Below are positions 1 through 64,000 of a stretch of 64,000 bases of DNA, piece by piece (position 1 is the first letter of the stretch; every line of letters starts with the position of its first letter). Source of the DNA: Bradyrhizobium paxllaeri (GTDB taxonomy: Bacteria > Pseudomonadota > Alphaproteobacteria > Rhizobiales > Xanthobacteraceae); assembly GCF_001693515.2 (NCBI RefSeq), contig NZ_CP042968.1, positions 8,216,501-8,280,500 of the forward strand. The letters are read 5' to 3'. The notes beneath the pieces are model-generated. The model searched no databases, had not been told where the DNA came from, and was given only the letters and a program-made list of their open reading frames with translations. The position numbers were made by a program, and so were the translations under genes.

Positions 1-420
1 GCGCAGGGCGACGGCCCGCCGCGCGGTCGCGAACTGGAGATCGCCGATCTCCTGCGCTTCATCAAGACATCAGGCGTGGTCAACACCGTGTGGCTGACCG
101 CGGATGTGCACTACGCGGCCGCGCACTACTACAATCCCGACAAGGCGCAGTTCGGGGAATTCGACCCGTTCTGGGAGTTTGTCGCCGGTCCGTTCCACGC
201 CGGCACATTCGGTCCGAACGACCTCGACAATACCTTCGGTCCCGAAGTGAAGTTCATCAAGGCGGCGGGGCCCGGCAATCAAAACCTGCCGCCGTCCGCC
301 GGCATGCAGTTCTTCGGTCACGTCAGGATCGACGGAAGCAGCGGGCAGATGACGGTGACCTTGCGCGACCGCGCCGATGTTGCACTGTGGTCGACGACGC
401 TCGATCCCAAGCTGGTCTAG
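1..420 (+). CDS. phoD: Alkaline phosphatase D (PhoD) family, C-terminal part
   Basis: The frame is open from the first base, so the start lies outside the window; about 139 C-terminal residues are present. The segment reading VNTVWLTADVHYAAA is typical of the metallophosphatase core of PhoD enzymes, where the Asp and His of ADVHY help bind the metal centre. The FDPFWEFVAGPFHAGTF stretch that follows is also characteristic. Family members are exported phosphodiesterases/phosphomonoesterases (Ca/Fe dependent) that scavenge phosphate. The signal peptide and upstream metal ligands cannot be seen. The response-regulator gene ends head-on only 8 bp beyond the stop. The family call is firm; the substrate is unknown. 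Confidence 0.85.
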   Translation, partial: AQGDGPPRGRELEIADLLRFIKTSGVVNTVWLTADVHYAAAHYYNPDKAQFGEFDPFWEFVAGPFHAGTFGPNDLDNTFGPEVKFIKAAGPGNQNLPPSAGMQFFGHVRIDGSSGQMTVTLRDRADVALWSTTLDPKLV

Positions 421-427
421 CGGCCGC

Positions 428-808
428 TCAAGACCTCGCGCCGCGGCGCATTAGCATCGTCTCGAGCGCATCCGCCGAACAGGGCTTGGGCAGCCGCGGC
501 TTGGTCGCGAATGCCTCCGGCAGCGCGGCGTCGGCGCCATAGCCGGTGACGAAGGCAAACGGAATTTTCAGCGCTTCCAGCCGTTCGGCCACCGCAAAGC
601 TCTTCTCGCTGACAAGGCTGACATCGAGCAGCGCAAATTCCGGCGGCCGGTCCGCGATCAGTTCGAGCGCCTTGGTCACGTTCGCCGCGATCCGCACCGT
701 CTTCACGCCAAAAGCCAAAATCGTGTCTTCGAAGTCGAGCGCGATGATCGGATCATCTTCGACGACCAGCACGTCGCCGGGCATGCCGTCATGGGAGGCG
801 CGGTCCAT
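428..808 (-). CDS. Single-domain response regulator (CheY-like receiver)
   Basis: A 126-residue protein made of one receiver domain with no output domain. The acidic pocket E17-D18-D19, the phospho-acceptor D62 (in ALLDV), the switch Thr T88 (in FVTGYG) and K108 (in LPKP) are all present, so phosphorylation should work. The start could instead be Met9. Stand-alone receivers of this type usually act as phosphate sinks or protein-protein switches. It is divergent from the Crp/Fnr gene across 196 bp. No histidine kinase is next to it, so its partner must lie elsewhere. Confidence 0.85.
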   Translation of the reverse strand: MDRASHDGMPGDVLVVEDDPIIALDFEDTILAFGVKTVRIAANVTKALELIADRPPEFALLDVSLVSEKSFAVAERLEALKIPFAFVTGYGADAALPEAFATKPRLPKPCSADALETMLMRRGARS

Positions 809-903
809 GTTCTCGCCAGTTCAAGGTTCAGACGTGATCGGGAATCCGGGCCGAAGCCCCGGGGGCTGGCGACTGACGCCTGCAAAGCGCATCTGCCGGT
901 TCC

Positions 904-929
904 GGAACTGAAACCACCACATGTCCGTT
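904..929 (+). promoter_or_regulatory. Candidate EcfG-type (general stress response) promoter
   Basis: GGAAC at 904-908 and CGTT at 926-929 are separated by 17 bp. This matches the GGAAC-N16/17-CGTT promoter read by EcfG sigma factors in alphaproteobacteria. It points toward the Crp/Fnr gene that starts 75 bp downstream. This is inference from one consensus match in a GC-rich genome. Confidence 0.45.
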
Positions 930-1004
930 CTACCGTCTGTCCACTTGTGCACACATCGGTGCGCCAAACCGATTATTGTCCGTTGGAGGGAACGAGGAAC
1001 CTTC

Positions 1005-1760
1005 ATGCCTACGCGACAAAAAGGGATTGCCGGCGAGCGGCCGTTCAACAATCTGCTGCGCCGTTTGAACGATGCCGATTTCGCGTTGATCCAACCGCAT
1101 CTCGTCGCGGCCGACAACCATCCGAACGACCTGCTCTACAGTCCCGGCGACAATGTCGAGACGGTGCATTTCCCCTGCGGCCCCAGCCTCGTCTCCTACA
1201 TGGTCGCCAGCGAGGACGGCCGTGACGTCGAAACCATCCTGATCGGCCGCGAAGGCGCGGTCGGCGGCATCGTCAGCCAGGGCCACCTGCCCGCCTATAC
1301 CCGCATCACCGTCAAGTTCGCCGGACCGTTCGTGCGCCTCCCGGTAGGAAAGCTCGATGCGGCAAAATCGAAATCGCGCACGCTGAGCAACATCTTCGCG
1401 CGCTATGCGGATTGCATGCTGGCGCAGATCTTCCAGTCCACCGCCTGCAACGCGATCCATTCGATCGAGCAGCGTACCGCGAAATGGATCATATCGGCGA
1501 TGGAGCGCACCGATGGCGAGGACACCGTGCCGCTGACGCACGAGCAACTGGCGACCCTGCTCGGCGTCGGCCGCTCCTACACCAGCCGGGTGATCCAGAC
1601 TTTCAAGGCGGAAGGCACGCTGGAAACCCGGCGCGGTTCGATCGTGATCCGCAACCCGGATGTGCTGCGGAACCGGTCCTGCCGCTGCAATGAGGCCGTG
1701 AAAGGCCATTTTGACGAGGTTTTGCGGGGGGTCTACCCCGACCCCGGGCAGGACAATTAG
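1005..1760 (+). CDS. Crp/Fnr family transcriptional regulator
   Basis: 251 residues with a cyclic-nucleotide-binding-type beta-barrel (about 20-150), a dimerisation helix, and a Crp-type winged helix (about 170-235; LTHEQLATLLGVGRSYTSRV is the helix-turn-helix). The start at 1005 is preferred over the upstream in-frame codon because GAGGAA lies 5 bp before it. The N-terminal Cys cluster of an FNR-type iron-sulfur sensor is absent. Two cysteines (CRC, around residue 226) lie at the C terminus and might be redox active, but that is speculation. A candidate EcfG promoter lies upstream. Ligand and regulon are unknown. Confidence 0.88.
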   Translation: MPTRQKGIAGERPFNNLLRRLNDADFALIQPHLVAADNHPNDLLYSPGDNVETVHFPCGPSLVSYMVASEDGRDVETILIGREGAVGGIVSQGHLPAYTRITVKFAGPFVRLPVGKLDAAKSKSRTLSNIFARYADCMLAQIFQSTACNAIHSIEQRTAKWIISAMERTDGEDTVPLTHEQLATLLGVGRSYTSRVIQTFKAEGTLETRRGSIVIRNPDVLRNRSCRCNEAVKGHFDEVLRGVYPDPGQDN

Positions 1761-1818
1761 GGTCGGTGCCAGATCCAAATCAGGTCCAAAATCGGCTAAC
1801 CAAATGCCAAACAAACCA

Positions 1819-1846
1819 TTGTTTTTTGGCGTTTTCTGAATATATT
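1819..1846 (+). promoter_or_regulatory. Candidate sigma-70 type promoter upstream of typA
   Basis: TTGTTT (1819-1824) and TATATT (1841-1846) are separated by 16 bp in an AT-rich patch that stands out from the GC-rich surroundings. It would start transcription near 1853, just before a terminator-like hairpin and about 165 bp before typA. Confidence 0.4.
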
Positions 1847-1867
1847 GCGCCGCAACGCGTAAGGTGT

Positions 1868-1897
1868 GCCCGGTCCTTTTGGCCGGGCTTCCTTTTT
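1868..1897 (+). terminator. Rho-independent terminator-like hairpin
   Basis: GCCCGG (1868-1873) pairs with CCGGGC (1883-1888), extended inside by CC/GG with a one-base bulge and a TTTT loop. It is followed by a T-rich run, TTCCTTTTT. It may terminate the Crp/Fnr gene, or attenuate a transcript started at the promoter-like site just upstream. Confidence 0.5.
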
Positions 1898-1941
1898 GGG
1901 GCCGGGTTTGAGGCCAGGGCCCCGTTCGCATCCCAGGTTTC

Positions 1942-1989
1942 GAGCGCGATCCGGAAAAGTGGGTCCCGGTTTTCCGGTGAGATCGCGCT
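1942..1989. repeat. Dispersed palindrome, family D (GATCCGGAAAA type), copy 1
   Basis: GCGCGATCCGGAAAA faces TTTTCCGG...GATCGCGC in an imperfect inverted repeat. Related copies lie at 9303-9374 and 37211-37259. It sits in the typA leader. Confidence 0.65.
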
Positions 1990-2019
1990 TCCACCATTTG
2001 CACGACCAGAAGAAGAGCC

Positions 2020-3846
<1,827 letters not shown>

Positions 3847-3861
3847 GCGCCCCGCCCTACC

Positions 3862-3964
3862 CGTCGTCCCCCGCGAAGGCGGGGGACCCAGTACGCCGAG
3901 ACCTCTCGATTCAATCACAAATGCCTCTTGAATACTGGATCACCCGCCTTCGCGGGTAACGACG
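3862..3964. repeat. Dispersed palindrome, family H (CGCGAAGGCGGG type)
   Basis: CGTCGTCCCCCGCGAAGG at the left end is mirrored by CGCCTTCGCGGGTAACGACG at the right end, with about 60 bp between the arms. It gives an open frame that falsely extends the next gene upstream to 3928. Confidence 0.65.
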
Positions 3965-4017
3965 GTTGTGTGCGGGATGGCTTCAGGCGCGCCGGCGAAC
4001 ATGCTAGAGCCAAGGGC

Positions 4018-5277
4018 ATGACGTCCCTCCCCTCCTCAGTCGATGTCGCCATCATCGGCGCCGGCGCTGCCGGCCTCGGCGCCGCGAATGCGCTGAAGGA
4101 TTCCGGCCTCTCCGTCCTCGTGCTGGAAGCGCGCGACCGCGTCGGCGGCCGTGCCCACACGATCATGGCCTCGCCCGACGTCACCTTCGACGTTGGCTGC
4201 GGCTGGCTGCATTCGGCGGACGAGAATTCCTTCGTCAAAATCGCCGAACAGCTCGGCTTCGAAATCAACCGATCACTGCCGCCCTGGCGCGAGCGCGCCC
4301 ATGGCAAGGCGTTCCCGCAGGAAGACCGCGACGACTTCATCCGCGCGCTGAACGCATTCTATGACCGCGCCGAGCAGGCCGCGGCGGAAGCGGAGAAGAG
4401 CGGTCGCGACGCCGTCGCCAGCCTTTATCTGGAAGCCGGCAATCGCTGGAATCCGATGATCGACGCGATCTCGACTTACGTGAACGGCTGCGAGCTCGAT
4501 CAGGTCTCCATTCTCGACATGGACGCCTATGAGGACACCGACATCAACTGGCGCGTCCGCCGCGGCTACGGCGCCCTCGTTGCAGCCTACGGCGCGACAT
4601 GCCAAGTCGCGCTCAATTGCGCGGTGACGCTGATCGATCACGCAGGCAAGCGCGTCCGCATCGAGACCTCGCGAGGTTCGCTGACCGCGGACAAGGTAAT
4701 CGTCACCGTGCCGACCAATCTGATCGCCGACGAATCGATCCGCTTTCACCCCGCGCTATCAGCCAAGGTCGACGCCGCGCGCGGCCTGCCGCTCGGCCTC
4801 GCCGACAAGGTGACGCTGGCGCTGGACGAGCCGGAGGCGCTGCCGATCGAGGGCAATCTGCGCGGCGCCACCATGCGCACCGCGATGGGCACCTATCACA
4901 TCCGCCCATTCGGCCAGCCCTGCATCGAAGGCTTCTTCGGCGGCCGTTACGCGCAATCGCTGGAAGATGCCGGCGATGGCGCGATTGCCGCAGCCAGCAT
5001 CGACGAGATCGTCTCATTCCTCGGCAACGATTTCCGCCGCAAGCTGAAGCCGCTCGCCGAGTCGCGCTGGGCCCACGACCCGTTTGCGCGCGGCTCCTAC
5101 TCGCACGCGCTGCCGGGACATGCGGGGGATCGGGCGGTACTGGCAGCGCCGGTCGACGGCCGGCTGTTCTTTGCGGGAGAAGCGACCTCGCCGGAGTTCT
5201 TCACGACCGCGCACGGGGCGCGGGATAGCGGTGAGAGGGCGGCGGAGGAAGTGAAGGCTTCGCAGATCAAGTCTTGA
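4018..5277 (+). CDS. FAD-dependent amine oxidase (flavin monoamine oxidase family)
   Basis: 419 residues from the ATG at 4018. The N-terminal dinucleotide-binding fold has IIGAGAAGLGAA (GxGxxG at 14-19) and the flavin motif EARDRVGGRAHT. The C terminus has the conserved FAGEATSPEF flavin-contact motif. The family oxidises amines to imines, aldehydes and H2O2. There is no signal peptide, so it is probably cytoplasmic. The longer upstream frame runs through a dispersed repeat and is rejected. Substrate unknown; polyamine, tyramine-like or amino-acid substrates are all possible. Confidence 0.88.
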   Translation: MTSLPSSVDVAIIGAGAAGLGAANALKDSGLSVLVLEARDRVGGRAHTIMASPDVTFDVGCGWLHSADENSFVKIAEQLGFEINRSLPPWRERAHGKAFPQEDRDDFIRALNAFYDRAEQAAAEAEKSGRDAVASLYLEAGNRWNPMIDAISTYVNGCELDQVSILDMDAYEDTDINWRVRRGYGALVAAYGATCQVALNCAVTLIDHAGKRVRIETSRGSLTADKVIVTVPTNLIADESIRFHPALSAKVDAARGLPLGLADKVTLALDEPEALPIEGNLRGATMRTAMGTYHIRPFGQPCIEGFFGGRYAQSLEDAGDGAIAAASIDEIVSFLGNDFRRKLKPLAESRWAHDPFARGSYSHALPGHAGDRAVLAAPVDGRLFFAGEATSPEFFTTAHGARDSGERAAEEVKASQIKS

Positions 5278-5287
5278 GGCCTCGCAC

Positions 5288-5371
5288 CGTCATTGCGAGG
5301 AGCGAAGCGACGAAGCAATCCATTTCTGAGCTTGCCGTGACATGGATTGCTTCGCTTCGCTCGCAATGACG
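5288..5371. repeat. Dispersed palindrome, family B (CGTCATTGCGAGGAGCG), copy 1
   Basis: The left arm CGTCATTGCGAGGAGCGAAG is mirrored by CTTCGCTCGCAATGACG at the right, with inner arms GAAGCAATCCAT / ATGGATTGCTTC. It lies between convergent genes. A second copy is at 58584-58665. Confidence 0.75.
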
Positions 5372-5382
5372 ATTGAGGCGAT

Positions 5383-5790
5383 CTACTCCATCACCCTCGC
5401 CCGCATCTCCGCATCCGGCACGAAGCATTCTTCATACTTCCCGAAAATCCGATAGCGATTTTTCGCGACCAGACTGTAGACCGCATCCCGCAACGGTTTC
5501 GGCACGGCAAACAGCATGCGCGTCCATCGCCATCCCGGCAGCGCGCTCAGCACCGTCAGCGCCGCATCCGATTTGAAATATGCGACGCCGCCATGGACCA
5601 CCGCGTTGGTGTCGGGATCATCGGGATCGATGCCGAACGCCTGCGCCAGCCTTGTGCCATACGCTGACTGGATCGCGGTGAAGCGAAACCTGCGCGCGAC
5701 GTCCCGTGTCGCGACGAAGCGGACCCAGCGTGAACAGAACACGCAGACGCCGTCGTAGAGGATCACGTCATCGTCTGGCCAGTCGATCAT
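5383..5790 (-). CDS. DCC family thiol-disulfide oxidoreductase-like protein (DUF393)
   Basis: 135 residues. The DCC signature is clear near the N terminus: YDGVCVFCSRWV, with Asp and the Cys-x2-Cys pair. Family members have a thioredoxin-like architecture and are proposed redox proteins, but no reaction is established. It is the last gene of a minus-strand cluster (hydrolase, DUF2269, SDR-DoxX, DCC), starting 10 bp after the SDR-DoxX stop. It probably reduces or oxidises a partner at the membrane; this is inferred from its neighbours only. Confidence 0.85.
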   Translation of the reverse strand: MIDWPDDDVILYDGVCVFCSRWVRFVATRDVARRFRFTAIQSAYGTRLAQAFGIDPDDPDTNAVVHGGVAYFKSDAALTVLSALPGWRWTRMLFAVPKPLRDAVYSLVAKNRYRIFGKYEECFVPDAEMRARVME

Positions 5791-5800
5791 AGGCTTGGGC

Positions 5801-7120
5801 TCATCGATTATCCAATGTTACCAGCGCCACCAGCATCAGTACGATCGCAGGACCCGTCTTCACCAGCGCGCCGAGCGGCTCGATCCAGAGGTCGGGCGTC
5901 AGGATTGCGGCGCCGATCATATAGCCGAGTGATGCGATTATACCCGCGATCAGGCCGAACGCCGCGGTGCGGCGGAATGCGATCAGAACGCCGATGCTCA
6001 TGTCCATCAGGCTGGTGCCGACGGTGATGGGGTCGACAAGCCATGGCGGAAAGCCGTGGCTGCGCAGGATTCCGGCCGCCGCGTCATAGGAGATCACGAG
6101 CGCAATGAAGCCCGATACGACCCAGAACAGCACGAGGCTTGCGATGACAAGCGCCTTGATCGGGAACAGCCGGGCAAACCATTTGTCCTGAATGGTCGCC
6201 ATGCGTCTTCCCGCCATCTGCCCGATCGTCTTCGGTATGATGCCGGTGGCGCTCATCCAGTCCGCGGGACTGCCGCTGACACCGCGGCGCAGCTCCGCGA
6301 TTGCCGTGGTGCGCATCGGCGGCACCCAGCCAAGCAGGCTCGAGAGATCGCCGAGCCTGGCGCCGAGGTCGAGCAGGAACGTCGGCATCGCAAAGCGCCG
6401 CCATCTGATGGTGCCGAACACCTCGCGGAATTGATCGATTACGTCGCCGAGCGTGACCGGCTGCTCCTGCATCAGGTCCCATGTCACGGCGTTCACCTCG
6501 CCGGGATCGCGCTCGGCCAGCCAGGCAATCGTCGCGGCGATGTCCTCCATGGCGACCGGCTGGAACGGCGTGTGCCGTTCGGCGGGCGGAAGATCGATCG
6601 GAAGTGCGGCGAGCGAACGCAGCATGGCACTTCCGCCATAGGCGGCCAAAGCCACCACGAAGCCCGGCCGCAGGATCGCGTACGGGATGCCGGATTCGGC
6701 GATCAGCCGTTCGCCCTCGCGCTTGGTGGTGCTGAAGGAAGTGGCGTCGGTGCCGGCGGTGCCGGGAATCGAGATATGCACCAGTCGGATCATGTGGCGG
6801 CATTCGCGGATCGCCTGCAACAGGCGCGCCACGAATTCGCGATGCACGGCGGCTGTGTCGCTGCCGGGACCGTCCTGCAGCACGCCGACGCAATTGACGA
6901 CGACGCCGATGCCGTGATCGCGCAGCAGCCGCGCCAGCGCCGGCGTGTCCATCGACATGATCGGCAGTTCGAGATCGAGCGCGCCGTCCTTCTGCGAAGC
7001 GGCCAGTTTGCGGGCGACGCCGACCACGCGAAATCCCCGCGCGCGCAGATCGTCGGTGACGAAGCGGCCGATCAGGCCGGAAGCGCCGAGCACCAGGATT
7101 TTTCGGATGTCGGCGTTCAT
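5801..7120 (-). CDS. NAD(P)-binding SDR/NmrA-like protein fused to a DoxX-like membrane domain
   Basis: 439 residues. The N-terminal half is an atypical extended SDR: GASGLIG (GxxGxxG, 12-18), then a YxxxK-less NmrA-like core (FSTTKREGERLIAESG, ILRPGFV). From about residue 315 to the end there are four hydrophobic helices resembling DoxX/DoxD. The fusion puts a nicotinamide-binding domain on the membrane, compatible with feeding electrons to a quinone or membrane thiol system. The start follows the DUF2269 stop by 6 bp. It belongs to the four-gene operon with the DCC protein. Function uncharacterised. Confidence 0.82.
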   Translation of the reverse strand: MNADIRKILVLGASGLIGRFVTDDLRARGFRVVGVARKLAASQKDGALDLELPIMSMDTPALARLLRDHGIGVVVNCVGVLQDGPGSDTAAVHREFVARLLQAIRECRHMIRLVHISIPGTAGTDATSFSTTKREGERLIAESGIPYAILRPGFVVALAAYGGSAMLRSLAALPIDLPPAERHTPFQPVAMEDIAATIAWLAERDPGEVNAVTWDLMQEQPVTLGDVIDQFREVFGTIRWRRFAMPTFLLDLGARLGDLSSLLGWVPPMRTTAIAELRRGVSGSPADWMSATGIIPKTIGQMAGRRMATIQDKWFARLFPIKALVIASLVLFWVVSGFIALVISYDAAAGILRSHGFPPWLVDPITVGTSLMDMSIGVLIAFRRTAAFGLIAGIIASLGYMIGAAILTPDLWIEPLGALVKTGPAIVLMLVALVTLDNR

Positions 7121-7126
7121 GCGTGT

Positions 7127-7594
7127 CTAAAGCGGTTTGGCGATCATCAACCAGAGAATAGCCATGACTGAGCCAAATCCGGGAATCCCGAACCAAAACC
7201 AGCGGTGGAAAAGTGCGAAATAGCGCGGCGGCAACTCCCGGTTTTGCTCCGCCGCCTTGCGCGCGAGGTCGCGCATTTCGATCTGCATGAAGATAACAGG
7301 CACCCAGAACAGCCCCACGACCGCATAGAGCCCGAGCGAGGTCAGCAGCCATCGCTCGCTCCATGCGGTGGAGGACAGCCACATCAGCACGCCGCCGCTC
7401 ACCGGCTGCAGCAGCACCGCCGTGAGCGTGAACAGCATGTCGGCGATCACGACAGTCCCGGCCGTGTGCGCGATGAATGCCGCGTCGCGGCTGCGATGCG
7501 CCATCAGCATGAAGAACGCGATGCCGGCGCCGGTGCCGAGGATGACGATGGCGCCGATCACATGCAGATATTTGACCAGGAAATACAGCGTCAT
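7127..7594 (-). CDS. DUF2269 family integral membrane protein
   Basis: 155 residues with four predicted transmembrane helices (about 5-28, 45-68, 80-105, 130-152) and short loops. The YLHVIGAIVILGTGAG start is typical of DUF2269. No catalytic motif is visible. The start overlaps the stop of the upstream hydrolase gene by 4 bp (ATGA), so the two are translationally coupled. Its repeated pairing with SDR-DoxX proteins suggests a shared membrane complex, but its job is unknown. Confidence 0.82.
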   Translation of the reverse strand: MTLYFLVKYLHVIGAIVILGTGAGIAFFMLMAHRSRDAAFIAHTAGTVVIADMLFTLTAVLLQPVSGGVLMWLSSTAWSERWLLTSLGLYAVVGLFWVPVIFMQIEMRDLARKAAEQNRELPPRYFALFHRWFWFGIPGFGSVMAILWLMIAKPL

Positions 7595-8490
7595 GGCTTC
7601 TTCGCCTGATTTGGAGACCGCGCCTTCAAGGCGCGATCGAGTTCGCCTGCGGCGAGCTTGACGCCATCATCGGTTTCCACAAGCCAGTGGCCCTCGCTGC
7701 CATGAGCCGGCAGCACCCGAAAATCGGCCTTGCCGCCGGCGCCACGAAACGCATCGGCCAGTTGGCGCGACAGCGCCGGCGAAAAATAGCTGTCATTGGC
7801 GGCCACCAGCCAGATTACTTTCACGCGCGCCGCCCTGCCGAACTCGCCCGCCGCCGCGGTCAGCGTATGCGGCGCGCAGACCCGGTTGGGGAGATCATTG
7901 GCATGCCCGCCGCGCCCCGGCGCGAACGCGACGATCGCTGCAATGCTCTTCGGATCTTCGCCCGCCAGCGCCAGCGCGCCCCAGGCGCCGGCCGAATGGC
8001 CGATCACGACCATGCCCTCGGGACGAATGAAGGGTTGCCTGCGCATGAACCCCGCCGCGGCGGCGATTGTATCAGCCGTGGCGCGGCCAGCCTTCGCATA
8101 ATCGGCCTCGTCGCAGCCGCCCTGATCCTCGACGTATTTTCCGCCCGTCGCGCCATGGCCGGGACGTTCGGGGACCAGCACCGCAAAACCGCGGCCCACC
8201 AGCCAGGCGGCGAGCGCGCGGTATTCGGGTTGCAGCATTTGCGCCCGCCGCAACACGTTCTGGGTGGAGGCGTGCGCGATCACGGCCAGCGGAAACGGTC
8301 CCTCGCCTGATGGCCTGAACAGCACCGCATGCGCAACCGTTACAGGATCGGGCGCAGGCACCAGCCAGTGCTGCCGGCGATATGGCTCGCCTTCCGTGCC
8401 TTGCGCACCGGGGCCGGGCTGCGCGGATGCGGCCCTGACACCAAGCGCGGCAACGAGAACCAGCGCAAAAAGCAGGTTTAGCGGGTGCAT
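7591..8490 (-). CDS. Secreted alpha/beta hydrolase (dienelactone hydrolase-like)
   Basis: 299 residues from the Met at 8490, chosen because it starts a clean signal peptide (MHPLNLLFALVLVAALG, cleavage near ASAQ). The alpha/beta-hydrolase fold has the nucleophile elbow GHSAGAWGA and a late His in LPAHGSEGHW; an acid after VAANDSYF completes a plausible Ser-Asp-His triad. It is first in the operon with DUF2269, SDR-DoxX and DCC. It probably hydrolyses an ester or similar bond in the periplasm. The substrate cannot be told. Confidence 0.82.
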   Translation of the reverse strand: MHPLNLLFALVLVAALGVRAASAQPGPGAQGTEGEPYRRQHWLVPAPDPVTVAHAVLFRPSGEGPFPLAVIAHASTQNVLRRAQMLQPEYRALAAWLVGRGFAVLVPERPGHGATGGKYVEDQGGCDEADYAKAGRATADTIAAAAGFMRRQPFIRPEGMVVIGHSAGAWGALALAGEDPKSIAAIVAFAPGRGGHANDLPNRVCAPHTLTAAAGEFGRAARVKVIWLVAANDSYFSPALSRQLADAFRGAGGKADFRVLPAHGSEGHWLVETDDGVKLAAGELDRALKARSPNQAKKP

Positions 8491-8720
8491 GAACTGGCCT
8501 GATGCAGCCGAAGGAGGGGCGTATTGCGACGTCACCAACAGAATACCGCCGCCGAATCAAATCCAGCGCATTTTTCCGTGAACGAAAGTCGCGGAGGCGT
8601 TGGGCTGGATGCTTCCGACAACCGTTTCGCCTCCGTCGCATCAGGGAATACCAGTTGGGACAGCACCCTTGTCCTCTTTCGATACATACGACGCTAAAAC
8701 TGATGCACAAAATCCACAGG

Positions 8721-8735
8721 TTAACCCATAATTAA
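8721..8735. promoter_or_regulatory. Candidate CtrA binding site (TTAA-N7-TTAA)
   Basis: TTAA (8721-8724), 7 bp CCCATAA, TTAA (8732-8735). This is an exact match to the full CtrA site of alphaproteobacteria and is rare by chance at high GC. It lies 45 bp before the GNAT start, within the 289-bp gap 8491-8779, which otherwise shows no gene. Confidence 0.45.
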
Positions 8736-8779
8736 CGATGGACCTTGAAGCCGGCCCGCCGACTTGCTTTGATTAGCTC

Positions 8780-9289
8780 ATGAGCACAACCCTGATCGAG
8801 GTTCGACCCGCCAAGGCTGCAGACGCAGCCGCGGTGGCGGCTACCCATGATGAAGCCTGGCGGTCCGCCTATCAGGGCATCATTCCGGGCGCCGAGCTCG
8901 AAAAGCTCATCAACCGCCGCGGCCCGCAATGGTGGGACAGCGCGATCCGCAAGGGCAGCCGCGTCAGCGTGCTGGTGTTCGGCGACAAGGTCGCGGGCTA
9001 CGCCAATTACGGCCGCAACCGCGCCCGCAGCCTGCATTTCGAAGGCGAGATTTACGAGCTCTATCTGCGGCCGGAATTCCAGGGCCTCGGCTTCGGTCGC
9101 CGCCTGTTCACCGCCGCCCGCCGCGACCTGATGCAGAGCGGGCTGAAGAGCATGGTGATTTGGGCGCTGTCGGACAATGATCCGGCGACGGAGTTTTACC
9201 GCGCGCTCGGCGGCCGCATGGTGGCCCGCTCCTCGGAGAAGTTCGGGCCCAAATCGCTCGATAAAGTCGCCTTCGCCTGGACCAACTGA
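8780..9289 (+). CDS. GNAT family N-acetyltransferase
   Basis: 169 residues, one GNAT domain. The acetyl-CoA binding motif A is clear (LYLRPEFQGLGFGRRLF, with QGLGFG near residue 100), preceded by the strand EGEIYELY. The N-terminal segment AAVAATHDEAWRSAYQGIIPG resembles phosphinothricin/RimI-like acetyltransferases. It acetylates an amine of an unknown small molecule or protein. It is monocistronic, with a candidate CtrA site upstream and a repeat downstream. Confidence 0.88.
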   Translation: MSTTLIEVRPAKAADAAAVAATHDEAWRSAYQGIIPGAELEKLINRRGPQWWDSAIRKGSRVSVLVFGDKVAGYANYGRNRARSLHFEGEIYELYLRPEFQGLGFGRRLFTAARRDLMQSGLKSMVIWALSDNDPATEFYRALGGRMVARSSEKFGPKSLDKVAFAWTN

Positions 9290-9302
9290 AGCTCTTTGTT
9301 TT

Positions 9303-9374
9303 GAGCATGATCTCCGCGCAAACGCTTGCGTTTGTCGCGCGGAAAACCGGTACCCACTTTTCCGGATCATGCTC
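9303..9374. repeat. Dispersed palindrome, family D, copy 2
   Basis: GAGCATGATC at the left is mirrored by GATCATGCTC at the right, with inner AAACGCTTGCGTTT and GGAAAACCGGTACCC segments. It lies between the GNAT gene and ppa. Confidence 0.7.
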
Positions 9375-9468
9375 GAATTCAGCCTTTTCCCTGCTCCGCT
9401 GCGGGTCTAAAGGGACCCTGACGCGCGCCTGATTCCAGGCGCCATTTCAACGCCAAGCGGAGTTCCTA

Positions 9469-9999
9469 ATGCGCATTGACGCCATCCCGATCGGAGTAAA
9501 TCCGCCCCACGACGTCAACGTCATCATCGAGGTGCCGGTAGGCGGCGAGCCGATCAAATATGAAATGGACAAGGAAGCCGGCACGCTGGTGGTCGATCGC
9601 TTCCTCTACACGGCGATGCGCTATCCCGGCAATTACGGCTTCATCCCGCACACGCTGTCAGGCGACGGCGACCCCTGCGACGTGCTGGTCGCCAATACCC
9701 GCGCGATCGCGCCGGGCGCGGTGATGAGCGTGCGGCCGGTCGGCGTGCTGCTGATGGAGGACGAAGCCGGCGGCGACGAGAAGATCATCGCCGTGCCGTC
9801 ATCAAAATTGACCCAGCGCTACGACAAGGTTCGCAACTACAGCGACCTCCCCGACATCACGCTGCAGCAGATCCAGCACTTCTTCGAGCACTACAAGGAT
9901 CTCGAAAAAGGCAAGTGGGTGAAGGTGCTGCGCTGGTGCGACGCCAACGACGCCCACCGGCTGATCCTGGAAGGCATCGAGCGCGCGAAGAAGAAGTAG
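9469..9999 (+). CDS. ppa: Inorganic pyrophosphatase
   Basis: 176 residues, the usual length for a bacterial family I enzyme. The signature DGDPCDVLV holds the metal-binding acids D66, D68 and D71. Other active-site residues are in place: E21, K30 (IKYEMDK), R44, Y56 and the C-terminal KWVKV stretch. It hydrolyses PPi to 2 Pi in the cytoplasm and pulls biosynthetic reactions forward. GGAG upstream of the ATG supports the start. Transcribed alone. Confidence 0.97.
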
Positions 10000-10033
10000 G
10001 CGGGGCTTCGCAGAACGAAGGACGTTCTTTCAC

Positions 10034-10123
10034 CGTCATGGCCGGGCTCGTCCCGGCCATCCACGTCTTCGGCGCTGCTGGACTGTTAAGACGTGGATGC
10101 CCGGCACAGGGCCGGGCATGACG
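10034..10123. repeat. Dispersed palindrome, family A (CATGGCCGGGC type), copy 1
   Basis: CGTCATGGCCGGGCTCGTCC at the left is mirrored by CCGGGCATGACG at the right; the inner arms CCACGTCTT / AAGACGTGG also pair. Three more copies are in the window (17914, 31558 and 44308). Confidence 0.8.
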
Positions 10124-10139
10124 AGATGGTGGGGCTATC

Positions 10140-11612
10140 ATGCGCCGGCTGATCCGCAACATCCTGCTGCTCGTGGTCGCAGCGGTCCTGATCCTCGCCG
10201 GCGTTCTCGCATTCAACACCTTCACCCACGGCTCGCGCCAGCTTCAGGTCGCTTCCGTGCCGCGCGCGCCCGTCGATGCACAGGCCGTAGCGGCGCGTCT
10301 TGCTGAAGCCATCCGCTTCCGCACCATTTCCAGCTACGAACAACCCGACCAGCACGCCGACGCGCTGCGCGACATGCACGCGCATATCGAAAAGAGCTTT
10401 CCGGCCTTTCATGCCGCGGCCAGGCGCGAACTCGTCGGCAATTTCAGCCTGCTCTACACGTGGGAAGGCTCGGATCCGAAGGCGCGGCCGATCGCCTTCC
10501 TCGCCCATCAGGACGTCGTCCCGATTGCGCCGGGCACCGAGAAGGACTGGCAGCAGCCGCCCTTTGACGGCGTGATCGCTGACGGCTTCATCTGGGGCCG
10601 CGGCTCCTGGGACGACAAGGGCAACCTCTATTCCATGCTGGAAGCCGCCGAAGCCATGGCCAAGGCCGGCTTCCGACCCAAGCGAACGATCTATTTTGCT
10701 TTCGGCCATGACGAGGAGACGGCGGGCACGGCGGGCGCCAAACCGATCGCGGCATTGCTTGCCTCGCGCGGCGTCCGCCTCGATTTCGTGATCGACGAGG
10801 GCCTCCTGATCACCGAAGGCATCATGAAGGGGCTCGACAAGCCGGCCGCACTGATCGGTGTTGCGGAAAAAGGCTATGTCACGCTGGTGCTGAACGCGCA
10901 GGCGACACCCGGTCATTCGTCGATGCCGCCACGCGATACCGCAATCGGCATGATGAGCGCGGCGCTGGCGCGGCTCGAAGACCACCGCCTGCCGATGCAG
11001 ATCCGCGGCACGGTCGCGGAAATGTTCGACACGCTGGCGCCCGAGATGTCCGGTTTCAACCGCGTGGTGCTGTCGAACCTCTGGCTGTTCAAGCCGCTGC
11101 TGTTGCGCGAATTCGAAAAGAGCGGGCCGACCGAGGCGACCGTGCGCACCACCACCGCGCTGACGATCTTCAACGCCGGCGACAAGGACAACGTGCTGCC
11201 CGGCAACGCCGAGGCCACCGTCAATTTCCGCCTGATCCCCGGCGACACGCAAGGGAGCGTGACCGAGCATGTCCGCCGCACGATCGCCAACGATCGGATT
11301 TCCATCAAACCGTTTCCCGGCAACACCGACCCGCCGCCGGTGACACCGACGGCAAGCCCGTCGTTCCAGATGCTCAACCGCACCATCCGGGAAGTCTATC
11401 CAGACGTGATCGTCGCGCCCGGCCTGATGGTCGCTGCCACCGACTCGCGCCACTACGCAGGAATTACCGACAAGATCTTCCGCTTCTCGCCGGTGCGCGC
11501 AAACTCGGATGATCTGAAGCGCTTCCACGGCACCAACGAACGCCTCTCGATCGAGGGTTATGCCGATATGATCCGGTTCTACCGGCGACTGATCGAGAAC
11601 GCGGCGGGCTGA
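10140..11612 (+). CDS. M20 family metallopeptidase (carboxypeptidase S-like), membrane-anchored
   Basis: 490 residues. An N-terminal hydrophobic helix (about 5-27) probably anchors it in the inner membrane with the domain outside. The dizinc site is intact: H123 and D125 in LAHQD, an Asp in WDDKGN, E192 (general base) and E193 in HDEETAGT. The dimerisation lid follows (ATPGHSSMPP). The length and anchor resemble yeast carboxypeptidase S and mammalian PM20D1, which cut or form N-acyl amino acids or peptides. Substrate unknown. It lies between two repeats, transcribed alone. Confidence 0.9.
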   Translation: MRRLIRNILLLVVAAVLILAGVLAFNTFTHGSRQLQVASVPRAPVDAQAVAARLAEAIRFRTISSYEQPDQHADALRDMHAHIEKSFPAFHAAARRELVGNFSLLYTWEGSDPKARPIAFLAHQDVVPIAPGTEKDWQQPPFDGVIADGFIWGRGSWDDKGNLYSMLEAAEAMAKAGFRPKRTIYFAFGHDEETAGTAGAKPIAALLASRGVRLDFVIDEGLLITEGIMKGLDKPAALIGVAEKGYVTLVLNAQATPGHSSMPPRDTAIGMMSAALARLEDHRLPMQIRGTVAEMFDTLAPEMSGFNRVVLSNLWLFKPLLLREFEKSGPTEATVRTTTALTIFNAGDKDNVLPGNAEATVNFRLIPGDTQGSVTEHVRRTIANDRISIKPFPGNTDPPPVTPTASPSFQMLNRTIREVYPDVIVAPGLMVAATDSRHYAGITDKIFRFSPVRANSDDLKRFHGTNERLSIEGYADMIRFYRRLIENAAG

Positions 11613-11621
11613 GGACTTAGT

Positions 11622-11724
11622 CGTCATTCCGGGATGGTCCGAAGGACCAGACCCGGAATCTCGAGATTCTCAGGGGCGCGAGGGGCGCCCCATAGTTCGA
11701 TGCTTCGCATAGCCCCGGAATGAC
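11622..11724. repeat. Dispersed palindrome, family G (CGTCATTCCGGGATGG type)
   Basis: CGTCATTCCGGG at the left is mirrored by CCCCGGAATGAC at the right, with inner GGTCCGAAGGACC and CTCGAGATTCTC palindromes. It lies between convergent genes. Confidence 0.7.
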
Positions 11725-11730
11725 CGCAAC

Positions 11731-12615
11731 CTACACCGCCGGCTTCGGTAACCCGCTAATCGCACACGCTGCGCGCAGCGTGTTGACCAGGAGGCAGGCC
11801 ACCGTCATCTGTCCGACGCCGCCCGGCACTGGCGTGATCGCGCCTGCCACCTCGGCGACTTCCTTGAACGCGACGTCGCCGACGAGGCGGGTCTTGCCGT
11901 CGGGCAGCGGCGTGCGGTTGATGCCGACATCGATCACGGTGGCGCCGGGCTTGATCCAGTTCGCTTTCACCATCTCCGGCTTGCCGACGGCGGCATAGAC
12001 CAGATCGGCGCGGGCGCAGAGTTGCGGCAAATCCTTGGAGCGCGAATGCGCGATCGTCACCGTCGCATTTTCATTCAGCAGCAATTGCACCAGCGGGCGG
12101 CCGACCAGGTTGGAGCGGCCGATGACGATCGCGTTCATGCCTTCCAGCGAGGCATGCACGCTCTTGGTCAAAATGATGCAGCCCAGCGGCGTGCAGGGCG
12201 ACAGCGCGGCAAAGCCGCCGGCCAGCCGTCCCGCATTGTTCGGATGTAGGCCATCGACATCCTTGGCCGGATCGATCGCGTTGATGACGGTTTCGGTATG
12301 GATCGATTTCGGCAGCGGCAATTGCACGAGAATGCCGTGCACGGCGGGATCGCGGTTGAGCTTTGCGATCAGCGCGAGCAGATCGGCCTGCGCGACATCG
12401 GCGGGCAGCTTGTGCTCGAACGAGGCCATGCCGGCGGCCTGGGTCTGCGTATGCTTGCTGCGGACATAGACTTCGCTGGCGGGATCATTGCCGACCAGCA
12501 CCACCGCAAGGCCCGGCGTCAGCCGATGCTCGCGCTTGACCCGCGCGACCTCTTCCGCGACGCGGGCGCGAAGCTCCGCAGCAATGACCTTTCCGTCGAT
12601 AATGCGTGCCGTCAT
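11731..12615 (-). CDS. folD: Bifunctional methylenetetrahydrofolate dehydrogenase/cyclohydrolase FolD
   Basis: 294 residues, full length. The catalytic Tyr/Lys motif is present ([15 protein letters not shown]), as are the signature [10 protein letters not shown], the NADP site [12 protein letters not shown] and the C-terminal [13 protein letters not shown]. It interconverts methylene-, methenyl- and formyl-THF for purine, thymidylate and formyl-Met-tRNA supply. The start is 1 bp after the DUF167 stop, third in a yggT-DUF167-folD operon. Confidence 0.96.
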
Positions 12616-12616
12616 C

Positions 12617-12946
12617 TCAATCCTTCGTCTTCGATTTTTCGCCTGCCGCTTTTCGGAGCGTTTCGCCGAGCATTTTGGGATCGCCGTCGACGGCGACCTG
12701 CTTGAGGCGCGAGGTGACGCCTGACAGAATCTTCACTCTCGCCTTCGGCACCCCCAGCGCCTTGGCCAGCAATTCGGTTACCGCCCGGTTGGCCTCGCCA
12801 CCCTCGGCAATGGCGCGGACGCGCACCTTGACCACGCTGCGTCCGTTGGCAAGCGTCTCGATGCCGTCGATATCGTCACGGCCGCCGCGCGGCGTCACCC
12901 GCAGCGCGATGCTGATGCCCTCACTGGAATAGCGCCAGGGATCCAT
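12617..12946 (-). CDS. DUF167 (YggU) family protein
   Basis: 109 residues. The YggU core is plain: [16 protein letters not shown], then [15 protein letters not shown] and [18 protein letters not shown]. The fold is a small alpha/beta domain with no established activity. The N-terminal YGGU pattern and its place between YggT and FolD match the common yggT-yggU pairing. The start lies 7 bp after the YggT stop. Confidence 0.9.
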
Positions 12947-12953
12947 CAGCGCG

Positions 12954-13244
12954 CTAAACGACCAAGGGCATCACGTTGTAGGCGAGCAGCTTCTGAACGA
13001 GGATGATGAGCAGGATCAGGATGATCGGCGAGATGTCGAGTCCACCCAGATTGGGCATGAACCTGCGGATCGGCGCCAGCGCCGGCTCGGTGATCCGGTA
13101 CAGGAACTCGGCCACCGCCGCCACGAACTGGTTGCGGGTGTTGACGACATTGAAAGCGATCAACCACGACAGGATAGCCGAGGCGATCAGCAGCCAGATG
13201 TAGAGATCCAAGACAATAAGGATGACTTCCAGGATAGCGCGCAT
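12954..13244 (-). CDS. YggT family integral membrane protein
   Basis: 96 residues with two hydrophobic helices (about 5-30 and 70-93) around the conserved linker [25 protein letters not shown], which is the YggT hallmark. The family is linked to membrane/septum organisation and osmotic stress in several bacteria, but its mechanism is unknown. It is the first gene of the yggT-DUF167-folD operon. Confidence 0.9.
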
Positions 13245-13363
13245 GTGGAGGGGGCTCGCGAGGAGGGATATTCAGCTAGATATCGGTTCATACCCCCGCA
13301 AACAAGGGAAGTTCCCGGCAAAAAGACGCCAAAATCGGCCATTTCAAGTTTCTTGCACCGTTC

Positions 13364-13391
13364 TTGACTTGGCCTTGGGCCGGACTGTAAA
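13364..13391 (+). promoter_or_regulatory. Promoter for tRNA-Ala
   Basis: TTGACT (13364-13369) and TGTAAA (13386-13391) with a 16-bp spacer; the -10 ends 47 bp before the mature tRNA. The -35 is close to consensus, as expected for a stable-RNA promoter. Confidence 0.55.
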
Positions 13392-13438
13392 TGACGCCGA
13401 TTGTCGGCTGCTTCGGGTCACCTTGAGGCAGTCGCGAC

Positions 13439-13511
<73 letters not shown>

Positions 13512-13514
<3 letters not shown>

Positions 13515-13569
13515 GCCTTCGCGGGCTGCGCCTGCTTCGGCTCGGCAAGCCCTCTCGTAGCGAAGGCTG
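13512..13569. repeat. tRNA 3'-end-associated palindrome
   Basis: CAGCCTTCGC (from 13513) and GCGAAGGCTG (13560-13569) form a perfect 10-bp inverted repeat. The first arm overlaps the CCA end of the tRNA, so it may shape 3' processing or termination. Confidence 0.55.
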
Positions 13570-13622
13570 CCTCGGCGTAGCCCGAAGGGCGAAGACGGGC
13601 CTAGGCAAGCCCCCACAGCCCC

Positions 13623-14435
13623 TCACTTCCCCGTAAACCTTGGCGGCCGCTTCTCCACGAAGCTCGCCACCCCCTCCCGAAAATCACTCCCCTTCAGCGC
13701 GATCTGCATTTCGCGGTTGGCGTCGATGGTGGCTTCCGCCAGCGTCTGGAACGGCACGTCGTAGAGCTGGCGCTTGATCACCGAAATGGCGCTGGGCGAG
13801 ACGAAATCGGCGAGATCGCGCGCATATGCATAAGTCTGCTCGCGCAACTGCTCCGGCGGATAGAGCCGGTTGACCAGCCCGATCCGCAGCGCTTCCTCGC
13901 TTCCCACCCGCCGCGCGGACATCAACAGATCGAGCGCATTGGCGTGGCCGACGATGCGCGGAAGCATCCAGCTGATGCCATGCTCGGCGATCAGCCCGCG
14001 GCGCGCGAACGAGGTGGTGAAGACGGTGTTGTCGGCGGCAAAGCGCAGGTCGCAATAGAGCGCATGGACGAGGCCGATGCCGGCGGTGGCGCCGTTGAGC
14101 ATGCCGATCACGGGTTTGGGGATCGCCGGATAATAGGCGTAGCGCGTCTGCCAGTCCGCCCGGCGATTCATGTCGAAGGACGGCGTATTCTCGCCGCGCC
14201 TGATTTCGCTGGGATCGATGGCCTTCAAGGCCTCCATGTCTGCGCCTGCGCAGAAGGCGCGGCCGGCGCCGGTGAGGATGATGACGCGGACATTGTCGTC
14301 GCCGGCCGCCGCCTCCATCGCGTGGCGGACGTCGCGCTCCATGGTCGCGGTCCATGCATTCATCCGGTCGGGCCGGTTGAGCGTGATGGTCGCGATCTTG
14401 TCGCTCACCTCGTAGAGAATGTGCTGATAGGTCAC
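13623..14435 (-). CDS. Enoyl-CoA hydratase/isomerase family protein
   Basis: 270 residues with the crotonase fold. The oxyanion-hole segment AFCAGADMEAL and the second NGATAGIGLVHALYCDLRFA are well preserved. At the usual position of the second catalytic Glu the segment reads SFARRGLIAEHGISWMLPR, where the Glu of AEHG is likely catalytic. Such enzymes hydrate enoyl-CoA in beta-oxidation or degrade aromatic acids. No acyl-CoA genes are next to it, so the pathway is open. Confidence 0.88.
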   Translation of the reverse strand: MTYQHILYEVSDKIATITLNRPDRMNAWTATMERDVRHAMEAAAGDDNVRVIILTGAGRAFCAGADMEALKAIDPSEIRRGENTPSFDMNRRADWQTRYAYYPAIPKPVIGMLNGATAGIGLVHALYCDLRFAADNTVFTTSFARRGLIAEHGISWMLPRIVGHANALDLLMSARRVGSEEALRIGLVNRLYPPEQLREQTYAYARDLADFVSPSAISVIKRQLYDVPFQTLAEATIDANREMQIALKGSDFREGVASFVEKRPPRFTGK

Positions 14436-14558
14436 GGCGATCTCCCTGTTGATTTCTTATTGGCGTTTGACGCGCGAGCTCTTTGGCCGCGGCAACATTA
14501 TCACATCAGGGGTTTTTGAAAGACGTCCGAAACGCGCGGGGAAAATTCCGCGTGGCGG

Positions 14559-15359
14559 CTATTCGGCAGCTTCCAGCATGACAGCTTGCGGCACGCGCGC
14601 GATCCATCCCGCGATGAAATTCTTCAACCACGCGCGTTCGGCCACGTCGTGCACCGCGCGGCTCTCGAAGTGAAGGTGACGCGGTTGCGCGCCCGGCGAA
14701 TCCATGCGCACGCAGCCGCGCGTGGTCCAGCGATGCATCATCGCGTAGGTGACGTCGGGATGAAACTGCAGGCCGAATGCATGACCGTGCTGAAAGGCCT
14801 GCACCGGAAAGTCGTCGCCTTCGGCAAGCAGCTCAGTGCCATCAGGCAACTGAAATCCTTCGCCGTGCCAATGATAGACGAGCGCCGGCCAGTCGGGGCA
14901 GAGCGCATGTCCGGCCTCGGTGGGGCGGATCGGATAGTAGCCGACCTCGACCCGCCCCTCGTGATGTGGCGCGACGGGCGCGCCCAATTGTTTGGCAAGC
15001 ATCTGCGCGCCCAGGCAGATGCCGAGAAACGGCCGCTGTTCGCGCAGGGGAATTTCGATCCAGTCGATTTCGCGGCGGACATAGTCGTCGGAATCGTTGG
15101 CGCTCATCGGACCGCCGAAGATGACGGCGCCGGCATGCAGCGCCAGCGTTTCCGGCAAGGGATCGCCGAACCGCGGGCGCCGGATGTCGAGGGGGTAGCC
15201 GAGGGCGCGCAGGGCGTTGCCGACACGGCCCGGCGTCGAGGTCTCCTGGTGCAGGACGATCAGGATCGGCTTGAGCGGCGCGGCGTCAGGCGCACCCAAC
15301 GCGCGTCGGCCCGGAAAGGGCAGCACGTTTTGGTGACTACTGTACGACCGGAACGACAT
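14559..15359 (-). CDS. Class I glutamine amidotransferase domain protein
   Basis: 266 residues. The GATase1 nucleophile motif is FLGICLGAQMLAKQLG, and the late catalytic motif reads LQFHPDV, with Asp where most members have Glu. It resembles stand-alone GMP-synthase-like amidotransferases that act as gamma-glutamyl hydrolases or transfer ammonia to unknown acceptors. The first 25 residues look unconserved, so the true start may be a little later. Transcribed alone. Confidence 0.85.
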   Translation of the reverse strand: MSFRSYSSHQNVLPFPGRRALGAPDAAPLKPILIVLHQETSTPGRVGNALRALGYPLDIRRPRFGDPLPETLALHAGAVIFGGPMSANDSDDYVRREIDWIEIPLREQRPFLGICLGAQMLAKQLGAPVAPHHEGRVEVGYYPIRPTEAGHALCPDWPALVYHWHGEGFQLPDGTELLAEGDDFPVQAFQHGHAFGLQFHPDVTYAMMHRWTTRGCVRMDSPGAQPRHLHFESRAVHDVAERAWLKNFIAGWIARVPQAVMLEAAE

Positions 15360-15523
15360 CGCCGTTGCTCAGGTGCCTCGAATCGAAACCATACCTAAGT
15401 GAGTCTTAATTTCGCGTGAGTTCACGCACACAGCAAAAATGTAAGCAAACCGCGGGCCAGACGCGCTCAGGCGCCCGATCGCGGAGCGAACAGGCCGGGA
15501 CACCGGAAAAACCCGGGATTTCC

Positions 15524-16303
15524 TTAGCGCTGGCGAAGCTGGAAACGGCCGACTGCCCCAAGGATAAAGGCGCGCGGGAAAAGTCTGAGCAGAAATGGCA
15601 CGATCTTGATGCCGAGACCGGGCATCACTGCACGTTTGTTAGCCATAAATCCGCGATAGGCCTGCTGCGCCACATCGGCAGGCAAGACCTTGAGCAGCGC
15701 CGTATCGAATCCAGGCCGGAATCCGGCGCGCGCCTGGAATTCCGACGGCACGGGACCGGGACACAGCACCGTCACACGCACGCCATGCGGCGCCAACTCA
15801 GCGCGCATCGCCTCCGTAAATGACAGCACATAGGCCTTGGTGGCGTAGTAGATCGCCATCCCAGGCCCCGGCAGAAAGCCGGCGATCGAGCCGACATTGA
15901 GCAGGCCGCCGCGATTGCGGATCAACTGGTCCGAAAACCGCAGCGACAGATCGGTCAGCGCGCGGATGTTGACGGCGATCATGTCGAGCTGCTCGGCGCG
16001 GTCGCGCTGCACCGCCTTGCCGAACAGTCCGAAACCCGCATTGTTGACAACGTATTCGACCTCCACACCGGAAGCCGCCAGCGCCTCGGCAATCTTGTCG
16101 CCGCAGTCAGACTGCACGAGATCACAGGGAATGACGATCGGAGCCTTGCCGCCCGCCGCCGTGATCTCAGCAGCCAGCGCCGTCAGGCGATCGGCGCGCC
16201 GTGCCACCAGCGCCAGACGATGGCCATGGGATGCAAAGACGCGCGCCAGTTCGGTGCCTATTCCGGCCGATGCACCGGTAATCAGCGTCACACGCTCGGT
16301 CAC
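15524..16303 (-). CDS. Short-chain dehydrogenase/reductase (DltE-like)
   Basis: 259 residues. The classical SDR elements are present: cofactor motif TGASAGIG (TGxxxGxG) near the N terminus, NNAGFG, the catalytic Ser in NVGSIAGF and YYATKAY (YxxxK). The PCDLV segment after strand 3 and the Arg pair after the glycine-rich motif (VARRADR) favour NADP. The C-terminal GIKIVPFLLRLFPRAF is hydrophobic and may associate with membrane. Substrate unknown. Confidence 0.88.
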   Translation of the reverse strand: MTERVTLITGASAGIGTELARVFASHGHRLALVARRADRLTALAAEITAAGGKAPIVIPCDLVQSDCGDKIAEALAASGVEVEYVVNNAGFGLFGKAVQRDRAEQLDMIAVNIRALTDLSLRFSDQLIRNRGGLLNVGSIAGFLPGPGMAIYYATKAYVLSFTEAMRAELAPHGVRVTVLCPGPVPSEFQARAGFRPGFDTALLKVLPADVAQQAYRGFMANKRAVMPGLGIKIVPFLLRLFPRAFILGAVGRFQLRQR

Positions 16304-16531
16304 GATCGAATGCTCTTGAAATCAATTGCAGGTGGTAGTGATAGCGATGGAACGAGAGCATAGGCGCGAGGTGTGACGCAAGCCACGTGCATGGCATATA
16401 CCCATGCGCGGCTACGTGCTCCGGCAATTGAACCTGAATAGTTTCAGACGCATCGCAGATCTTCGCGGCTGACCGCAGGGCACATTAAAGTTTCGTCATC
16501 TGAGGGGAGCGCGCGATGGCGCCCGTCGCCG

Positions 16532-17038
16532 TCACGTCGCGGCGTCAGCCGTTTTCGAAACGCTGTCGGACAAGCCTGCCTGCCGCTGCTCTGCCACCTT
16601 GTGCTTCAGATCGATCCGGTCGCGTGATGAAATACCGAGCAGATCGGCCGCGCGCCAGACGACGTTGTCCTCGAATTCGCTGACCTGGCCGTCGGCGTAT
16701 ACCAGTTCCCACATCATCTCGATGATGCGAAGCCGGCCCTCTTCGTTGACCGAGCGCATGATGACGCTGGTGAAACGATAGAGATCCACTGCCTCGCCTT
16801 CGGCCCGCGTTGCCGATGCGATCAGATGATCCGCCTTGCCTGGATCGAGCTTGAAGCGACTCTCGATCAGAGAGTGCAATTTGCGCTTCTCGGCCGCGCT
16901 CGGATCGCCGTCGAGTGAGACGACGTGAACCAGCAGCGCGGTCGCAGCGAGCAGATAGCCGGTGTCGTCGAACGCGAGATCCGAATCCGCGCTGGGGGCA
17001 ACGATATCGGCAATGAACTGGCGCAGTCCGTCGAGCAT
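16532..17038 (-). CDS. TerB family (tellurite-resistance-like) protein
   Basis: 168 residues from the Met at 17038 (MLDGLRQF); the longer frame upstream adds unconserved residues. It is an all-helical TerB domain with the characteristic acidic turns LDGDPSAAEKRKL and YADGQVSEFEDNVVWR, which may bind metal. Such stand-alone TerB proteins are common in Rhizobiales and are not shown to give tellurite resistance here. It is divergent from the cupredoxin-like gene across 363 bp. Confidence 0.85.
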   Translation of the reverse strand: MLDGLRQFIADIVAPSADSDLAFDDTGYLLAATALLVHVVSLDGDPSAAEKRKLHSLIESRFKLDPGKADHLIASATRAEGEAVDLYRFTSVIMRSVNEEGRLRIIEMMWELVYADGQVSEFEDNVVWRAADLLGISSRDRIDLKHKVAEQRQAGLSDSVSKTADAAT

Positions 17039-17401
17039 CACACTACCTTGCAAAATTCGAAGAAGCCGTTGAACGAATATGGGTTGAAGCTTTGGCCTTC
17101 GCAATCCGCGCGATGCGTGACGGATAACGTAAGCAGATTAAATCGGCGTCACGTTGAAGGTAGCGGAAAACTTCTGCGCGAAACCTGGGCAGCACCCATG
17201 GCCCGCTCAGCGAACCGCGCATCCTGTTGAGTCGAGGCGGGCAAGCGCCGGTTCAACGCGCGCAACCTTGCCGCATTCGGAAAGAAGGCGGCCGGTTGCG
17301 CGATTCGCCGCAGGAAGCAGGGCAATATCTAATTGCAAGTCATTCGCATTTGCATTAAGAATGAACTCGTTGTTTCAACAAGAGATTTCGGGGGAACGTG
17401 C
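17039..17401. other. Intergenic region between divergent genes
   Basis: 363 bp with no supportable gene. It should hold the promoters of the TerB gene (left) and the cupredoxin-like gene (right). The right end is AT-rich and contains the Fur-box-like palindrome listed separately. Confidence 0.6.
17331..17356. promoter_or_regulatory. Candidate Fur/Mur-type iron (metal) box
   Basis: TTGCAA (17333-17338) and TTTGCA (17349-17354) flank GTCATTCGCA; on the other strand it reads TGCAAATGCGAATGAC followed by TTGCAA. This resembles Fur boxes of the GCAAATGAGAATCATT type. It lies 46 bp before the cupredoxin-like gene, where a repressor would block transcription. Confidence 0.45.
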
Positions 17402-17878
17402 ATGACCATCTTCCGCTTCGCGCTTGGCGCGGCCGTTGTGCTTGGAATTGCTTCCGGAGCCGCGCTTGCGGCAGGTGACCTGTCGCGGCAGACGCCGATC
17501 GAGGTGACGGTCGATCTCGGCTCGCCCGGCAAACACGAATTCGCGCCGAAGCAGCTCAAGCTGGAAACGGGCAAGCTCTACAAGCTGATCCTGCGCAACG
17601 CGAGCAACGACCCGCATTACTTCACCTCGCACGCGTTCTCGCAGATGGTATTCACCCGCAAGGTCCAGGTGACGCAGCAGCAGAACGGCAAGACGGTCAC
17701 CCTTGCCGAGTTCAAGGGCCCGATCCGCGAGGTCGAGGTCTATCCGGGACAATCTGCCGAATGGTGGCTGGTGCCAGTCGCGGCCGGCCGCGTCAACGAT
17801 CTGCGCTGCGACATCAAGAGCAGCGACGGCAAGACCCACGCCGAGCTCGGCATGGTCGGCGAGATCGTGATCGAGTAG
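17402..17878 (+). CDS. Exported cupredoxin-like protein
   Basis: 158 residues from the ATG at 17402, which begins a signal peptide (FALGAAVVLGIASGAALA). A longer frame from 17333 runs through the operator-like region and is rejected. The mature part is beta-rich and cupredoxin-like: EFAPKQLKLETGKLYKLILRN is the usual first strands, with candidate copper ligands His in NDPHYF, Cys in LRCDI, His in KTHAEL and Met in LGMVG. The spacing between Cys and His (9 residues) is longer than in classic blue-copper proteins, so copper binding needs proof. A Fur-like box upstream hints at a role in iron or copper handling. Confidence 0.75.
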   Translation: MTIFRFALGAAVVLGIASGAALAAGDLSRQTPIEVTVDLGSPGKHEFAPKQLKLETGKLYKLILRNASNDPHYFTSHAFSQMVFTRKVQVTQQQNGKTVTLAEFKGPIREVEVYPGQSAEWWLVPVAAGRVNDLRCDIKSSDGKTHAELGMVGEIVIE

Positions 17879-17913
17879 TGCGCACAAAGCATTTTAGGCA
17901 GCAGTCCATCCTC

Positions 17914-18003
17914 CGTCATGGCCGGGCTCGTCCCGGCCGTCCACGTCTTCCTTGCTTTCGATGCCGCAAAGACGTGATGCCCGGCACAAGGCCGGGCATG
18001 ACG
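17914..18003. repeat. Dispersed palindrome, family A, copy 2
   Basis: CGTCATGGCCGGGCTCGTCC ... CCGGGCATGACG with inner CCACGTCTT / AAGACGTG arms. It lies between convergent genes. Confidence 0.8.
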
Positions 18004-18035
18004 AGTTCGGTTTGCTGGCTCGCTCTCTAACCTTG

Positions 18036-19445
18036 TCACGGAATCTCGTACACCACCATCTTGTCGGCGATGCCGCGCAGCGCGGCTTCTTTCTGGATCG
18101 GCCTGATCGCCTCTTTCTGAAGGATGGTGGCGACCGCCGGCGATTCGATCACCGGACCCGTAATGTGGATCTCCTGCGAGGTCGACAGGCTCTGCACGCG
18201 CGACGCGATGTTGACGGTCTGGCCGAAATAATCCTGCCGCTCGTTCAGCATCACCGCCAAGCACGGCCCCTCGTGGATGCCGATCTTGACGATCAAATCC
18301 TCGCGGCCGCGCTCGGCATTCAGCGCCGCCATCGCCGCGCGCATGCGCAGACCCGCGACGATCGCATGTTCCGGCCTGATGAAGGTCGCCATCACGGCAT
18401 CGCCGATCGTCTTCACGACCGCACCCTTCTCGGAAGCGATGATTTCGAGCAGTGCATGGAAATGCGCCCGCACAAGGTCGAAGGCGGCGAGATCGCCGAC
18501 CCGCTCATAGAGCGCGGTGGAGCCCTTGAGGTCCGTGAACAGGAATGTCAGCGAGGTGATCTTCAAGCGCTGATCGACGTTGAGATTGTCCGCCTTGAAC
18601 ACGTCGCGAAAGGTCTGGTTCGACAGCATCCGCTTGGCGGTCAGGATCGGCTTGCGCTTGCCGAGCAGCTCATGAAGCGTATCGTTGGCGATCCAGACCG
18701 CGGGCAGCACCCGTGTATCAGTCTGGTTTTCGAGCGACAGGCGCAGCGGTCCCGGGCGCATCACCGTGGAGCCCGTCGGGGCATGCAGCTTGTTGAAGAC
18801 GATCGAAAACAGCTGCCGCTCGCGGGTCGGCTCGCCCTGGACATCGAAGAAGTGCGCCGAATGCGTCACCGGCTCGAACACGATCACGAACTGATTGGGC
18901 AGTTGCAGCGACAGCACGGCCTTTTCGCCCGCCGGCAGTTCGATGGCTTCGAGCGAGACCTCGTCGATCAGCCGATTGATCGATTCTTCGCTCAGGTCCA
19001 TGCCTGAGCTCCAGAACATCTGGCGGTTATATTCCCAGATCGGCAACGTGTTGGGATCGTGCGCGGCGATCCGCCGGACGCGCGGGCTGACCGTGAACGC
19101 GACCTCGACGCGGTCGTCGACGGAAGCCTCATAGCCTTGCGCGCACAGCGCGCAATTATAGTCGTCGTGGCGCAGCGATTTCAGCGTGTTGTGCGCACCG
19201 AGCACGCCGCCGCAGCCGGGACACAACACATTCCAGGTGAGATCGAACAGCCCGAGCCGCGCCGAATGCAGGAAGGCCGAAATGACCTTTTCCTCGTCGA
19301 GCCCGTAGCGCGCGGAAAAATCCAGCAGGTTGATCCGGTTGAGATCGCGATCCTCGCCCTTGGCGATCAGTTGCGAGATGGCGTCGACGACCGCGGGATC
19401 CGCGGTCTGCTTCAGGACTGAGAACTGGGCCTGGGTATCGCTCAT
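18036..19445 (-). CDS. Class III adenylate/guanylate cyclase with an N-terminal DUF5939-like region
   Basis: 469 residues. The C-terminal 180 residues are a class III nucleotidyl cyclase: LTFLFTDLKGSTALYERVGD carries the first metal Asp, and KTIGDAVMATF the second. The N-terminal part has four cysteines (C75, C78, C98, C101) in two CxxC pairs, a probable zinc ribbon. A middle beta-rich domain follows, as in DUF5939 proteins. There are no membrane helices. It should make cAMP or cGMP in response to an unknown signal sensed by the N-terminal region. Transcribed alone. Confidence 0.88.
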   Translation of the reverse strand: MSDTQAQFSVLKQTADPAVVDAISQLIAKGEDRDLNRINLLDFSARYGLDEEKVISAFLHSARLGLFDLTWNVLCPGCGGVLGAHNTLKSLRHDDYNCALCAQGYEASVDDRVEVAFTVSPRVRRIAAHDPNTLPIWEYNRQMFWSSGMDLSEESINRLIDEVSLEAIELPAGEKAVLSLQLPNQFVIVFEPVTHSAHFFDVQGEPTRERQLFSIVFNKLHAPTGSTVMRPGPLRLSLENQTDTRVLPAVWIANDTLHELLGKRKPILTAKRMLSNQTFRDVFKADNLNVDQRLKITSLTFLFTDLKGSTALYERVGDLAAFDLVRAHFHALLEIIASEKGAVVKTIGDAVMATFIRPEHAIVAGLRMRAAMAALNAERGREDLIVKIGIHEGPCLAVMLNERQDYFGQTVNIASRVQSLSTSQEIHITGPVIESPAVATILQKEAIRPIQKEAALRGIADKMVVYEIP

Positions 19446-19476
19446 GCTGACAACCTAGTCCTACTCTGTCACAAGC

Positions 19477-19530
19477 CCTTCATGGTGAGGAGCGCGAAGC
19501 GCGTCTCGCGCGCTCCTCAGGATGAGGAGG
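19477..19530. repeat. Dispersed palindrome, family I (GTGAGGAGCGCG type)
   Basis: CCTTCATGGTGAGGAGCGCG is mirrored by CGCGCTCCTCAGGATGAGG; inner CGCGAAGCGCG adds a second small palindrome. It is upstream of the cyclase gene. Confidence 0.65.
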
Positions 19531-19649
19531 TTGAGCGGTTATGATGCTGTAGAACTAGATGACGCTACGGGACCAACTCCGCAAGGTGCTCCGTTCTTTC
19601 AGACGCGTTTTCCCGGCGCGAACCGGCAATCCGCCCGATCAAAAAAATA

Positions 19650-21035
19650 CTACCGGGGCGTGATGGCAAACATCGGCGAACGGCTGGGCTGTGTCGTCAC
19701 CACGCCGATCGGCATCACCGGCTCCTTGTCGACGAGCATGACGCGAAACGCACCTATCATCTTCGCCAGTGCCAGCGTGGCTTCGACCAGCGCGAAATGC
19801 GCGCCGATGCAGACGCGGGCGCCGACGCCGAACGGCAGATAGGCGAAGCGGTCGGGCGGCGTCCCGGTCATGAAACGCTGTGGGATGAAGGCGTTCGGAT
19901 CGCGCCACAATTTTTCATGCCGGTGCAGCAGCCACGGCGCGATCAGGATCACGTCGTTCTTCTTGACCGGCAGACCAGCGATCGTGTCCGGCCCGCTCGC
20001 CGCGCGGGCGATCAGGAACGCCGGCGGATAGAGCCGCATGGTCTCGTCCATCACCACGCGGGTGAATTTCAGTCTGTCGATATCGAGCGCGCCGTTGACG
20101 GTTGCGTCCTGCACTTCCGCCGTCACCTGCTCCTGCGTGGCGGGATCGAGCGCCAGCAGATAGAGCGCCCAGAACAATGCCGTCGCCGTCGTCTCGTGGC
20201 CGGCGAGAATCATGGTCGCGACCTGGTCGCCGAGCTGTTCGTCGGTGAAGGCCTCGCCCGTCTCCGGATCGCGGGCGTCGCCCATCAGGTCGAACAGGTC
20301 GCGCGCCGGCGCGCCCGCGGTCTTGCCGGCGGCGCGGCGCTCGGCCATCAGCATGCCGACGAAGGCGGTCCAGCGCTTGCGGAAGCGGGCGCGCGAAATG
20401 TCCTGCGGGCTCGGCCAGCTCAGCGGCAACAGCATATCGAGGAAATGCGGGTGCGCCAGCCGCTCGCCATACTCCATCACGAAATCGCGCAAGGCGGAGC
20501 CGTGGCGGTCCATGGTGAACGAGAACATGGTGCGCCCGGCAATCTCGAGCGCCATCCGCTGCATTGCCTCGCGCAGATCGACGGGGGCGTTGCTGGCGGC
20601 TCGGAGCTTGGCGACCGTCTCGTCGGTCGCCGCCAGCATGTGCGGAACGAGCGGCGTCACCGCGCGCGGCGTGAACGCCGGCGCCAGCGTGCGGCGCTGA
20701 TGTTTCCACGCCCGTCCTTCCGCGATCAGAAGGCCGTTGCCGAGAATCGGCCGCAGCACCCGGATGCCGACCGGCGTGCGCGTATAGTTTTCGTAATTGT
20801 CGACCAGCACATGCTTGATCGCATCCGGTATGTTGAGAATGAAGGTGCTGCGCCCGAAGAAGCGGCCCTGGACGATATCGTCCTCATAGGCCCGCCGGCC
20901 CCAACTGCCGATCGGACTTTCGCGGATCGCCTTCATCCGCCCGAACACCGTCATGTCGTCGGGCGCCCGTGGCGGGCTCGGTGGCACCAGCGGTGATCGC
21001 GCCACCGGCATGTCGTAGACTCCGGCAATGCTCAT
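19650..21035 (-). CDS. Cytochrome P450
   Basis: 461 residues from the Met at 21035 (MSIAGVYDMP). All P450 hallmarks are present: I-helix AGHETTA with the oxygen-activating Thr, K-helix ExxR in DETMRLYPP, the meander/PERF-like FIPQRF, and the heme-Cys loop FGVGARVCIG (Cys409). There is no N-terminal anchor, so it is soluble and needs a ferredoxin-type partner, none of which is nearby. The sequence resembles CYP family members with the RTLAPAF motif, close to fatty-acid or alkane hydroxylating enzymes. The upstream 40 codons are translated repeat and are excluded. Confidence 0.92.
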   Translation of the reverse strand: MSIAGVYDMPVARSPLVPPSPPRAPDDMTVFGRMKAIRESPIGSWGRRAYEDDIVQGRFFGRSTFILNIPDAIKHVLVDNYENYTRTPVGIRVLRPILGNGLLIAEGRAWKHQRRTLAPAFTPRAVTPLVPHMLAATDETVAKLRAASNAPVDLREAMQRMALEIAGRTMFSFTMDRHGSALRDFVMEYGERLAHPHFLDMLLPLSWPSPQDISRARFRKRWTAFVGMLMAERRAAGKTAGAPARDLFDLMGDARDPETGEAFTDEQLGDQVATMILAGHETTATALFWALYLLALDPATQEQVTAEVQDATVNGALDIDRLKFTRVVMDETMRLYPPAFLIARAASGPDTIAGLPVKKNDVILIAPWLLHRHEKLWRDPNAFIPQRFMTGTPPDRFAYLPFGVGARVCIGAHFALVEATLALAKMIGAFRVMLVDKEPVMPIGVVTTQPSRSPMFAITPR

Positions 21036-21048
21036 GGGTGCGACTCCC

Positions 21049-21122
21049 GTAACCCGGATGAGCGACGCGATATCCGGGATTCTGCCAAAGCCCCGCATAT
21101 CGCTGCGCTCATGCGGGCTACG
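21049..21122. repeat. Dispersed palindrome, family F (CCCGGATGAGCG type)
   Basis: Two stem-loops in tandem: ACCCGGATGAGCGACGCGAT-ATCCGGGAT and CCCCGCATATCGC-GCTCATGCGGGCTAC. It lies directly before the P450 start and falsely lengthens its frame. Confidence 0.7.
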
Positions 21123-21177
21123 ATCGTATTTAAGTCTTTGATCCGGGTGCCGCAAAGGCGCACCGATCCAACAACAG

Positions 21178-22563
21178 CTAATAAGTCAGTTCGGCAATCG
21201 CAATCCGGTTTTCCGAGGCCGGCCAGGCTCGCGCCACGATTCGTTCTGTATTGAACATCGCTACCACGGAGCGGCCAACCTCCTCGGCCGGAAGCCGCAA
21301 CGTCGTCATCGAATCGGTCGGCACGCCGGATTTCACATCTTTCGGCTCCTTGCCGTCGATCAGCACCACGTCGCGCGGCAGGCCGAAATAGCCGCGCGGG
21401 CGCGACATCAGCACCACGGCGCCCGCGCCGGCATCGGCCGGACCAAGCGGGCGCGCGGCACGCAGATTCACGACGTCGGAAGAGCGCGGAAACGGCGAGC
21501 GGTAGATATGCGTCGTCGGCGAACCGGCCGATGTCAGCACGATTTCGAGATACCATGTCGGCTCGACCTGCGCCGGGCCCCAGCGGCCATCGGCGCCGGT
21601 TTGCGACGAATGGATCGGACCGCCGCTCCGTTCGCCGCGGTCCGGAGAGACGCGATAGATTTCGACCGTCGCGCCGGAGACGGGACGGTTGGTGACGACG
21701 CCGCCCGGCGTACCCGTCACCAATCCGCTCAGCCTCACTTCCGCTTCCGGCACGATCTCGATATGCGACGGCTCCCTGCCCGCGATGAATTTATAGATCT
21801 CGCGAAACGCGCGCGGATGAAACGCGACCTCGCGATGATCGAGCGCGCCGAGCACGAGGTTGGTCGCACCTTTCAACGCGGGGCCGTCCGACGAGACGCC
21901 GGTCGGCGTGCCCGGCTTGCCGACAAAGCGACCGTCGGCTTGCGCAAATTTATCGTTGCCGTCGCTGCGCAAGGTGAGGAACGCGGTGCCCGGCGTGACC
22001 TCGCTCTCGCCTTCGTTCAGGCCGCGCAGGAACGGACCGCGGCCGTTGAACTCGCCGCCTAATCCCTCATCCCAATGGTAGATGCCGTGATTGGGAACGC
22101 CGCACAGCACGGCGTGACTGATGTCGGCCTCACCGCCATTCCTGATGTAATTGCGGATCGAATAGCCGCCGCGCGAATTGCCGACCAGCGCAATGCGCGA
22201 CGCGCCGGTGCGCTGCTTGAATTCCTTGACAGCGTCGCCGAGCTCGCGGCGCTGGTCTTCAGTCGAGGAACGGTTCGGTTGCTCCACCTGGTCATCGGTG
22301 CGCGCCAGCGGATCGGTGAAACTGATCGCCATCATCCGCTCGTGCGGCACGCCATTCGATTCCATCCGCCACAGCGTCGTGATCCAGAGTGCGGCATGAT
22401 CGCCATTGCCGTGCACGAACAGAACAGGCGGAACCGCACCCGCAACTGGTGGCGTCGAGGTGGTCTGCGCCAGCGCGGAAAAGCTGAGATTGCCGGCAAG
22501 ATTGCCCGCCAGCAAAGGTAGCGCGCCGGCGCCCCTGAGCATCGCTCGCCGCGTCAGGCTCAT
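21178..22563 (-). CDS. Tat-exported alpha/beta hydrolase (lipase-like) with C-terminal beta domain
   Basis: 461 residues from MSLTRRAML at 22563. The twin-arginine motif followed by a hydrophobic stretch and ALAQ indicates Tat export. The hydrolase domain has the oxyanion strand PPVLFVHGNGDHAA, the nucleophile elbow GNSRGGYS, and a late His around LDHREVAFHP. From about residue 290 a carboxypeptidase-regulatory-like beta domain follows (RLSGLVTGTPGGVVTNRPV...). This two-part layout recalls extracellular lipases or polyester depolymerases. Substrate unknown. It is divergent from the MFS gene. Confidence 0.82.
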   Translation of the reverse strand: MSLTRRAMLRGAGALPLLAGNLAGNLSFSALAQTTSTPPVAGAVPPVLFVHGNGDHAALWITTLWRMESNGVPHERMMAISFTDPLARTDDQVEQPNRSSTEDQRRELGDAVKEFKQRTGASRIALVGNSRGGYSIRNYIRNGGEADISHAVLCGVPNHGIYHWDEGLGGEFNGRGPFLRGLNEGESEVTPGTAFLTLRSDGNDKFAQADGRFVGKPGTPTGVSSDGPALKGATNLVLGALDHREVAFHPRAFREIYKFIAGREPSHIEIVPEAEVRLSGLVTGTPGGVVTNRPVSGATVEIYRVSPDRGERSGGPIHSSQTGADGRWGPAQVEPTWYLEIVLTSAGSPTTHIYRSPFPRSSDVVNLRAARPLGPADAGAGAVVLMSRPRGYFGLPRDVVLIDGKEPKDVKSGVPTDSMTTLRLPAEEVGRSVVAMFNTERIVARAWPASENRIAIAELTY

Positions 22564-22714
22564 TTGGGCTCCTCTCGTCATTTTTCGGTACCTTAGCTGT
22601 GCTCTAGCCATCCTCATAGCGACCTAACTACTGGACACGACAAGGCTTTCGCAGGCATCTGTGAGGACTGCAGGAATCGTCGCCCCTCCTTTAGCAGCCC
22701 AACCGGAACCGGAT

Positions 22715-24394
22715 ATGACCGAACCGCCAAAGCGCTCCGACAGCATCACCGCACCGCTGCGGCATTCGGTGTTCCGGCGCATCTGGCTGGCGAGCCTGTT
22801 GTCGAACCTCGGCATCCTGATCCAGGGCGTGGGTGCCGCCTGGGCGATGACGCAGATGACGTCGTCCGCCGACAAGGTGGCGCTGGTGCAGACCGCGCTG
22901 ATGCTGCCGATCATGCTGATCTCGATGCCGGCAGGCGCCATCGCCGACATGCACGACCGCCGCGTGGTGGCGATGGTGTCGCTATTGATCGCGCTGACCG
23001 GCGCGACCGCGCTGACCTTGCTGGCGTGGTTCAATATGGTCACGCCGAATATACTGTTGCTGTTCTGCTTCGTCGTCGGCACCGGCATGGCGTTGATGGG
23101 ACCGGCCTGGCAGTCGTCGGTCAGCGAGCAGGTGCCGCCCGAGACCTTGCCGGCGGCGGTGGCGCTCAACGGTATCAGCTACAACATCGCGCGCAGCTTC
23201 GGCCCTGCGGTCGGCGGCATCATCGTCGCAACCGCGGGCGCGGTTGCCGCATTCGCCATCAATGCGGCGCTGTATCTGCCGCTATTGATCGTGCTGTTTC
23301 TCTGGAAACGGGTCAACGAACCGTCACGGCTACCGCGTGAGCGGCTCAATCGCGCGATGGTCTCCGGCGTGCGCTACATCACCAACTCGCCGGCGATCAG
23401 GATCGTGCTGACCCGCACGCTCGTCACCGGCCTGATCGGCGGCTCCGTCTCGGCGCTGATGCCGCTGATCGCGCGCGACCTCTTGCATGGCGGCGCACAG
23501 ACCTATGGCGTCATGCTCGGCGCCTTCGGAATGGGCGCCGTGTTCGGTGCACTGAACATCGGCACGGTCCGGAGGCAATTGAGCGGCGAAGCTGCAGTGC
23601 GCGCCTGCACAATCTCGCTGGCCGGCGCGATCGCAGCCGTCGCGCTCAGCAGCAGCGCCATCCTGACGGCGATCGCTCTGGTGCTGGCGGGCGCGGTGTG
23701 GATGCTGGCGGTTGCGCTGTTCAATATCGGCGTGCAGCTCTCGGCGCCGCGCTGGGTGGCGGGGCGCTCGCTGGCGGCTTTCCAGGCCGCGATTGCCGGT
23801 GGCATCGCGATCGGAAGCTGGGGCTGGGGTCATCTCACCGATATTTACGGTGTCGAGATCGCGTTGCTGGTCTCCGCCGGATTGATGCTGCTTTCTCCGC
23901 TGCTCGGCATCTGGCTGCGCATGCCGCCGGTCGGCGCCCGCCATGAGCCGCCCGCCGAGGCGCTGGCCGATCCCGAGGTGCGGCTGTTGCTGACGGGGCG
24001 CAGCGGGCCCTTGGTCGTCGAGATCGAATATCGTGTCGCGCAGGACAACGCCCGCGCCTTCCACAATGTGATGCAGGAGGTGCAGCTCAGCCGGCAGCGC
24101 AACGGCGCCTATGGCTGGTCGATCGCGCGCGACATCGCCGATCCCGAATTATGGACCGAGCGCTACCACTGCCCGACCTGGCTCGATTACCTGCGCCAGC
24201 GTAACCGGCCGACGCAATCCGAGCGCGCCTTGCACCAGCGCGCGATCGACTTCCATCTCGGGCCCGAACCGATCCGCGTCCGCCGCATGCTGGAGCGGCC
24301 GTTCGGCTCGGTGCGCTGGAAGGAGGACACCCCCGACCGGGCCGCCAACGAGGTCTTGCCGGTGGTCGCGACGGCCGCAGGCAGCAGCACCTGA
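22715..24394 (+). CDS. MFS exporter (EntS/MFS_3 type) with C-terminal dimeric alpha-beta barrel domain
   Basis: 559 residues from MTEPPKRSDS; a start at 22661 is possible. The first 400 residues carry about 12 membrane helices with the motif ADMHDRRVV between helices 2 and 3, as in the MFS_3 (transmembrane secretion effector) family that includes enterobactin exporter EntS. The last 140 residues are soluble and resemble an antibiotic-biosynthesis-monooxygenase-type ferredoxin-like fold (VVEIEYRVAQDNARAFHNVM...). It probably exports a siderophore-like or toxic compound. No biosynthetic genes are adjacent. Confidence 0.85.
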   Translation: MTEPPKRSDSITAPLRHSVFRRIWLASLLSNLGILIQGVGAAWAMTQMTSSADKVALVQTALMLPIMLISMPAGAIADMHDRRVVAMVSLLIALTGATALTLLAWFNMVTPNILLLFCFVVGTGMALMGPAWQSSVSEQVPPETLPAAVALNGISYNIARSFGPAVGGIIVATAGAVAAFAINAALYLPLLIVLFLWKRVNEPSRLPRERLNRAMVSGVRYITNSPAIRIVLTRTLVTGLIGGSVSALMPLIARDLLHGGAQTYGVMLGAFGMGAVFGALNIGTVRRQLSGEAAVRACTISLAGAIAAVALSSSAILTAIALVLAGAVWMLAVALFNIGVQLSAPRWVAGRSLAAFQAAIAGGIAIGSWGWGHLTDIYGVEIALLVSAGLMLLSPLLGIWLRMPPVGARHEPPAEALADPEVRLLLTGRSGPLVVEIEYRVAQDNARAFHNVMQEVQLSRQRNGAYGWSIARDIADPELWTERYHCPTWLDYLRQRNRPTQSERALHQRAIDFHLGPEPIRVRRMLERPFGSVRWKEDTPDRAANEVLPVVATAAGSST

Positions 24395-24562
24395 CACCTC
24401 GATAGCGGACGCGGCTTTTGGGCGCAGAGTGGCGCGGGAATAAATCAACCAGCCGCGTTGAAACGCCCGCCACACCCCTCCGGTGACTTCTTTACGACTT
24501 ACTCCTTTCGACTAAAGTGTAAGAATTCTATGCGCTTTCGCTCAGCGTAGCGCGAAGCGACG

Positions 24563-24586
24563 GTCGTTTCGCGTCTGCGAAACGAC
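24563..24586. repeat. Perfect 10-bp inverted repeat (hairpin)
   Basis: GTCGTTTCGC (24563-24572), loop GTCT, GCGAAACGAC (24577-24586). No T-run follows, so it is not a classic terminator; it may be a repeat relic or a processing site. Confidence 0.55.
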
Positions 24587-24660
24587 GCCGCTGCTTACCA
24601 CGCTGCGCGATTACAGGGATCGCAGGACACTTCCCACTTGCCAAAGTGCTGCGCAAGCCT

Positions 24661-24680
24661 TTGACTTGTCGTCAAGACAA
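24661..24680. promoter_or_regulatory. Interleaved palindrome, candidate operator of the TRAP operon
   Basis: TTGAC-TTGTC-GTCAA-GACAA: the first and third blocks are inverted repeats of each other, as are the second and fourth. TTGTC-N5-GACAA is in the style of GntR-type operators. It lies 48 bp before the SBP start. TTGACT may also serve as a -35. Confidence 0.4.
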
Positions 24681-24727
24681 ACAAGCCTGCGCCAAACAGC
24701 GGGCAATATTTCAACCGGGAGGAACTC

Positions 24728-25849
24728 ATGAGCAAGCGTAGCGATACAAAAACGACGCGCCGCCGCTTCCTGACGGCTGCGGCCGCCGGCGGTGCGGTGA
24801 TTGCGATGCCGCAAGTCAGCCGGGCCCAGACGGTAACCCTGAAGATGCAGGGTTCGTGGGGCAAGGCCGACGTCTTCAACGAAATGGCCGAAGACTATGT
24901 GAAGCGCGTCAACGACATGGCCGGCGGCCGGCTGCGCATCGACTTTCTGGTCGGGGGCGCTGTCGTGCATCCATTCCAGGTGTTTGACGGCGTGCATGGC
25001 GGCCAGATCGACGCGGCCCACACGGTCACGGTCTACTGGTACGGCAAGCACAAGGCGGCCTCGCTGTTCGGCACCGGACCGGTGTTCGGCTTCAACGCCA
25101 ATGAGGGTCTCGGCTGGATTCACAACGGCGGCGGCAAGGAGCTGTTCGAGGAGCTCCAGACCCAGATCATGAAGGTCAACATCAAGAGCTTCTTTGCGAT
25201 GCCGATGCCGACCCAGCCGCTTGGCTGGTTCAAGAAGCCGATCAACAGCGATGCCGACCTGAAGGGGCTCAAGTACCGCACGGTGGGTCTGGCCGCCGAC
25301 CTGTTCCAGGCGATGGGCGCCTCTGTCGCACAGCTTCCGGGCGGCGAAATCGTACCGGCCATGGAGCGCGGCGTGATCGACGGATTCGAGTTCAACAACC
25401 CGACCTCGGACCGGCGCTTTGGCGCGCAGGACGTCGCCAAGAACTACATGATGGGCAGCCACCATCAGGCGACGGAATACTTCGAAATCATGTTCAACCG
25501 TACGAAATATAATGCGTTGCCGGCCGAGCAGAAGGCGATCCTGCAGTACGCCGCAGAGGCCGTTTCCTCCGCCAACGAGTGGAAGGCGATGGACTATTAC
25601 TCCAAGGATCTGCAGGAGCTGATCAACAAGGACAAGGTCAACGTTCAGCGAACGCCGAAGTCCGTGTTCGATGCGCAGATCAAGGCGTGGGACGGTCTGA
25701 TCGCCCAGCTCGGGTCTGATCCGTTCATGAAGAAGGTGATGGACTCGCAGAAGGCATGGGTGCGCCGCGTGGTTTATTACAACATGAACAATGCGACGGA
25801 CTATCGTGGTGCCTTCGAGCATCACTTCCCGGGTGTGCTCAAGGTCTGA
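24728..25849 (+). CDS. TRAP transporter substrate-binding protein, Tat-exported (mannitol/chloroaromatic-type)
   Basis: 373 residues. The N terminus KTTRRRFLTAAAAGGAVIAMP is a twin-arginine signal with cleavage near SRAQ. The mature protein is a DctP-type binding protein: LKGLKYRTVG carries the conserved carboxylate-binding Arg (R184), followed by GGEIVPAMERGVIDGFE. The sequence style matches the COG4663 (FcbT1/TakP-like) branch, whose known ligands are 2-oxo acids, chlorobenzoates and similar carboxylates. It heads an operon with DctQ, DctM, an amidase and a small membrane protein. The amidase suggests an amide or carboxylate ligand. Confidence 0.9.
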   Translation: MSKRSDTKTTRRRFLTAAAAGGAVIAMPQVSRAQTVTLKMQGSWGKADVFNEMAEDYVKRVNDMAGGRLRIDFLVGGAVVHPFQVFDGVHGGQIDAAHTVTVYWYGKHKAASLFGTGPVFGFNANEGLGWIHNGGGKELFEELQTQIMKVNIKSFFAMPMPTQPLGWFKKPINSDADLKGLKYRTVGLAADLFQAMGASVAQLPGGEIVPAMERGVIDGFEFNNPTSDRRFGAQDVAKNYMMGSHHQATEYFEIMFNRTKYNALPAEQKAILQYAAEAVSSANEWKAMDYYSKDLQELINKDKVNVQRTPKSVFDAQIKAWDGLIAQLGSDPFMKKVMDSQKAWVRRVVYYNMNNATDYRGAFEHHFPGVLKV

Positions 25850-25965
25850 CGACCGCGGCGCCTTATCGGCACGATATGAGTAAATGGCGGCGCGGTTGAC
25901 GCGCCGCCTGGCCAGGAACTGGTGGGGGACATCCGGATGTGCGACTTGCTGCGAGTTAAGCTCGC

Positions 25966-26571
25966 ATGAGGAAATTTCTGTTTTTCATCGATGAACTCAG
26001 CACCTGGGTCGGCAAGGCGTTCGCCTGGCTGATCCTCGTACTCACCCTTGGCGTCAGCTACGAGGTGTTCGTACGCTACGTGCTGCGTGCGCCGACTACC
26101 TGGGCCTTCGACATCAGCTACATCACCTATGGCGCGATGTTCCTGATGGCGGGTGCCTATACGCTGTCGCGCAACGGCCATGTGCGTGCCGACGTGGTCT
26201 ACCGCCTCTGGTCGCCACGTACCCAGGCGACGATGGATCTCATCCTCTACATCTTGTTCTTCCTGCCGGCGATCGCGGCACTGATGTACTCGGGCTGGAA
26301 CTATGCCGATATGTCGGTACGCTTCCGCGAGGTCAGCATCTTCAGTCCGGCCGGCGTGCCGGTGTTTCCGCTGAAGGCGCTGATTCCGATCACAGGCTTT
26401 CTTCTGTTTCTGCAGGGGCTCGCTGAAGTGATTCGCTGCGTGCTGTGCATCCGAACCGGGCGATGGCCGCAACGTCTGCACGACGTGGAGGAAACCGAGA
26501 GCCTTATCATTCGTGAACACCAACAGCAGCAGGCTGCGGTGGAATCGACCGAGAAGGGAGCAGGCGCATGA
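25966..26571 (+). CDS. TRAP transporter small permease (DctQ-like)
   Basis: 201 residues with four predicted membrane helices; the conserved DctQ segments are WVGKAFAWLILVLTLGVSYEVFVRY and GAYTLSRNGHVRADVVY. The C-terminal 40 residues are soluble and charged, longer than in classic DctQ, as seen in the COG4665 branch. It pairs with the large permease in the inner membrane. Its stop overlaps the DctM start by 4 bp, so translation is coupled. Confidence 0.92.
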   Translation: MRKFLFFIDELSTWVGKAFAWLILVLTLGVSYEVFVRYVLRAPTTWAFDISYITYGAMFLMAGAYTLSRNGHVRADVVYRLWSPRTQATMDLILYILFFLPAIAALMYSGWNYADMSVRFREVSIFSPAGVPVFPLKALIPITGFLLFLQGLAEVIRCVLCIRTGRWPQRLHDVEETESLIIREHQQQQAAVESTEKGAGA

Positions 26572-27917
26572 CCGACCCTCAACTCGGCATGCTGATGCTG
26601 GGCCTGTTCATCTTCATCATCATGCTCGGCTTCCCGATCGCCTTTACACTTATGGCGATGGGCGTGTCGTTTGGCTTCTATGCCTACTACACTCCCGGTC
26701 AGGAGTTCTTCCAGAACCGTATCTTCACGCTGCTGGTGCAGAAGACATTCGAGGTCACGTCCAGCGACGTGCTGGTCGCGGTGCCGCTGTTCCTGTTCAT
26801 GGGCTATCTGGTCGAGCGCGCAAACATTCTCGACCGCCTGTTTTACTCGCTGCAACTGTCGATGAAGAACGTGCCGGGCGCGCTGGCGGTGGCCACGCTG
26901 ATCACCTGCGCGATGTTCGCGACCGCCACCGGCATCGTCGGCGCGGTTGTCACGTTGATGGGCCTGCTGGCCTTGCCGGCGATGCTGCGGGCCGGTTACG
27001 ACACCAAGCTGTCGGCGGGCGTGGTTTGCGCCGGCGGCTGCCTCGGCATCCTCATTCCGCCGAGCATTCTGCTGATCGTCTATGCGGCCACCGCCGGCGT
27101 TTCGGCGGTCAAGCTTTATGCGGCCGCCTTTTTTCCGGGATTCCTGCTGGCTCTGTTCTACGTCCTCTATGCCATGGCGCGCGCGATCATCAATCCGTCG
27201 CTCGCGCCAAAGCTGCCGCCCGAGCAGACCAATGTTCCGCTCTCCACGGTCATCTGGGCCCTCGCCACGTCATTCCTGCCGTTGGCGCTGCTGATCGTTT
27301 CGGTGCTCGGCGCGATCCTGTTCGGGCTGGCTACGCCGTCCGAGGCGGCCGCGGTAGGGGCGCTCATGAGCATCGTTCTGGCGGCCGCCTATCGTTCGCT
27401 CAACTTCACGATGATGCGCGAATCGGTGTATCTGACCGTGCGCGCCACCGCGATGGTCTGCTACCTCTTCATTGGATCGTGGACGTTCTCCGCGGTGTTT
27501 GCCGTCCTTGGCGGACAGTCGGTGGTCGAGCAGTTCTTCACCTCGATGAACCTCTCGCCGATCCAGTTCCTGCTGTTGACCCAGGTGATCATCTTCCTGC
27601 TCGGCTGGCCGCTGGAATGGACCGAGATCATCATCATCTTCGTGCCGATCTTCCTGCCGCTGCTTCCGCAGTACGGCATCGATCCAATCTTCTTCGGCAT
27701 CCTGGTCGCATTGAACACGCAAACCGCGTTCAATACGCCGCCCGTCGCGATGGCCGCCTTCTATCTGAAGGGCGTGGCGCCGCCGCAGGTGAAGCTCACC
27801 GACATCTTCTCCGGTGCGCTTCCTTTCGTCGGCCTGGTCTTCTTCACCATGGCACTGGTCTACATCTTCCCGGAACTTGCGTTGTGGTTGCCCAGCTATC
27901 TCTACGGATCGCGGTGA
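26568..27917 (+). CDS. TRAP transporter large permease (DctM-like)
   Basis: 449 residues with about 12 hydrophobic helices. Typical DctM segments are FLFMGYLVERANILDRLFYSL, GCLGILIPPSILLIVYA and NTQTAFNTPPVAMAAFYLKGVAPP. It is the sodium-coupled transport subunit. The C terminus (LTDIFSGALPFVGLVFF) fits the COG4664 (FcbT3) branch, in line with the binding protein. The operon continues into the amidase 31 bp later. Confidence 0.94.
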   Translation: MTDPQLGMLMLGLFIFIIMLGFPIAFTLMAMGVSFGFYAYYTPGQEFFQNRIFTLLVQKTFEVTSSDVLVAVPLFLFMGYLVERANILDRLFYSLQLSMKNVPGALAVATLITCAMFATATGIVGAVVTLMGLLALPAMLRAGYDTKLSAGVVCAGGCLGILIPPSILLIVYAATAGVSAVKLYAAAFFPGFLLALFYVLYAMARAIINPSLAPKLPPEQTNVPLSTVIWALATSFLPLALLIVSVLGAILFGLATPSEAAAVGALMSIVLAAAYRSLNFTMMRESVYLTVRATAMVCYLFIGSWTFSAVFAVLGGQSVVEQFFTSMNLSPIQFLLLTQVIIFLLGWPLEWTEIIIIFVPIFLPLLPQYGIDPIFFGILVALNTQTAFNTPPVAMAAFYLKGVAPPQVKLTDIFSGALPFVGLVFFTMALVYIFPELALWLPSYLYGSR

Positions 27918-27948
27918 GCCGGCCCGGCAAAGCGCTGAAAGGATGCGC

Positions 27949-29340
27949 ATGAGTCTCAATGCGCTCAGCCTCACGGAAGCTGCGGCCGGCATTCGCGACG
28001 GCCGGCTCAGTTCGGTCGAGCTGGTCAGTGATTGCCTGAAGCGCATCGACGACGTCGACCGCGACATCGAGGCATGGGCCTTCCTCGATCGCGACCATGC
28101 GATGCGGCAGGCCGAGGCCGCCGACGACCGGCGCAAGCAGGGTGAGCCGACAGGTCCCCTGCATGGCGTGCCGGTAGGCATCAAGGACATCTTCGACACC
28201 GGCGATATGCCGACCGAGTTCGGATCAAGCCTGTGGGCCGGACGCACGCCGCGCCGCGATGCGGCGGCTGTGGCGCGGCTGCGGGCGGCGGGAGCCGTGA
28301 TCCTCGGCAAGACGGTGACCACCGAGTACGCCTACTTCAACCCGGGCAAGACTCGAAATCCGCACAACCCGGATCACACACCGGGCGGATCATCCTCGGG
28401 CTCTGCGGCCGCCGTTGCGGCCTCGATGGTGCCGGGCGCCATCGGCTCGCAGACCAACGGCTCGGTGATCCGCCCCGCCGCCTTCTGCGGTGTGGTCGGC
28501 TTCAAGCCGACACATGGCCTCATTCCGCGAAGCGGCGCGCTGCTGCTATCGCGGGCGCTCGATCATGTCGGCGTGTTTGCGCGCTCGGTCGACGATGCGG
28601 CGCTGCTCGCACAGACGCTTGTGGGCTTCGACGAAGAGGATCCGGATACGCGCGCCCTCGCCCGTCCTCCTTTTGTCGATGTAGCGGCAAGCGAACCGCC
28701 ACTGCCGCCGCGCTTCGCATTCGTCCGCTCGCCTGCCTGGAAGCATGCCGAGGAAGTGACCAGAGAGGCGTTCGCCGAGCTGGTCGAAACTCTGGGTGAG
28801 CACGTTTCCGAGGTCGAGATCGGTCAGAGCTTCGACCGCGCCGTCGATATGCACCGAACCGTCATGGAAGTGGAGATGGCGCACAACCTGCATCGCGATT
28901 TCGAGCAGGGCGGCGCGTCCTTGAGCGAGATGCTGCGCGCATTGATCGAGCGTGGCCGCAAGATTTTGGCCGTCGACTACGCGCGTGCGCTGGCCGGCAG
29001 CGCGACACTCAATGCGGCGCTCGACGGCGTGTTCGACGAATACGACGCTATTCTGACCCCGGCCGCGCCGGGCCCGGCGCCGCGCGGCCTCGGCAGTACC
29101 GGCAACCCCGTGTTCTGCTCGACGTGGACCTATCTCGGCACGCCAGCGGTGACATTGCCGCTGCTGCAATCGGAAGACGGCCTGCCGATCGGTGTGCAAC
29201 TGGTCGGGCGCCGCGGCAACGATGCGCGGCTCTTGCGAACGGCGAATTGGCTGGTCAAAACTTTCGGAATACGCGGTCGCGGCAGCGCCGCGCCTGCGAA
29301 GACCCATGCGCGTCGCGCGAAAACACGGAGCGGCAGATGA
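27949..29340 (+). CDS. Amidase (amidase signature family)
   Basis: 463 residues from the ATG at 27949, 6 bp after AAAGG; an ATG two codons earlier is also possible. The Ser-cisSer-Lys triad is visible: K79 in VGIKDIFDT, S148 in PGGSSSGSA and S172 in QTNGSVIRPAAFCG. The spacing of 24 between the serines is normal. It hydrolyses amides in the cytoplasm; the family also includes GatA, but no gatB or gatC is near. Its place directly behind a TRAP system implies that it acts on the imported compound. The stop overlaps the next start (ATGA). Confidence 0.9.
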   Translation: MSLNALSLTEAAAGIRDGRLSSVELVSDCLKRIDDVDRDIEAWAFLDRDHAMRQAEAADDRRKQGEPTGPLHGVPVGIKDIFDTGDMPTEFGSSLWAGRTPRRDAAAVARLRAAGAVILGKTVTTEYAYFNPGKTRNPHNPDHTPGGSSSGSAAAVAASMVPGAIGSQTNGSVIRPAAFCGVVGFKPTHGLIPRSGALLLSRALDHVGVFARSVDDAALLAQTLVGFDEEDPDTRALARPPFVDVAASEPPLPPRFAFVRSPAWKHAEEVTREAFAELVETLGEHVSEVEIGQSFDRAVDMHRTVMEVEMAHNLHRDFEQGGASLSEMLRALIERGRKILAVDYARALAGSATLNAALDGVFDEYDAILTPAAPGPAPRGLGSTGNPVFCSTWTYLGTPAVTLPLLQSEDGLPIGVQLVGRRGNDARLLRTANWLVKTFGIRGRGSAAPAKTHARRAKTRSGR

Positions 29341-29510
29341 CGAATTTGATCACCGGCCTGATCGGCGTTGCCGGCGTCTGCGCCTTTCTCGGCATCCTGC
29401 TCTGGTGGATCAAGGCCGTACCCTTGATCATCATCTGCGTCGTGGTGATGGCGCTGCTGATCTACGATTTCTATCAATCGCTGTACGCCAATGGAAACGG
29501 AGCGGGATAG
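29337..29510 (+). CDS. Small two-helix membrane protein, coupled to the amidase
   Basis: 57 residues. Two hydrophobic stretches (about 4-24 and 27-43) with a single Lys between them, and a short polar tail (YDFYQSLYANGNG). The ATG overlaps the amidase stop by 4 bp, strong evidence that it is a real, translationally coupled gene. No family is recognised. It might stabilise the permease or recruit the amidase to the membrane, but nothing in the sequence proves it. Confidence 0.65.
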   Translation: MTNLITGLIGVAGVCAFLGILLWWIKAVPLIIICVVVMALLIYDFYQSLYANGNGAG

Positions 29511-29534
29511 GTCGCCCCTGCCCGCCGCCGCGGC

Positions 29535-29762
29535 CTACTGCCCGTGGCTCGCCAGCATCTGCTGGCAGCCCTTGCTGATCTTGGCGCGGTTCTGCTTCAG
29601 GCAGGCCAGCACGATCTGGTCGCCAGACTGCATGTGCGCCCGGCAGTAGCGCGAGACGTCGCGCGAGCAGGCGTCATGCCCCTTCTGCCGGTCCTGCTGG
29701 GACTGGGCCGCAGCGGCTGACGTGATCAGAACCAGGGGAATGACGAAAAGAATCTTGATCAT
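29535..29762 (-). CDS. Small exported Cys-rich protein (GLG1-like repeat) A
   Basis: 75 residues. The signal peptide (MIKILFVIPLVLITSAAAA) is followed by a single motif with four cysteines spaced C-x7-C-x13-C-x11-C (CSRDVSRYC ... LAC ... GC). This matches the Cys-rich repeat of the GLG1/PF00839 type. The mature protein of about 55 residues should be periplasmic with two disulfides. A paralogue with the same spacing lies 230 bp away. Function unknown. Confidence 0.78.
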   Translation of the reverse strand: MIKILFVIPLVLITSAAAAQSQQDRQKGHDACSRDVSRYCRAHMQSGDQIVLACLKQNRAKISKGCQQMLASHGQ

Positions 29763-29810
29763 TTGCTATGCCTTTGCACCGGTAAAACGCAATCAGCGCG
29801 TTCTATCTTG

Positions 29811-29871
29811 TTTTCGAGCGGAGGGAACACCGTTTAGCGTCAGGAAAACGCCTCAAAACGGGAATCGAGCG
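29811..29871. repeat. Dispersed element, family E (GTCAAGAAAACGC type), copy 1
   Basis: TTTTCGAGCGGAGG ... AGCGTCAGGAAAACGCCTCA AAACG ... GAGC. It aligns with the copy at 34061-34127. Confidence 0.55.
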
Positions 29872-29994
29872 CCGAAATCCGGGCAGCAACGCATTTGTGA
29901 TGAACGAAATCGCGCAAACCCTGCGCGTTTCTGAAAGGGAAAAACGCCTGCGTCGCATCGCCGCAAGCGTTTCCGGGGCCGGACAGAGAGCCGA

Positions 29995-30273
29995 TTACTT
30001 CGCGGCGAGCTTACCCTTCTGGGCGGCGAGATCGCGATCCATCACGGTGCGGCAGCCTGCGCTCAGCTCGGAGCGGTGCTTGATCATGCACGCGGTGATC
30101 TTCGGAATGTTCGGGATTTCCGAGCTGCAGAGGCGGAACGCGTCGCCGGTGCACATCTGCCGCGCTTCGGAGCTGAAGGCGAAGCTCGCGGTCGACGAGG
30201 CGGTGGCGAAAGAGGCGGTCAAAGCCAGCGCTAGACTGACCTTGCGAACGGTATTGAAGAACACTGCGGTCAT
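29995..30273 (-). CDS. Small exported Cys-rich protein (GLG1-like repeat) B
   Basis: 92 residues from MTAVFFNTV at 30273, preceded by GGAG; the longer frame upstream is not protein-like. The signal peptide is VSLALALTASFATASSTASFA. Cysteines are spaced C-x7-C-x12-C-x11-C (CTGDAFRLC ... TAC ... GC), nearly the same as the neighbour at 29535. The two are likely divergent paralogues on the same strand but separated by a repeat. Periplasmic location expected; function unknown. Confidence 0.78.
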   Translation of the reverse strand: MTAVFFNTVRKVSLALALTASFATASSTASFAFSSEARQMCTGDAFRLCSSEIPNIPKITACMIKHRSELSAGCRTVMDRDLAAQKGKLAAK

Positions 30274-30482
30274 TGTCGGCTCCTGTTGGCCCGGCAAGGC
30301 GGACCCCGTTGTTGATGGCAGCACCATGCGCCCGGAACCGTGCTTACGACTGTGACTGACGTCACTCGCGTATAAACCCCTCATTTGCTTCGCCTAACCG
30401 GCGTCTGTTCGCGAGACGTTAAGACATTGTTGGCATTAATGGCCCGTTGCGTGTGTATCCCGAGTATCTGGAAAGAGTAGCG

Positions 30483-31523
30483 ATGCGTAATGCGTTGGGC
30501 CTGATGCTGGCCAGTTTAGTGACGGCGGTATTGATCACCGGCGTTTGGTTCTGGACCTCCTCGCCGCGCGCCGACGCGGCTCCCCCTCAAACCGTCGCCG
30601 CCCGCATGGCCGAGCCGCTGCTGGCGCCGGCCGCAGCGAGACCCGCACCGAGGGACGACGTCGAGATTACCGCCGGGCTCTCGAAGCCGATGCCGCCCCC
30701 TGCTCCCGCGCCCTTTCCTGCACCGCAGCCGATGCGCTCGAGCTGCGCCAACCCCGACGCGCTCGGCGTCAGCCGCACCGTCGTGATCGACACCACAGGC
30801 GGTCCCGGTTTCGGCTTCCTGCAATACAAGCAGTTCGACTTCCTGACCGACAAGGAAGTGGTGCTGACCTTCGACGACGGCCCGTGGCCGACCACGCCGG
30901 CGGTGCTGAAGGCGCTCGCGGATGAATGCACCAAGGCCGTGTTCTTCCCCGTAGGCAAGCACACGACTTATCATCCGGAGATTCTCAAGCAGGTCGCGGT
31001 CGCCGGCCACACCATCGGCTCACACACCTGGTCGCACGCCCATCTCGACAGCAAGAAGCTGACCGAGGCGCAGATGCGGGAAGAGATCGAGAAAGGCTTT
31101 AGCGCCGTGAAGATGGCGCTGGGAACCGCGCCCGCGCCGTTCTTCCGCTTCCCTGGGCTCGCGCACACGCAAGTAGCCCTCGGCTATCTCGCCTCCCGCA
31201 ACATCTCGATGTTTTCAGTCGATGTCGATTCCAACGACTTCAAATCGTCGGGTCCCGACCAGGTCATCCAGAACGTCATGACCAAGCTCGACAAGCAGGG
31301 CAAGGGCGTGATCCTGATGCACGATCTGCAGAAGAGCACGGCGCAGGCTTTGCCGGCGCTGCTGCGCCGCCTCAAGGCCGGCGGCTACAAGGTTGTGCAG
31401 ATGCGCGCCAAGGAGCAGCTCGAAACTCTGCCCGAATATGACGCGATGCTGGTGAAGGATCAGAAGACGCCGGCGGTTGCCAGCCGCCCGATCAGCAGCG
31501 TGGTTCAGACGGTTTCGCAGTAA
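30483..31523 (+). CDS. Polysaccharide deacetylase (NodB homology domain), membrane-anchored or exported
   Basis: 346 residues from the ATG at 30483, with GGAAAGAG upstream. An N-terminal hydrophobic helix (5-22) is followed by a Pro/Ala-rich linker of about 60 residues. The NodB domain has motif 1 TFDDGP with D131 and D132, motif 2 H181-x3-H185 in SHTWSHAHL, motif 3 RFPGLAH and the late GVILMHD. Such enzymes remove acetyl groups from N-acetylglucosamine polymers, peptidoglycan or exopolysaccharide in the periplasm. It is not next to nod genes, so a cell-envelope role is more likely than Nod-factor synthesis. Confidence 0.9.
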   Translation: MRNALGLMLASLVTAVLITGVWFWTSSPRADAAPPQTVAARMAEPLLAPAAARPAPRDDVEITAGLSKPMPPPAPAPFPAPQPMRSSCANPDALGVSRTVVIDTTGGPGFGFLQYKQFDFLTDKEVVLTFDDGPWPTTPAVLKALADECTKAVFFPVGKHTTYHPEILKQVAVAGHTIGSHTWSHAHLDSKKLTEAQMREEIEKGFSAVKMALGTAPAPFFRFPGLAHTQVALGYLASRNISMFSVDVDSNDFKSSGPDQVIQNVMTKLDKQGKGVILMHDLQKSTAQALPALLRRLKAGGYKVVQMRAKEQLETLPEYDAMLVKDQKTPAVASRPISSVVQTVSQ

Positions 31524-31557
31524 GGATTGGTGACGCCTGCAAGTGCGCCACACACAC

Positions 31558-31638
31558 CGTCATGGCCGGGCTTGTCCCGGCCATCCACGTCTTCCTTCGT
31601 TCAAGACGTGGATGCCCGGCACAAGGCCGGGCATGACG
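31558..31638. repeat. Dispersed palindrome, family A, copy 3
   Basis: CGTCATGGCCGGGCTTGTCC ... CCGGGCATGACG, with inner CCACGTCTT / AAGACGTGG. It lies between convergent genes. Confidence 0.8.
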
Positions 31639-31657
31639 AACAGATGTACAGATAAGC

Positions 31658-32107
31658 CTACCAGTAGATGCCGTGCTGATGCAGCGCGCGAACGATGCGC
31701 GCCTGGATCGAGTAGCGTATGCGATGCGGCCTCACGCTTCTGTGCATGGACGCCGTTCTCCGGAATGCGGGCCTGCCGAGCGCGGCATGCGCGGAGGCAG
31801 CGGCGGGCCGATACGCTCTGGCCGCCCTGGGCCTGGCCGTCTCGGTCCTGCTCGTCTCAACCCTGCTCGCGTCAGCCTTCGGTGTCTCAGCCTTGGGTGT
31901 CTCAGCCCTGGGTGTCTCGATCGCCGGCCGCTCGACATATTTCGGCGGCTCCGGCGGGGCTTCAGCGGTCTTCGGTGCATCGACGACGGCCTTCGCAGGC
32001 GCCGGAGCGCGCGGCGACTCGATGCCGCCCAATGACAAGCTCCGATCGCCAGCCAGCGCGGCGGCGGATGTCAAAACGAATCCTGCAATGAGAATGAATT
32101 TACGCAT
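31658..32107 (-). CDS. Exported low-complexity protein with ETPKA repeats
   Basis: 149 residues from MRKFILIAGF at 32107. A signal peptide (ILIAGFVLTSAAALA) is followed by a Pro/Ala/Glu-rich region in which a five-residue unit recurs (ETPRA, ETPKA, ETPKA, DASRV, ETSRT). The C-terminal 60 residues are very basic (Arg/His) with no known domain. The unit is mirrored by 15-bp tandem repeats in the DNA, so length variation between strains is likely. A cell-wall or DNA/polyanion-binding role is conceivable but unproven. Confidence 0.6.
   Translation of the reverse strand: MRKFILIAGFVLTSAAALAGDRSLSLGGIESPRAPAPAKAVVDAPKTAEAPPEPPKYVERPAIETPRAETPKAETPKADASRVETSRTETARPRAARAYRPAAASAHAALGRPAFRRTASMHRSVRPHRIRYSIQARIVRALHQHGIYW
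31851..31925. repeat. 15-bp tandem repeat inside the exported protein gene
   Basis: About five units of 15 bp, best kept at 31881-31895, 31896-31910 and 31911-31920 (GGTGTCTCAGCCTTG and near copies). They encode ETPKA-type units on the minus strand. Confidence 0.65.
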
Positions 32108-32225
32108 ATTTGTATCTCCCCTTGAGGTTGACCGGGAGACTACGGGTGGCAACCGGATTGTTATGTGAGGCAGGTCACGCCAACGCCCTCAAACGCGGAT
32201 AGCGCGGCTCTGCTGGCGGCCTGAA

Positions 32226-33746
32226 TTAGGACAGATCGGCGCGCCGCAGAATCTCTATTCCGTTGATATTCTTTACGGAGACATAGGCTTTCAGCAGCGC
32301 GGAGAGCTCCGGATCGGCAGCCGCCCAGTTGCCCCAGTCGCTATCCTGATTGTCGATCACAACCACGTCCGGCGGCTGCTTCCTGAAATCCTCAATCAGG
32401 CCGGCACGCTCCCGCGCCACATAGGGCGCGAGACGGTCCGCCGTCGCCTGGTCGATGGACCCGTCCTTGAGCGCCCGGCGAACGATTTCCCGCGTCCAAA
32501 GCGCCTCCTGACGCGAGACCCATGTCCCCTGGAGCTCGCGCACCATCGGATGACCGATCACAGCTGCCGCACTCAGCATCAGGATCTTCGGCCGCGGCCC
32601 AATCAGTCTGACCTCCTCCTGGACGCGCCGCATATCGACGCTCGCGTTGAACCAGAGGCATGCATTCGCGAAGCTGAGCGCGACGATAAGGATCGCGCCG
32701 GCGCGAAGCCGCCGCAACCCCGCCTGTTCATCGCCGCCGGCCGCGACTGCCCAACCTGCGGCCAGCAATCCGAGCGCGACCATGGGATAGGCGTGATAGC
32801 CCCATCCCTTACCCTGCACGAAAAACGAGACCGCAAACCCGAGCGATCCGGCCATCACCACGAGAGCTGCCGCGTCCACCTTTCGCCGCCGGCTTTGCAT
32901 CGCCAGCACGACCATGATTGCCACGAGCCACAACACGGTCGCAGACGTCAGCAAGATGGCAAGGAGCGGTGCTTTCAGCAGCAGATAGACGTCACGCACC
33001 AGCGGATAGATGAGCGTAAAATACTCCGGGTAGAACGCGACGATACAGAGCGCGTGGATCACGACCAAAGCTGCGGCGATCCAGTTCTCCGGCGCGAACA
33101 GCACCCGCCAGTCTCGCGCTTGTGCGGCTGCCGTCAGAATGCAAAAGCCGACCCCGAAGACAAAATACGGCTTGAAGTTCATGGTTGTCGCGGCACACAG
33201 GCCGGCGATCAGGATCGCCGACGGCGCAACCGGTTCGCGATTGGCGCGCAGGATATACACGGCAAGCGCCGGCAGCATCACCACCAGCGCCAGGTGTTCG
33301 CGCTGTCCGAAATCATACATCGGCAGGATGGTCAGCAGTGCAGCCGCCCACACGGCAGCCGCGCCGCCTGCCCGTTCGCGCAACGAGGAGAAACGCAGGG
33401 CGCGCCATGTCAGCGCCAGCGATGCCGCGATCAACAGAAAGATCAGGCCGTTGGTCACCACCTCCGGCCGCATGTGAATCGCACGCGCCAGGACGACGCC
33501 GAGCATGTAGACCGATCCCGCCATGGGCGGATTGGTCTCGAGGATGTCGACATACAGACGCTGGCCGTCGAGCATGCGCTCGCAGACGATCAGCCACCAG
33601 CTGACATCGACGTTGAAGGGCAGCACCCCTCGCAGCATGATCGCCATGAGGAAGACGGCGACCACGGCGTGTAGGGGAGTCACGGTCCAGCTTCCCTGGC
33701 GGGCGGCCCTGCCCCCGGCAAGGCTCAGGCCGACATCGAGCGACAT
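32226..33746 (-). CDS. Polytopic membrane protein, GT-C glycosyltransferase-like
   Basis: 506 residues from MSLDVGLSL; the Met 10 codons earlier is possible. About 10-11 hydrophobic helices fill residues 25-400, followed by a soluble C-terminal domain of about 110 residues. An early acidic loop (YVDILETNPPMAG) resembles the loop-1 motif of GT-C enzymes such as ArnT/PMT, where the Asp or Glu is catalytic. The soluble end has DVVVIDNQDSDWGNW. The likely role is transfer of a sugar from a lipid carrier to an envelope polymer, but the exact family is not certain. Confidence 0.6.
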   Translation of the reverse strand: MSLDVGLSLAGGRAARQGSWTVTPLHAVVAVFLMAIMLRGVLPFNVDVSWWLIVCERMLDGQRLYVDILETNPPMAGSVYMLGVVLARAIHMRPEVVTNGLIFLLIAASLALTWRALRFSSLRERAGGAAAVWAAALLTILPMYDFGQREHLALVVMLPALAVYILRANREPVAPSAILIAGLCAATTMNFKPYFVFGVGFCILTAAAQARDWRVLFAPENWIAAALVVIHALCIVAFYPEYFTLIYPLVRDVYLLLKAPLLAILLTSATVLWLVAIMVVLAMQSRRRKVDAAALVVMAGSLGFAVSFFVQGKGWGYHAYPMVALGLLAAGWAVAAGGDEQAGLRRLRAGAILIVALSFANACLWFNASVDMRRVQEEVRLIGPRPKILMLSAAAVIGHPMVRELQGTWVSRQEALWTREIVRRALKDGSIDQATADRLAPYVARERAGLIEDFRKQPPDVVVIDNQDSDWGNWAAADPELSALLKAYVSVKNINGIEILRRADLS

Positions 33747-33898
33747 GCTAAATCCTGTGGTAGAGGTTCCAGGCAAGCTAGAAGGGGCGAGTTAATAAGA
33801 GATTGCAGGCGCGAGCGCGCTCGCGTTGCCCGGGCAGGCCCGGAAAGCGCTGACAGGCGGCATCTGAGTGATGCGCAAATGCGATGTTAGAAAAAGTG

Positions 33899-33974
33899 TG
33901 GTGCCGCAAACAGGACTCGAACCTGTGACCCCGTCATTACGAATGACGTGCTCTACCAACTGAGCTATTGCGGC
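33899..33974 (-). tRNA. tRNA-Thr (anticodon CGT)
   Basis: 76 nt including an encoded CCA, read on the minus strand. The acceptor GCCGCAA pairs with TTGCGGC; the D arm is GCTCAGTTGGTAGAGC; the anticodon loop TTCGTAA presents CGT, reading ACG. The T arm ACAGG-TTCGAGT-CCTGT is intact. The anticodon stem CGTCA/TGACG is almost the same as in the tRNA-Ala at 13439. Confidence 0.95.
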
Positions 33975-34060
33975 GAACCGAAGCGGCGCTCCCGCGTGAG
34001 CGGCGAACGCCCGCACCTGATATCGGGCACGGCCCCGGTTGGCAAGAAAAAGGCTGGGCC

Positions 34061-34127
34061 AAAGCGTTTTCAAGCGAGGAGGCTACCGGCTCGCGTCAAG
34101 AAAACGCGTCAAAACAAGAAACTAAGA
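34061..34127. repeat. Dispersed element, family E, copy 2
   Basis: AAAGCGTTTTCAAGCGAGG ... GCGTCAAGAAAACGCGTCA ... AGAGCC. The GCGTTTTC / GAAAACGC arms form a palindrome. It lies just after the HemY-like stop. Confidence 0.6.
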
Positions 34128-34129
34128 GC

Positions 34130-35923
34130 CTAGTTGCCGCCCCAGCGTGACAAAAATCCCCGCCAGCCGCCGGCCTGGGCCTTGGGCGTTCCGATTTGTT
34201 CCGCGAATTCGTCCGGCGGGCCTTCCTCGTCTACCCCGGGGTCGTCAGGCGCCCGGACCAGCGGGATTACGGCCGGAATCGGCGCCGGGACGGTCTTTGG
34301 GATGTCCTTGCGCGAGCGGAACAGGGGGGCCGGCTGCGGCGGGGTTGATTCGGCCGGCTTTTGCGGGGCCAGGGCCGGGGTTGGTTCTGCGGCCGGTTCC
34401 GGGCGGCTTGCCTCGGCTGGGGCGGGCTCGACGGCGGCAGGCGCAGGCGGCGTATTGTCCTGCGCGGCCGATGGTTCCGGTGCGACCGGGGCGGCTGCCG
34501 GCTCCGGCTTGTTGGGAACGATGGGCTCAGCCACCGGCTCGTTCATGGGCTCCGGCGGCGCAATCACCACCGCGCGGCGCGGGGTCGCCAGCATGGCTTC
34601 CTCGAACGGCGAGGACTCGATCGCAGGCCCCTTGTCGGACGGCAGCGCCGCGACCGGTGTATGCCACTGGAAGGCATCGAGCCGTCCGGTGACCGGCGAG
34701 ACCGGCCGCCAGCGATCGCTGACATAGCCGTCCGCCGTCCAGGCCGGATCGTGCAGCGCGCGCACCGCGCGCAAGGTCCACGCCCGCGAACGGCCACTAT
34801 CGCCGTGCTCGGTGCGCTCGAGTTCCGCCATGAGCAGTGCGACACGCTGCGTCGGCTGATCGACGAAGGGCGCCAGCGCCTCGCGCGCCTTGGCAAATTC
34901 CGAGGCGTCGATCGCGGCGCGCGCGATCGCCAACGCGCCCTCGATGTGGCCCGGCGCCTTCGCCGCGAGCGTCTCGACGCGCACCAGCCGTTGCCGTGCG
35001 GAATCACCTAACTTCACATGGGCATAGGCGTCGGCGAGATCGGGATGCGGCTGCGCCAGCCACGCCGCCTCGACGAGGCGCATCGAGCGCCGCACCTGGT
35101 GCGCTTCGCTCTCGAACTTGCTCGCCAGCACTGCGGCCGGCACCAGCGTCGGCGCCAGCTTGACCGCTTCCATCACGCTCTCGCGCGCCAGATCGCGATC
35201 GACCTTTTCGAGCTCGAGCGCGCGCGCCGTCAGCAGCACGCCGCGCTGCCTTCGATAGGTCGCCTTGTCGATCAGCCCGGCCGATTGATTGTTGTCGAGG
35301 ATCTTCAGCGCACCAGCCCAGTCGCCCTTGGCGCAACAGAAGCCGAGCACGGCGTGCGAGGCCCATGACGACGACGGCGACAGTTTCAGCGCCTCCTCGG
35401 CGAGCATGACGGCGGCGACGGGATCGTCGGCACGCTGCGCCTCGATAAAGAGACCGCGCAGGCCCAATAGCCGCGTGTCTTCACGCTCGGCCATGGCGCG
35501 GAAGGCACGCTGCGCGCCCTCGCGGTCGCCGTCCAGCTGCGCCGATTGCGCATGCAGCAGCAGCGCCAGCGGATCGTGCGCCGCATGCTTCCGCGCGGCA
35601 TCCGCATGGATGCGGGCGGCGGAGGAGTCACCATGGCCGATCGCCAGCAGGCCTTGCGTGATCGCATGCCGGCCGCGGGCCTGACGGCGTTCGCGCCGGT
35701 TGCGGCGGAGACGTTGCGGCGTACGCCACAGGCCGCGCAGGATCGCCCAAATCATCATCGCCGCGACGATGACGACGCCAAGCGCCAGCACGAACACCGG
35801 CAGCGTCATCTGGGCGCGATAGCCGCCCCAGGACAGCGCGACATCGCCGGTCTGCTCGGCAATCCAGGCTGCGCCCGCCGCACCGAGCGCGATCAACAAC
35901 AGAAACAGAATGATCCGGATCAT
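34130..35923 (-). CDS. HemY N-terminal domain / TPR membrane protein
   Basis: 597 residues. Two N-terminal membrane helices (about 1-20 and 40-65) are followed by a basic stretch, the HemY_N region and tetratricopeptide-like repeats up to about residue 380. The conserved end block VSDRWRPVSPVTGRLDAFQW is present. The last 150 residues are a Pro/Ala/Glu-rich tail. This HemY is the enterobacterial-type HemY associated with heme genes, not protoporphyrinogen oxidase. It starts 8 bp after the mitofilin-like gene. The pair sits behind hemD, as in many alphaproteobacteria. Biochemical role unknown. Confidence 0.9.
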   Translation of the reverse strand: MIRIILFLLLIALGAAGAAWIAEQTGDVALSWGGYRAQMTLPVFVLALGVVIVAAMMIWAILRGLWRTPQRLRRNRRERRQARGRHAITQGLLAIGHGDSSAARIHADAARKHAAHDPLALLLHAQSAQLDGDREGAQRAFRAMAEREDTRLLGLRGLFIEAQRADDPVAAVMLAEEALKLSPSSSWASHAVLGFCCAKGDWAGALKILDNNQSAGLIDKATYRRQRGVLLTARALELEKVDRDLARESVMEAVKLAPTLVPAAVLASKFESEAHQVRRSMRLVEAAWLAQPHPDLADAYAHVKLGDSARQRLVRVETLAAKAPGHIEGALAIARAAIDASEFAKAREALAPFVDQPTQRVALLMAELERTEHGDSGRSRAWTLRAVRALHDPAWTADGYVSDRWRPVSPVTGRLDAFQWHTPVAALPSDKGPAIESSPFEEAMLATPRRAVVIAPPEPMNEPVAEPIVPNKPEPAAAPVAPEPSAAQDNTPPAPAAVEPAPAEASRPEPAAEPTPALAPQKPAESTPPQPAPLFRSRKDIPKTVPAPIPAVIPLVRAPDDPGVDEEGPPDEFAEQIGTPKAQAGGWRGFLSRWGGN

Positions 35924-35931
35924 TGAAATCC

Positions 35932-37152
35932 TTATTCCGACGGTTTGGCCAGCACAGCCATGGCCTCGGCCGCAAATTGACGGGATGCGGCCAGCGCGGC
36001 GTCGCGCGCGTCGGCCCGCTCGATCCAGGATTGCGCCGCGGCGCGATCAGCCGGCTCCAGCGTCTTCAACTCGCGCCGAGCCTCGTTGAAATCATTGCGC
36101 AGCGCCGCTGCCGTGATCCGCGCCACCACGGCGCCGCGATCCGTGCCTGCGGTATCGGTGCGTTCGATCTTGACCAGCTTGGCGGCGCCCGCCTGCAGGC
36201 GATCGACGATGCCGGTGCCGGTCGTGGCGGTGTTCTGCTGCGAGGCGGGCGTCAGCTTCGGCACCAGCTCCAGCAATTCCTTGCTCAGCTTGCCGGCGTT
36301 CGGCACGCCTTTCTCCGCAAACTGGTCGAGCGGCTTCAGCGCATTGGGATCAGGCGTCAGGGATTTCGCCGTCGAGAGCGCCACGGGATAGGGATCGCCG
36401 ACCCGGACGAGAACATCGAGCAGCGCGGCGGCCAGCACCCGGCGCCAGGGCATATCGTTGGCCGCCTTGGCGTCGGCCGATCTGGTATCGGCGATCTTGC
36501 TGCCTTGCTGCGCGATCTCGGCGCCCTGCGCCCGCATCTGGTTCTCGACCCTGGCGATGCGTTCAGCAAAAGCAGTGAGATCGGGCGACACCGCGCCGTC
36601 GGCGCGTGGCGCCGACTTCACGTCGTTGATGGCGGATGCCAGCTTTTCGCCTTGCGCGCGCGCAGTGGCGAGTTCGCCGCGCAACGTCGCGACTGATTTT
36701 TCCAACGCGTCGGTGCGGGCCGCGGCAGCGGGATCGGCCACCGGCTTGCCCGCCTTGGCTTCGAGACCGGCAACGCGCGAGGTCAGACCGTCGATGGCGG
36801 AGGCGTTGAGTTGCGCGGTCTGCGATACCGAAGCGGGCTGTATCGCGGGCCAGCCCAGCATCCAGCCGACGCCGATTACCAGCGCGGCCGCGACCGCGCC
36901 GGAAACCGGCGCGACGACCCAAGGAGAGACGGACGGCGAGACAGGCCGCGATGGCGGCTCGGCGGCAACCGGAGATTCCTGCACCGCCGCCTGGGCGATC
37001 TCTGGCGCGGGCTCAGTCACCGGCTCGGGCGGCGCCTCGGCGGCGCTCCTGGTTTCGCTCGATGTGGCCTCGAGATCGATGGTCGGCGGCTCTCGCTTCG
37101 GCCGACCCGAATCGGGCAGCGATCCAGTGTCTTCGGGCCTGTTGTCGACCAT
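35932..37152 (-). CDS. Mitofilin-like inner membrane protein (COG4223)
   Basis: 406 residues. A Pro/Glu-rich cytoplasmic N terminus (about 80 residues) precedes one membrane helix (SGAVAAALVIGVGWMLGW) and a long coiled-coil (about 115-230, heptad-rich). The C-terminal helical domain (WRRVLAAALLDVLVRVGDPYPVALS...) resembles bacterial Mic60/mitofilin. Alphaproteobacterial mitofilins shape intracytoplasmic membranes and contact the outer membrane. Its location between hemD and the HemY-like gene is the conserved alphaproteobacterial setting. Confidence 0.85.
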   Translation of the reverse strand: MVDNRPEDTGSLPDSGRPKREPPTIDLEATSSETRSAAEAPPEPVTEPAPEIAQAAVQESPVAAEPPSRPVSPSVSPWVVAPVSGAVAAALVIGVGWMLGWPAIQPASVSQTAQLNASAIDGLTSRVAGLEAKAGKPVADPAAAARTDALEKSVATLRGELATARAQGEKLASAINDVKSAPRADGAVSPDLTAFAERIARVENQMRAQGAEIAQQGSKIADTRSADAKAANDMPWRRVLAAALLDVLVRVGDPYPVALSTAKSLTPDPNALKPLDQFAEKGVPNAGKLSKELLELVPKLTPASQQNTATTGTGIVDRLQAGAAKLVKIERTDTAGTDRGAVVARITAAALRNDFNEARRELKTLEPADRAAAQSWIERADARDAALAASRQFAAEAMAVLAKPSE

Positions 37153-37210
37153 CGCGGCGGTTCCCTTTGAATGGTAGGTGACCGGAACTTAGCAGAATCG
37201 GGACGTCTTA

Positions 37211-37259
37211 GAGCATGATCCGGCGGTGGCGGCACCGGTTTTCCGATAAGAGCATGATC
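37211..37259. repeat. Dispersed palindrome, family D, copy 3 (degenerate)
   Basis: GAGCATGATC occurs at both ends (37211 and 37250), here as direct repeats, around GCACCGGTTTTCCG. It lies between hemD and the mitofilin-like gene, so the two may not be one simple transcript. Confidence 0.5.
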
Positions 37260-37283
37260 AGACTTAAAGATTAGGCCTCAAAA

Positions 37284-38033
37284 TCAGGATTTCGCCCGCG
37301 ATTGCAACGCGCGGGCAAGCGCCTCGAACAGGGCATTTTCGTCCGGCGAAGCCGCCGCCGTCACCTGGCTTGCGCCGGCGTCCCGCAACACCGCGGCTAC
37401 CGCCGCCGAAATGCAGCACTGCGGCAGCGCCAACGCCGAGATTTCGACGCCGCCTGAGCGTGCCGCCTCCAGGAAGGCACGCGCACTGCGCCGCGAGTAA
37501 TGCAGCACGGCCTCGACCTCATCCGCCACGAAAGCGTCACATATTTCGCGAGCCAGGCTGGGCACGGGCACCATCCGGTAGGTGGTATGCGTCACCACCG
37601 TAAACCCCTTCTCGCCGAGTTCGCCGGCAAGATCGCGGGCGAGATCGGCGCCGGCAAGGTAGAGGATCGGGCTACTCTTCTTCAGCTGCTTCGATTTCGC
37701 GCTTGCCAGCACCAGGTCACGCAACGCGCCGGCGTCGCCTTTCGAGGCGATCACCTCGGCAAAGCCGGCCTCGCGCGCTGTGGCCGCGGTATTTTCTCCG
37801 ACCGCAAACAGCGGCAGCCTGAGCAGCCGGCTGCCGGCCAGATGCGACGCGATGGCGCGCAGGGCGTTGGCGCTGGTGACGATGACGGCGCCGTAGGTCG
37901 CGTCCGCATCGTCCTGGAACGGCACCGGCTCGAACCGCAGCATCGGCGCGCGCAGCACGTCGAACCCCCGCGCGCGAAGCGCCTCCGCCGTTGTCTCATC
38001 GTCAGGACTTGGACGCGTGACGAGAACGGCCAT
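37284..38033 (-). CDS. hemD: Uroporphyrinogen-III synthase
   Basis: 249 residues, the usual size. The two-lobed HemD fold is supported by the N-terminal VLVTRPSPDDETTAEALRARGF, by VIVTSANALRAI at the lobe boundary, and by the second-lobe YLAGADLARDLAGEL and ALPQCCISAAVAAVLR. HemD closes hydroxymethylbilane to uroporphyrinogen III with inversion of ring D. Sequence conservation in HemD is always low, so the context (divergent tsaD, downstream mitofilin and HemY) supports the call. hemC is not next to it. Confidence 0.9.
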   Translation of the reverse strand: MAVLVTRPSPDDETTAEALRARGFDVLRAPMLRFEPVPFQDDADATYGAVIVTSANALRAIASHLAGSRLLRLPLFAVGENTAATAREAGFAEVIASKGDAGALRDLVLASAKSKQLKKSSPILYLAGADLARDLAGELGEKGFTVVTHTTYRMVPVPSLAREICDAFVADEVEAVLHYSRRSARAFLEAARSGGVEISALALPQCCISAAVAAVLRDAGASQVTAAASPDENALFEALARALQSRAKS

Positions 38034-38147
38034 ATTTCAGATCTCCGCCAACACGATTTCGGCATCCCCGGGCGATTGCACCTTGCGACCTCGTAATGCT
38101 ACGCGGTTACCGAAGCGTTGTTTTTGGCGATAGCGCAAGGATTCAAA

Positions 38148-39239
38148 TTGGACAACGACAAGCCGATGCTGGTGCTGGGTATCGAGACCACCTGCGATGA
38201 AACCGCAGCCGCCGTGGTCGAGCGCCAGCGCGACGGCAGCGCCAGGATTCTGTCCAATGTCGTACGCTCGCAGACATCGGAACACGCCCGTTTCGGCGGC
38301 GTGGTGCCGGAGATCGCGGCGCGCGCCCATGTCGACCTGCTCGACGGCATCGTCGGCCAGGCCATGAAGGAAGCCGATGTCGGCTTTCCGCAATTGTCGG
38401 CGGTGGCGGCTGCGGCCGGTCCCGGCCTGATCGGCGGGGTAATCGTCGGCCTGACCACCGCCAAGGCGATCGCGATGGTTCACGATACGCCGCTGATTGC
38501 AGTCAATCATCTCGAGGCCCATGCGCTGACGCCGCGGCTCACCTGCGCGCTCGCCTTTCCCTATTGCCTGTTCCTCGCCTCCGGCGGCCACACCCAGATC
38601 GTGGCTGTCGTCGGCGTCGGCCAATACGTGCGGCTCGGCACCACCGTCGACGACGCGATGGGCGAAGCCTTCGACAAGGTCGCCAAGATGATGTCGCTGC
38701 CCTATCCGGGCGGACCGGAGGTCGAGCGCGCAGCGGCGCGCGGCGATGCCAAACGTTTCGCCTTTCCGCGGCCGATGCTCGGACGTCCCGATGCGAATTT
38801 CTCGCTGTCGGGACTGAAGACCGCGGTTCGCAACGAGGCCAACCGCATGATGCCGCTGGAGCCAGAGGACGTCGACGATCTCTGCGCCGGTTTCCAGGCC
38901 GCGGTGCTGGAATCGACCGCGGACCGGCTGAGCGTGGGCTTACGATTGTTTCACGAACGGTTCGGCCCGCCGCGCGCGCTGGTCGCTGCCGGCGGCGTCG
39001 CCGCCAATCATGCGATTCGCGGCGCGTTGCAAAACGTTGCCGCACGGGCGCAGACCACGCTGATCATTCCGCCGCCCGAACTCTGCACCGATAACGGCGC
39101 GATGATCGCCTGGGCCGGCGCGGAACGGATGGCGCTCGGATTGACCGATACGATGGATGCACCGCCCCGCGCGCGCTGGCTGCTCGATGCCAACGCCAGA
39201 GCGCCCGCCGGCTTCACCAACACCCGCGCAGGATTTTGA
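38148..39239 (+). CDS. tsaD: tRNA N6-threonylcarbamoyladenosine (t6A37) transferase TsaD
   Basis: 363 residues. The ASKHA fold motifs are present: [15 protein letters not shown], the metal-binding NHLEAHALT (two His), ASGGHTQI, the P-loop-like [10 protein letters not shown] and [12 protein letters not shown] with the metal Asp. It transfers threonylcarbamoyl to A37 of ANN-decoding tRNAs together with TsaB/TsaE. The start is taken as TTG at 38148, 6 bp after AAGGA, giving [11 protein letters not shown]; the ATG at 38166 is the alternative. One bp separates its stop from gpsA. Confidence 0.95.
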
Positions 39240-39240
39240 C

Positions 39241-40221
39241 ATGTCGTCCCTTAACTCCGTCGCGGTGATTGGTGCCGGCGCCTATGGCACGGCGCTCGCC
39301 AGCGCTGCCAGACGCGCCGGCCGCGACGTCACGCTCTATGTGCGGAGCGCCGACGGCGCCGCGCAGATGAAGGCGACACGGCAAAATCCAAGGCTGCCCG
39401 GCATCAGCCTCGACGGCAGCATCGACATCACCGCCGACATGGCCGCGGTAGCGCGCGCCGATATCGTTCTGATCGCAACACCGGCGCAAAGCTTGCGCCA
39501 GGCCGCGATGGCGCTTGCGCCGCTCCTCAAACCTTCGACTCCCGTTGTCGCCTGCGCCAAGGGCATCGAACGGGGCACGCATCGGTTCATGACCGAGGTC
39601 ATCGCCGAAGCGATTCCCGTTGCAATCCCTGCCATCCTGTCGGGACCGAACTTCGCCGACGATGTCGCGCGAGGCCTTCCGACCGCCGTGACGCTTGCCG
39701 CAGCGGATGAAGGTTTGGCGAGCCGTCTTGTGCGGGCGCTGGGCTCGTCCACCTTCCGGCCCTATCACACCACGGATGTTCGTGGCGTCGAGATCGGCGG
39801 CGCGGCCAAGAACGTGCTGGCGATCGCCGCCGGTATCGTCGTCGGCAGGCAGCTCGGCGCCTCGGCGCTGGCTGCTCTCACCACGCGCGGGTTCAGCGAA
39901 CTCGCGCGCCTCGGCCGCGCCTGCGGCGCGCGCAGCGAAACGCTGGCGGGCCTGTCGGGTCTCGGCGACCTGATCCTGAGCTGCGCCAGTCCGCAGTCGC
40001 GCAATTTCGCCTTCGGCATCGCGCTCGGACGCGGCGAGCAGCCGGACCGCGCCAAGCTTGCCGAGGGTGAGTTCACCGCGCCGGTTATGATCGAACTGGC
40101 GGCTTCGCAGAACGTCGATATGCCGGTATCAAAGGCGGTGGCGGCGATCCTCGGCGGCAAGGTGACGATCGACGCAGCGATCGAAGGCCTGCTGACGCGG
40201 CCGTTCAAGGCGGAGGAATGA
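39241..40221 (+). CDS. gpsA: Glycerol-3-phosphate dehydrogenase [NAD(P)+]
   Basis: 326 residues. The N-terminal Rossmann motif is [15 protein letters not shown]. Other signatures are the substrate-loop [21 protein letters not shown] and the catalytic Lys in [13 protein letters not shown], followed by [12 protein letters not shown]. It makes sn-glycerol-3-phosphate from DHAP for phospholipid synthesis. It is second in tsaD-gpsA-EVE; its stop overlaps the EVE start by 4 bp. Confidence 0.96.
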
Positions 40222-40637
40222 CGATGGCGTACTGGCTGGTGAAATCCGAACCTTCGGTCTGGTCGTGGGACCAGCAGGTTGCGAAAGGCGCAAAGGGCGA
40301 AGCCTGGACCGGCGTACGCAATTTCACCGCCCGCCAGAACCTCGTGAACATGAAGAAGGGCGACAAGGCCTTCTTCTATCATTCCAACGAGGGCAAGGAG
40401 ATCGTCGGCATCGCGGAGATCATCAAGGAAGCCTATCCCGATCCGTCCGACAAGACCGGCAAATTCGTCTGCGTCGACATCAAGGCGGACAAGCCCTTGA
40501 AGACGCCGGTGACGATGGCCGCGATCAAGGCCGACAAGAAACTCGCCGACATGGCGCTGGTGAAATATTCGCGCCTGTCAGTGCAGCCGGTGACGGCGGA
40601 CGAGTGGAAGATGGTCTGCAAGATGGGCGGGATGTAG
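40218..40637 (+). CDS. EVE domain protein (modified-base reader fold)
   Basis: 139 residues, all one EVE (PUA-like) domain: [17 protein letters not shown] at the N terminus and [10 protein letters not shown] in the middle, with an aromatic cage formed by W and Y/F residues. EVE domains bind modified cytosines or RNA; the human relative THYN1 shares the start. The gene is translationally coupled to gpsA. In many alphaproteobacteria it follows tsaD-gpsA, so a link to tRNA modification is possible but unproven. It might alternatively read modified DNA. Confidence 0.9.
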
Positions 40638-40655
40638 CGACGGGACTGCGGTGGC

Positions 40656-40750
40656 CGTAGGGTGGGCAAAGGCGCGCTGGCGCCGTGCCCACCATCTATC
40701 CACTTGCGATGTCCTGAATGGTGGGCACGCTGCGCTTTGCCCACCCTACG
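40656..40750. repeat. Dispersed palindrome, family C (CGTAGGGTGGGCAAAG), intact copy
   Basis: CGTAGGGTGGGCAAAG at the left is mirrored by CTTTGCCCACCCTACG at the right, with inner arms GTGCCCACCAT / ATGGTGGGCAC. The second copy (51289) is interrupted by the insertion sequence, so this one shows the empty target. Confidence 0.85.
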
Positions 40751-40764
40751 GCAGCTACTAAATC

Positions 40765-41919
40765 TTACGCCGCAGCCGCCGTCACCACCTGTGCCAGCAG
40801 CGCCTCGCGCTTGGCTTGCGTGCGGTAGCCCTTCATCGTCGCGGCGAAGCGCTCCAAAATGCCGTCCTCGAACGCGGTGACGATGGTGTCGTGGACGTAG
40901 CTCTTGCGGCAGATCGCGGGTGTGTTCGATAGTTCATCCGCCGCGGCGCGCACCGCTTCCAGCACCTGCTTCTTGCGACCGCGCTCACTCGCTGCGGGCG
41001 TAATCCGCGACAGCGACTCCAGCACCACGGCCGAGGCCATCAGCGTGCGGAAATCCTTCAGCGAAATCTTGATGCCGGCGATCTCGCGCAGGAACGCGTT
41101 CACCGTCGTGGTCGACACCGTGCGGACGGTGCCGGAATTGTCGCGGTACTGGAACATGCGCTTGCCCGGCACCGTGCGCAAAATGCCGATGGCGCGCACG
41201 AGTTTCGCGGCGTCGCATTCCTTGCGCACAGCCTTGCCGCCCTTAGCCTTGAAGGTCAGGACGAAGCAGTCGTCTTCCAGCGTGACGTTGGATTTCAGCA
41301 TCGTGGTGGCGCCACGGGTGCCGTTGAGACGGGCGTAGGATTCATTGCCCGGCCGGATCGCGGTGCGCGCGATCAGCTCGATCACCGCCGAGAGGGCGAA
41401 TTCGCGCGTCGGCTCGTCACCGGACAGATACGCCGAAACCTTGCGACGGATCTTCGGCAACGCCGCCACCAGCCGCGCCAGGCGATGGGCCTTGCGCTGC
41501 TCGCGGACCTTTTCCCAATCGGCGTGATAGCGATACTGCAGCCGTCCTGCCGCATCGATGCCGACGGCCTGCAAATGCGACGACGGATCGGCCGAATAAC
41601 GGACATCGCGATAGGCCGGCGGCACCGCCATCGAATGCAGACGGCGGATGGTGCCGGGGTGACGGATCTGCGTGCCGTTGGCGCGATGAAATGAATAGCC
41701 CTTGCCGCGCTTGACGCGGCGGATGGTCAGCCCGTTCTGGTCGCCGAGCTTGAGGCCGAGCTCCTGGGCAAGCTCTTCGACGGAAGTCTTGGCGACGATC
41801 GCGGACTTGGCAGTTTCCCTGACCGGTTCCTTCGGCAGTTGCCCAAGCGCTTGCGCCAGTGCGACGGCGGGATCGGCGGAAACGGGCCGCGTAGCCTCGA
41901 AACTCTGCTGATCCATCAT
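40765..41919 (-). CDS. DNA topoisomerase IB (poxvirus-like)
   Basis: 384 residues. The N-terminal domain has [18 protein letters not shown]. The catalytic domain shows [25 protein letters not shown], the Lys in KAKGGKAV and ISLKDFRT. The catalytic Tyr is about Y341, in the ICRKSYVHD motif. It relaxes supercoils by a 3'-phosphotyrosine intermediate without ATP. It is a non-essential companion to topoisomerase IA, found in many Rhizobiales. Convergent with the EVE gene and divergent from acs. Confidence 0.92.
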
Positions 41920-42292
41920 GTCCGTTGTCGCCTTGCTCCGCCTGTTTCGCCCGGTAATGCCTTTTGTTGTGGCTTGGTTCCGGGGAGTCGTCCGGCCCCG
42001 GGGTGGCCATTTAGGGGGTAACGAACCACTTTGCGAGTCCCGATTCCGTTATTTGAGGTTATTAGATACCTTTCATGGGAGCCATTCCGGCGATAACGTT
42101 GATTTCGCCCTGCGCAGAGAAGTGAAAAATTTAGCGACTTTGATGCCGGGCAAGGCGGGGAACCGGCAGACCGACCAAGGTCGCAGACGTTCCGCCTTGT
42201 CCGGGTATCGCCCCGCGACGCATAATCGCTGCAACAATTCAGGACGATTTGCGGCTGCCTCGGCATGGGGCCGCAATGAGTGGGAGGGAAGC
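41920..42292. other. Divergent control region, topoisomerase IB / acs
   Basis: 373 bp with no supportable gene; a read-through frame from 41918 is in phase with acs but is not protein-like. It must carry the acs promoter. I saw no clear operator. GGGAGGGAA ends 2 bp before the acs ATG and is a strong ribosome binding site. Confidence 0.55.
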
Positions 42293-44245
<1,953 letters not shown>

Positions 44246-44307
44246 GGTCGCGGCCAGCGGGCGCTTCGGGGGGCCCCTCTACGCGCCCGAGCACCCACTA
44301 TCCGCAT

Positions 44308-44408
44308 CGTCATGGCCGGGCTCGTCCCGGCCATCCACGTCTTGGCCCTGCACACGTCTTGGCTCTGCAAAGGAAGACGTGGATGCCCGGGACAAGCCCG
44401 GGCATGAC
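44308..44408. repeat. Dispersed palindrome, family A, copy 4
   Basis: CGTCATGGCCGGGCTCGTCC ... CCCGGGCATGAC, longer than the other copies through an internal duplication of the ACACGTCTTGG segment. Confidence 0.8.
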
Positions 44409-44489
44409 AGGTTTGTGGGACTGATCCCGCTACGCCGAAGCAGCACAAACTGTCGGAAATTCCCATCGCTCACGCGCGTGTCAGTGGCC

Positions 44490-44510
44490 AGCCCGCTTCG
44501 GTGGGCTTTT
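44490..44510 (+). terminator. Rho-independent terminator-like hairpin
   Basis: AGCCCGC (44490-44496), TTCG tetraloop, GTGGGCT (44501-44507), then TTT. The seven-bp stem has one G-U pair. It lies 245 bp after acs, so it ends either a long acs 3' UTR or an unseen small RNA. Confidence 0.5.
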
Positions 44511-44719
44511 CGCTACCTGTGTTGTTTTCCGGTCATTTACTTTATTTCCAACATTTCCTTTGTTCCCCCCGCCGAAAACAGTCTCGAGGGCCGGCGTTGA
44601 AACCAGCCGGTCAATTCGTGCGACTAACCTAAACGCCGCGGACGCGAGACAGCGGGCCGTTACGGCTTGAAAGGATAGTTGAGGGATACCCGAGAGGGCG
44701 GGCAGAGCGGAGCTGGGAA

Positions 44720-45232
44720 ATGTTTAAGAAAATTGCGGTGGCGTTGGCCGCCACCATGGCTGCGGGCATTGCGATGTCGCCGGCGGCACAAGCGCGGCCG
44801 GAACTGGTTGGCATCAGCGGCGATTACGCGCCGGGCACGATCATCGTGAAGACCCATGAGCGGCGTCTCTACCTCGTTCTCGAATCCGGCCGCGCGATGC
44901 GCTATCCCGTCGGTGTCGGCAAGGCCGGCAAGCAGTGGGCGGGGACCACGAAGATCGACGGCAAGTATCTCAACCCGGCCTGGTCGCCGCCGAACGAAGT
45001 CAGGCGCGACAAGCCGAACATGCCCGACGTCATTCCCGGCGGCTCGCCGCGCAACCCGATGGGCGTTGCAGCGATGACGCTGGCCGGCGGCGAGTACGCC
45101 ATCCACGGCACCAACGTACCGAATTCGATCGGCGGCTTCGTGTCCTATGGCTGCATCCGCATGCTCAACGACGACATCTCCGACCTCTATCAGCGCGTCT
45201 CGGTCGGAACGACCGTGACTGTTACGCGCTGA
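44720..45232 (+). CDS. L,D-transpeptidase (YkuD domain), exported
   Basis: 170 residues. A signal peptide (KIAVALAATMAAGIAMSPAAQA) precedes the YkuD domain from about residue 40. The catalytic signature is complete: H129 in YAIHGTN and C145 in SYGCIRM. The Arg of GCIR is also kept. It makes 3-3 peptidoglycan crosslinks or attaches proteins in the periplasm. The single domain without LysM or PG-binding modules is a common Rhizobiales type, often present in many copies. Confidence 0.93.
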   Translation: MFKKIAVALAATMAAGIAMSPAAQARPELVGISGDYAPGTIIVKTHERRLYLVLESGRAMRYPVGVGKAGKQWAGTTKIDGKYLNPAWSPPNEVRRDKPNMPDVIPGGSPRNPMGVAAMTLAGGEYAIHGTNVPNSIGGFVSYGCIRMLNDDISDLYQRVSVGTTVTVTR

Positions 45233-45253
45233 TCGGCTGAACGATTCCAGTAC

Positions 45254-45281
45254 AAGGAGCCGCGCGATTGCGCGGCTCCTT
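45254..45281. terminator. Bidirectional Rho-independent terminator
   Basis: AAGGAGCCGCGC, loop GATT, GCGCGGCTCCTT: a perfect 12-bp stem. T-rich TTCATTTCATTT follows on the plus strand. It separates the convergent transpeptidase and nuclease genes and ends 4 bp before the nuclease stop. Confidence 0.8.
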
Positions 45282-45285
45282 CATT

Positions 45286-45873
45286 TCATTTGGACAATGG
45301 CTGGCTTGCGCTCGCGCACCAGCCGTTGCGGTGGCCGCCGCCATAGCTGCGCACGTGCCCCGCAGCGATCATCGCCGTCGAAACATTCCCGGTGCGCCTC
45401 GTCGCGGCGTCGGCCACGACGCGGCCACTATATTTGTCCGGCCCGATATTGAAGATCGTGACATCGCCCTCGCGCAGCAGCGCGCGCAGGGCATCGGTCG
45501 CAGCTTCCGCCATCTGCAGTTCCTGCGGACACGACGCCTTCAACTCGGGCGCATCGATGCCGCGCAGCCGTACGCGCGTGGTGGGTTCGACGCCGGGCGA
45601 CAAATGCACCCGCGCCTCAAACGTGTCGCCATCGATGGTGCGGATGACATCGACGGGGTGACGAACGTCGGGACTTCCAGCCCGCTTCCAGACCATCTCG
45701 GCATCGCGCGCCGCCTGGCTGTCGGTGAAGCCAGGCAGCGACCGCCGCACCCAGTCCCGCACCGGCAGCGTCGACACCGCCGCTACGCAAAGCACGAACA
45801 CCCATGGCAGCCAGCGCCGCGAGGGACCCCGGCGCAGGGCCCGGTATGCATTTATTCTCTCGTAGGGGGACAT
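45286..45873 (-). CDS. Thermonuclease (SNase) family protein, membrane-anchored or exported
   Basis: 195 residues. One hydrophobic segment near the N terminus (WVFVLCVAAVSTLPV, about 23-37) is a signal or anchor. The SNase fold follows: VIRTIDGDTFEARV with the calcium Asp, RVRLRGIDAPELKASC with the catalytic Arg, and DKYSGRVVADA for the second Arg. Excalibur-type or OB extensions are absent. It likely degrades nucleic acid outside the cytoplasm. Transcribed alone and ending at a strong terminator. Confidence 0.88.
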   Translation of the reverse strand: MSPYERINAYRALRRGPSRRWLPWVFVLCVAAVSTLPVRDWVRRSLPGFTDSQAARDAEMVWKRAGSPDVRHPVDVIRTIDGDTFEARVHLSPGVEPTTRVRLRGIDAPELKASCPQELQMAEAATDALRALLREGDVTIFNIGPDKYSGRVVADAATRRTGNVSTAMIAAGHVRSYGGGHRNGWCASASQPLSK

Positions 45874-45921
45874 GTTCCGACTAAGGGCTGAGTCGCCGCG
45901 TCCGGCAAGACCCTCAGGCGA

Positions 45922-46131
45922 TCAAAAATCCGACGCGATCCCCTTGCGCTCCCAATCGCCGTAGCGGGTCGGTTCCAGTCCCTTCGGGCCCTGGAATTCC
46001 TTCTGCAGCGTCGTTGCATGGGCCTCGGCGGCCTTGCGGCGCGCTTCGGCCTCGGCGAGCGCGCGCTCGGCCGCGGGCGTCAGCTTCTTGCGCTCCGCGA
46101 CAAGCGCGGGGGATGAAGAATTGTCGGTCAT
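45922..46131 (-). CDS. DUF1674 / SdhAF4-like small protein
   Basis: 69 residues from MTDNSSSPAL at 46131. The family signature is at the C terminus: GPKGLEPTRYGDWERKG followed by IASDF. Mitochondrial SDHAF4 and its bacterial relatives help flavinated SdhA assemble into succinate dehydrogenase. The N-terminal half is a charged Ala/Glu/Arg helix. No sdh genes are nearby. It lies divergent to rsmB, a common arrangement in Rhizobiales. The longer frame upstream to 46227 is rejected as non-conserved. Confidence 0.85.
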   Translation of the reverse strand: MTDNSSSPALVAERKKLTPAAERALAEAEARRKAAEAHATTLQKEFQGPKGLEPTRYGDWERKGIASDF

Positions 46132-46206
46132 CGCAACTCTCCCATAGCATGGGATGGGCGCACAGGTGACATCACATTCGCAAAATTGTCTGTGGCGATT
46201 CTTACA

Positions 46207-46228
46207 TTTGGCATATTCGCATGCCAAA
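46207..46228. promoter_or_regulatory. Perfect palindrome in the DUF1674/rsmB divergent region
   Basis: TTTGGCAT (46207-46214), ATTCGC, ATGCCAAA (46221-46228). A perfect 8-bp inverted repeat between divergent genes; a candidate operator or transcript hairpin. Confidence 0.35.
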
Positions 46229-46289
46229 GGAACCGCTCATTCATTGGCATGAGCCGAAACCTTTCCGCCTTCCGGGACATTGCTGCTTC

Positions 46290-47639
46290 ATGCCCCCGTC
46301 AAGATTCGCAGTACCTTCAGAAGTGCCCGGCCTCGCAGCGCGGCGCATCGCGGCTGATATTCTCGACGGCGTGCTGCACAAGCATCGCACCCTCGACGAC
46401 CAGCTCGACGGCGCCGGCGCGCATCCCGGCCTGAAGGCACTTGCCGATCGCGACCGCGCGCTGATGCGGCGGCTGGTGGCGACGATCCTGCGCCGGCTCG
46501 GCACGCTCGGCCATTTGCTGTCGCGCCTGCTCGATCGCGGCATCCCGACCGACGCACCGCGTGCGCAGAGTGCGCTCCTGATCGGTGCCGCGCAGATCCT
46601 CTGGATGGACGTGCCTGATCATGCCGCCGTCGATCTTTCGGTGCGGCTGGTGCAATCGGACCGGCGCGCCGCGAAATATGCCGGCCTCGTCAACGCCGTG
46701 CTGCGGCGTTGCGCCCGCGAAGGACAACCACTGATCGAGGAAGTCAAATCGCAGACGCTCGACATTCCGCCGTGGCTGCTCGCGCGCTGGATCGGCGCCT
46801 ATGGCGAGAACACCGCGCGCGAGATGGCACGCGCCATCGGCCACGAGCCCTCGCTCGACATCACCGTGAAGGCCGACGCGCCGCAATGGGCGAACCGCCT
46901 GCATGGCGAAACCCTGCCGACCGGAACCGTGCGCACGCTGCTGCAGGGTGCGGTGACCATGCTGCCCGGTTTCTCCGAGGGACAGTGGTGGGTGCAGGAT
47001 GCCGCCGCTGCGCTGCCGGCGCGGTTGTTCGGCGACGTCGGCGGCAAGACCATCGTCGACCTCTGTGCCGCGCCCGGCGGCAAGACCGCGCAATTGGCGC
47101 AGGCCGGCGCCCGTGTCACCGCGGTCGATCGTTCGCCGGCGCGCATGGCGCGGCTGCGCGACAATCTGGCGCGACTTTCGCTGCAGGCCGATGACGTCGT
47201 GACCGATGCCGCCGAGTGGCAGGGCCACGGCAATGGCGGCTTCGACGGCGTGCTGGTCGATGCGCCCTGCACCTCCACCGGCACCATCCGCCGTCACCCT
47301 GACGTCGCCTGGCTGCGTCAGGAAACTGATATTGCGACGCTGTCGGCACTGCAGAAGCGGCTGCTGCAACGGGCGGTCACGCTGCTCAAGCCGGGCGGAA
47401 CGTTGGTCTACTGCACCTGTTCGCTGGAGCCCGAGGAAGGCGAGCAGGCGGTCGCGTCCCTGCTGGCGGCCGAACCGGGCGTGCGCCGGGTCCCGATCGA
47501 GACGGGCGAGGTCGCGGGCCTGAGCGAAATCGTCACCGCAAACGGCGATTTGCGCACCCTGCCCTGCCATTTGCCCCATGCCGACCCCCGGCTCGGCGGG
47601 TTGGATGGATTTTACGCGGCGCGTCTGGTCAAGTACTGA
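46290..47639 (+). CDS. rsmB: RsmB/NOP family 16S rRNA (cytosine-C5) methyltransferase
   Basis: 449 residues from the ATG at 46290; an upstream ATG at 46221 lies inside a palindrome and adds unconserved sequence. An N-terminal NusB-like RNA-binding domain (about 10-140, ARRIAADILDGVL...) is followed by the SAM-dependent methyltransferase: DLCAAPGGKTAQLAQ, VLVDAPCTSTGTIRRHPD with the release Cys, and the catalytic Cys in VYCTCSLEPEEGE. It methylates cytosine of 16S rRNA. It heads the conserved rsmB-heparinase-purH block. The start is the weakest point. Confidence 0.92.
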   Translation: MPPSRFAVPSEVPGLAARRIAADILDGVLHKHRTLDDQLDGAGAHPGLKALADRDRALMRRLVATILRRLGTLGHLLSRLLDRGIPTDAPRAQSALLIGAAQILWMDVPDHAAVDLSVRLVQSDRRAAKYAGLVNAVLRRCAREGQPLIEEVKSQTLDIPPWLLARWIGAYGENTAREMARAIGHEPSLDITVKADAPQWANRLHGETLPTGTVRTLLQGAVTMLPGFSEGQWWVQDAAAALPARLFGDVGGKTIVDLCAAPGGKTAQLAQAGARVTAVDRSPARMARLRDNLARLSLQADDVVTDAAEWQGHGNGGFDGVLVDAPCTSTGTIRRHPDVAWLRQETDIATLSALQKRLLQRAVTLLKPGGTLVYCTCSLEPEEGEQAVASLLAAEPGVRRVPIETGEVAGLSEIVTANGDLRTLPCHLPHADPRLGGLDGFYAARLVKY

Positions 47640-47762
47640 TTTTAAACGCGAATCTCCCGGCCTTCGGGTGATTCGCGCCTGTTCAAGATGGTGTAACAAC
47701 GGCGTTTCCGGATTAAAAGGATTCGCCAGAATACCCCTCCCTCCCCAAGCCCAAGGCACGGC

Positions 47763-49517
47763 GTGTCGGTCGCTCAACGCAGACGCATCTCGACGCTTAT
47801 CATGAGCCGCTCGGCGCGGACCGTGATCGCGCGCGCGACCGGCGCCACGGTGGCAGTATCGCGGCTGTGGCCCGGCCGTGCCGACCGGCTGATCATCGCC
47901 CCGCACGATCTGCGCACTGCCGACGCCACCCGCGCCGCCGAAATCTATGCCGGCCGTTTCGTGTTCGCCGGCAAGATCGTGACCTGCCACGGCCGCTCGA
48001 TCTTCGATCTCGAGCCGCCGTCGGAAGATTGGGAAGTCGCCCTGCTCGGCTTCGGCTGGCTGCGCCACCTGCGCGCCGCCGACACCGCGTTGACCCGCGC
48101 CAACGCCCGCTCGCTGGTCGATGACTGGATCTCGAATCCGGGGCGCCGGCGGCCGCTCGAACGCCGCCCCGACGTGCTGGCGCGACGCGTGATCTCGCTG
48201 TTGTCGCAGGCGCCGCTGGTGCTCGGCGACACCGACGGAAAATTCTATCGCAAATATCTGCGCGGGCTGACCCGCGAGATCCGCTATCTGCGCTACACGA
48301 CGCTCGACATCGCCGACGGCGTGCCGCGGCTGCAGGTCTTGATCGCGCTATGCTACGCCTCGCTGTGTCTGGCCAACCAGGCACGGAACATCCGCGCCGC
48401 GACGCGCCGGTTGTCCGACGAATTGCAACGGCAGATCCTGCCCGACGGCGGACATATCTCGCGCAACCCCGGCGCGCTGGTCGAACTGCTCAGCGATCTC
48501 TTGCCGCTGCGGCAGACCTTTGCCGCCCGCAACATCGCGCCGCCGCCGGCGCTCTTGAATGCGATCGACCGCATGATGCCGATGCTGCGTTTCTTCCGCC
48601 ACGGCGACGGCAGCTTCGCGCTGTTCAACGGCATGAGCAATGCGCCGTCCGATCTGGTGGCGACGCTGCTCGCCTATGACGATACCCATGGCGTGCCGAT
48701 GTCGAAAATGCCGTATACCGGCTTCCAGCGCCTCGACGCCGGCACCACGACCGTCATCATCGACACCGGTCCGCCGCCGCCGCCGAACGTCAGCCAGGAA
48801 GCGCATGCCGGCTGTCTCTCGTTCGAATTGTCGTCCGGACCGAGCCGGATCGTCGTCAATTGCGGGATGCCATCGACCGGTCGGGACAATTGGCGCACCT
48901 TTGCGCGCAGCACCGCGGCGCATTCGACCCTGACCTATCACGATACGTCCTCGTGCCAGTTCGTCGAGCTGTCGGCGATGAAGAAGCTGCTGCAGGGCGC
49001 GCCCGTCGTCAGCGGCCCGGCCAATGTGGAAAGCTACCGCGAGGCGGTGGCCGACGGCGATCTCCTGACCACTTCGCATGACGGCTATCTCGGCCGATTC
49101 GGCGCCCTGCATCGCCGGGTGCTGATGATTTCCCATGACGGCGCAAGGCTCGACGGCGAGGACACCGTAACACCAGCGCCGGGGGGACGCATCAAGGGCG
49201 CCGAGAACGATTTTGCCCTGCGGTTTCACCTGCATCCGGCTGTGAAGGCCAGCCGCCTCAGCGATGCGCGCGGCGTGATGCTGGTATTGCCCAACCGCGA
49301 CGTCTGGACCTTCGAGGCGCTCGACGACAAGGTCGATCTCGAGGACAGCGTATTCCTGGCCGGCAATGACGGCCCCCGCCGCACCGCCCAGATCGTGATC
49401 CGCCAGGATTCCCGCCACGCCTCCTCGATCCGCTGGAGTTTTTCCCGCTCGTCGACGTCGGCGGCCACCACCAACGCCCGCCGCAATGCGCGGCGCGAGC
49501 CGGAACTGCCGCTCTAA
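47763..49517 (+). CDS. Heparinase II/III family protein
   Basis: 584 residues from GTG at 47763; an ATG at 47802 is the alternative start. The N-terminal alpha-barrel (about 60-290, e.g. EVALLGFGWLRHLRA, PDGGHISRNPGALVELL) precedes the C-terminal beta-sandwich heparinase II/III domain (PYTGFQRLDAGTTTVIIDTG, HAGCLSFELSSGPSRIVVN, STAAHSTLTYHD). The fold is that of alginate/heparin lyases, but rhizobial members have no known substrate. There is no signal peptide. Its fixed place between rsmB and purH suggests a housekeeping envelope role. Confidence 0.88.
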   Translation: MSVAQRRRISTLIMSRSARTVIARATGATVAVSRLWPGRADRLIIAPHDLRTADATRAAEIYAGRFVFAGKIVTCHGRSIFDLEPPSEDWEVALLGFGWLRHLRAADTALTRANARSLVDDWISNPGRRRPLERRPDVLARRVISLLSQAPLVLGDTDGKFYRKYLRGLTREIRYLRYTTLDIADGVPRLQVLIALCYASLCLANQARNIRAATRRLSDELQRQILPDGGHISRNPGALVELLSDLLPLRQTFAARNIAPPPALLNAIDRMMPMLRFFRHGDGSFALFNGMSNAPSDLVATLLAYDDTHGVPMSKMPYTGFQRLDAGTTTVIIDTGPPPPPNVSQEAHAGCLSFELSSGPSRIVVNCGMPSTGRDNWRTFARSTAAHSTLTYHDTSSCQFVELSAMKKLLQGAPVVSGPANVESYREAVADGDLLTTSHDGYLGRFGALHRRVLMISHDGARLDGEDTVTPAPGGRIKGAENDFALRFHLHPAVKASRLSDARGVMLVLPNRDVWTFEALDDKVDLEDSVFLAGNDGPRRTAQIVIRQDSRHASSIRWSFSRSSTSAATTNARRNARREPELPL

Positions 49518-49683
49518 AGTGCCGTGCAGAGACGGCAATCTGCGCCCATTGTGAACCCCGGCAAAAGCTGCTAACCAGCCCGCTCTCGCGCGACTGGCGA
49601 CTTTGGATGGAGCACCATCGGGAAGCGCGAGACTGATCGCCGCGCGCCTGGGCATAAGCATCCCCTAACAAAGGACCTTGCCC

Positions 49684-51276
49684 ATGACCGATACGACCCG
49701 CCGCGTAACCCGCGCTCTGTTATCCGTTTCCGACAAGACCGGCCTGATCGAATTCGCCAAGGCGCTCGCAGGCCATGGCGTCGAGCTCGTCTCTACCGGC
49801 GGCACCGCCAAGGCGATTGCCGCGGCGGGGTTGAAGGTCAAGGACGTCTCGGAGCTCACCGGCTTCCCTGAAATGATGGACGGCCGGGTCAAGACGCTTC
49901 ATCCGAAGGTGCATGGCGGCCTGCTCGCGATCCGCGACAACAAGGAACATGCCGAGGCGATGACGTCGCACGGCATCGCGCCGATCGATCTGCTCGTCGT
50001 CAACCTTTACCCGTTCGAGGCCACCGTCGACAAAGGCGCAGGATACGAGGACTGCATCGAGAACATCGACATTGGCGGCCCCGCGATGATCCGCGCGGCG
50101 GCCAAGAACCACGACGATGTCGCCGTAATCGTCGAGGCGCAGGATTATCAGGCCGTGCTCGACGAGCTTGCCGCCAACAAGGGCGCAACGACGCTATCGC
50201 TGCGCCGCCGCCTCGCCGCCAAGGCCTATGCCCGTACCGCCGCCTATGACGCCGCGATCTCCAACTGGTTCGCTGCCCAGCTCAAGGACAACGCGCCCGA
50301 TTTCCGCGCCGTCGGCGGCAGGCTGATCCAGTCGCTGCGCTACGGCGAGAATCCGCACCAGACCGCGGCCTTCTATGCAACGCCCGACAAGCGGCCCGGC
50401 GTTTCCACCGCGCGGCAATTGCAGGGCAAGGAACTGTCCTACAACAACATCAACGACACCGATGCGGCCTATGAATGCATCGGCGAGTTCGATCCGAAGC
50501 GCACGGCGGCCTGCGTGATCGTCAAACACGCCAATCCGTGCGGCGTTGCGGAGGGACCCGATCTCGTCACGGCCTATCGCCGCGCGCTCGCCTGCGACTC
50601 GACTTCGGCCTTTGGCGGCATCATCGCGGTCAACCGTACGCTCGATGCGGAAGCCGCGCGCGCCATCATCGGCATCTTCACCGAAGTGATCATCGCGCCC
50701 GACGCCACCGAGGAGGCGATCGCGATCATCGGCGGCAAGAAGAATTTGCGGTTGCTGCTCGCGGGCGGCCTGCCCGACCCGCGCACGATAGGCCTGACCG
50801 CCAAGACGGTCGCCGGCGGCCTTCTGGTGCAGAGCCGCGACAATGCCGTGGTCGAAGACATGGACATCAAGGTCGCGACCAAGCGCGCGCCGACCGACGC
50901 CGAGATGCGCGATCTCAAATTCGCCTTCCGCGTCGCCAAGCACGTCAAGTCGAACACGATCATCTATGCCAAGGATCTCGCCACCGTCGGCATCGGCGCC
51001 GGCCAGATGAGCCGGGTCGACTCCGCGCGTATCGCCGCCCGCAAGGCGCTGGATGCCGCAACCGAACTCAACCTCGCCGAGCCGCTGACCAAGGGCTCCG
51101 TCGTCGCATCCGACGCCTTCTTCCCCTTCGCCGACGGCATGCTGGCCTGCATCGAGGCCGGCGCAACGGCGGTGATCCAGCCCGGCGGCTCGATGCGCGA
51201 CGAGGAAGTGATCAAGGCCGCCGACGACCACGGCATCGCCATGGTGTTCACGGGCACCAGGCATTTCAGGCATTGA
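49684..51276 (+). CDS. purH: Bifunctional AICAR transformylase / IMP cyclohydrolase
   Basis: 530 residues from the ATG at 49684; AAAGGA lies 8 bp upstream, and the TTG two codons earlier is not needed. The N-terminal MGS-like cyclohydrolase domain starts [19 protein letters not shown] and has [20 protein letters not shown]. The AICAR transformylase domain has the catalytic KHANPCGVA and [11 protein letters not shown], and ends [16 protein letters not shown]. It does the last two steps of IMP synthesis. Downstream is a repeat and then the insertion sequence. Confidence 0.97.
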
Positions 51277-51288
51277 CCCCCGTCGAAT

Positions 51289-51380
51289 CGTAGGGTGGGC
51301 AAAGGAGCGCTAGCGACGTGCCCACCATCCATCGCCGATTACGCTGCCTGATGGTGGGCACGCTGCGCTTTGCCCACCCT
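51289..51380. repeat. Family C palindrome interrupted by the insertion sequence
   Basis: CGTAGGGTGGGCAAAG at the left; the right arm CTTTGCCCACCCT stops at 51380. The missing ACG resumes at 52962, directly after the insertion sequence. Joining 51380 to 52962 restores the palindrome seen intact at 40656-40750. Confidence 0.85.
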
Positions 51381-51383
51381 CAT

Positions 51384-51391
51384 ATGAGGCG
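51384..51391 (+). repeat. Subterminal inverted repeat of the IS (transposase-downstream end)
   Basis: ATGAGGCG followed by TTTTGAG. Partner at 52947-52954. Confidence 0.75.
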
Positions 51392-51535
51392 TTTTGAGTC
51401 AAGCATCCCGACAGGGCTTGGATGTGATTTTTACGTTCGGTGGAGCGGCGGCGCGCGGAGCCATGCGTAGCGCAGCGTGCCGCCGCGGTCGGTGCGCTCA
51501 GGGACTGGCTTCCGGCGATTTATGCAGTTGCTCAC

Positions 51536-51671
51536 TGCATCACCTCATATCCGGTCGGACCGCTGTGATCCGCACCCACATTCCGCATGCATGCGGCGAG
51601 GAAGCCACGAGGATGAGACCCATCTACGAAACAGCCTGTTTGCTGGCCCAAGGGTGGCACGGTCACCATCC
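51536..51671 (-). ncRNA. Candidate bridge RNA (seekRNA) of the IS110-family element: two-loop core
   Basis: Read on the minus strand, downstream of the transposase. First structure (51671 to 51611): stem GGATG-GT-GACC / GGTC-T-CATCC, around CCACCCT (51657-51651), an inner hairpin CAGC-AAACAG-GCTG, and CGTAG (51628-51624). CCACCCT equals the left target half including the CT core. TTTCGTAG pairs with the right target half CTACGGA, with one G-U. Second structure (51591 to 51536): stem TGCAT / ATGCA around GGAATGT (51584-51578), an inner hairpin CGGATC-ACAGC-GGTCCG, and ATATGAG (51550-51544). GGAAT matches one IS end and ATATGAG is complementary to CTCATAT at the other. This is the target-loop then donor-loop order of known bridge RNAs. 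Exact RNA ends are not determinable here. Confidence 0.75.
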
Positions 51672-51725
51672 ATCCCGCGCTGACCGCGGCAGATGCCGCG
51701 ACGCTGACGCGTTCGTTGAAAGTGG

Positions 51726-52886
51726 TTAGATCTTTACGGCCTTGAGCACCGCGCCTTCCGGCACGAGACCGGTCGTGAGGTAGCGCCACAGCGCCACCAT
51801 CAGCTTGCGCGCCAGGGCGACGATGGCGACGCGCTTGATGCGCTTGCCGGCATCGAGCGTGCGCTTGCGGTACTCCAAGGTCAGCTTGCTGTCCGGCTGA
51901 TGCCGCAGCCACAGCCAGGCCAGTTCGATCGCGGCACAGCGGGCGCGCGGGTTGCCCGCCTTGCTGATGCCCTGGTCGCGGTCGATGCCGCCGCTCCGCC
52001 ATGGACTGGGCGTCAGCCCGAAATAACTCCCGACCTCGCGGCGATTGCGGAAGTCCTTGTAGAACACCTCGCTGGTCAGCGTCGTCGCGAACGCCGGGCC
52101 GAGACATTTGAGCCGGCGCAGCAGTTCGCTGCGCCGGGTCATCTCGGCTTCCGCAGGCATTGGCTCCGCTGCGGCCGCCTCCTGCGCGAGCACGTCGAGC
52201 CGATCGCGCACCAGCATCAGCCGCGCGTGCTCGTGTCGGATCTCGCTCAGCATCCGCGGCGGCACCGCCTGGCCTTGCCAATCCCGCTGCGTTGCCAGCC
52301 AGCTCAGCCAGTCGCGCCGCCGCGGGTTCCCGACCGCCATGCCCCGCAGCCGCAGCAGTGCCTTGATCCGGTTGGTGTGAGCGGTTTGCTCCTTGATCAG
52401 CCGGTCGCGTTCGCGGCTGCCGCGGCGGGCGTCCTCCTGTTCGGCTGCAGGCACCCGGACGATCCGCACCACCCGCGGCTCGCCGCGCAGATACGCCATC
52501 AGCGTGCGCAGCATCCGCTCGCCATCGATCCGGTCGGTCTTCACCCGCCGCGCCCGCTGGTCCACCGCAATGCTGGCGGGATCAAACACGTAGTTCGTGA
52601 TGCCGGCCGCCAGCAGCAGCCGGTGCAGCCAGAACCCGTCGTAGCCCGCCTCGTAGCAGCTCGCCACCGCCGGAACGCCTCCCAGCGTTCGAGCCGCCCG
52701 CTCCCGAACCCGACCCACCAACGCCAACAGCTCGGCATGATCGCCACCCTCCAGCTTGTGGTGCGATATCTTGTCCTTGTCCGGGCTGTGCAGCGCGACC
52801 CGCCAGCTCCGCTGGCTCAGTTCGATTGCAACGAAAATTGTGCCAATATGGCCGGCGGTGGGCGTGGCTACGGTGGATGCTTGCAT
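51726..52886 (-). CDS. IS110-family transposase (DEDD recombinase)
   Basis: 386 residues from MQASTVATPT; a longer frame starts at 52946, at the edge of the element. The N-terminal RuvC-like domain should carry four acids: candidates E22 (VAIELS), E79 (CYEAGYDG), D118 and D121 (KTDRID). The first is Glu where most family members have Asp. A charged coiled-coil linker follows. The C-terminal transposase_20 domain has LGPAFATTLTSEVF, YFGLTPSPWRSGG with the candidate nucleophile Ser, and GISKAGNPRARCA. No frameshift is seen, so it may be active. Confidence 0.93.
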   Translation of the reverse strand: MQASTVATPTAGHIGTIFVAIELSQRSWRVALHSPDKDKISHHKLEGGDHAELLALVGRVRERAARTLGGVPAVASCYEAGYDGFWLHRLLLAAGITNYVFDPASIAVDQRARRVKTDRIDGERMLRTLMAYLRGEPRVVRIVRVPAAEQEDARRGSRERDRLIKEQTAHTNRIKALLRLRGMAVGNPRRRDWLSWLATQRDWQGQAVPPRMLSEIRHEHARLMLVRDRLDVLAQEAAAAEPMPAEAEMTRRSELLRRLKCLGPAFATTLTSEVFYKDFRNRREVGSYFGLTPSPWRSGGIDRDQGISKAGNPRARCAAIELAWLWLRHQPDSKLTLEYRKRTLDAGKRIKRVAIVALARKLMVALWRYLTTGLVPEGAVLKAVKI

Positions 52887-52946
52887 CTGACTCTCCGAGG
52901 GGTTCGAGTGTGGAAACCCAAACCTTATCGGAAAGGCCACGCTCAC

Positions 52947-52954
52947 CGCCTCAT
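52947..52954 (-). repeat. Subterminal inverted repeat of the IS (transposase-upstream end)
   Basis: ATGAGGCG on the minus strand followed by GTGAG. Partner at 51384-51391. Confidence 0.75.
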
Positions 52955-52986
52955 GGAATCTACGGATTCTCGTCTGATATACGCCG

Positions 52987-54372
52987 TCACTCCCTCACGC
53001 GCATCAAGAGCGCCAGCCCCGCGACGAAGAACACCACCAGCAGCGCCATGCCGGCCTTCTGGCTGACGGTGACTGCGGTGACCATGCCGATCAGGAGCGG
53101 ACCGATGAACGAGGTCACCTTGCCGGTCAGCGCGAACAGTCCAAAGTACTGCGCGATGCGGTCCTTTGGTGCAAGCCGGATCAGCAGCGTGCGCGACGCC
53201 GCCTGCAGCGGGCCGCCGGCCGCGCCAATGAGACATCCGAGCACGAGATAGGCGCGCTCGGCGGCGCCGGAGAACAGCGGTCCGCCCGGAACCGGCGGCG
53301 CGACTTTCACGAACAGAATCGAATCCTTGTCGACCAGCAGGATCGCGGTCAGCGCGAACAGCAGGATCAGCAGGCTGCCGGCAATGACGCGCTTGGGTCC
53401 CAGTCTGTCGTCGAGCTTGCCGCCGAGCCACGCGCCGAAGGTGCCGGCAATGGCGAGCAGAATTCCAAACGTGCCGATCTGGATCGTGTGCCAGCCGAAG
53501 GTACCGGCTGCATAAATGCCGCCGAAGGCGAACAGCGACACCAGCCCGTCGCTGTAGATCATGTTGGCGAGCAGGAATATCGCCAACGATCGCTGCTTCG
53601 GCAATTCGGCGAGCGTCCGCTTCAGCCCGCTCAATCCTTCGCGCGCCGCTTCGCGAATTGGACGCCTGGCCGGATAATCCGGCGTGAGCAGAAACATCGG
53701 GGTCACGAAGACGATGAACCAGATGCCGGTCAGCGGGCCCGTGATGCGATCACCCTGATGGGATATGTGATCGAGACCGAACAGCGGCGTCAGTCCGAAC
53801 AGGGTGCGCCCGGTTTCGGGGCTAGCGGCGAGGAAGCCGAGCACCAGGATGAGGCTGAGAATGCCGCCGATATAACCGGTCGCCCAGCCGGTGCCGGACA
53901 GCCGTCCGATCCTGTCAGGTGGCACCAGCGTCGGCATCATCGCGTTGTCGAAGACAGTGGCGAATTCAACGCCCACGGTTGCGATCGCATAGGCCAGCAA
54001 GAGCTGTGGGATGACGCTCGCATCGCCCGGCTTTCCGAACCACATCAGGAACGAGCCGATCACCAGCAGCGCGCCGAATCCGGCGATCCATGGCTTGCGG
54101 CGACCGCTGGCATCGGCAATCGCCCCCAGTACTGGCGACAGCAGCGCAATCATCAGGCCGGCAGCCGCGGTGGCAAATCCCCACAGGGCCTGCCCGTTCG
54201 CCGGATCCGGCGCCACGAAGTTCGCGAAATAGGGCGCAAATACAAAGGTCGTGATCAGCGTGAAGTACGGCTGGGCTGCCCAATCGAAGAAAATCCAGCT
54301 CACGACGGCGGCGCGACCCGGATATTCCTTTTGAATCTTGCCGCCCGTTGCCTCGGAAGCGATCACCGTCAT
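52987..54372 (-). CDS. MFS transporter, UMF1/Atg22-like
   Basis: 461 residues with about 12 membrane helices. The start VVSWIFFDWAAQPYFTLITTFVFAPYF is the hallmark of the UMF1 (Atg22-like) family, and GAIADASGRRKPW is the loop 2-3 MFS motif. Yeast Atg22 exports amino acids from the vacuole; bacterial members have no assigned substrate. The insertion sequence ends 25 bp after the stop codon and so does not disrupt the gene, but it may have separated it from its native terminator. Divergent from ggt. Confidence 0.88.
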   Translation of the reverse strand: MTVIASEATGGKIQKEYPGRAAVVSWIFFDWAAQPYFTLITTFVFAPYFANFVAPDPANGQALWGFATAAAGLMIALLSPVLGAIADASGRRKPWIAGFGALLVIGSFLMWFGKPGDASVIPQLLLAYAIATVGVEFATVFDNAMMPTLVPPDRIGRLSGTGWATGYIGGILSLILVLGFLAASPETGRTLFGLTPLFGLDHISHQGDRITGPLTGIWFIVFVTPMFLLTPDYPARRPIREAAREGLSGLKRTLAELPKQRSLAIFLLANMIYSDGLVSLFAFGGIYAAGTFGWHTIQIGTFGILLAIAGTFGAWLGGKLDDRLGPKRVIAGSLLILLFALTAILLVDKDSILFVKVAPPVPGGPLFSGAAERAYLVLGCLIGAAGGPLQAASRTLLIRLAPKDRIAQYFGLFALTGKVTSFIGPLLIGMVTAVTVSQKAGMALLVVFFVAGLALLMRVRE

Positions 54373-54502
54373 GCCGGATATTTTCCTTCAAAGTCGCGTG
54401 ATGCGTTCTGCCCGTCGAATCCGAACCCATATAGCATGCGTCACCGACGCTTTGGGTGTTGCCGGGCGTCACACGGGGCTTTCCAACTGCGGCGGATTTT
54501 CG

Positions 54503-56245
54503 ATGACGGTCTTTTCAATCCGGTGGCGCCGAATAGCTGCCACATTCATTTTCGCGTTTGCCTGCGCCGCGACGGCGTTTGCGCAGGAACGCCGCGCGTA
54601 CGCGCCGCCCGATCTCACGTCCGTTCGCGCCGTTACCGCCGAGCACGGCATGGTGGTGGCGCAGGAGCGGCTTGCCGCGCAAGTCGGCGCCGACGTCCTG
54701 AAGCAGGGCGGCAACGCGATCGACGCCGCGGTCGCCACCGGCTTTGTGCTTGCCGTCACCTATCCGCGCGCCGGAAACATCGGCGGCGGCGGCTTCATGG
54801 TGATTCATTCGGCGGCACGGAATGAAGACGCAGCCATCGATTACCGCGAGACCGCACCGGGTGCGGCCACACGCGATATGTTCCTCGGACCGGACGGCAA
54901 GCCGGATACCGATAAATCACGCAATTCGGCGCTCGGCATCGGCGTGCCCGGCACGGTCGCCGGATTGGCGCTCGCGCTGGAGAAATACGGCTCGGGCCGT
55001 TTCACGCTCGCGCAGATCCTCAAACCCGCCATCGAACTGGCGCGAGACGGTTTCGTGGTCACCGACGACACGGCCGACACGCTGCCGGACATGTATCGCC
55101 GGATGGCGCGCTGGCAGGATTCGGCCAGGACATTCTCCCGCAACGACGGCACGGCGCTGCGGGAGGGCGACCGGCTGATCCAGGCCGAGTTGGCAACAAC
55201 GCTGTCGGCAATCGCAGAACGCGGACCGCGCGGCTTCTATCAGGGGCCGGTCGCCGAAAAACTGGCGAAAGCCATCCGCGATGCCGGCGGCATCATGACG
55301 GTGGATGATCTCAAATCCTACGAGGCGGTGGTCCGCAAGCCCGTACGTGGCAGCTATCGCGGCTACGACATTGTGTCGATGCCGCTCCCCTCCTCGGGCG
55401 GCACCGTGCTCCTGGAGACCCTGAACATCCTCGAAGGGTTTCCGATGCCCGATTTGAAGCAGGGCTCCGCGCCTTCGCTGCATGTCATGATCGAGGCCAT
55501 GAAGCGCGCCTATGCCGACCGCGCGCGCTATCTCGGCGATCCCGCCTTCGTCAACGCGCCGGCGGATCTTCTGATCAGCAAGGACTATGCCGCGAAACTG
55601 CGCGGCGGCATCGACCTTGCGCGCGCAACGCCGGCCGAAGCGCTGTCGGCGAAGCCGCCGCGCGAGGGCAGCAACACCACGCATTATTCGGTGGTCGATT
55701 CCAGCGGCAACGCGGTCAGCAACACCTATACGCTGAACTTTTCCTATGGCGTGGGCCTCGTCGCCGACGGCACCGGCGTGCTGCTCAACAACGAGCTCGA
55801 TGATTTCACCGCGACGCCCGGCGCATCGAATGCGTTCGGGCTCGTGGGATTCGAAGCCAACCTGCCCGGCCCCGGAAAACGGCCGCTGTCGTCGATGTCG
55901 CCGACCATCGTGCTGAAGGACGGCAAGCCGGTGCTGGTGACGGGCTCGCCGGGCGGCAGCCGCATCATTTCGGCGGTGCTGCAGGTCGTGGTCGACGTGC
56001 TCGACTACAAGATGGACGTCGCCGCCGCTGTGGCGGCTCCCCGCCTGCACCATCAATGGATGCCGGACGTGGTGCGCGTGGAGCAGGGCTTTCCGCAGGA
56101 AACGCTGGATGCCCTGAGGGAGAAGGGTCACCATGTGATCGAGCCGCTCGGCCAGACCTCGGCCAATTCGATTGCGGTTACGCCCAGCGGCCTGCTCGGC
56201 GCACCCGACCCGCGCACGCGAGGCGCGGCGGCCGTGGGACAGTAA
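54503..56245 (+). CDS. ggt: Gamma-glutamyltransferase
   Basis: 580 residues from the ATG at 54503, which begins a signal peptide (RIAATFIFAFACAATAFAQ). The family start is HGMVVAQERLAAQVGADVL. The nucleophile that starts the small subunit after self-cleavage is T392 in SNTTHYSVVD, and the oxyanion/substrate motif GSPGGSRIIS follows. The enzyme splits glutathione and moves the gamma-glutamyl group in the periplasm. The upstream frame from 54338 overlaps the divergent promoter and is rejected. Confidence 0.95.
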   Translation: MTVFSIRWRRIAATFIFAFACAATAFAQERRAYAPPDLTSVRAVTAEHGMVVAQERLAAQVGADVLKQGGNAIDAAVATGFVLAVTYPRAGNIGGGGFMVIHSAARNEDAAIDYRETAPGAATRDMFLGPDGKPDTDKSRNSALGIGVPGTVAGLALALEKYGSGRFTLAQILKPAIELARDGFVVTDDTADTLPDMYRRMARWQDSARTFSRNDGTALREGDRLIQAELATTLSAIAERGPRGFYQGPVAEKLAKAIRDAGGIMTVDDLKSYEAVVRKPVRGSYRGYDIVSMPLPSSGGTVLLETLNILEGFPMPDLKQGSAPSLHVMIEAMKRAYADRARYLGDPAFVNAPADLLISKDYAAKLRGGIDLARATPAEALSAKPPREGSNTTHYSVVDSSGNAVSNTYTLNFSYGVGLVADGTGVLLNNELDDFTATPGASNAFGLVGFEANLPGPGKRPLSSMSPTIVLKDGKPVLVTGSPGGSRIISAVLQVVVDVLDYKMDVAAAVAAPRLHHQWMPDVVRVEQGFPQETLDALREKGHHVIEPLGQTSANSIAVTPSGLLGAPDPRTRGAAAVGQ

Positions 56246-56278
56246 CGTAGCATCGCATCCCTCAGAGGAGAGTTTCAG

Positions 56279-57175
56279 ATGACATCTCTCAAAGGCAAGA
56301 CGCTGTTCATCTCGGGCGCCAGCCGCGGCATCGGTCTGGCGATTGCGCTCCGCGCCGCGCGTGACGGCGCCAATGTCGCGATTGCGGCGAAGACCGCCGA
56401 GCCGCATCCAAAACTCAAGGGCACCATCTACACCGCGGCGGAAGAAATTCGCGCCGCCGGCGGCAAAGCGTTGCCGGTGCTGTGCGACATCCGCGACGAG
56501 GCGCAGGTGATGGCGGCGATCGAGCAGACCGTCGCCGAATTTGGCGGCATCGATATCTGCGTCAACAACGCCAGCGCCATCAGCCTCACCAACTCGCAGG
56601 GAACCGACATGAAGCGGTTCGACCTGATGATGGGCATCAATACCCGCGGCACCTTCATGGTGTCGAAATATTGCATCCCGCATCTGAAGAGGGCGGCCAA
56701 CCCGCACATCCTGATGCTGTCGCCGCCGCTCGACATGAAGACCAAATGGTTCGAGCACTCCACCGCCTACACGATGGCGAAGTTCGGCATGAGCATGTGC
56801 GTGCTGGGATTGTCGGGCGAACTGAAATCCGCCGGCGTTGCGGTCAATGCGCTGTGGCCGCGCACCACCATCGCCACCGCCGCCGTCGGCAACCTGCTCG
56901 GCGGCGAGGCCATGATGCGCGCGAGCCGGACGCCGGAGATCATGGGCGACGCCGCGCACGCTATCCTGACCAAACCGTCGCGCGAGTTCACCGGGCAGTT
57001 CTGTATCGACGACAAGGTGCTCTATGCCGCCGGCGTCAGGGATTTCGAGCCCTACCGCGTCGACCGCTCCGTGCCGCTGATGTCGGACTTCTTCGTCCCC
57101 GACGACGACGTGCCGCCGCCCGGTGTCACCGTGCAGGCGCTGCCCTCGGTAGGCGCGGCGCAGACGTCGCGCTAG
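56279..57175 (+). CDS. SDR family oxidoreductase (HSDL2-like)
   Basis: 298 residues. Cofactor motif SGASRGIGLAIALRAA near the N terminus, NNASAIS, the active-site Ser in MLSPPLDM and YTMAKFGMS (YxxxK). The long C terminus with SREFTGQFCIDDKVL fits the hydroxysteroid dehydrogenase-like 2 branch of SDRs, which are linked to lipid metabolism. A purine-rich AGAGGAGAG site precedes the ATG. The beta-lactamase-fold hydrolase follows after 14 bp, so the two are probably one operon. Confidence 0.9.
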   Translation: MTSLKGKTLFISGASRGIGLAIALRAARDGANVAIAAKTAEPHPKLKGTIYTAAEEIRAAGGKALPVLCDIRDEAQVMAAIEQTVAEFGGIDICVNNASAISLTNSQGTDMKRFDLMMGINTRGTFMVSKYCIPHLKRAANPHILMLSPPLDMKTKWFEHSTAYTMAKFGMSMCVLGLSGELKSAGVAVNALWPRTTIATAAVGNLLGGEAMMRASRTPEIMGDAAHAILTKPSREFTGQFCIDDKVLYAAGVRDFEPYRVDRSVPLMSDFFVPDDDVPPPGVTVQALPSVGAAQTSR

Positions 57176-57189
57176 CGGCTGCGGGGCAT

Positions 57190-58578
57190 GTGAAATTGCG
57201 AAAGTGGATTGCCATCGCCCTCGCCATCTTGATCGCCGCGCTGGCAGGCGCGGGCGTCCACTTCCGACCCGACCGCTCGATCCGCGTCGCGACCGGCTAT
57301 GTCGCGCATAACATCTGTTCGAAGACCTTCGTCTCGGGCTTCGATCCGCAAACGGTGTTCGCCGAGGTTTCGGACCGCGCCGGGATTCGGCGACTGCGCC
57401 ATGTGCTCCGCTTCACCCTCGATCAAAGCGCGCACACCGTCGATGCCTCGACGCTCGGGCTGTTCCGCAGCCGCGCGGCCTTTCACGACGGGTTCGGCTG
57501 TGTCGATCAGCATGGAGCACAACAGCCTTATCTACTGAAGAGCGACGTCGAAGCGCTGAAGGGGAAGACGCTGCCGGCGCTTCCCGAGATTGCCGGCCCC
57601 GCCGTCGTCGAACCGTCGGACCCGTCGCTGAAGGCGGCGCTCGATCATGCTTTCGAAGAGCCGACGGTGCCGCCGTTCCGCAGGACCAAGGCGGTGGTCG
57701 TGGTGCACGACGGCAAGGTGATCGCCGAACGCTACGCCTCCGGCATCGGCGTCGACACGCCGCTGCTCGGCTTCTCCATGACCAAGTCGGTGGTCAACGC
57801 GCTGATCGGCATCCTGACCCAACAGGGCCTCGTCACGCCCTCGATGCCCGCACCGATCCCGGAATGGCGCGGCGCCGGCGATCCACGGCGCGAAATCGAG
57901 GTCGAGCATCTCATGCGCATGACCAGCGGTCTCGATCTCGACGAAACCAATTCCGGCTTCGATCCGTCCAGCCGGATGTTCCTGCAGGACGATACGGCCG
58001 CCTATGCGGTGAACACGAAGATGATCGCGCCGATCGGCACGCGATGGGCTTACTCGAGCCCGACCACGCAAATCCTGGCGCGCATCATCCGCGACGCCGT
58101 CGGCGGACCGGAACAGACGCTGGCGTTTGCGTGGCGCGAACTGTTCAACCCGCTCGGCATGCGCAGCGTCACGCTGGAGTTCGACGGATCAGGCACGCTG
58201 CAGGGCTCGACCTACATGCTGGCCAGCGCGCGGGACTGGGCTAAGTTCGGCCTGCTCTATCTCAATGACGGCGTGGTCGGCGGCAAACGCATCCTGCATC
58301 CGGACTGGGTCGACTTTTGCGCAGCCGCGACGCTTCATACCGATTACGCCGCCGGCTTCTGGACCAATCGCAGCGAGCACCCCAACGCCAAGGGCCGGGT
58401 GCGGCTCGGCATACCCCGCGACGCCTTCTTTGCATCCGGCGACCTCGGCCAGCGCATCTTCATCATCCCGTCTCAGCGCCTCGTCGTGGTGCGTCTCGGC
58501 GACAGCGTCGATCCGACCGGCGATATCAGAGGCGCTGCGAGGCTGGTGAAGGAAGTGATCGCGGCGATGCAGCCGTGA
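57190..58578 (+). CDS. Serine hydrolase, beta-lactamase fold (class C-like esterase)
   Basis: 462 residues from GTG at 57190; the frame is open far upstream but overlaps the SDR gene and is not protein-like there. The N terminus KWIAIALAILIAALAGAG is a signal or anchor. The active site has S196-x2-K199 in FSMTKSVV and YSS in RWAYSSPT (the Tyr-x-Asn position is Tyr-x-Ser). A third motif near the end is less clear. The family includes esterases, D-aminopeptidases and 6-aminohexanoate-dimer hydrolase; MTSGLDLDE is typical of the last group. Substrate unknown. Confidence 0.85.
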   Translation: MKLRKWIAIALAILIAALAGAGVHFRPDRSIRVATGYVAHNICSKTFVSGFDPQTVFAEVSDRAGIRRLRHVLRFTLDQSAHTVDASTLGLFRSRAAFHDGFGCVDQHGAQQPYLLKSDVEALKGKTLPALPEIAGPAVVEPSDPSLKAALDHAFEEPTVPPFRRTKAVVVVHDGKVIAERYASGIGVDTPLLGFSMTKSVVNALIGILTQQGLVTPSMPAPIPEWRGAGDPRREIEVEHLMRMTSGLDLDETNSGFDPSSRMFLQDDTAAYAVNTKMIAPIGTRWAYSSPTTQILARIIRDAVGGPEQTLAFAWRELFNPLGMRSVTLEFDGSGTLQGSTYMLASARDWAKFGLLYLNDGVVGGKRILHPDWVDFCAAATLHTDYAAGFWTNRSEHPNAKGRVRLGIPRDAFFASGDLGQRIFIIPSQRLVVVRLGDSVDPTGDIRGAARLVKEVIAAMQP

Positions 58579-58583
58579 CAGAC

Positions 58584-58665
58584 CGTCATTGCGAGGAGCG
58601 CAGCGACGAAGCAATCCATGTCTCAGCACAGAAAGATGGATTGCTTCGCTGCGCTCGCAATGACG
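58584..58665. repeat. Dispersed palindrome, family B, copy 2
   Basis: CGTCATTGCGAGGAGCGCAG ... CTGCGCTCGCAATGACG with inner GAAGCAATCCAT / ATGGATTGCTTC. It lies between convergent genes. Confidence 0.75.
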
Positions 58666-58674
58666 GAGCAGCTA

Positions 58675-59340
58675 TCACCGCCCGATCACATACGGCCCGC
58701 CCTTTTCCAGCGCGCGCGCATAGGCCCGGCGGGCATGGATGCGTTCGAGGAACGCCATCGCCTTGGGATGGCCCTGCTCCAGCCCGCCGCGCGCGGCGGC
58801 GGCTTCGAGCGGAAAGCTCATCTGGATGTCGGCGCCGGAGAATTCATTGCCGGCGAACCATTCGCTTTTTCCCAGTTCGCTCTCCCAGTAGTCCATGTGC
58901 TGCTTGAGCTGCGGATTGACCAGCGTGGTCAGCGCCGTGTTGGAGACCTTGCGCACCAGCGGCCGCAGCAACGCCGGCGCGCGCTTGGGCATCAGCGTGA
59001 ACAGCAGTTTCAGGAGCAGCGGCGACATCGCGGATCCCTCCGCATAGTGCAGCCAATAGGTGTAGCGCAGCCACTCCGGCGTGTTCGGCGGCGGGATCAG
59101 GCGACCGTTGCCATAGCTGCCGATGATGTATTCGCAGATCGCACCGGACTCGGCGATGGTATTGCCGTTGTCGGTGATAACAGGCGATTTGCCGAGCGGG
59201 TGAATGGCGCGCAGCTCCTTTGGGGCGCGCATGTCCGGCTGGCGCTGGTAGCGCACGATCTCGTACCCGACGCCAAGCTCTTCGAGCAGCCAGAGCACCC
59301 GCTGGGAGCGTGAATTGTTGAGATGATGAACCGTCAGCAT
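58675..59340 (-). CDS. Glutathione S-transferase
   Basis: 221 residues. N-terminal thioredoxin-like domain (LTVHHLNNSRSQRVLWLLEE, with a Ser likely activating GSH; GKSPVITDNG is the cis-Pro loop and AESGAICEY the GSH-binding ES pair). The helical C-terminal domain follows from about residue 90. It conjugates or reduces with glutathione in the cytoplasm. It is divergent from the DUF2239 gene; a large perfect inverted repeat sits between the two starts and could control both. Confidence 0.92.
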   Translation of the reverse strand: MLTVHHLNNSRSQRVLWLLEELGVGYEIVRYQRQPDMRAPKELRAIHPLGKSPVITDNGNTIAESGAICEYIIGSYGNGRLIPPPNTPEWLRYTYWLHYAEGSAMSPLLLKLLFTLMPKRAPALLRPLVRKVSNTALTTLVNPQLKQHMDYWESELGKSEWFAGNEFSGADIQMSFPLEAAAARGGLEQGHPKAMAFLERIHARRAYARALEKGGPYVIGR

Positions 59341-59417
59341 TGGCGCTCCCCTGAAGTTGGCGTCGCGTTGGTGCCAGCCGGGGAACGGAAAGTCGAGACG
59401 GCCTTAGGTGGAGCAAT

Positions 59418-59464
59418 ATATTTACCCGGGTGATATTTACATCATAATTTATCCGGGTAAATAT
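59418..59464. promoter_or_regulatory. Operator-like double palindrome between GST and DUF2239 genes
   Basis: ATATTTACCCGG (59418-59429) and CCGGGTAAATAT (59453-59464) are a perfect 12-bp inverted repeat. Each arm also centres on its own near-palindrome, TTTACCCGGGTGAT and TTTATCCGGGTAAA, 27 bp apart. The AT-rich flanks stand out. Layout fits two dimers of a regulator controlling divergent promoters. Confidence 0.6.
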
Positions 59465-59493
59465 AGGCCAGCGAAAATCCGAAAGTCCTTCCA

Positions 59494-60099
59494 ATGGCTG
59501 ACATTGCTCGTCCCCAATTCACCGCCTTCATCGGGCCGCAGCGCCTGGCCGCGGGCCCGCTGGCCGAGGTCGCGCTGGCGGTGATGCAGGCCGCCCGAAA
59601 GCCCGCCGCGCCGCCGATCATCATATTCAGCGACGCCACCGGCCAGCCGATCGATCTCGACCTGCGCGGCACCGAACGCGACGTCATTGCGCGTCTGCCG
59701 CAACCGGCCCCCGATCCGGAAGCCGTAACTGACGAGTCGGCGGAGACGCCGCGCGGGCGCGGGCGGCCCAAGCTCGGCGTCGTCGCGCGCGAGGTGACGC
59801 TGCTGCCGCGCCATTGGGAGTGGCTGGGCGCGCAGCCCGGCGGGGCGTCGGTCGCGCTGCGCAAGCTCGTGGAAGAAGCTCGCCGCGCCAATGGCGATCT
59901 CGATCGCGCACGCGTAGCGCGCGATGCCGCCTATCGCTTCATGTCCGTGATGGCCGGCAATCTCGCGGGCTTCGAGGAAGCCTCGCGGGCATTGTTCGCC
60001 GATGACCGGCGGCGATTCGTCGGTCTCGTCGCCGGCTGGCCCGACGATATCCGCGACCACGTCGTCAAGCTCGCCTTCAGCGATCGCGCCGAGCCATAA
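59494..60099 (+). CDS. DUF2239 family protein
   Basis: 201 residues. The DUF2239 pattern is clear: FTAFIGPQRLAAGPL at the N terminus, IIIFSDATGQPIDLDLRG in the middle, GRGRPKLGVVAREVTLLPRHW and ALRKLVEEARR, ending in helices. The central GRGRPKLGVV plus the PRHWEWL and ALRKLVEEA segments look like a ribbon-helix-helix-type or AT-hook-like DNA contact, but no function is published to my knowledge. The shared operator-like region with the GST suggests that it may autoregulate and control the GST. Confidence 0.85.
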   Translation: MADIARPQFTAFIGPQRLAAGPLAEVALAVMQAARKPAAPPIIIFSDATGQPIDLDLRGTERDVIARLPQPAPDPEAVTDESAETPRGRGRPKLGVVAREVTLLPRHWEWLGAQPGGASVALRKLVEEARRANGDLDRARVARDAAYRFMSVMAGNLAGFEEASRALFADDRRRFVGLVAGWPDDIRDHVVKLAFSDRAEP

Positions 60100-60245
60100 G
60101 CGCGATCGCTCTCTAGCCGTCCGCTTCAACGGCTGGCTTAGCTCGGAACAGCTCGCGCGTTCTCACTATATTACGCTCGTCATAATACTGTGGACGCGTC
60201 GACCGCCATGCGCCAGAATGCGCCAAAACATCCAGGGAGACTGCC

Positions 60246-60851
60246 GTGAGCTCAAATCCGCAATTCCTGTTCGACTTCGGCAGCCCCAACGCCTTCCTCA
60301 GCCACGAGGCGATCCCGGCGATCGAACAGCGCACCGGCACCAAGTTCGAATATGTGCCGATCCTGCTCGGCGGCATCTTCAAGGCCACCAACAACAGATC
60401 GCCCGCCGAAGCCTTCGCCGGCATCAAGAACAAGCGCGAATTCCACGCGCTGGAGACCGAACGCTTCCTGAAGCGGTTTGGGGTCAAGCCCTATGTCTGG
60501 AACCCGTTCTTCCCGGTCAACACGCTGCATTTGATGCGCGCAGCGATCGCAGCCCAATTCGAGGGCATATTCGAGAAGTATGTCGAGGCTGCCTTCCATC
60601 ACATGTGGGTCGAGCCGAAGAAAATGGATGATCCCGAAGTTGCCGCCAAAGCCTTGGCCTCGTCCGGCCTCGATGCCGCCAGGCTATTGGCGCGCTCGCA
60701 GGATGCCGACGTCAAAGCGAGGCTGATCGAGAATACGCAGAACGCGGTCGAGCGCGGCGCGTTCGGCTCGCCGACCTTCTTCGTCGGCAAGGAAATGTTT
60801 TTCGGCAAGGAACAGCTTCGCGAAGTCGAGGAAATGATCTCGGGGAAATAG
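60246..60851 (+). CDS. 2-hydroxychromene-2-carboxylate isomerase family (DsbA/GST-kappa fold)
   Basis: 201 residues from GTG at 60246, 5 bp after GGGAGA. The kappa-class fold is shown by FDFGSPNAFLSHEAIPAIEQRTG, where the Ser replaces the Cys of DsbA, and by the cis-Pro loop FGSPTFFVGKEMFFGKEQL. Known members isomerise 2-hydroxychromene-2-carboxylate in naphthalene breakdown using glutathione. No other naphthalene genes are here, so the substrate is probably different. Confidence 0.88.
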   Translation: MSSNPQFLFDFGSPNAFLSHEAIPAIEQRTGTKFEYVPILLGGIFKATNNRSPAEAFAGIKNKREFHALETERFLKRFGVKPYVWNPFFPVNTLHLMRAAIAAQFEGIFEKYVEAAFHHMWVEPKKMDDPEVAAKALASSGLDAARLLARSQDADVKARLIENTQNAVERGAFGSPTFFVGKEMFFGKEQLREVEEMISGK

Positions 60852-60892
60852 CCGCGCCGATTCGACTGTTCGGCGGGAAGTGGTAAAGAAAG

Positions 60893-60975
60893 CGAATGGT
60901 GAGTGGCGAATAGCGAATAGTTGGGGGTAGAAGAAGCCGATACTTTCTACTCGCCATTCGCTACTGGCTATTCGC
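60893..60975. repeat. Dispersed palindrome, family J (TGGCGAATAGCGAATAG type)
   Basis: GCGAATGGTGAGTGGCGAAT AGCGAATAG at the left is answered by CTACTCGCCATTCGCTACTG GCTATTCGCC at the right. AT-rich for this genome. It lies before the next gene. Confidence 0.65.
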
Positions 60976-61011
60976 CTGCCTCCAAGACCAATAACAAAAG
61001 GAAGCTATCGC

Positions 61012-61932
61012 ATGCGTATTCTCGTGGTCGGCGCCGGCGCCATCGGCGGCTATTTCGGCGGAAGGCTGCTGCAGGCCGGGAACGATGTGACCTTCCTGGT
61101 CCGGCCGAAGCGCGCTTCCGAACTCGCGAGCGCGGGCCTCGTCATCAAGAGTCCAGCCGGCGATGTAACGCTCAAGAACCCGCCGACGGTGCAGGCCGAC
61201 AAGCTCGCCGAGACATTCGACGTCGTGCTGTTGAGCTGCAAGGCGTTCGACCTCGAAGACGCGATCAAGTCGTTTGCTCCGGCGGTTGGCCCGAACACCG
61301 CGATCATCCCGTTACTCAACGGCCTGCTGCACCTCAACGCGCTTGACAAGAAATTCGGAGCCGACCGCGTGCTGGGCGGCCTCTGCGCGATCGCGGTGAC
61401 GCTCAACGAAGCCCGTGAGGTGGTGCAGCTCGCGCCGATGCAGTCGCTCAATTTCGGCGAACGCGATGGCGCGATGTCGGAGCGGGTGCGCGCGATCGCG
61501 AAAGTCTTCGACAGCGGCAAGGTCGGCGCAGTCGCCAGCGAACACATCATGCAGGACATGTGGGAGAAATGGGTTTTCCTGGCTTCGCTAGCGGCCTCGA
61601 CCTGCCTGATGCGCACCTCGGTCGGCAACATCCTGGCTGTTGCCGGCGGCAAGGATTTTCTGCTCGGCATGCTCGATGAATGCGGCGCGATTGCAAAGGC
61701 GTCGGGCTTTGACCCGGCCGGCCCATTCTTCCAGCGCACCGCAGGCCTGTTGACAACCGAGGGCTCACCGATGACCGCCTCGATGTTCCGCGACATCAAG
61801 GCGGGCCTGCCTGTTGAGGCCGATCACGTGATCGGCGATCTCGTCGCCCGCGCCGACGCGGCGAAGATTCCGGTGCCGAAGCTGCGCATCGCCTACACCC
61901 ATCTCAAGGCGTATGAGAAGCAGCGGGGGTGA
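61012..61932 (+). CDS. 2-dehydropantoate 2-reductase (ApbA/PanE) family
   Basis: 306 residues. N-terminal Rossmann domain MRILVVGAGAIGGYFGGRL (GxGxxG), KAFDLEDAI, and IPLLNGLLHL with the family Asn. The C-terminal helical domain carries the catalytic Lys segment DMWEKWVFLASLA and the end PVEADHVIGDLVARAD. PanE makes pantoate for CoA synthesis, but rhizobia hold several paralogues, so this one may reduce another 2-keto acid. AAAGGAAGC precedes the ATG. Confidence 0.9.
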   Translation: MRILVVGAGAIGGYFGGRLLQAGNDVTFLVRPKRASELASAGLVIKSPAGDVTLKNPPTVQADKLAETFDVVLLSCKAFDLEDAIKSFAPAVGPNTAIIPLLNGLLHLNALDKKFGADRVLGGLCAIAVTLNEAREVVQLAPMQSLNFGERDGAMSERVRAIAKVFDSGKVGAVASEHIMQDMWEKWVFLASLAASTCLMRTSVGNILAVAGGKDFLLGMLDECGAIAKASGFDPAGPFFQRTAGLLTTEGSPMTASMFRDIKAGLPVEADHVIGDLVARADAAKIPVPKLRIAYTHLKAYEKQRG

Positions 61933-61978
61933 TCGTTCACCCGCCCCTTGAGGGGGGGGCGGGTAAGGACGTCCGCAT

Positions 61979-62557
61979 CTACAGATGCGCGAGATAATGT
62001 GCTAGCGCCTCGATCTCTTCTTCGCTCAGCGGAAAAGCGACATCGGCCATCGCCGCCATCGCGCCGCCGGCGCGCACGCCGGTTTTGTAATCGCGCAGCG
62101 CCTTGACGAGGTATTCCTCGCGCTGGCCGGCGACGCGGGCGACGGCCTTGGTGCCGGCATAGGTATCCAGATGGCAGGAGGCGCAACGCCGTCCAGCGGA
62201 CGCCTGCGCACCCTTCTTCGAAAGATCCGGGTTATCGTCCTCCTTGGGCTTCGGCGGCGGCAGCGAAGCAAAGTAGGCGCCGAGGTTGCGGATATCCTCA
62301 TTGTTGAGCTGTTCGACGATCGGCTGCATCTGCTCGTTCTTGCGGGTGCCGGCGCGGAAGAACACGAGCTGCCACTGAATGAACAGGTCCGGCTGGGCCG
62401 CCAGCGAGGGCATGTTTTCCATCTGCGAAATCCCGTTCTCGCCGTGACAGCCGACGCAGAGTTCGGCCTTTTCCTTGCCGGCAGCAATATCGGCGGCGCG
62501 GGCAAACGAGCCGCAAGACATCAAAACCGCCAGCGCTCCAACGAAAGCCCTTCGCAT
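61979..62557 (-). CDS. Diheme cytochrome c (c4-like)
   Basis: 192 residues from MRRAFVGALAVLMSCG at 62557. A signal peptide ends near ARAAD. Two heme sites, CVGCH and CASCH, lie in the two halves; axial Met candidates are in MENMPSL and AMADV. The twofold layout matches cytochrome c4 and similar electron shuttles in the periplasm. It is downstream of, and on the same strand as, the sorbosone-dehydrogenase-like gene (84 bp apart), so it may accept the electrons of that enzyme. Confidence 0.92.
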   Translation of the reverse strand: MRRAFVGALAVLMSCGSFARAADIAAGKEKAELCVGCHGENGISQMENMPSLAAQPDLFIQWQLVFFRAGTRKNEQMQPIVEQLNNEDIRNLGAYFASLPPPKPKEDDNPDLSKKGAQASAGRRCASCHLDTYAGTKAVARVAGQREEYLVKALRDYKTGVRAGGAMAAMADVAFPLSEEEIEALAHYLAHL

Positions 62558-62641
62558 CAACTGCTCTCCGCCATACGCCTTAAACAACAGAGGCTGCGGC
62601 CACCCGTTCCCGAGTAACCGCAGCCTCCGATAATTCACGTC

Positions 62642-63901
62642 CTACTTCTTGTAGCTGATGCGATAGATGGCGCCGGCCCAGTCGTCGGACACCAGTATCG
62701 AACCATCCTTGGCGAGGATGATGTCGTTGGGTCGACCGAGATAACCCGTATCACCCTCGAGCCAGCCGGAGGCAAAGATCTCCGACTTGGGATTCTTGCC
62801 TTCGGCATCGACGATCACGCGCTTGATCCGGGCGCCCTGGTACTTGTAGCGGTTCCAGGAGCCGTGCTCGGCGATCAGGATGTTGTTCTTGTACTCAGGC
62901 GGAAATTGGTCGCCGGTATAGAACTTCATCCCGAGCGGCGCGACATGCGCCCCGAGCTTGACGACGGGCGGGGTGAACTCTTCGCACTTGTGCCCCATCG
63001 CGAATTTCGGATCCGGGAAATCGCCCTGGTGGCAATAGGGATAGCCAAAGTGCTCGCCGATCTTCGAGATCATGTTGAGCTTGTCGCTCGGCATGTCGTC
63101 GCTGATCCAGTCGCGCGCGTTCTCGGTGAACCAGTAGCGTCCGGAACGCGGATCGACGTCGCCGCCGACGCTGTTGCGGACACCGAGCGCCCAGATCTCG
63201 GCATTGCCGGTCTTGGGATCGACGCGGCGGATCTGCGAGAGGCTGGTCGGCGGAAGACCGATGTTGAAGGGCGGGCCGAACGGCAGGTAGAACCAGCCAT
63301 CCTTGTCGACGGCGATATATTTCCAGCCATGCGCGACGTAGGTCGGCATGTCGTCATACACCACCTTGCCCTCGCCGAGTTTGTCGAGATTGGCTTCGGC
63401 GTTTTCGTATTTGATCAGCTTGTTGATCGCGACGACGTAGAGCGCGCCGTCAAGGAACGCCAGACCAGTGGGCATGTTGAGACCCTTGAGGACGGTCTTT
63501 ACCTCCCTCTTTCCGCCATTGTCCTTGATCGCATAGACATTGCCGAGGCTGAAGGAGCCGACAAACAGCGTGCCCTTGTCGCCCCAGGCCATCTGCCGCG
63601 CTTCCAACACGTTGGAGGCATAGACTTCGATATTGAAACCAGCCGGCAGCTTGATCTTCTTCATCATCGCCGCGAGTTCGGCCTCCGAGGCGCCGGTCGG
63701 CGGACCGGAAGGCGGCGCCTGCCCCTTCTGGGCTTCGGTCTCGTCGCCGAGGAACCAGTCCGGCGGCGGATTGGTCCAGAACTCCTTGGTGCCCGACTCG
63801 TATTTTTTCAGAGGCTTCTGCTGCGCGCTGGCCTGGCTGGCCCCCGCGACAACGAGAATGGCTGCGAGCGCAAGAATAGATCGATTGAAAGCCGATTTCA
63901 T
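62642..63901 (-). CDS. PQQ-type sugar/sorbosone dehydrogenase-like protein, exported
   Basis: 419 residues. The signal peptide SILALAAILVVAGASQASA is clear. The mature protein is a six-bladed beta-propeller of the glucose/sorbosone dehydrogenase type: FNIEVYASNVLEARQMAWG, GLNMPTGLAFLDGALYV, YPYCHQGDFPD, ILIAEHGSWNRYKYQGARI and GRPNDIILAKDGSILVSDDW, repeating the blade motif. Family members oxidise sugars with PQQ or act as binding proteins. The neighbouring diheme cytochrome c fits a respiratory role. The 99 bp beyond the start show no clear promoter. Confidence 0.88.
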   Translation of the reverse strand: MKSAFNRSILALAAILVVAGASQASAQQKPLKKYESGTKEFWTNPPPDWFLGDETEAQKGQAPPSGPPTGASEAELAAMMKKIKLPAGFNIEVYASNVLEARQMAWGDKGTLFVGSFSLGNVYAIKDNGGKREVKTVLKGLNMPTGLAFLDGALYVVAINKLIKYENAEANLDKLGEGKVVYDDMPTYVAHGWKYIAVDKDGWFYLPFGPPFNIGLPPTSLSQIRRVDPKTGNAEIWALGVRNSVGGDVDPRSGRYWFTENARDWISDDMPSDKLNMISKIGEHFGYPYCHQGDFPDPKFAMGHKCEEFTPPVVKLGAHVAPLGMKFYTGDQFPPEYKNNILIAEHGSWNRYKYQGARIKRVIVDAEGKNPKSEIFASGWLEGDTGYLGRPNDIILAKDGSILVSDDWAGAIYRISYKK

Positions 63902-64000
63902 CGCGTCACTCCCTATGCAGCCTGGCGGCTGCGCGTGTTATTTATTTGGGAACGTTCGAGAGACGAACTTGGTCTGATGAAGTGAGAACAGACCACGAAA

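Follow-up and report, generated by a model that had tools for sequence, protein, structure and literature searches.

The window analysed here, a stretch of 64,000 nucleotides from Bradyrhizobium paxllaeri, contains an insertion sequence on its minus strand (51381–52961), with boundaries placed by comparing 21 genomic copies together with their flanks. The whole element is 1581 bp long, including one copy of the core, and carries a transposase open reading frame of 406 amino acids (51726–52946, minus strand) that scores above the cut-offs for PF02371, PF01548 and NF033542, the NCBIfam IS110 model. The near-invariant methionine at 52886 is likely to be the real start of the transposase, which would give a protein of 386 residues. 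At the left end, a 7 bp extension (AGATTCC, 52955–52961, minus strand) precedes the subterminal inverted repeat ATGAGGCG (52947–52954, minus strand), and at the right end the repeat CGCCTCAT (51384–51391, minus strand) is followed by an extension of 3 bp (ATG, 51381–51383, minus strand). Junction comparison places a CT core, read on the plus strand, at both edges: at 51379–51380 for the right junction, beside the target half GCCCACC (51372–51378), and at 52960–52961 for the left junction, beside the target half ACGGATT (52962–52968). The initial annotation had given the occupied target as ...GCCCACC-CT / CT-ACGGATT on the plus strand and the ends of the element as GGAAT-CT and CT-CATATGAG, and both descriptions agree with the sequence. 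Near the right end lies a -35-like box, TTGACTC (51396–51402, minus strand), which would face the left end in a circular form of the element. In several relatives a TTGAC box, read by eye, is similarly spaced from the right end. These boxes are likely to be the -35 box of a promoter formed in the circle, with a -10 box that looks weak.

The RuvC-like domain PF01548 and the Transposase_20 domain PF02371, both above curated cut-offs, place the protein in the IS110 superfamily, and both families are listed in 17/17 relatives at E ≤ 0.001. Searching solved structures with the single protein sequence gave only two chance-level matches (E about 0.75); a profile search found ISCro4 and IS621, and fold comparison revealed an arrangement of RuvC, coiled coil and Tnp regions common to the window protein and IS621 / ISCro4 (PDB 8wt6, 9t56). 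Residues E103, D142, D145 and Ser-Gly 322-323 are invariant among the 17 relatives. The tetrad departs from DEDD at its first position, residue 46 in the same numbering, which is glutamate in all 17 relatives and in 78 of 79 further proteins (L203 has aspartate). This glutamate aligns with the aspartate of GIDVSK in ISCro4, although the domain scores only a weak 5.4 bits, and the offset at the start of the fold alignment (39 to 4) matches. No published report of a Glu-first tetrad was found in literature searches and term look-ups within selected papers. The catalytic residue 11 of IS621 is instead an aspartate, and the clade with the Glu-first active site is evidently mobile even though mutation of Asp11 is reported to abolish IS621 recombination (PMC11208158).

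The 8,377,719 bases of the B. paxllaeri genome form one contig, in which 21 copies of the 3' region of the element were found, and all 21 were read with their flanks. On the transposase strand the copies have common junctions, with ...GTAG at the left, GGTGGGC at the right and AG as the core. GTAG is present in 20/21 copies (one has ATAG) and GGTGGGC in 20/21 (one has an extra G), so that one repetitive extragenic palindrome (REP) site holds every genomic copy found, two of them with a one-base variant. All four guide strings are the same in 21/21 copies. A second IS110-like gene lies ~2 kb from one of these copies (L014, G000:C1:7734856-7735077). The site belongs to an abundant repeat, with 244 genomic occurrences of GTAGGGTGGGC against 5 for the reversed pattern, and head-to-head pairs are frequent among the first 100 places listed. 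The window contains one intact head-to-head pair (40657–40749) and one split by the insertion sequence (51290–51380), the intact second arm of which, GTAGGGTGGGC, lies at 51290–51300 on the plus strand. These repeats fit the GTAG-tagged REPs reported for Bradyrhizobium (PMC3733652) at the level of type rather than of a numbered family. Judged from its insertion sites, the element targets the GTAG-tagged REP palindrome GTAG/GGTGGGC; REPs have long been known as targets of the IS110 family (PMC1525189). Two further palindromic repeats serve as targets for related clades. For the clade L110/L124/L134 the target is CGAAG/CAATCC, and counts of this repeat in four genomes were 69, 203, 212 and 138, with 0 for the control; for the clade L104-L107 it is GTAG/CCCG, and three genomes have 7, 157 and 58 sites of CGTAGCCCGGRTG versus 0 or 1.

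As judged from comparative sequence evidence, the 3' non-coding end of this IS110-superfamily element very probably encodes a bridge RNA, or seekRNA. The predicted RNA is a long seekRNA (51494–51680, minus strand) in which an outer stem encloses two domains, a donor multiloop and a target hairpin interrupted by an internal loop. The outer stem P0 would pair GCGCGGGA (51673–51680) with TCCCTGAGCGC (51494–51504), both on the minus strand. The RNA had been annotated at 51536–51671, an interval that does fall inside the predicted molecule but that P0 exceeds at both ends. Within P0, the target-binding hairpin (51611–51671, minus strand) is formed by stem P1, which joins GGATGGTGACC (51661–51671) to GGTCTCATCC (51611–51620), and by an upper stem at 51633–51649. 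The second element had been read as a simple internal loop; it is instead part of the donor-binding multiloop domain (51507–51606, minus strand), closed by stem P2 between GGCTTCC (51600–51606) and GGAAGCC (51507–51513). This domain includes hairpins at 51583–51596 and 51522–51540 and an upper donor stem formed by GGGTGCGGATC and GGTCCGACC (51553–51577), all on the minus strand, and donor guides located in a multiloop have been reported for many IS1111 bridge RNAs (PMC11208160).

Support for these helices comes from an arm-swap test on 17 loci, which compared how well a 5' arm pairs with the 3' arm of its own locus and with those of other loci, in windows set after viewing the alignment. The test was alignment-free because MAFFT columns were offset in the helices. 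Own arms pair better than swapped ones, with the observed pairing reached in 0 of 100,000 permutations for P1, 0 for P0, 9 for P2 and 34 for the upper donor stem, so that the two-domain structure foreseen by the initial annotation is supported in homologues. With narrow windows the count for P0 was 19/50,000; the figure quoted for P2 comes from a wide window, and a narrower one that cut the helix gave 7815/50,000. An alternative proximal pairing of the 5' strand of P0 with the segment just after P1, considered as a possible switch, showed no covariation (16,057/50,000) and was rejected. An Rfam search of 51000–53400 returned no family match at E ≤ 1. RNAalifold, applied to a 30-row alignment, found almost no structure, probably because the helices are offset in the alignment.

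Two segments of the target hairpin appear to act as guides. The first, CCACCCT (51651–51657, minus strand), pairs with AGGGTGG of the transposase strand, and the second, TTTCGTAG (51624–51631, minus strand), has the same sense as the transposase strand and pairs with the opposite strand at ...CGTAG. Rechecking the coordinates on the sequence placed these two guides and the two donor guides described below where they had been annotated, on the minus strand. The four matches had also been called hard to explain by chance, a judgement that fails for the target loop of a single element: the real target scores 14/18, and 363 of 3938 random AG sites in the window score at least as well when both guides are freely placed in the 226-nt region and G-U pairs are given half weight. 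The target loop alone is therefore unconvincing, and the weight is carried by comparison across relatives.

A search for the transposase in 195 Bradyrhizobium genomes gave matches at E ≤ 1e-30 in 58 of them, and 80 stretches were fetched. Among loci with at least 69 percent identity (n = 58, including the element's own copies), GTAG closes the left flank in 54 of the 56 in which a left end was found, GGTGG opens the right flank in 54 of the 55 in which a right end was found, and the two occur together in 50/53. More distant clades have other targets and other loops. For example, L110 is inserted at GCGAAG/CAATCC with guides GGATTGC and AACGAAG, L122 at AAATTAG/GCCACT with guides AGTGGC and AAAATTAG, and L140 at GGCGGAAG/TTGTGGC with guides GCCACAAC and CGCGGAAG.

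To quantify this correspondence, 101 loci (21 own copies and 80 relatives) were reduced to 16 representatives with both junctions, and then to 13 with distinct targets by dropping the near-duplicates L106, L137 and L144. Pairing was scored over 7 non-core positions, with G-U pairs at half weight. The first guide pairs on average at 6.35 positions with its own target and 3.31 with the other targets, and the second at 5.08 and 2.07, respectively; none of 200,000 permutations reached the own pairing for either guide. With ties included, the own target ranks first for 12/13 first guides and 9/13 second guides. Several choices in this analysis were made by hand. Junction patterns were extended for several families; where the anchor pattern matched twice (L110, L140, L143) the second match was picked by eye, and the anchor was relaxed for L136 and L137. 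A third guide offset, applied alike to own and foreign targets, was added after L123 and L136 were seen to fit one base shorter; an earlier run with two offsets gave 5.41 versus 3.04 and 4.81 versus 2.15, also with 0/200,000 permutations. Three loci in which no right end was found (L109, L115, L146) fall outside the target tests. In L115 and L146, inspection by eye shows a left flank that suits the second guide. The 3' region of L109 keeps the donor part and has no recognisable target loop, and this locus is probably a decayed element. L136 and L137, whose transposases are 91 percent identical, have first guides that differ by one letter (GTTCGGC and GTCCGGC), with a target letter that changes in step (GCCGAAC and GCCGGAT).

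A fixed rule based on anchors derived from the genus, written after the first set, was then run once on 79 of 80 loci from other records (L223 was left out). The rule resolved 22 of the 79 loci; in the other 57 it failed to identify a right donor guide, an end or an anchor. Removal of L148, L149 and L162, which were taken as already seen, left 19 loci with 12 distinct guides, two from Bradyrhizobium (L213, L214) and 10 from other genera, the sources including Mesorhizobium, Microvirga, a Novosphingobium bin, Rhizobium, Azospirillum, Sphingobium, Ruegeria and Sphingomonas; L188 has the same second guide as L123 of the first set. In this held-out set the first guide scores 6.04 with its own target and 3.21 with others, and the second 4.17 and 2.01, with 0/200,000 permutations reaching the observed value in each case. 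The own target ranks first for 10/12 first guides and 6/12 second guides. Of the 12, L163 is a clear misfit, with scores of 1.5 and 2.5 out of 7, and L171 pairs weakly (3.5 and 5.0). Homologues in other targets thus do not keep the sequences of loop 1, which changes to fit each new target. A transposase 73 percent identical was also seen on a contig assigned to a Nevskia metagenome bin (L151), reflecting either transfer or a binning error.

These comparisons bear on the proposal that the four matches arose by chance in a GC-rich stretch, with the REP preference set by the protein alone. The frequency of equally good random sites for the single element would allow it, as would the stability of the predicted folds, which is no greater than that of shuffled sequence (z of -0.28 and +0.90). 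Chance would not, however, yield own pairings that went unreached in the permutations of both sets, nor would a preference residing in the protein account for relatives at 65–74 percent amino-acid identity that have unrelated targets and matching loops, and we regard this explanation as very improbable.

The donor guides follow the ends of the element in the same way. The left donor guide, GGAAT (51580–51584, minus strand), is complementary to the 5-nt left extension ATTCC and reads GGAATGT (51578–51584, minus strand) when the core positions are included. Across 8 types of left end the guide, placed by eye from the alignment, follows the left extension, and 12 of 40,320 permutations reach the observed pairing. 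The core mismatch noted in the initial annotation (GT versus CT) is present but is not specific to this copy, as both core bases are matched in 0/16 listed loci. The right donor guide, ATATGAG (51544–51550, minus strand), is an exact copy of the right end at 51379–51385. Among the loci listed for which a right end is available, representing four end types, this guide copies its own end exactly except in L108, with one mismatch.

Next to the guides are bases that could serve in a handshake. In IS621, bases beside the guides re-pair after strand exchange, with A81/U82 and G166/U167 in the wild type, and covariation at these positions is reported for IS110 orthologues (PMC11208158). The same letters occur here, as AT after the second target guide (51622–51623, minus strand), a candidate handshake pair that matches AT of the left end, and as GT after the right donor guide (51542–51543, minus strand), the first base of which pairs with the first base of the target. 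The latter pairing holds for 13/13 targets (three as G-U; 140/200,000 permutations) and for 12/12 held-out guides (295/200,000), and for the combined 25/25 guide-target pairs, including C-for-C and T-for-T changes, it was reached in 0/200,000 permutations. The second donor-loop base after the core gave no covariation signal among the 13 targets (197,356/200,000). For the handshake bases of loop 1 the counts were 30,957 and 67,379 of 200,000, in a set where the test is without power because the left end hardly varies. Literature searches and term look-ups within selected papers found no published report of handshake covariation in IS1111-type RNAs. The donor-loop pairing extends to an RNA of IS1111 anatomy what PMC11208158 reports for IS110 orthologues, and it provides a testable rule for the donor loop.

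That loop 1 tracks the insertion site and the donor guides track the ends of the element would not be expected if the conserved 3' RNA were a regulator of transposase expression with only secondary guide-like segments. Such a role would suit a structured RNA that adjoins the gene, and small RNAs with such a role are reported for ISPpu9 (PMC8450116), yet we give it very little credence. Copying of flanking DNA into loop 1 after insertion, such that the match follows from the target, would also produce guide-target covariation but is the least probable explanation, as all 21 own copies have the same loop strings yet occupy one short site whose flanks are otherwise unrelated, and, unlike copied DNA, the guides match opposite strands on the two sides of the core.

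We are therefore highly confident in the explanation as a whole, that a bridge RNA from the 3' region, acting through a target loop and a donor multiloop, aims the insertion sequence at REPs. At the level of sequence comparison, its anatomy, ends and single target, and the covariation of guides with target, of guides with donor and of helix arms with each other, are established, which upholds the bridge RNA reading of the initial annotation. In this process, the 3' non-coding region would be cotranscribed with the transposase gene, and processing of the transcript would give the bridge RNA, by analogy with IS621 and ISEc11. One loop would read both halves of the genomic target, with its core AG on the transposase strand and CT on the other, and the multiloop domain would read the two ends of the element where they abut in the circle. 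The RuvC/Tnp recombinase, as a tetramer carrying the RNA, could then join circle and target at the common dinucleotide, with no target duplication; RNP assembly and strand exchange are likewise modelled on IS621 and ISEc11.

Assignment to the IS1111 group, also proposed by the initial annotation, agrees with the anatomy of the element but not with every trait of its transposase. The longer non-coding region lies downstream of the transposase gene, and an 8-bp perfect subterminal inverted repeat, ATGAGGCG, is combined with extensions of 7 and 3 bp. Such repeats are usually 11–13 bp (PMC11187229), by which measure 8 bp is short, and a range of 7–17 bp is given elsewhere (PMC11208160). CCACCCT, complementary to the transposase strand, lies 5' of TTTCGTAG, as in the guide order described for the group (PMC11187229), and the loop guides follow target and donor as in bridge RNAs and seekRNAs. 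The IS1111 motif GL-P----S(T)G is present in the window protein as GLTPSPWRSG; among 32 proteins, the pattern G--P----[ST][GA] is matched by 17 and unmatched in 15 relatives. The 406-aa frame, or 386 aa from the likely start, exceeds the 330–350 aa typical of the group, and the other 31 proteins have open frames of 389–428 aa except for the broken L115, with frames counted up to the left end. Comparative evidence supports an element that works like an IS1111-type bridge RNA or seekRNA; strict IS1111 membership is withheld in this classification by anatomy, guides and protein motifs, because the first DEDD letter and the transposase length differ.

Among known systems, ISPa11 of the IS1111 group from Pseudomonas aeruginosa, with a seekRNA of 96 nt, resembles the element in its 3' RNA, guide order, subterminal inverted repeats and REP target (PMC11187229), and is among six bridge RNAs drawn in PMC11208160. 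It differs in REP and host, and the element here has glutamate at the first catalytic position. ISEc11 and ISXne4, with transposases 72 percent identical, likewise show natural re-aiming through changed loop letters (PMC11187229), but they represent one published pair on the IS1111 side, whereas the present analysis draws 13 natural pairs of guide and target from a single genus and a further 12 from the held-out set. IS621 and ISCro4 also have target and donor loops that both contain the core (PMC11208160, PMC11208158). Guide-target covariation is published for 5,511 IS621-type pairs of the IS110 group (PMC11208160), in which, unlike here, the RNA is 5' of the gene and the guide order relative to the gene is reversed. 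The RNA mechanism is known; the novelty lies in the subgroup, with glutamate first in its tetrad, and in the handshake rule for the donor loop. Genome sequences suffice to read and check the address code of an element whose anatomy is of the IS1111 type. We consider it rather likely that the elements form a large alphaproteobacterial clade with an E-E-D-D active site, in which the donor-loop handshake base must match the first target base and subclades swap loop 1 as they turn to different REP families; if so, the target history of the subclades would be readable as a record of natural reprogramming. Two relatives are named in plasmid annotations, ISRel9, with 42.8 percent identity over 95 percent of the protein, and ISMno20, with 46.7 percent identity over 83 percent.
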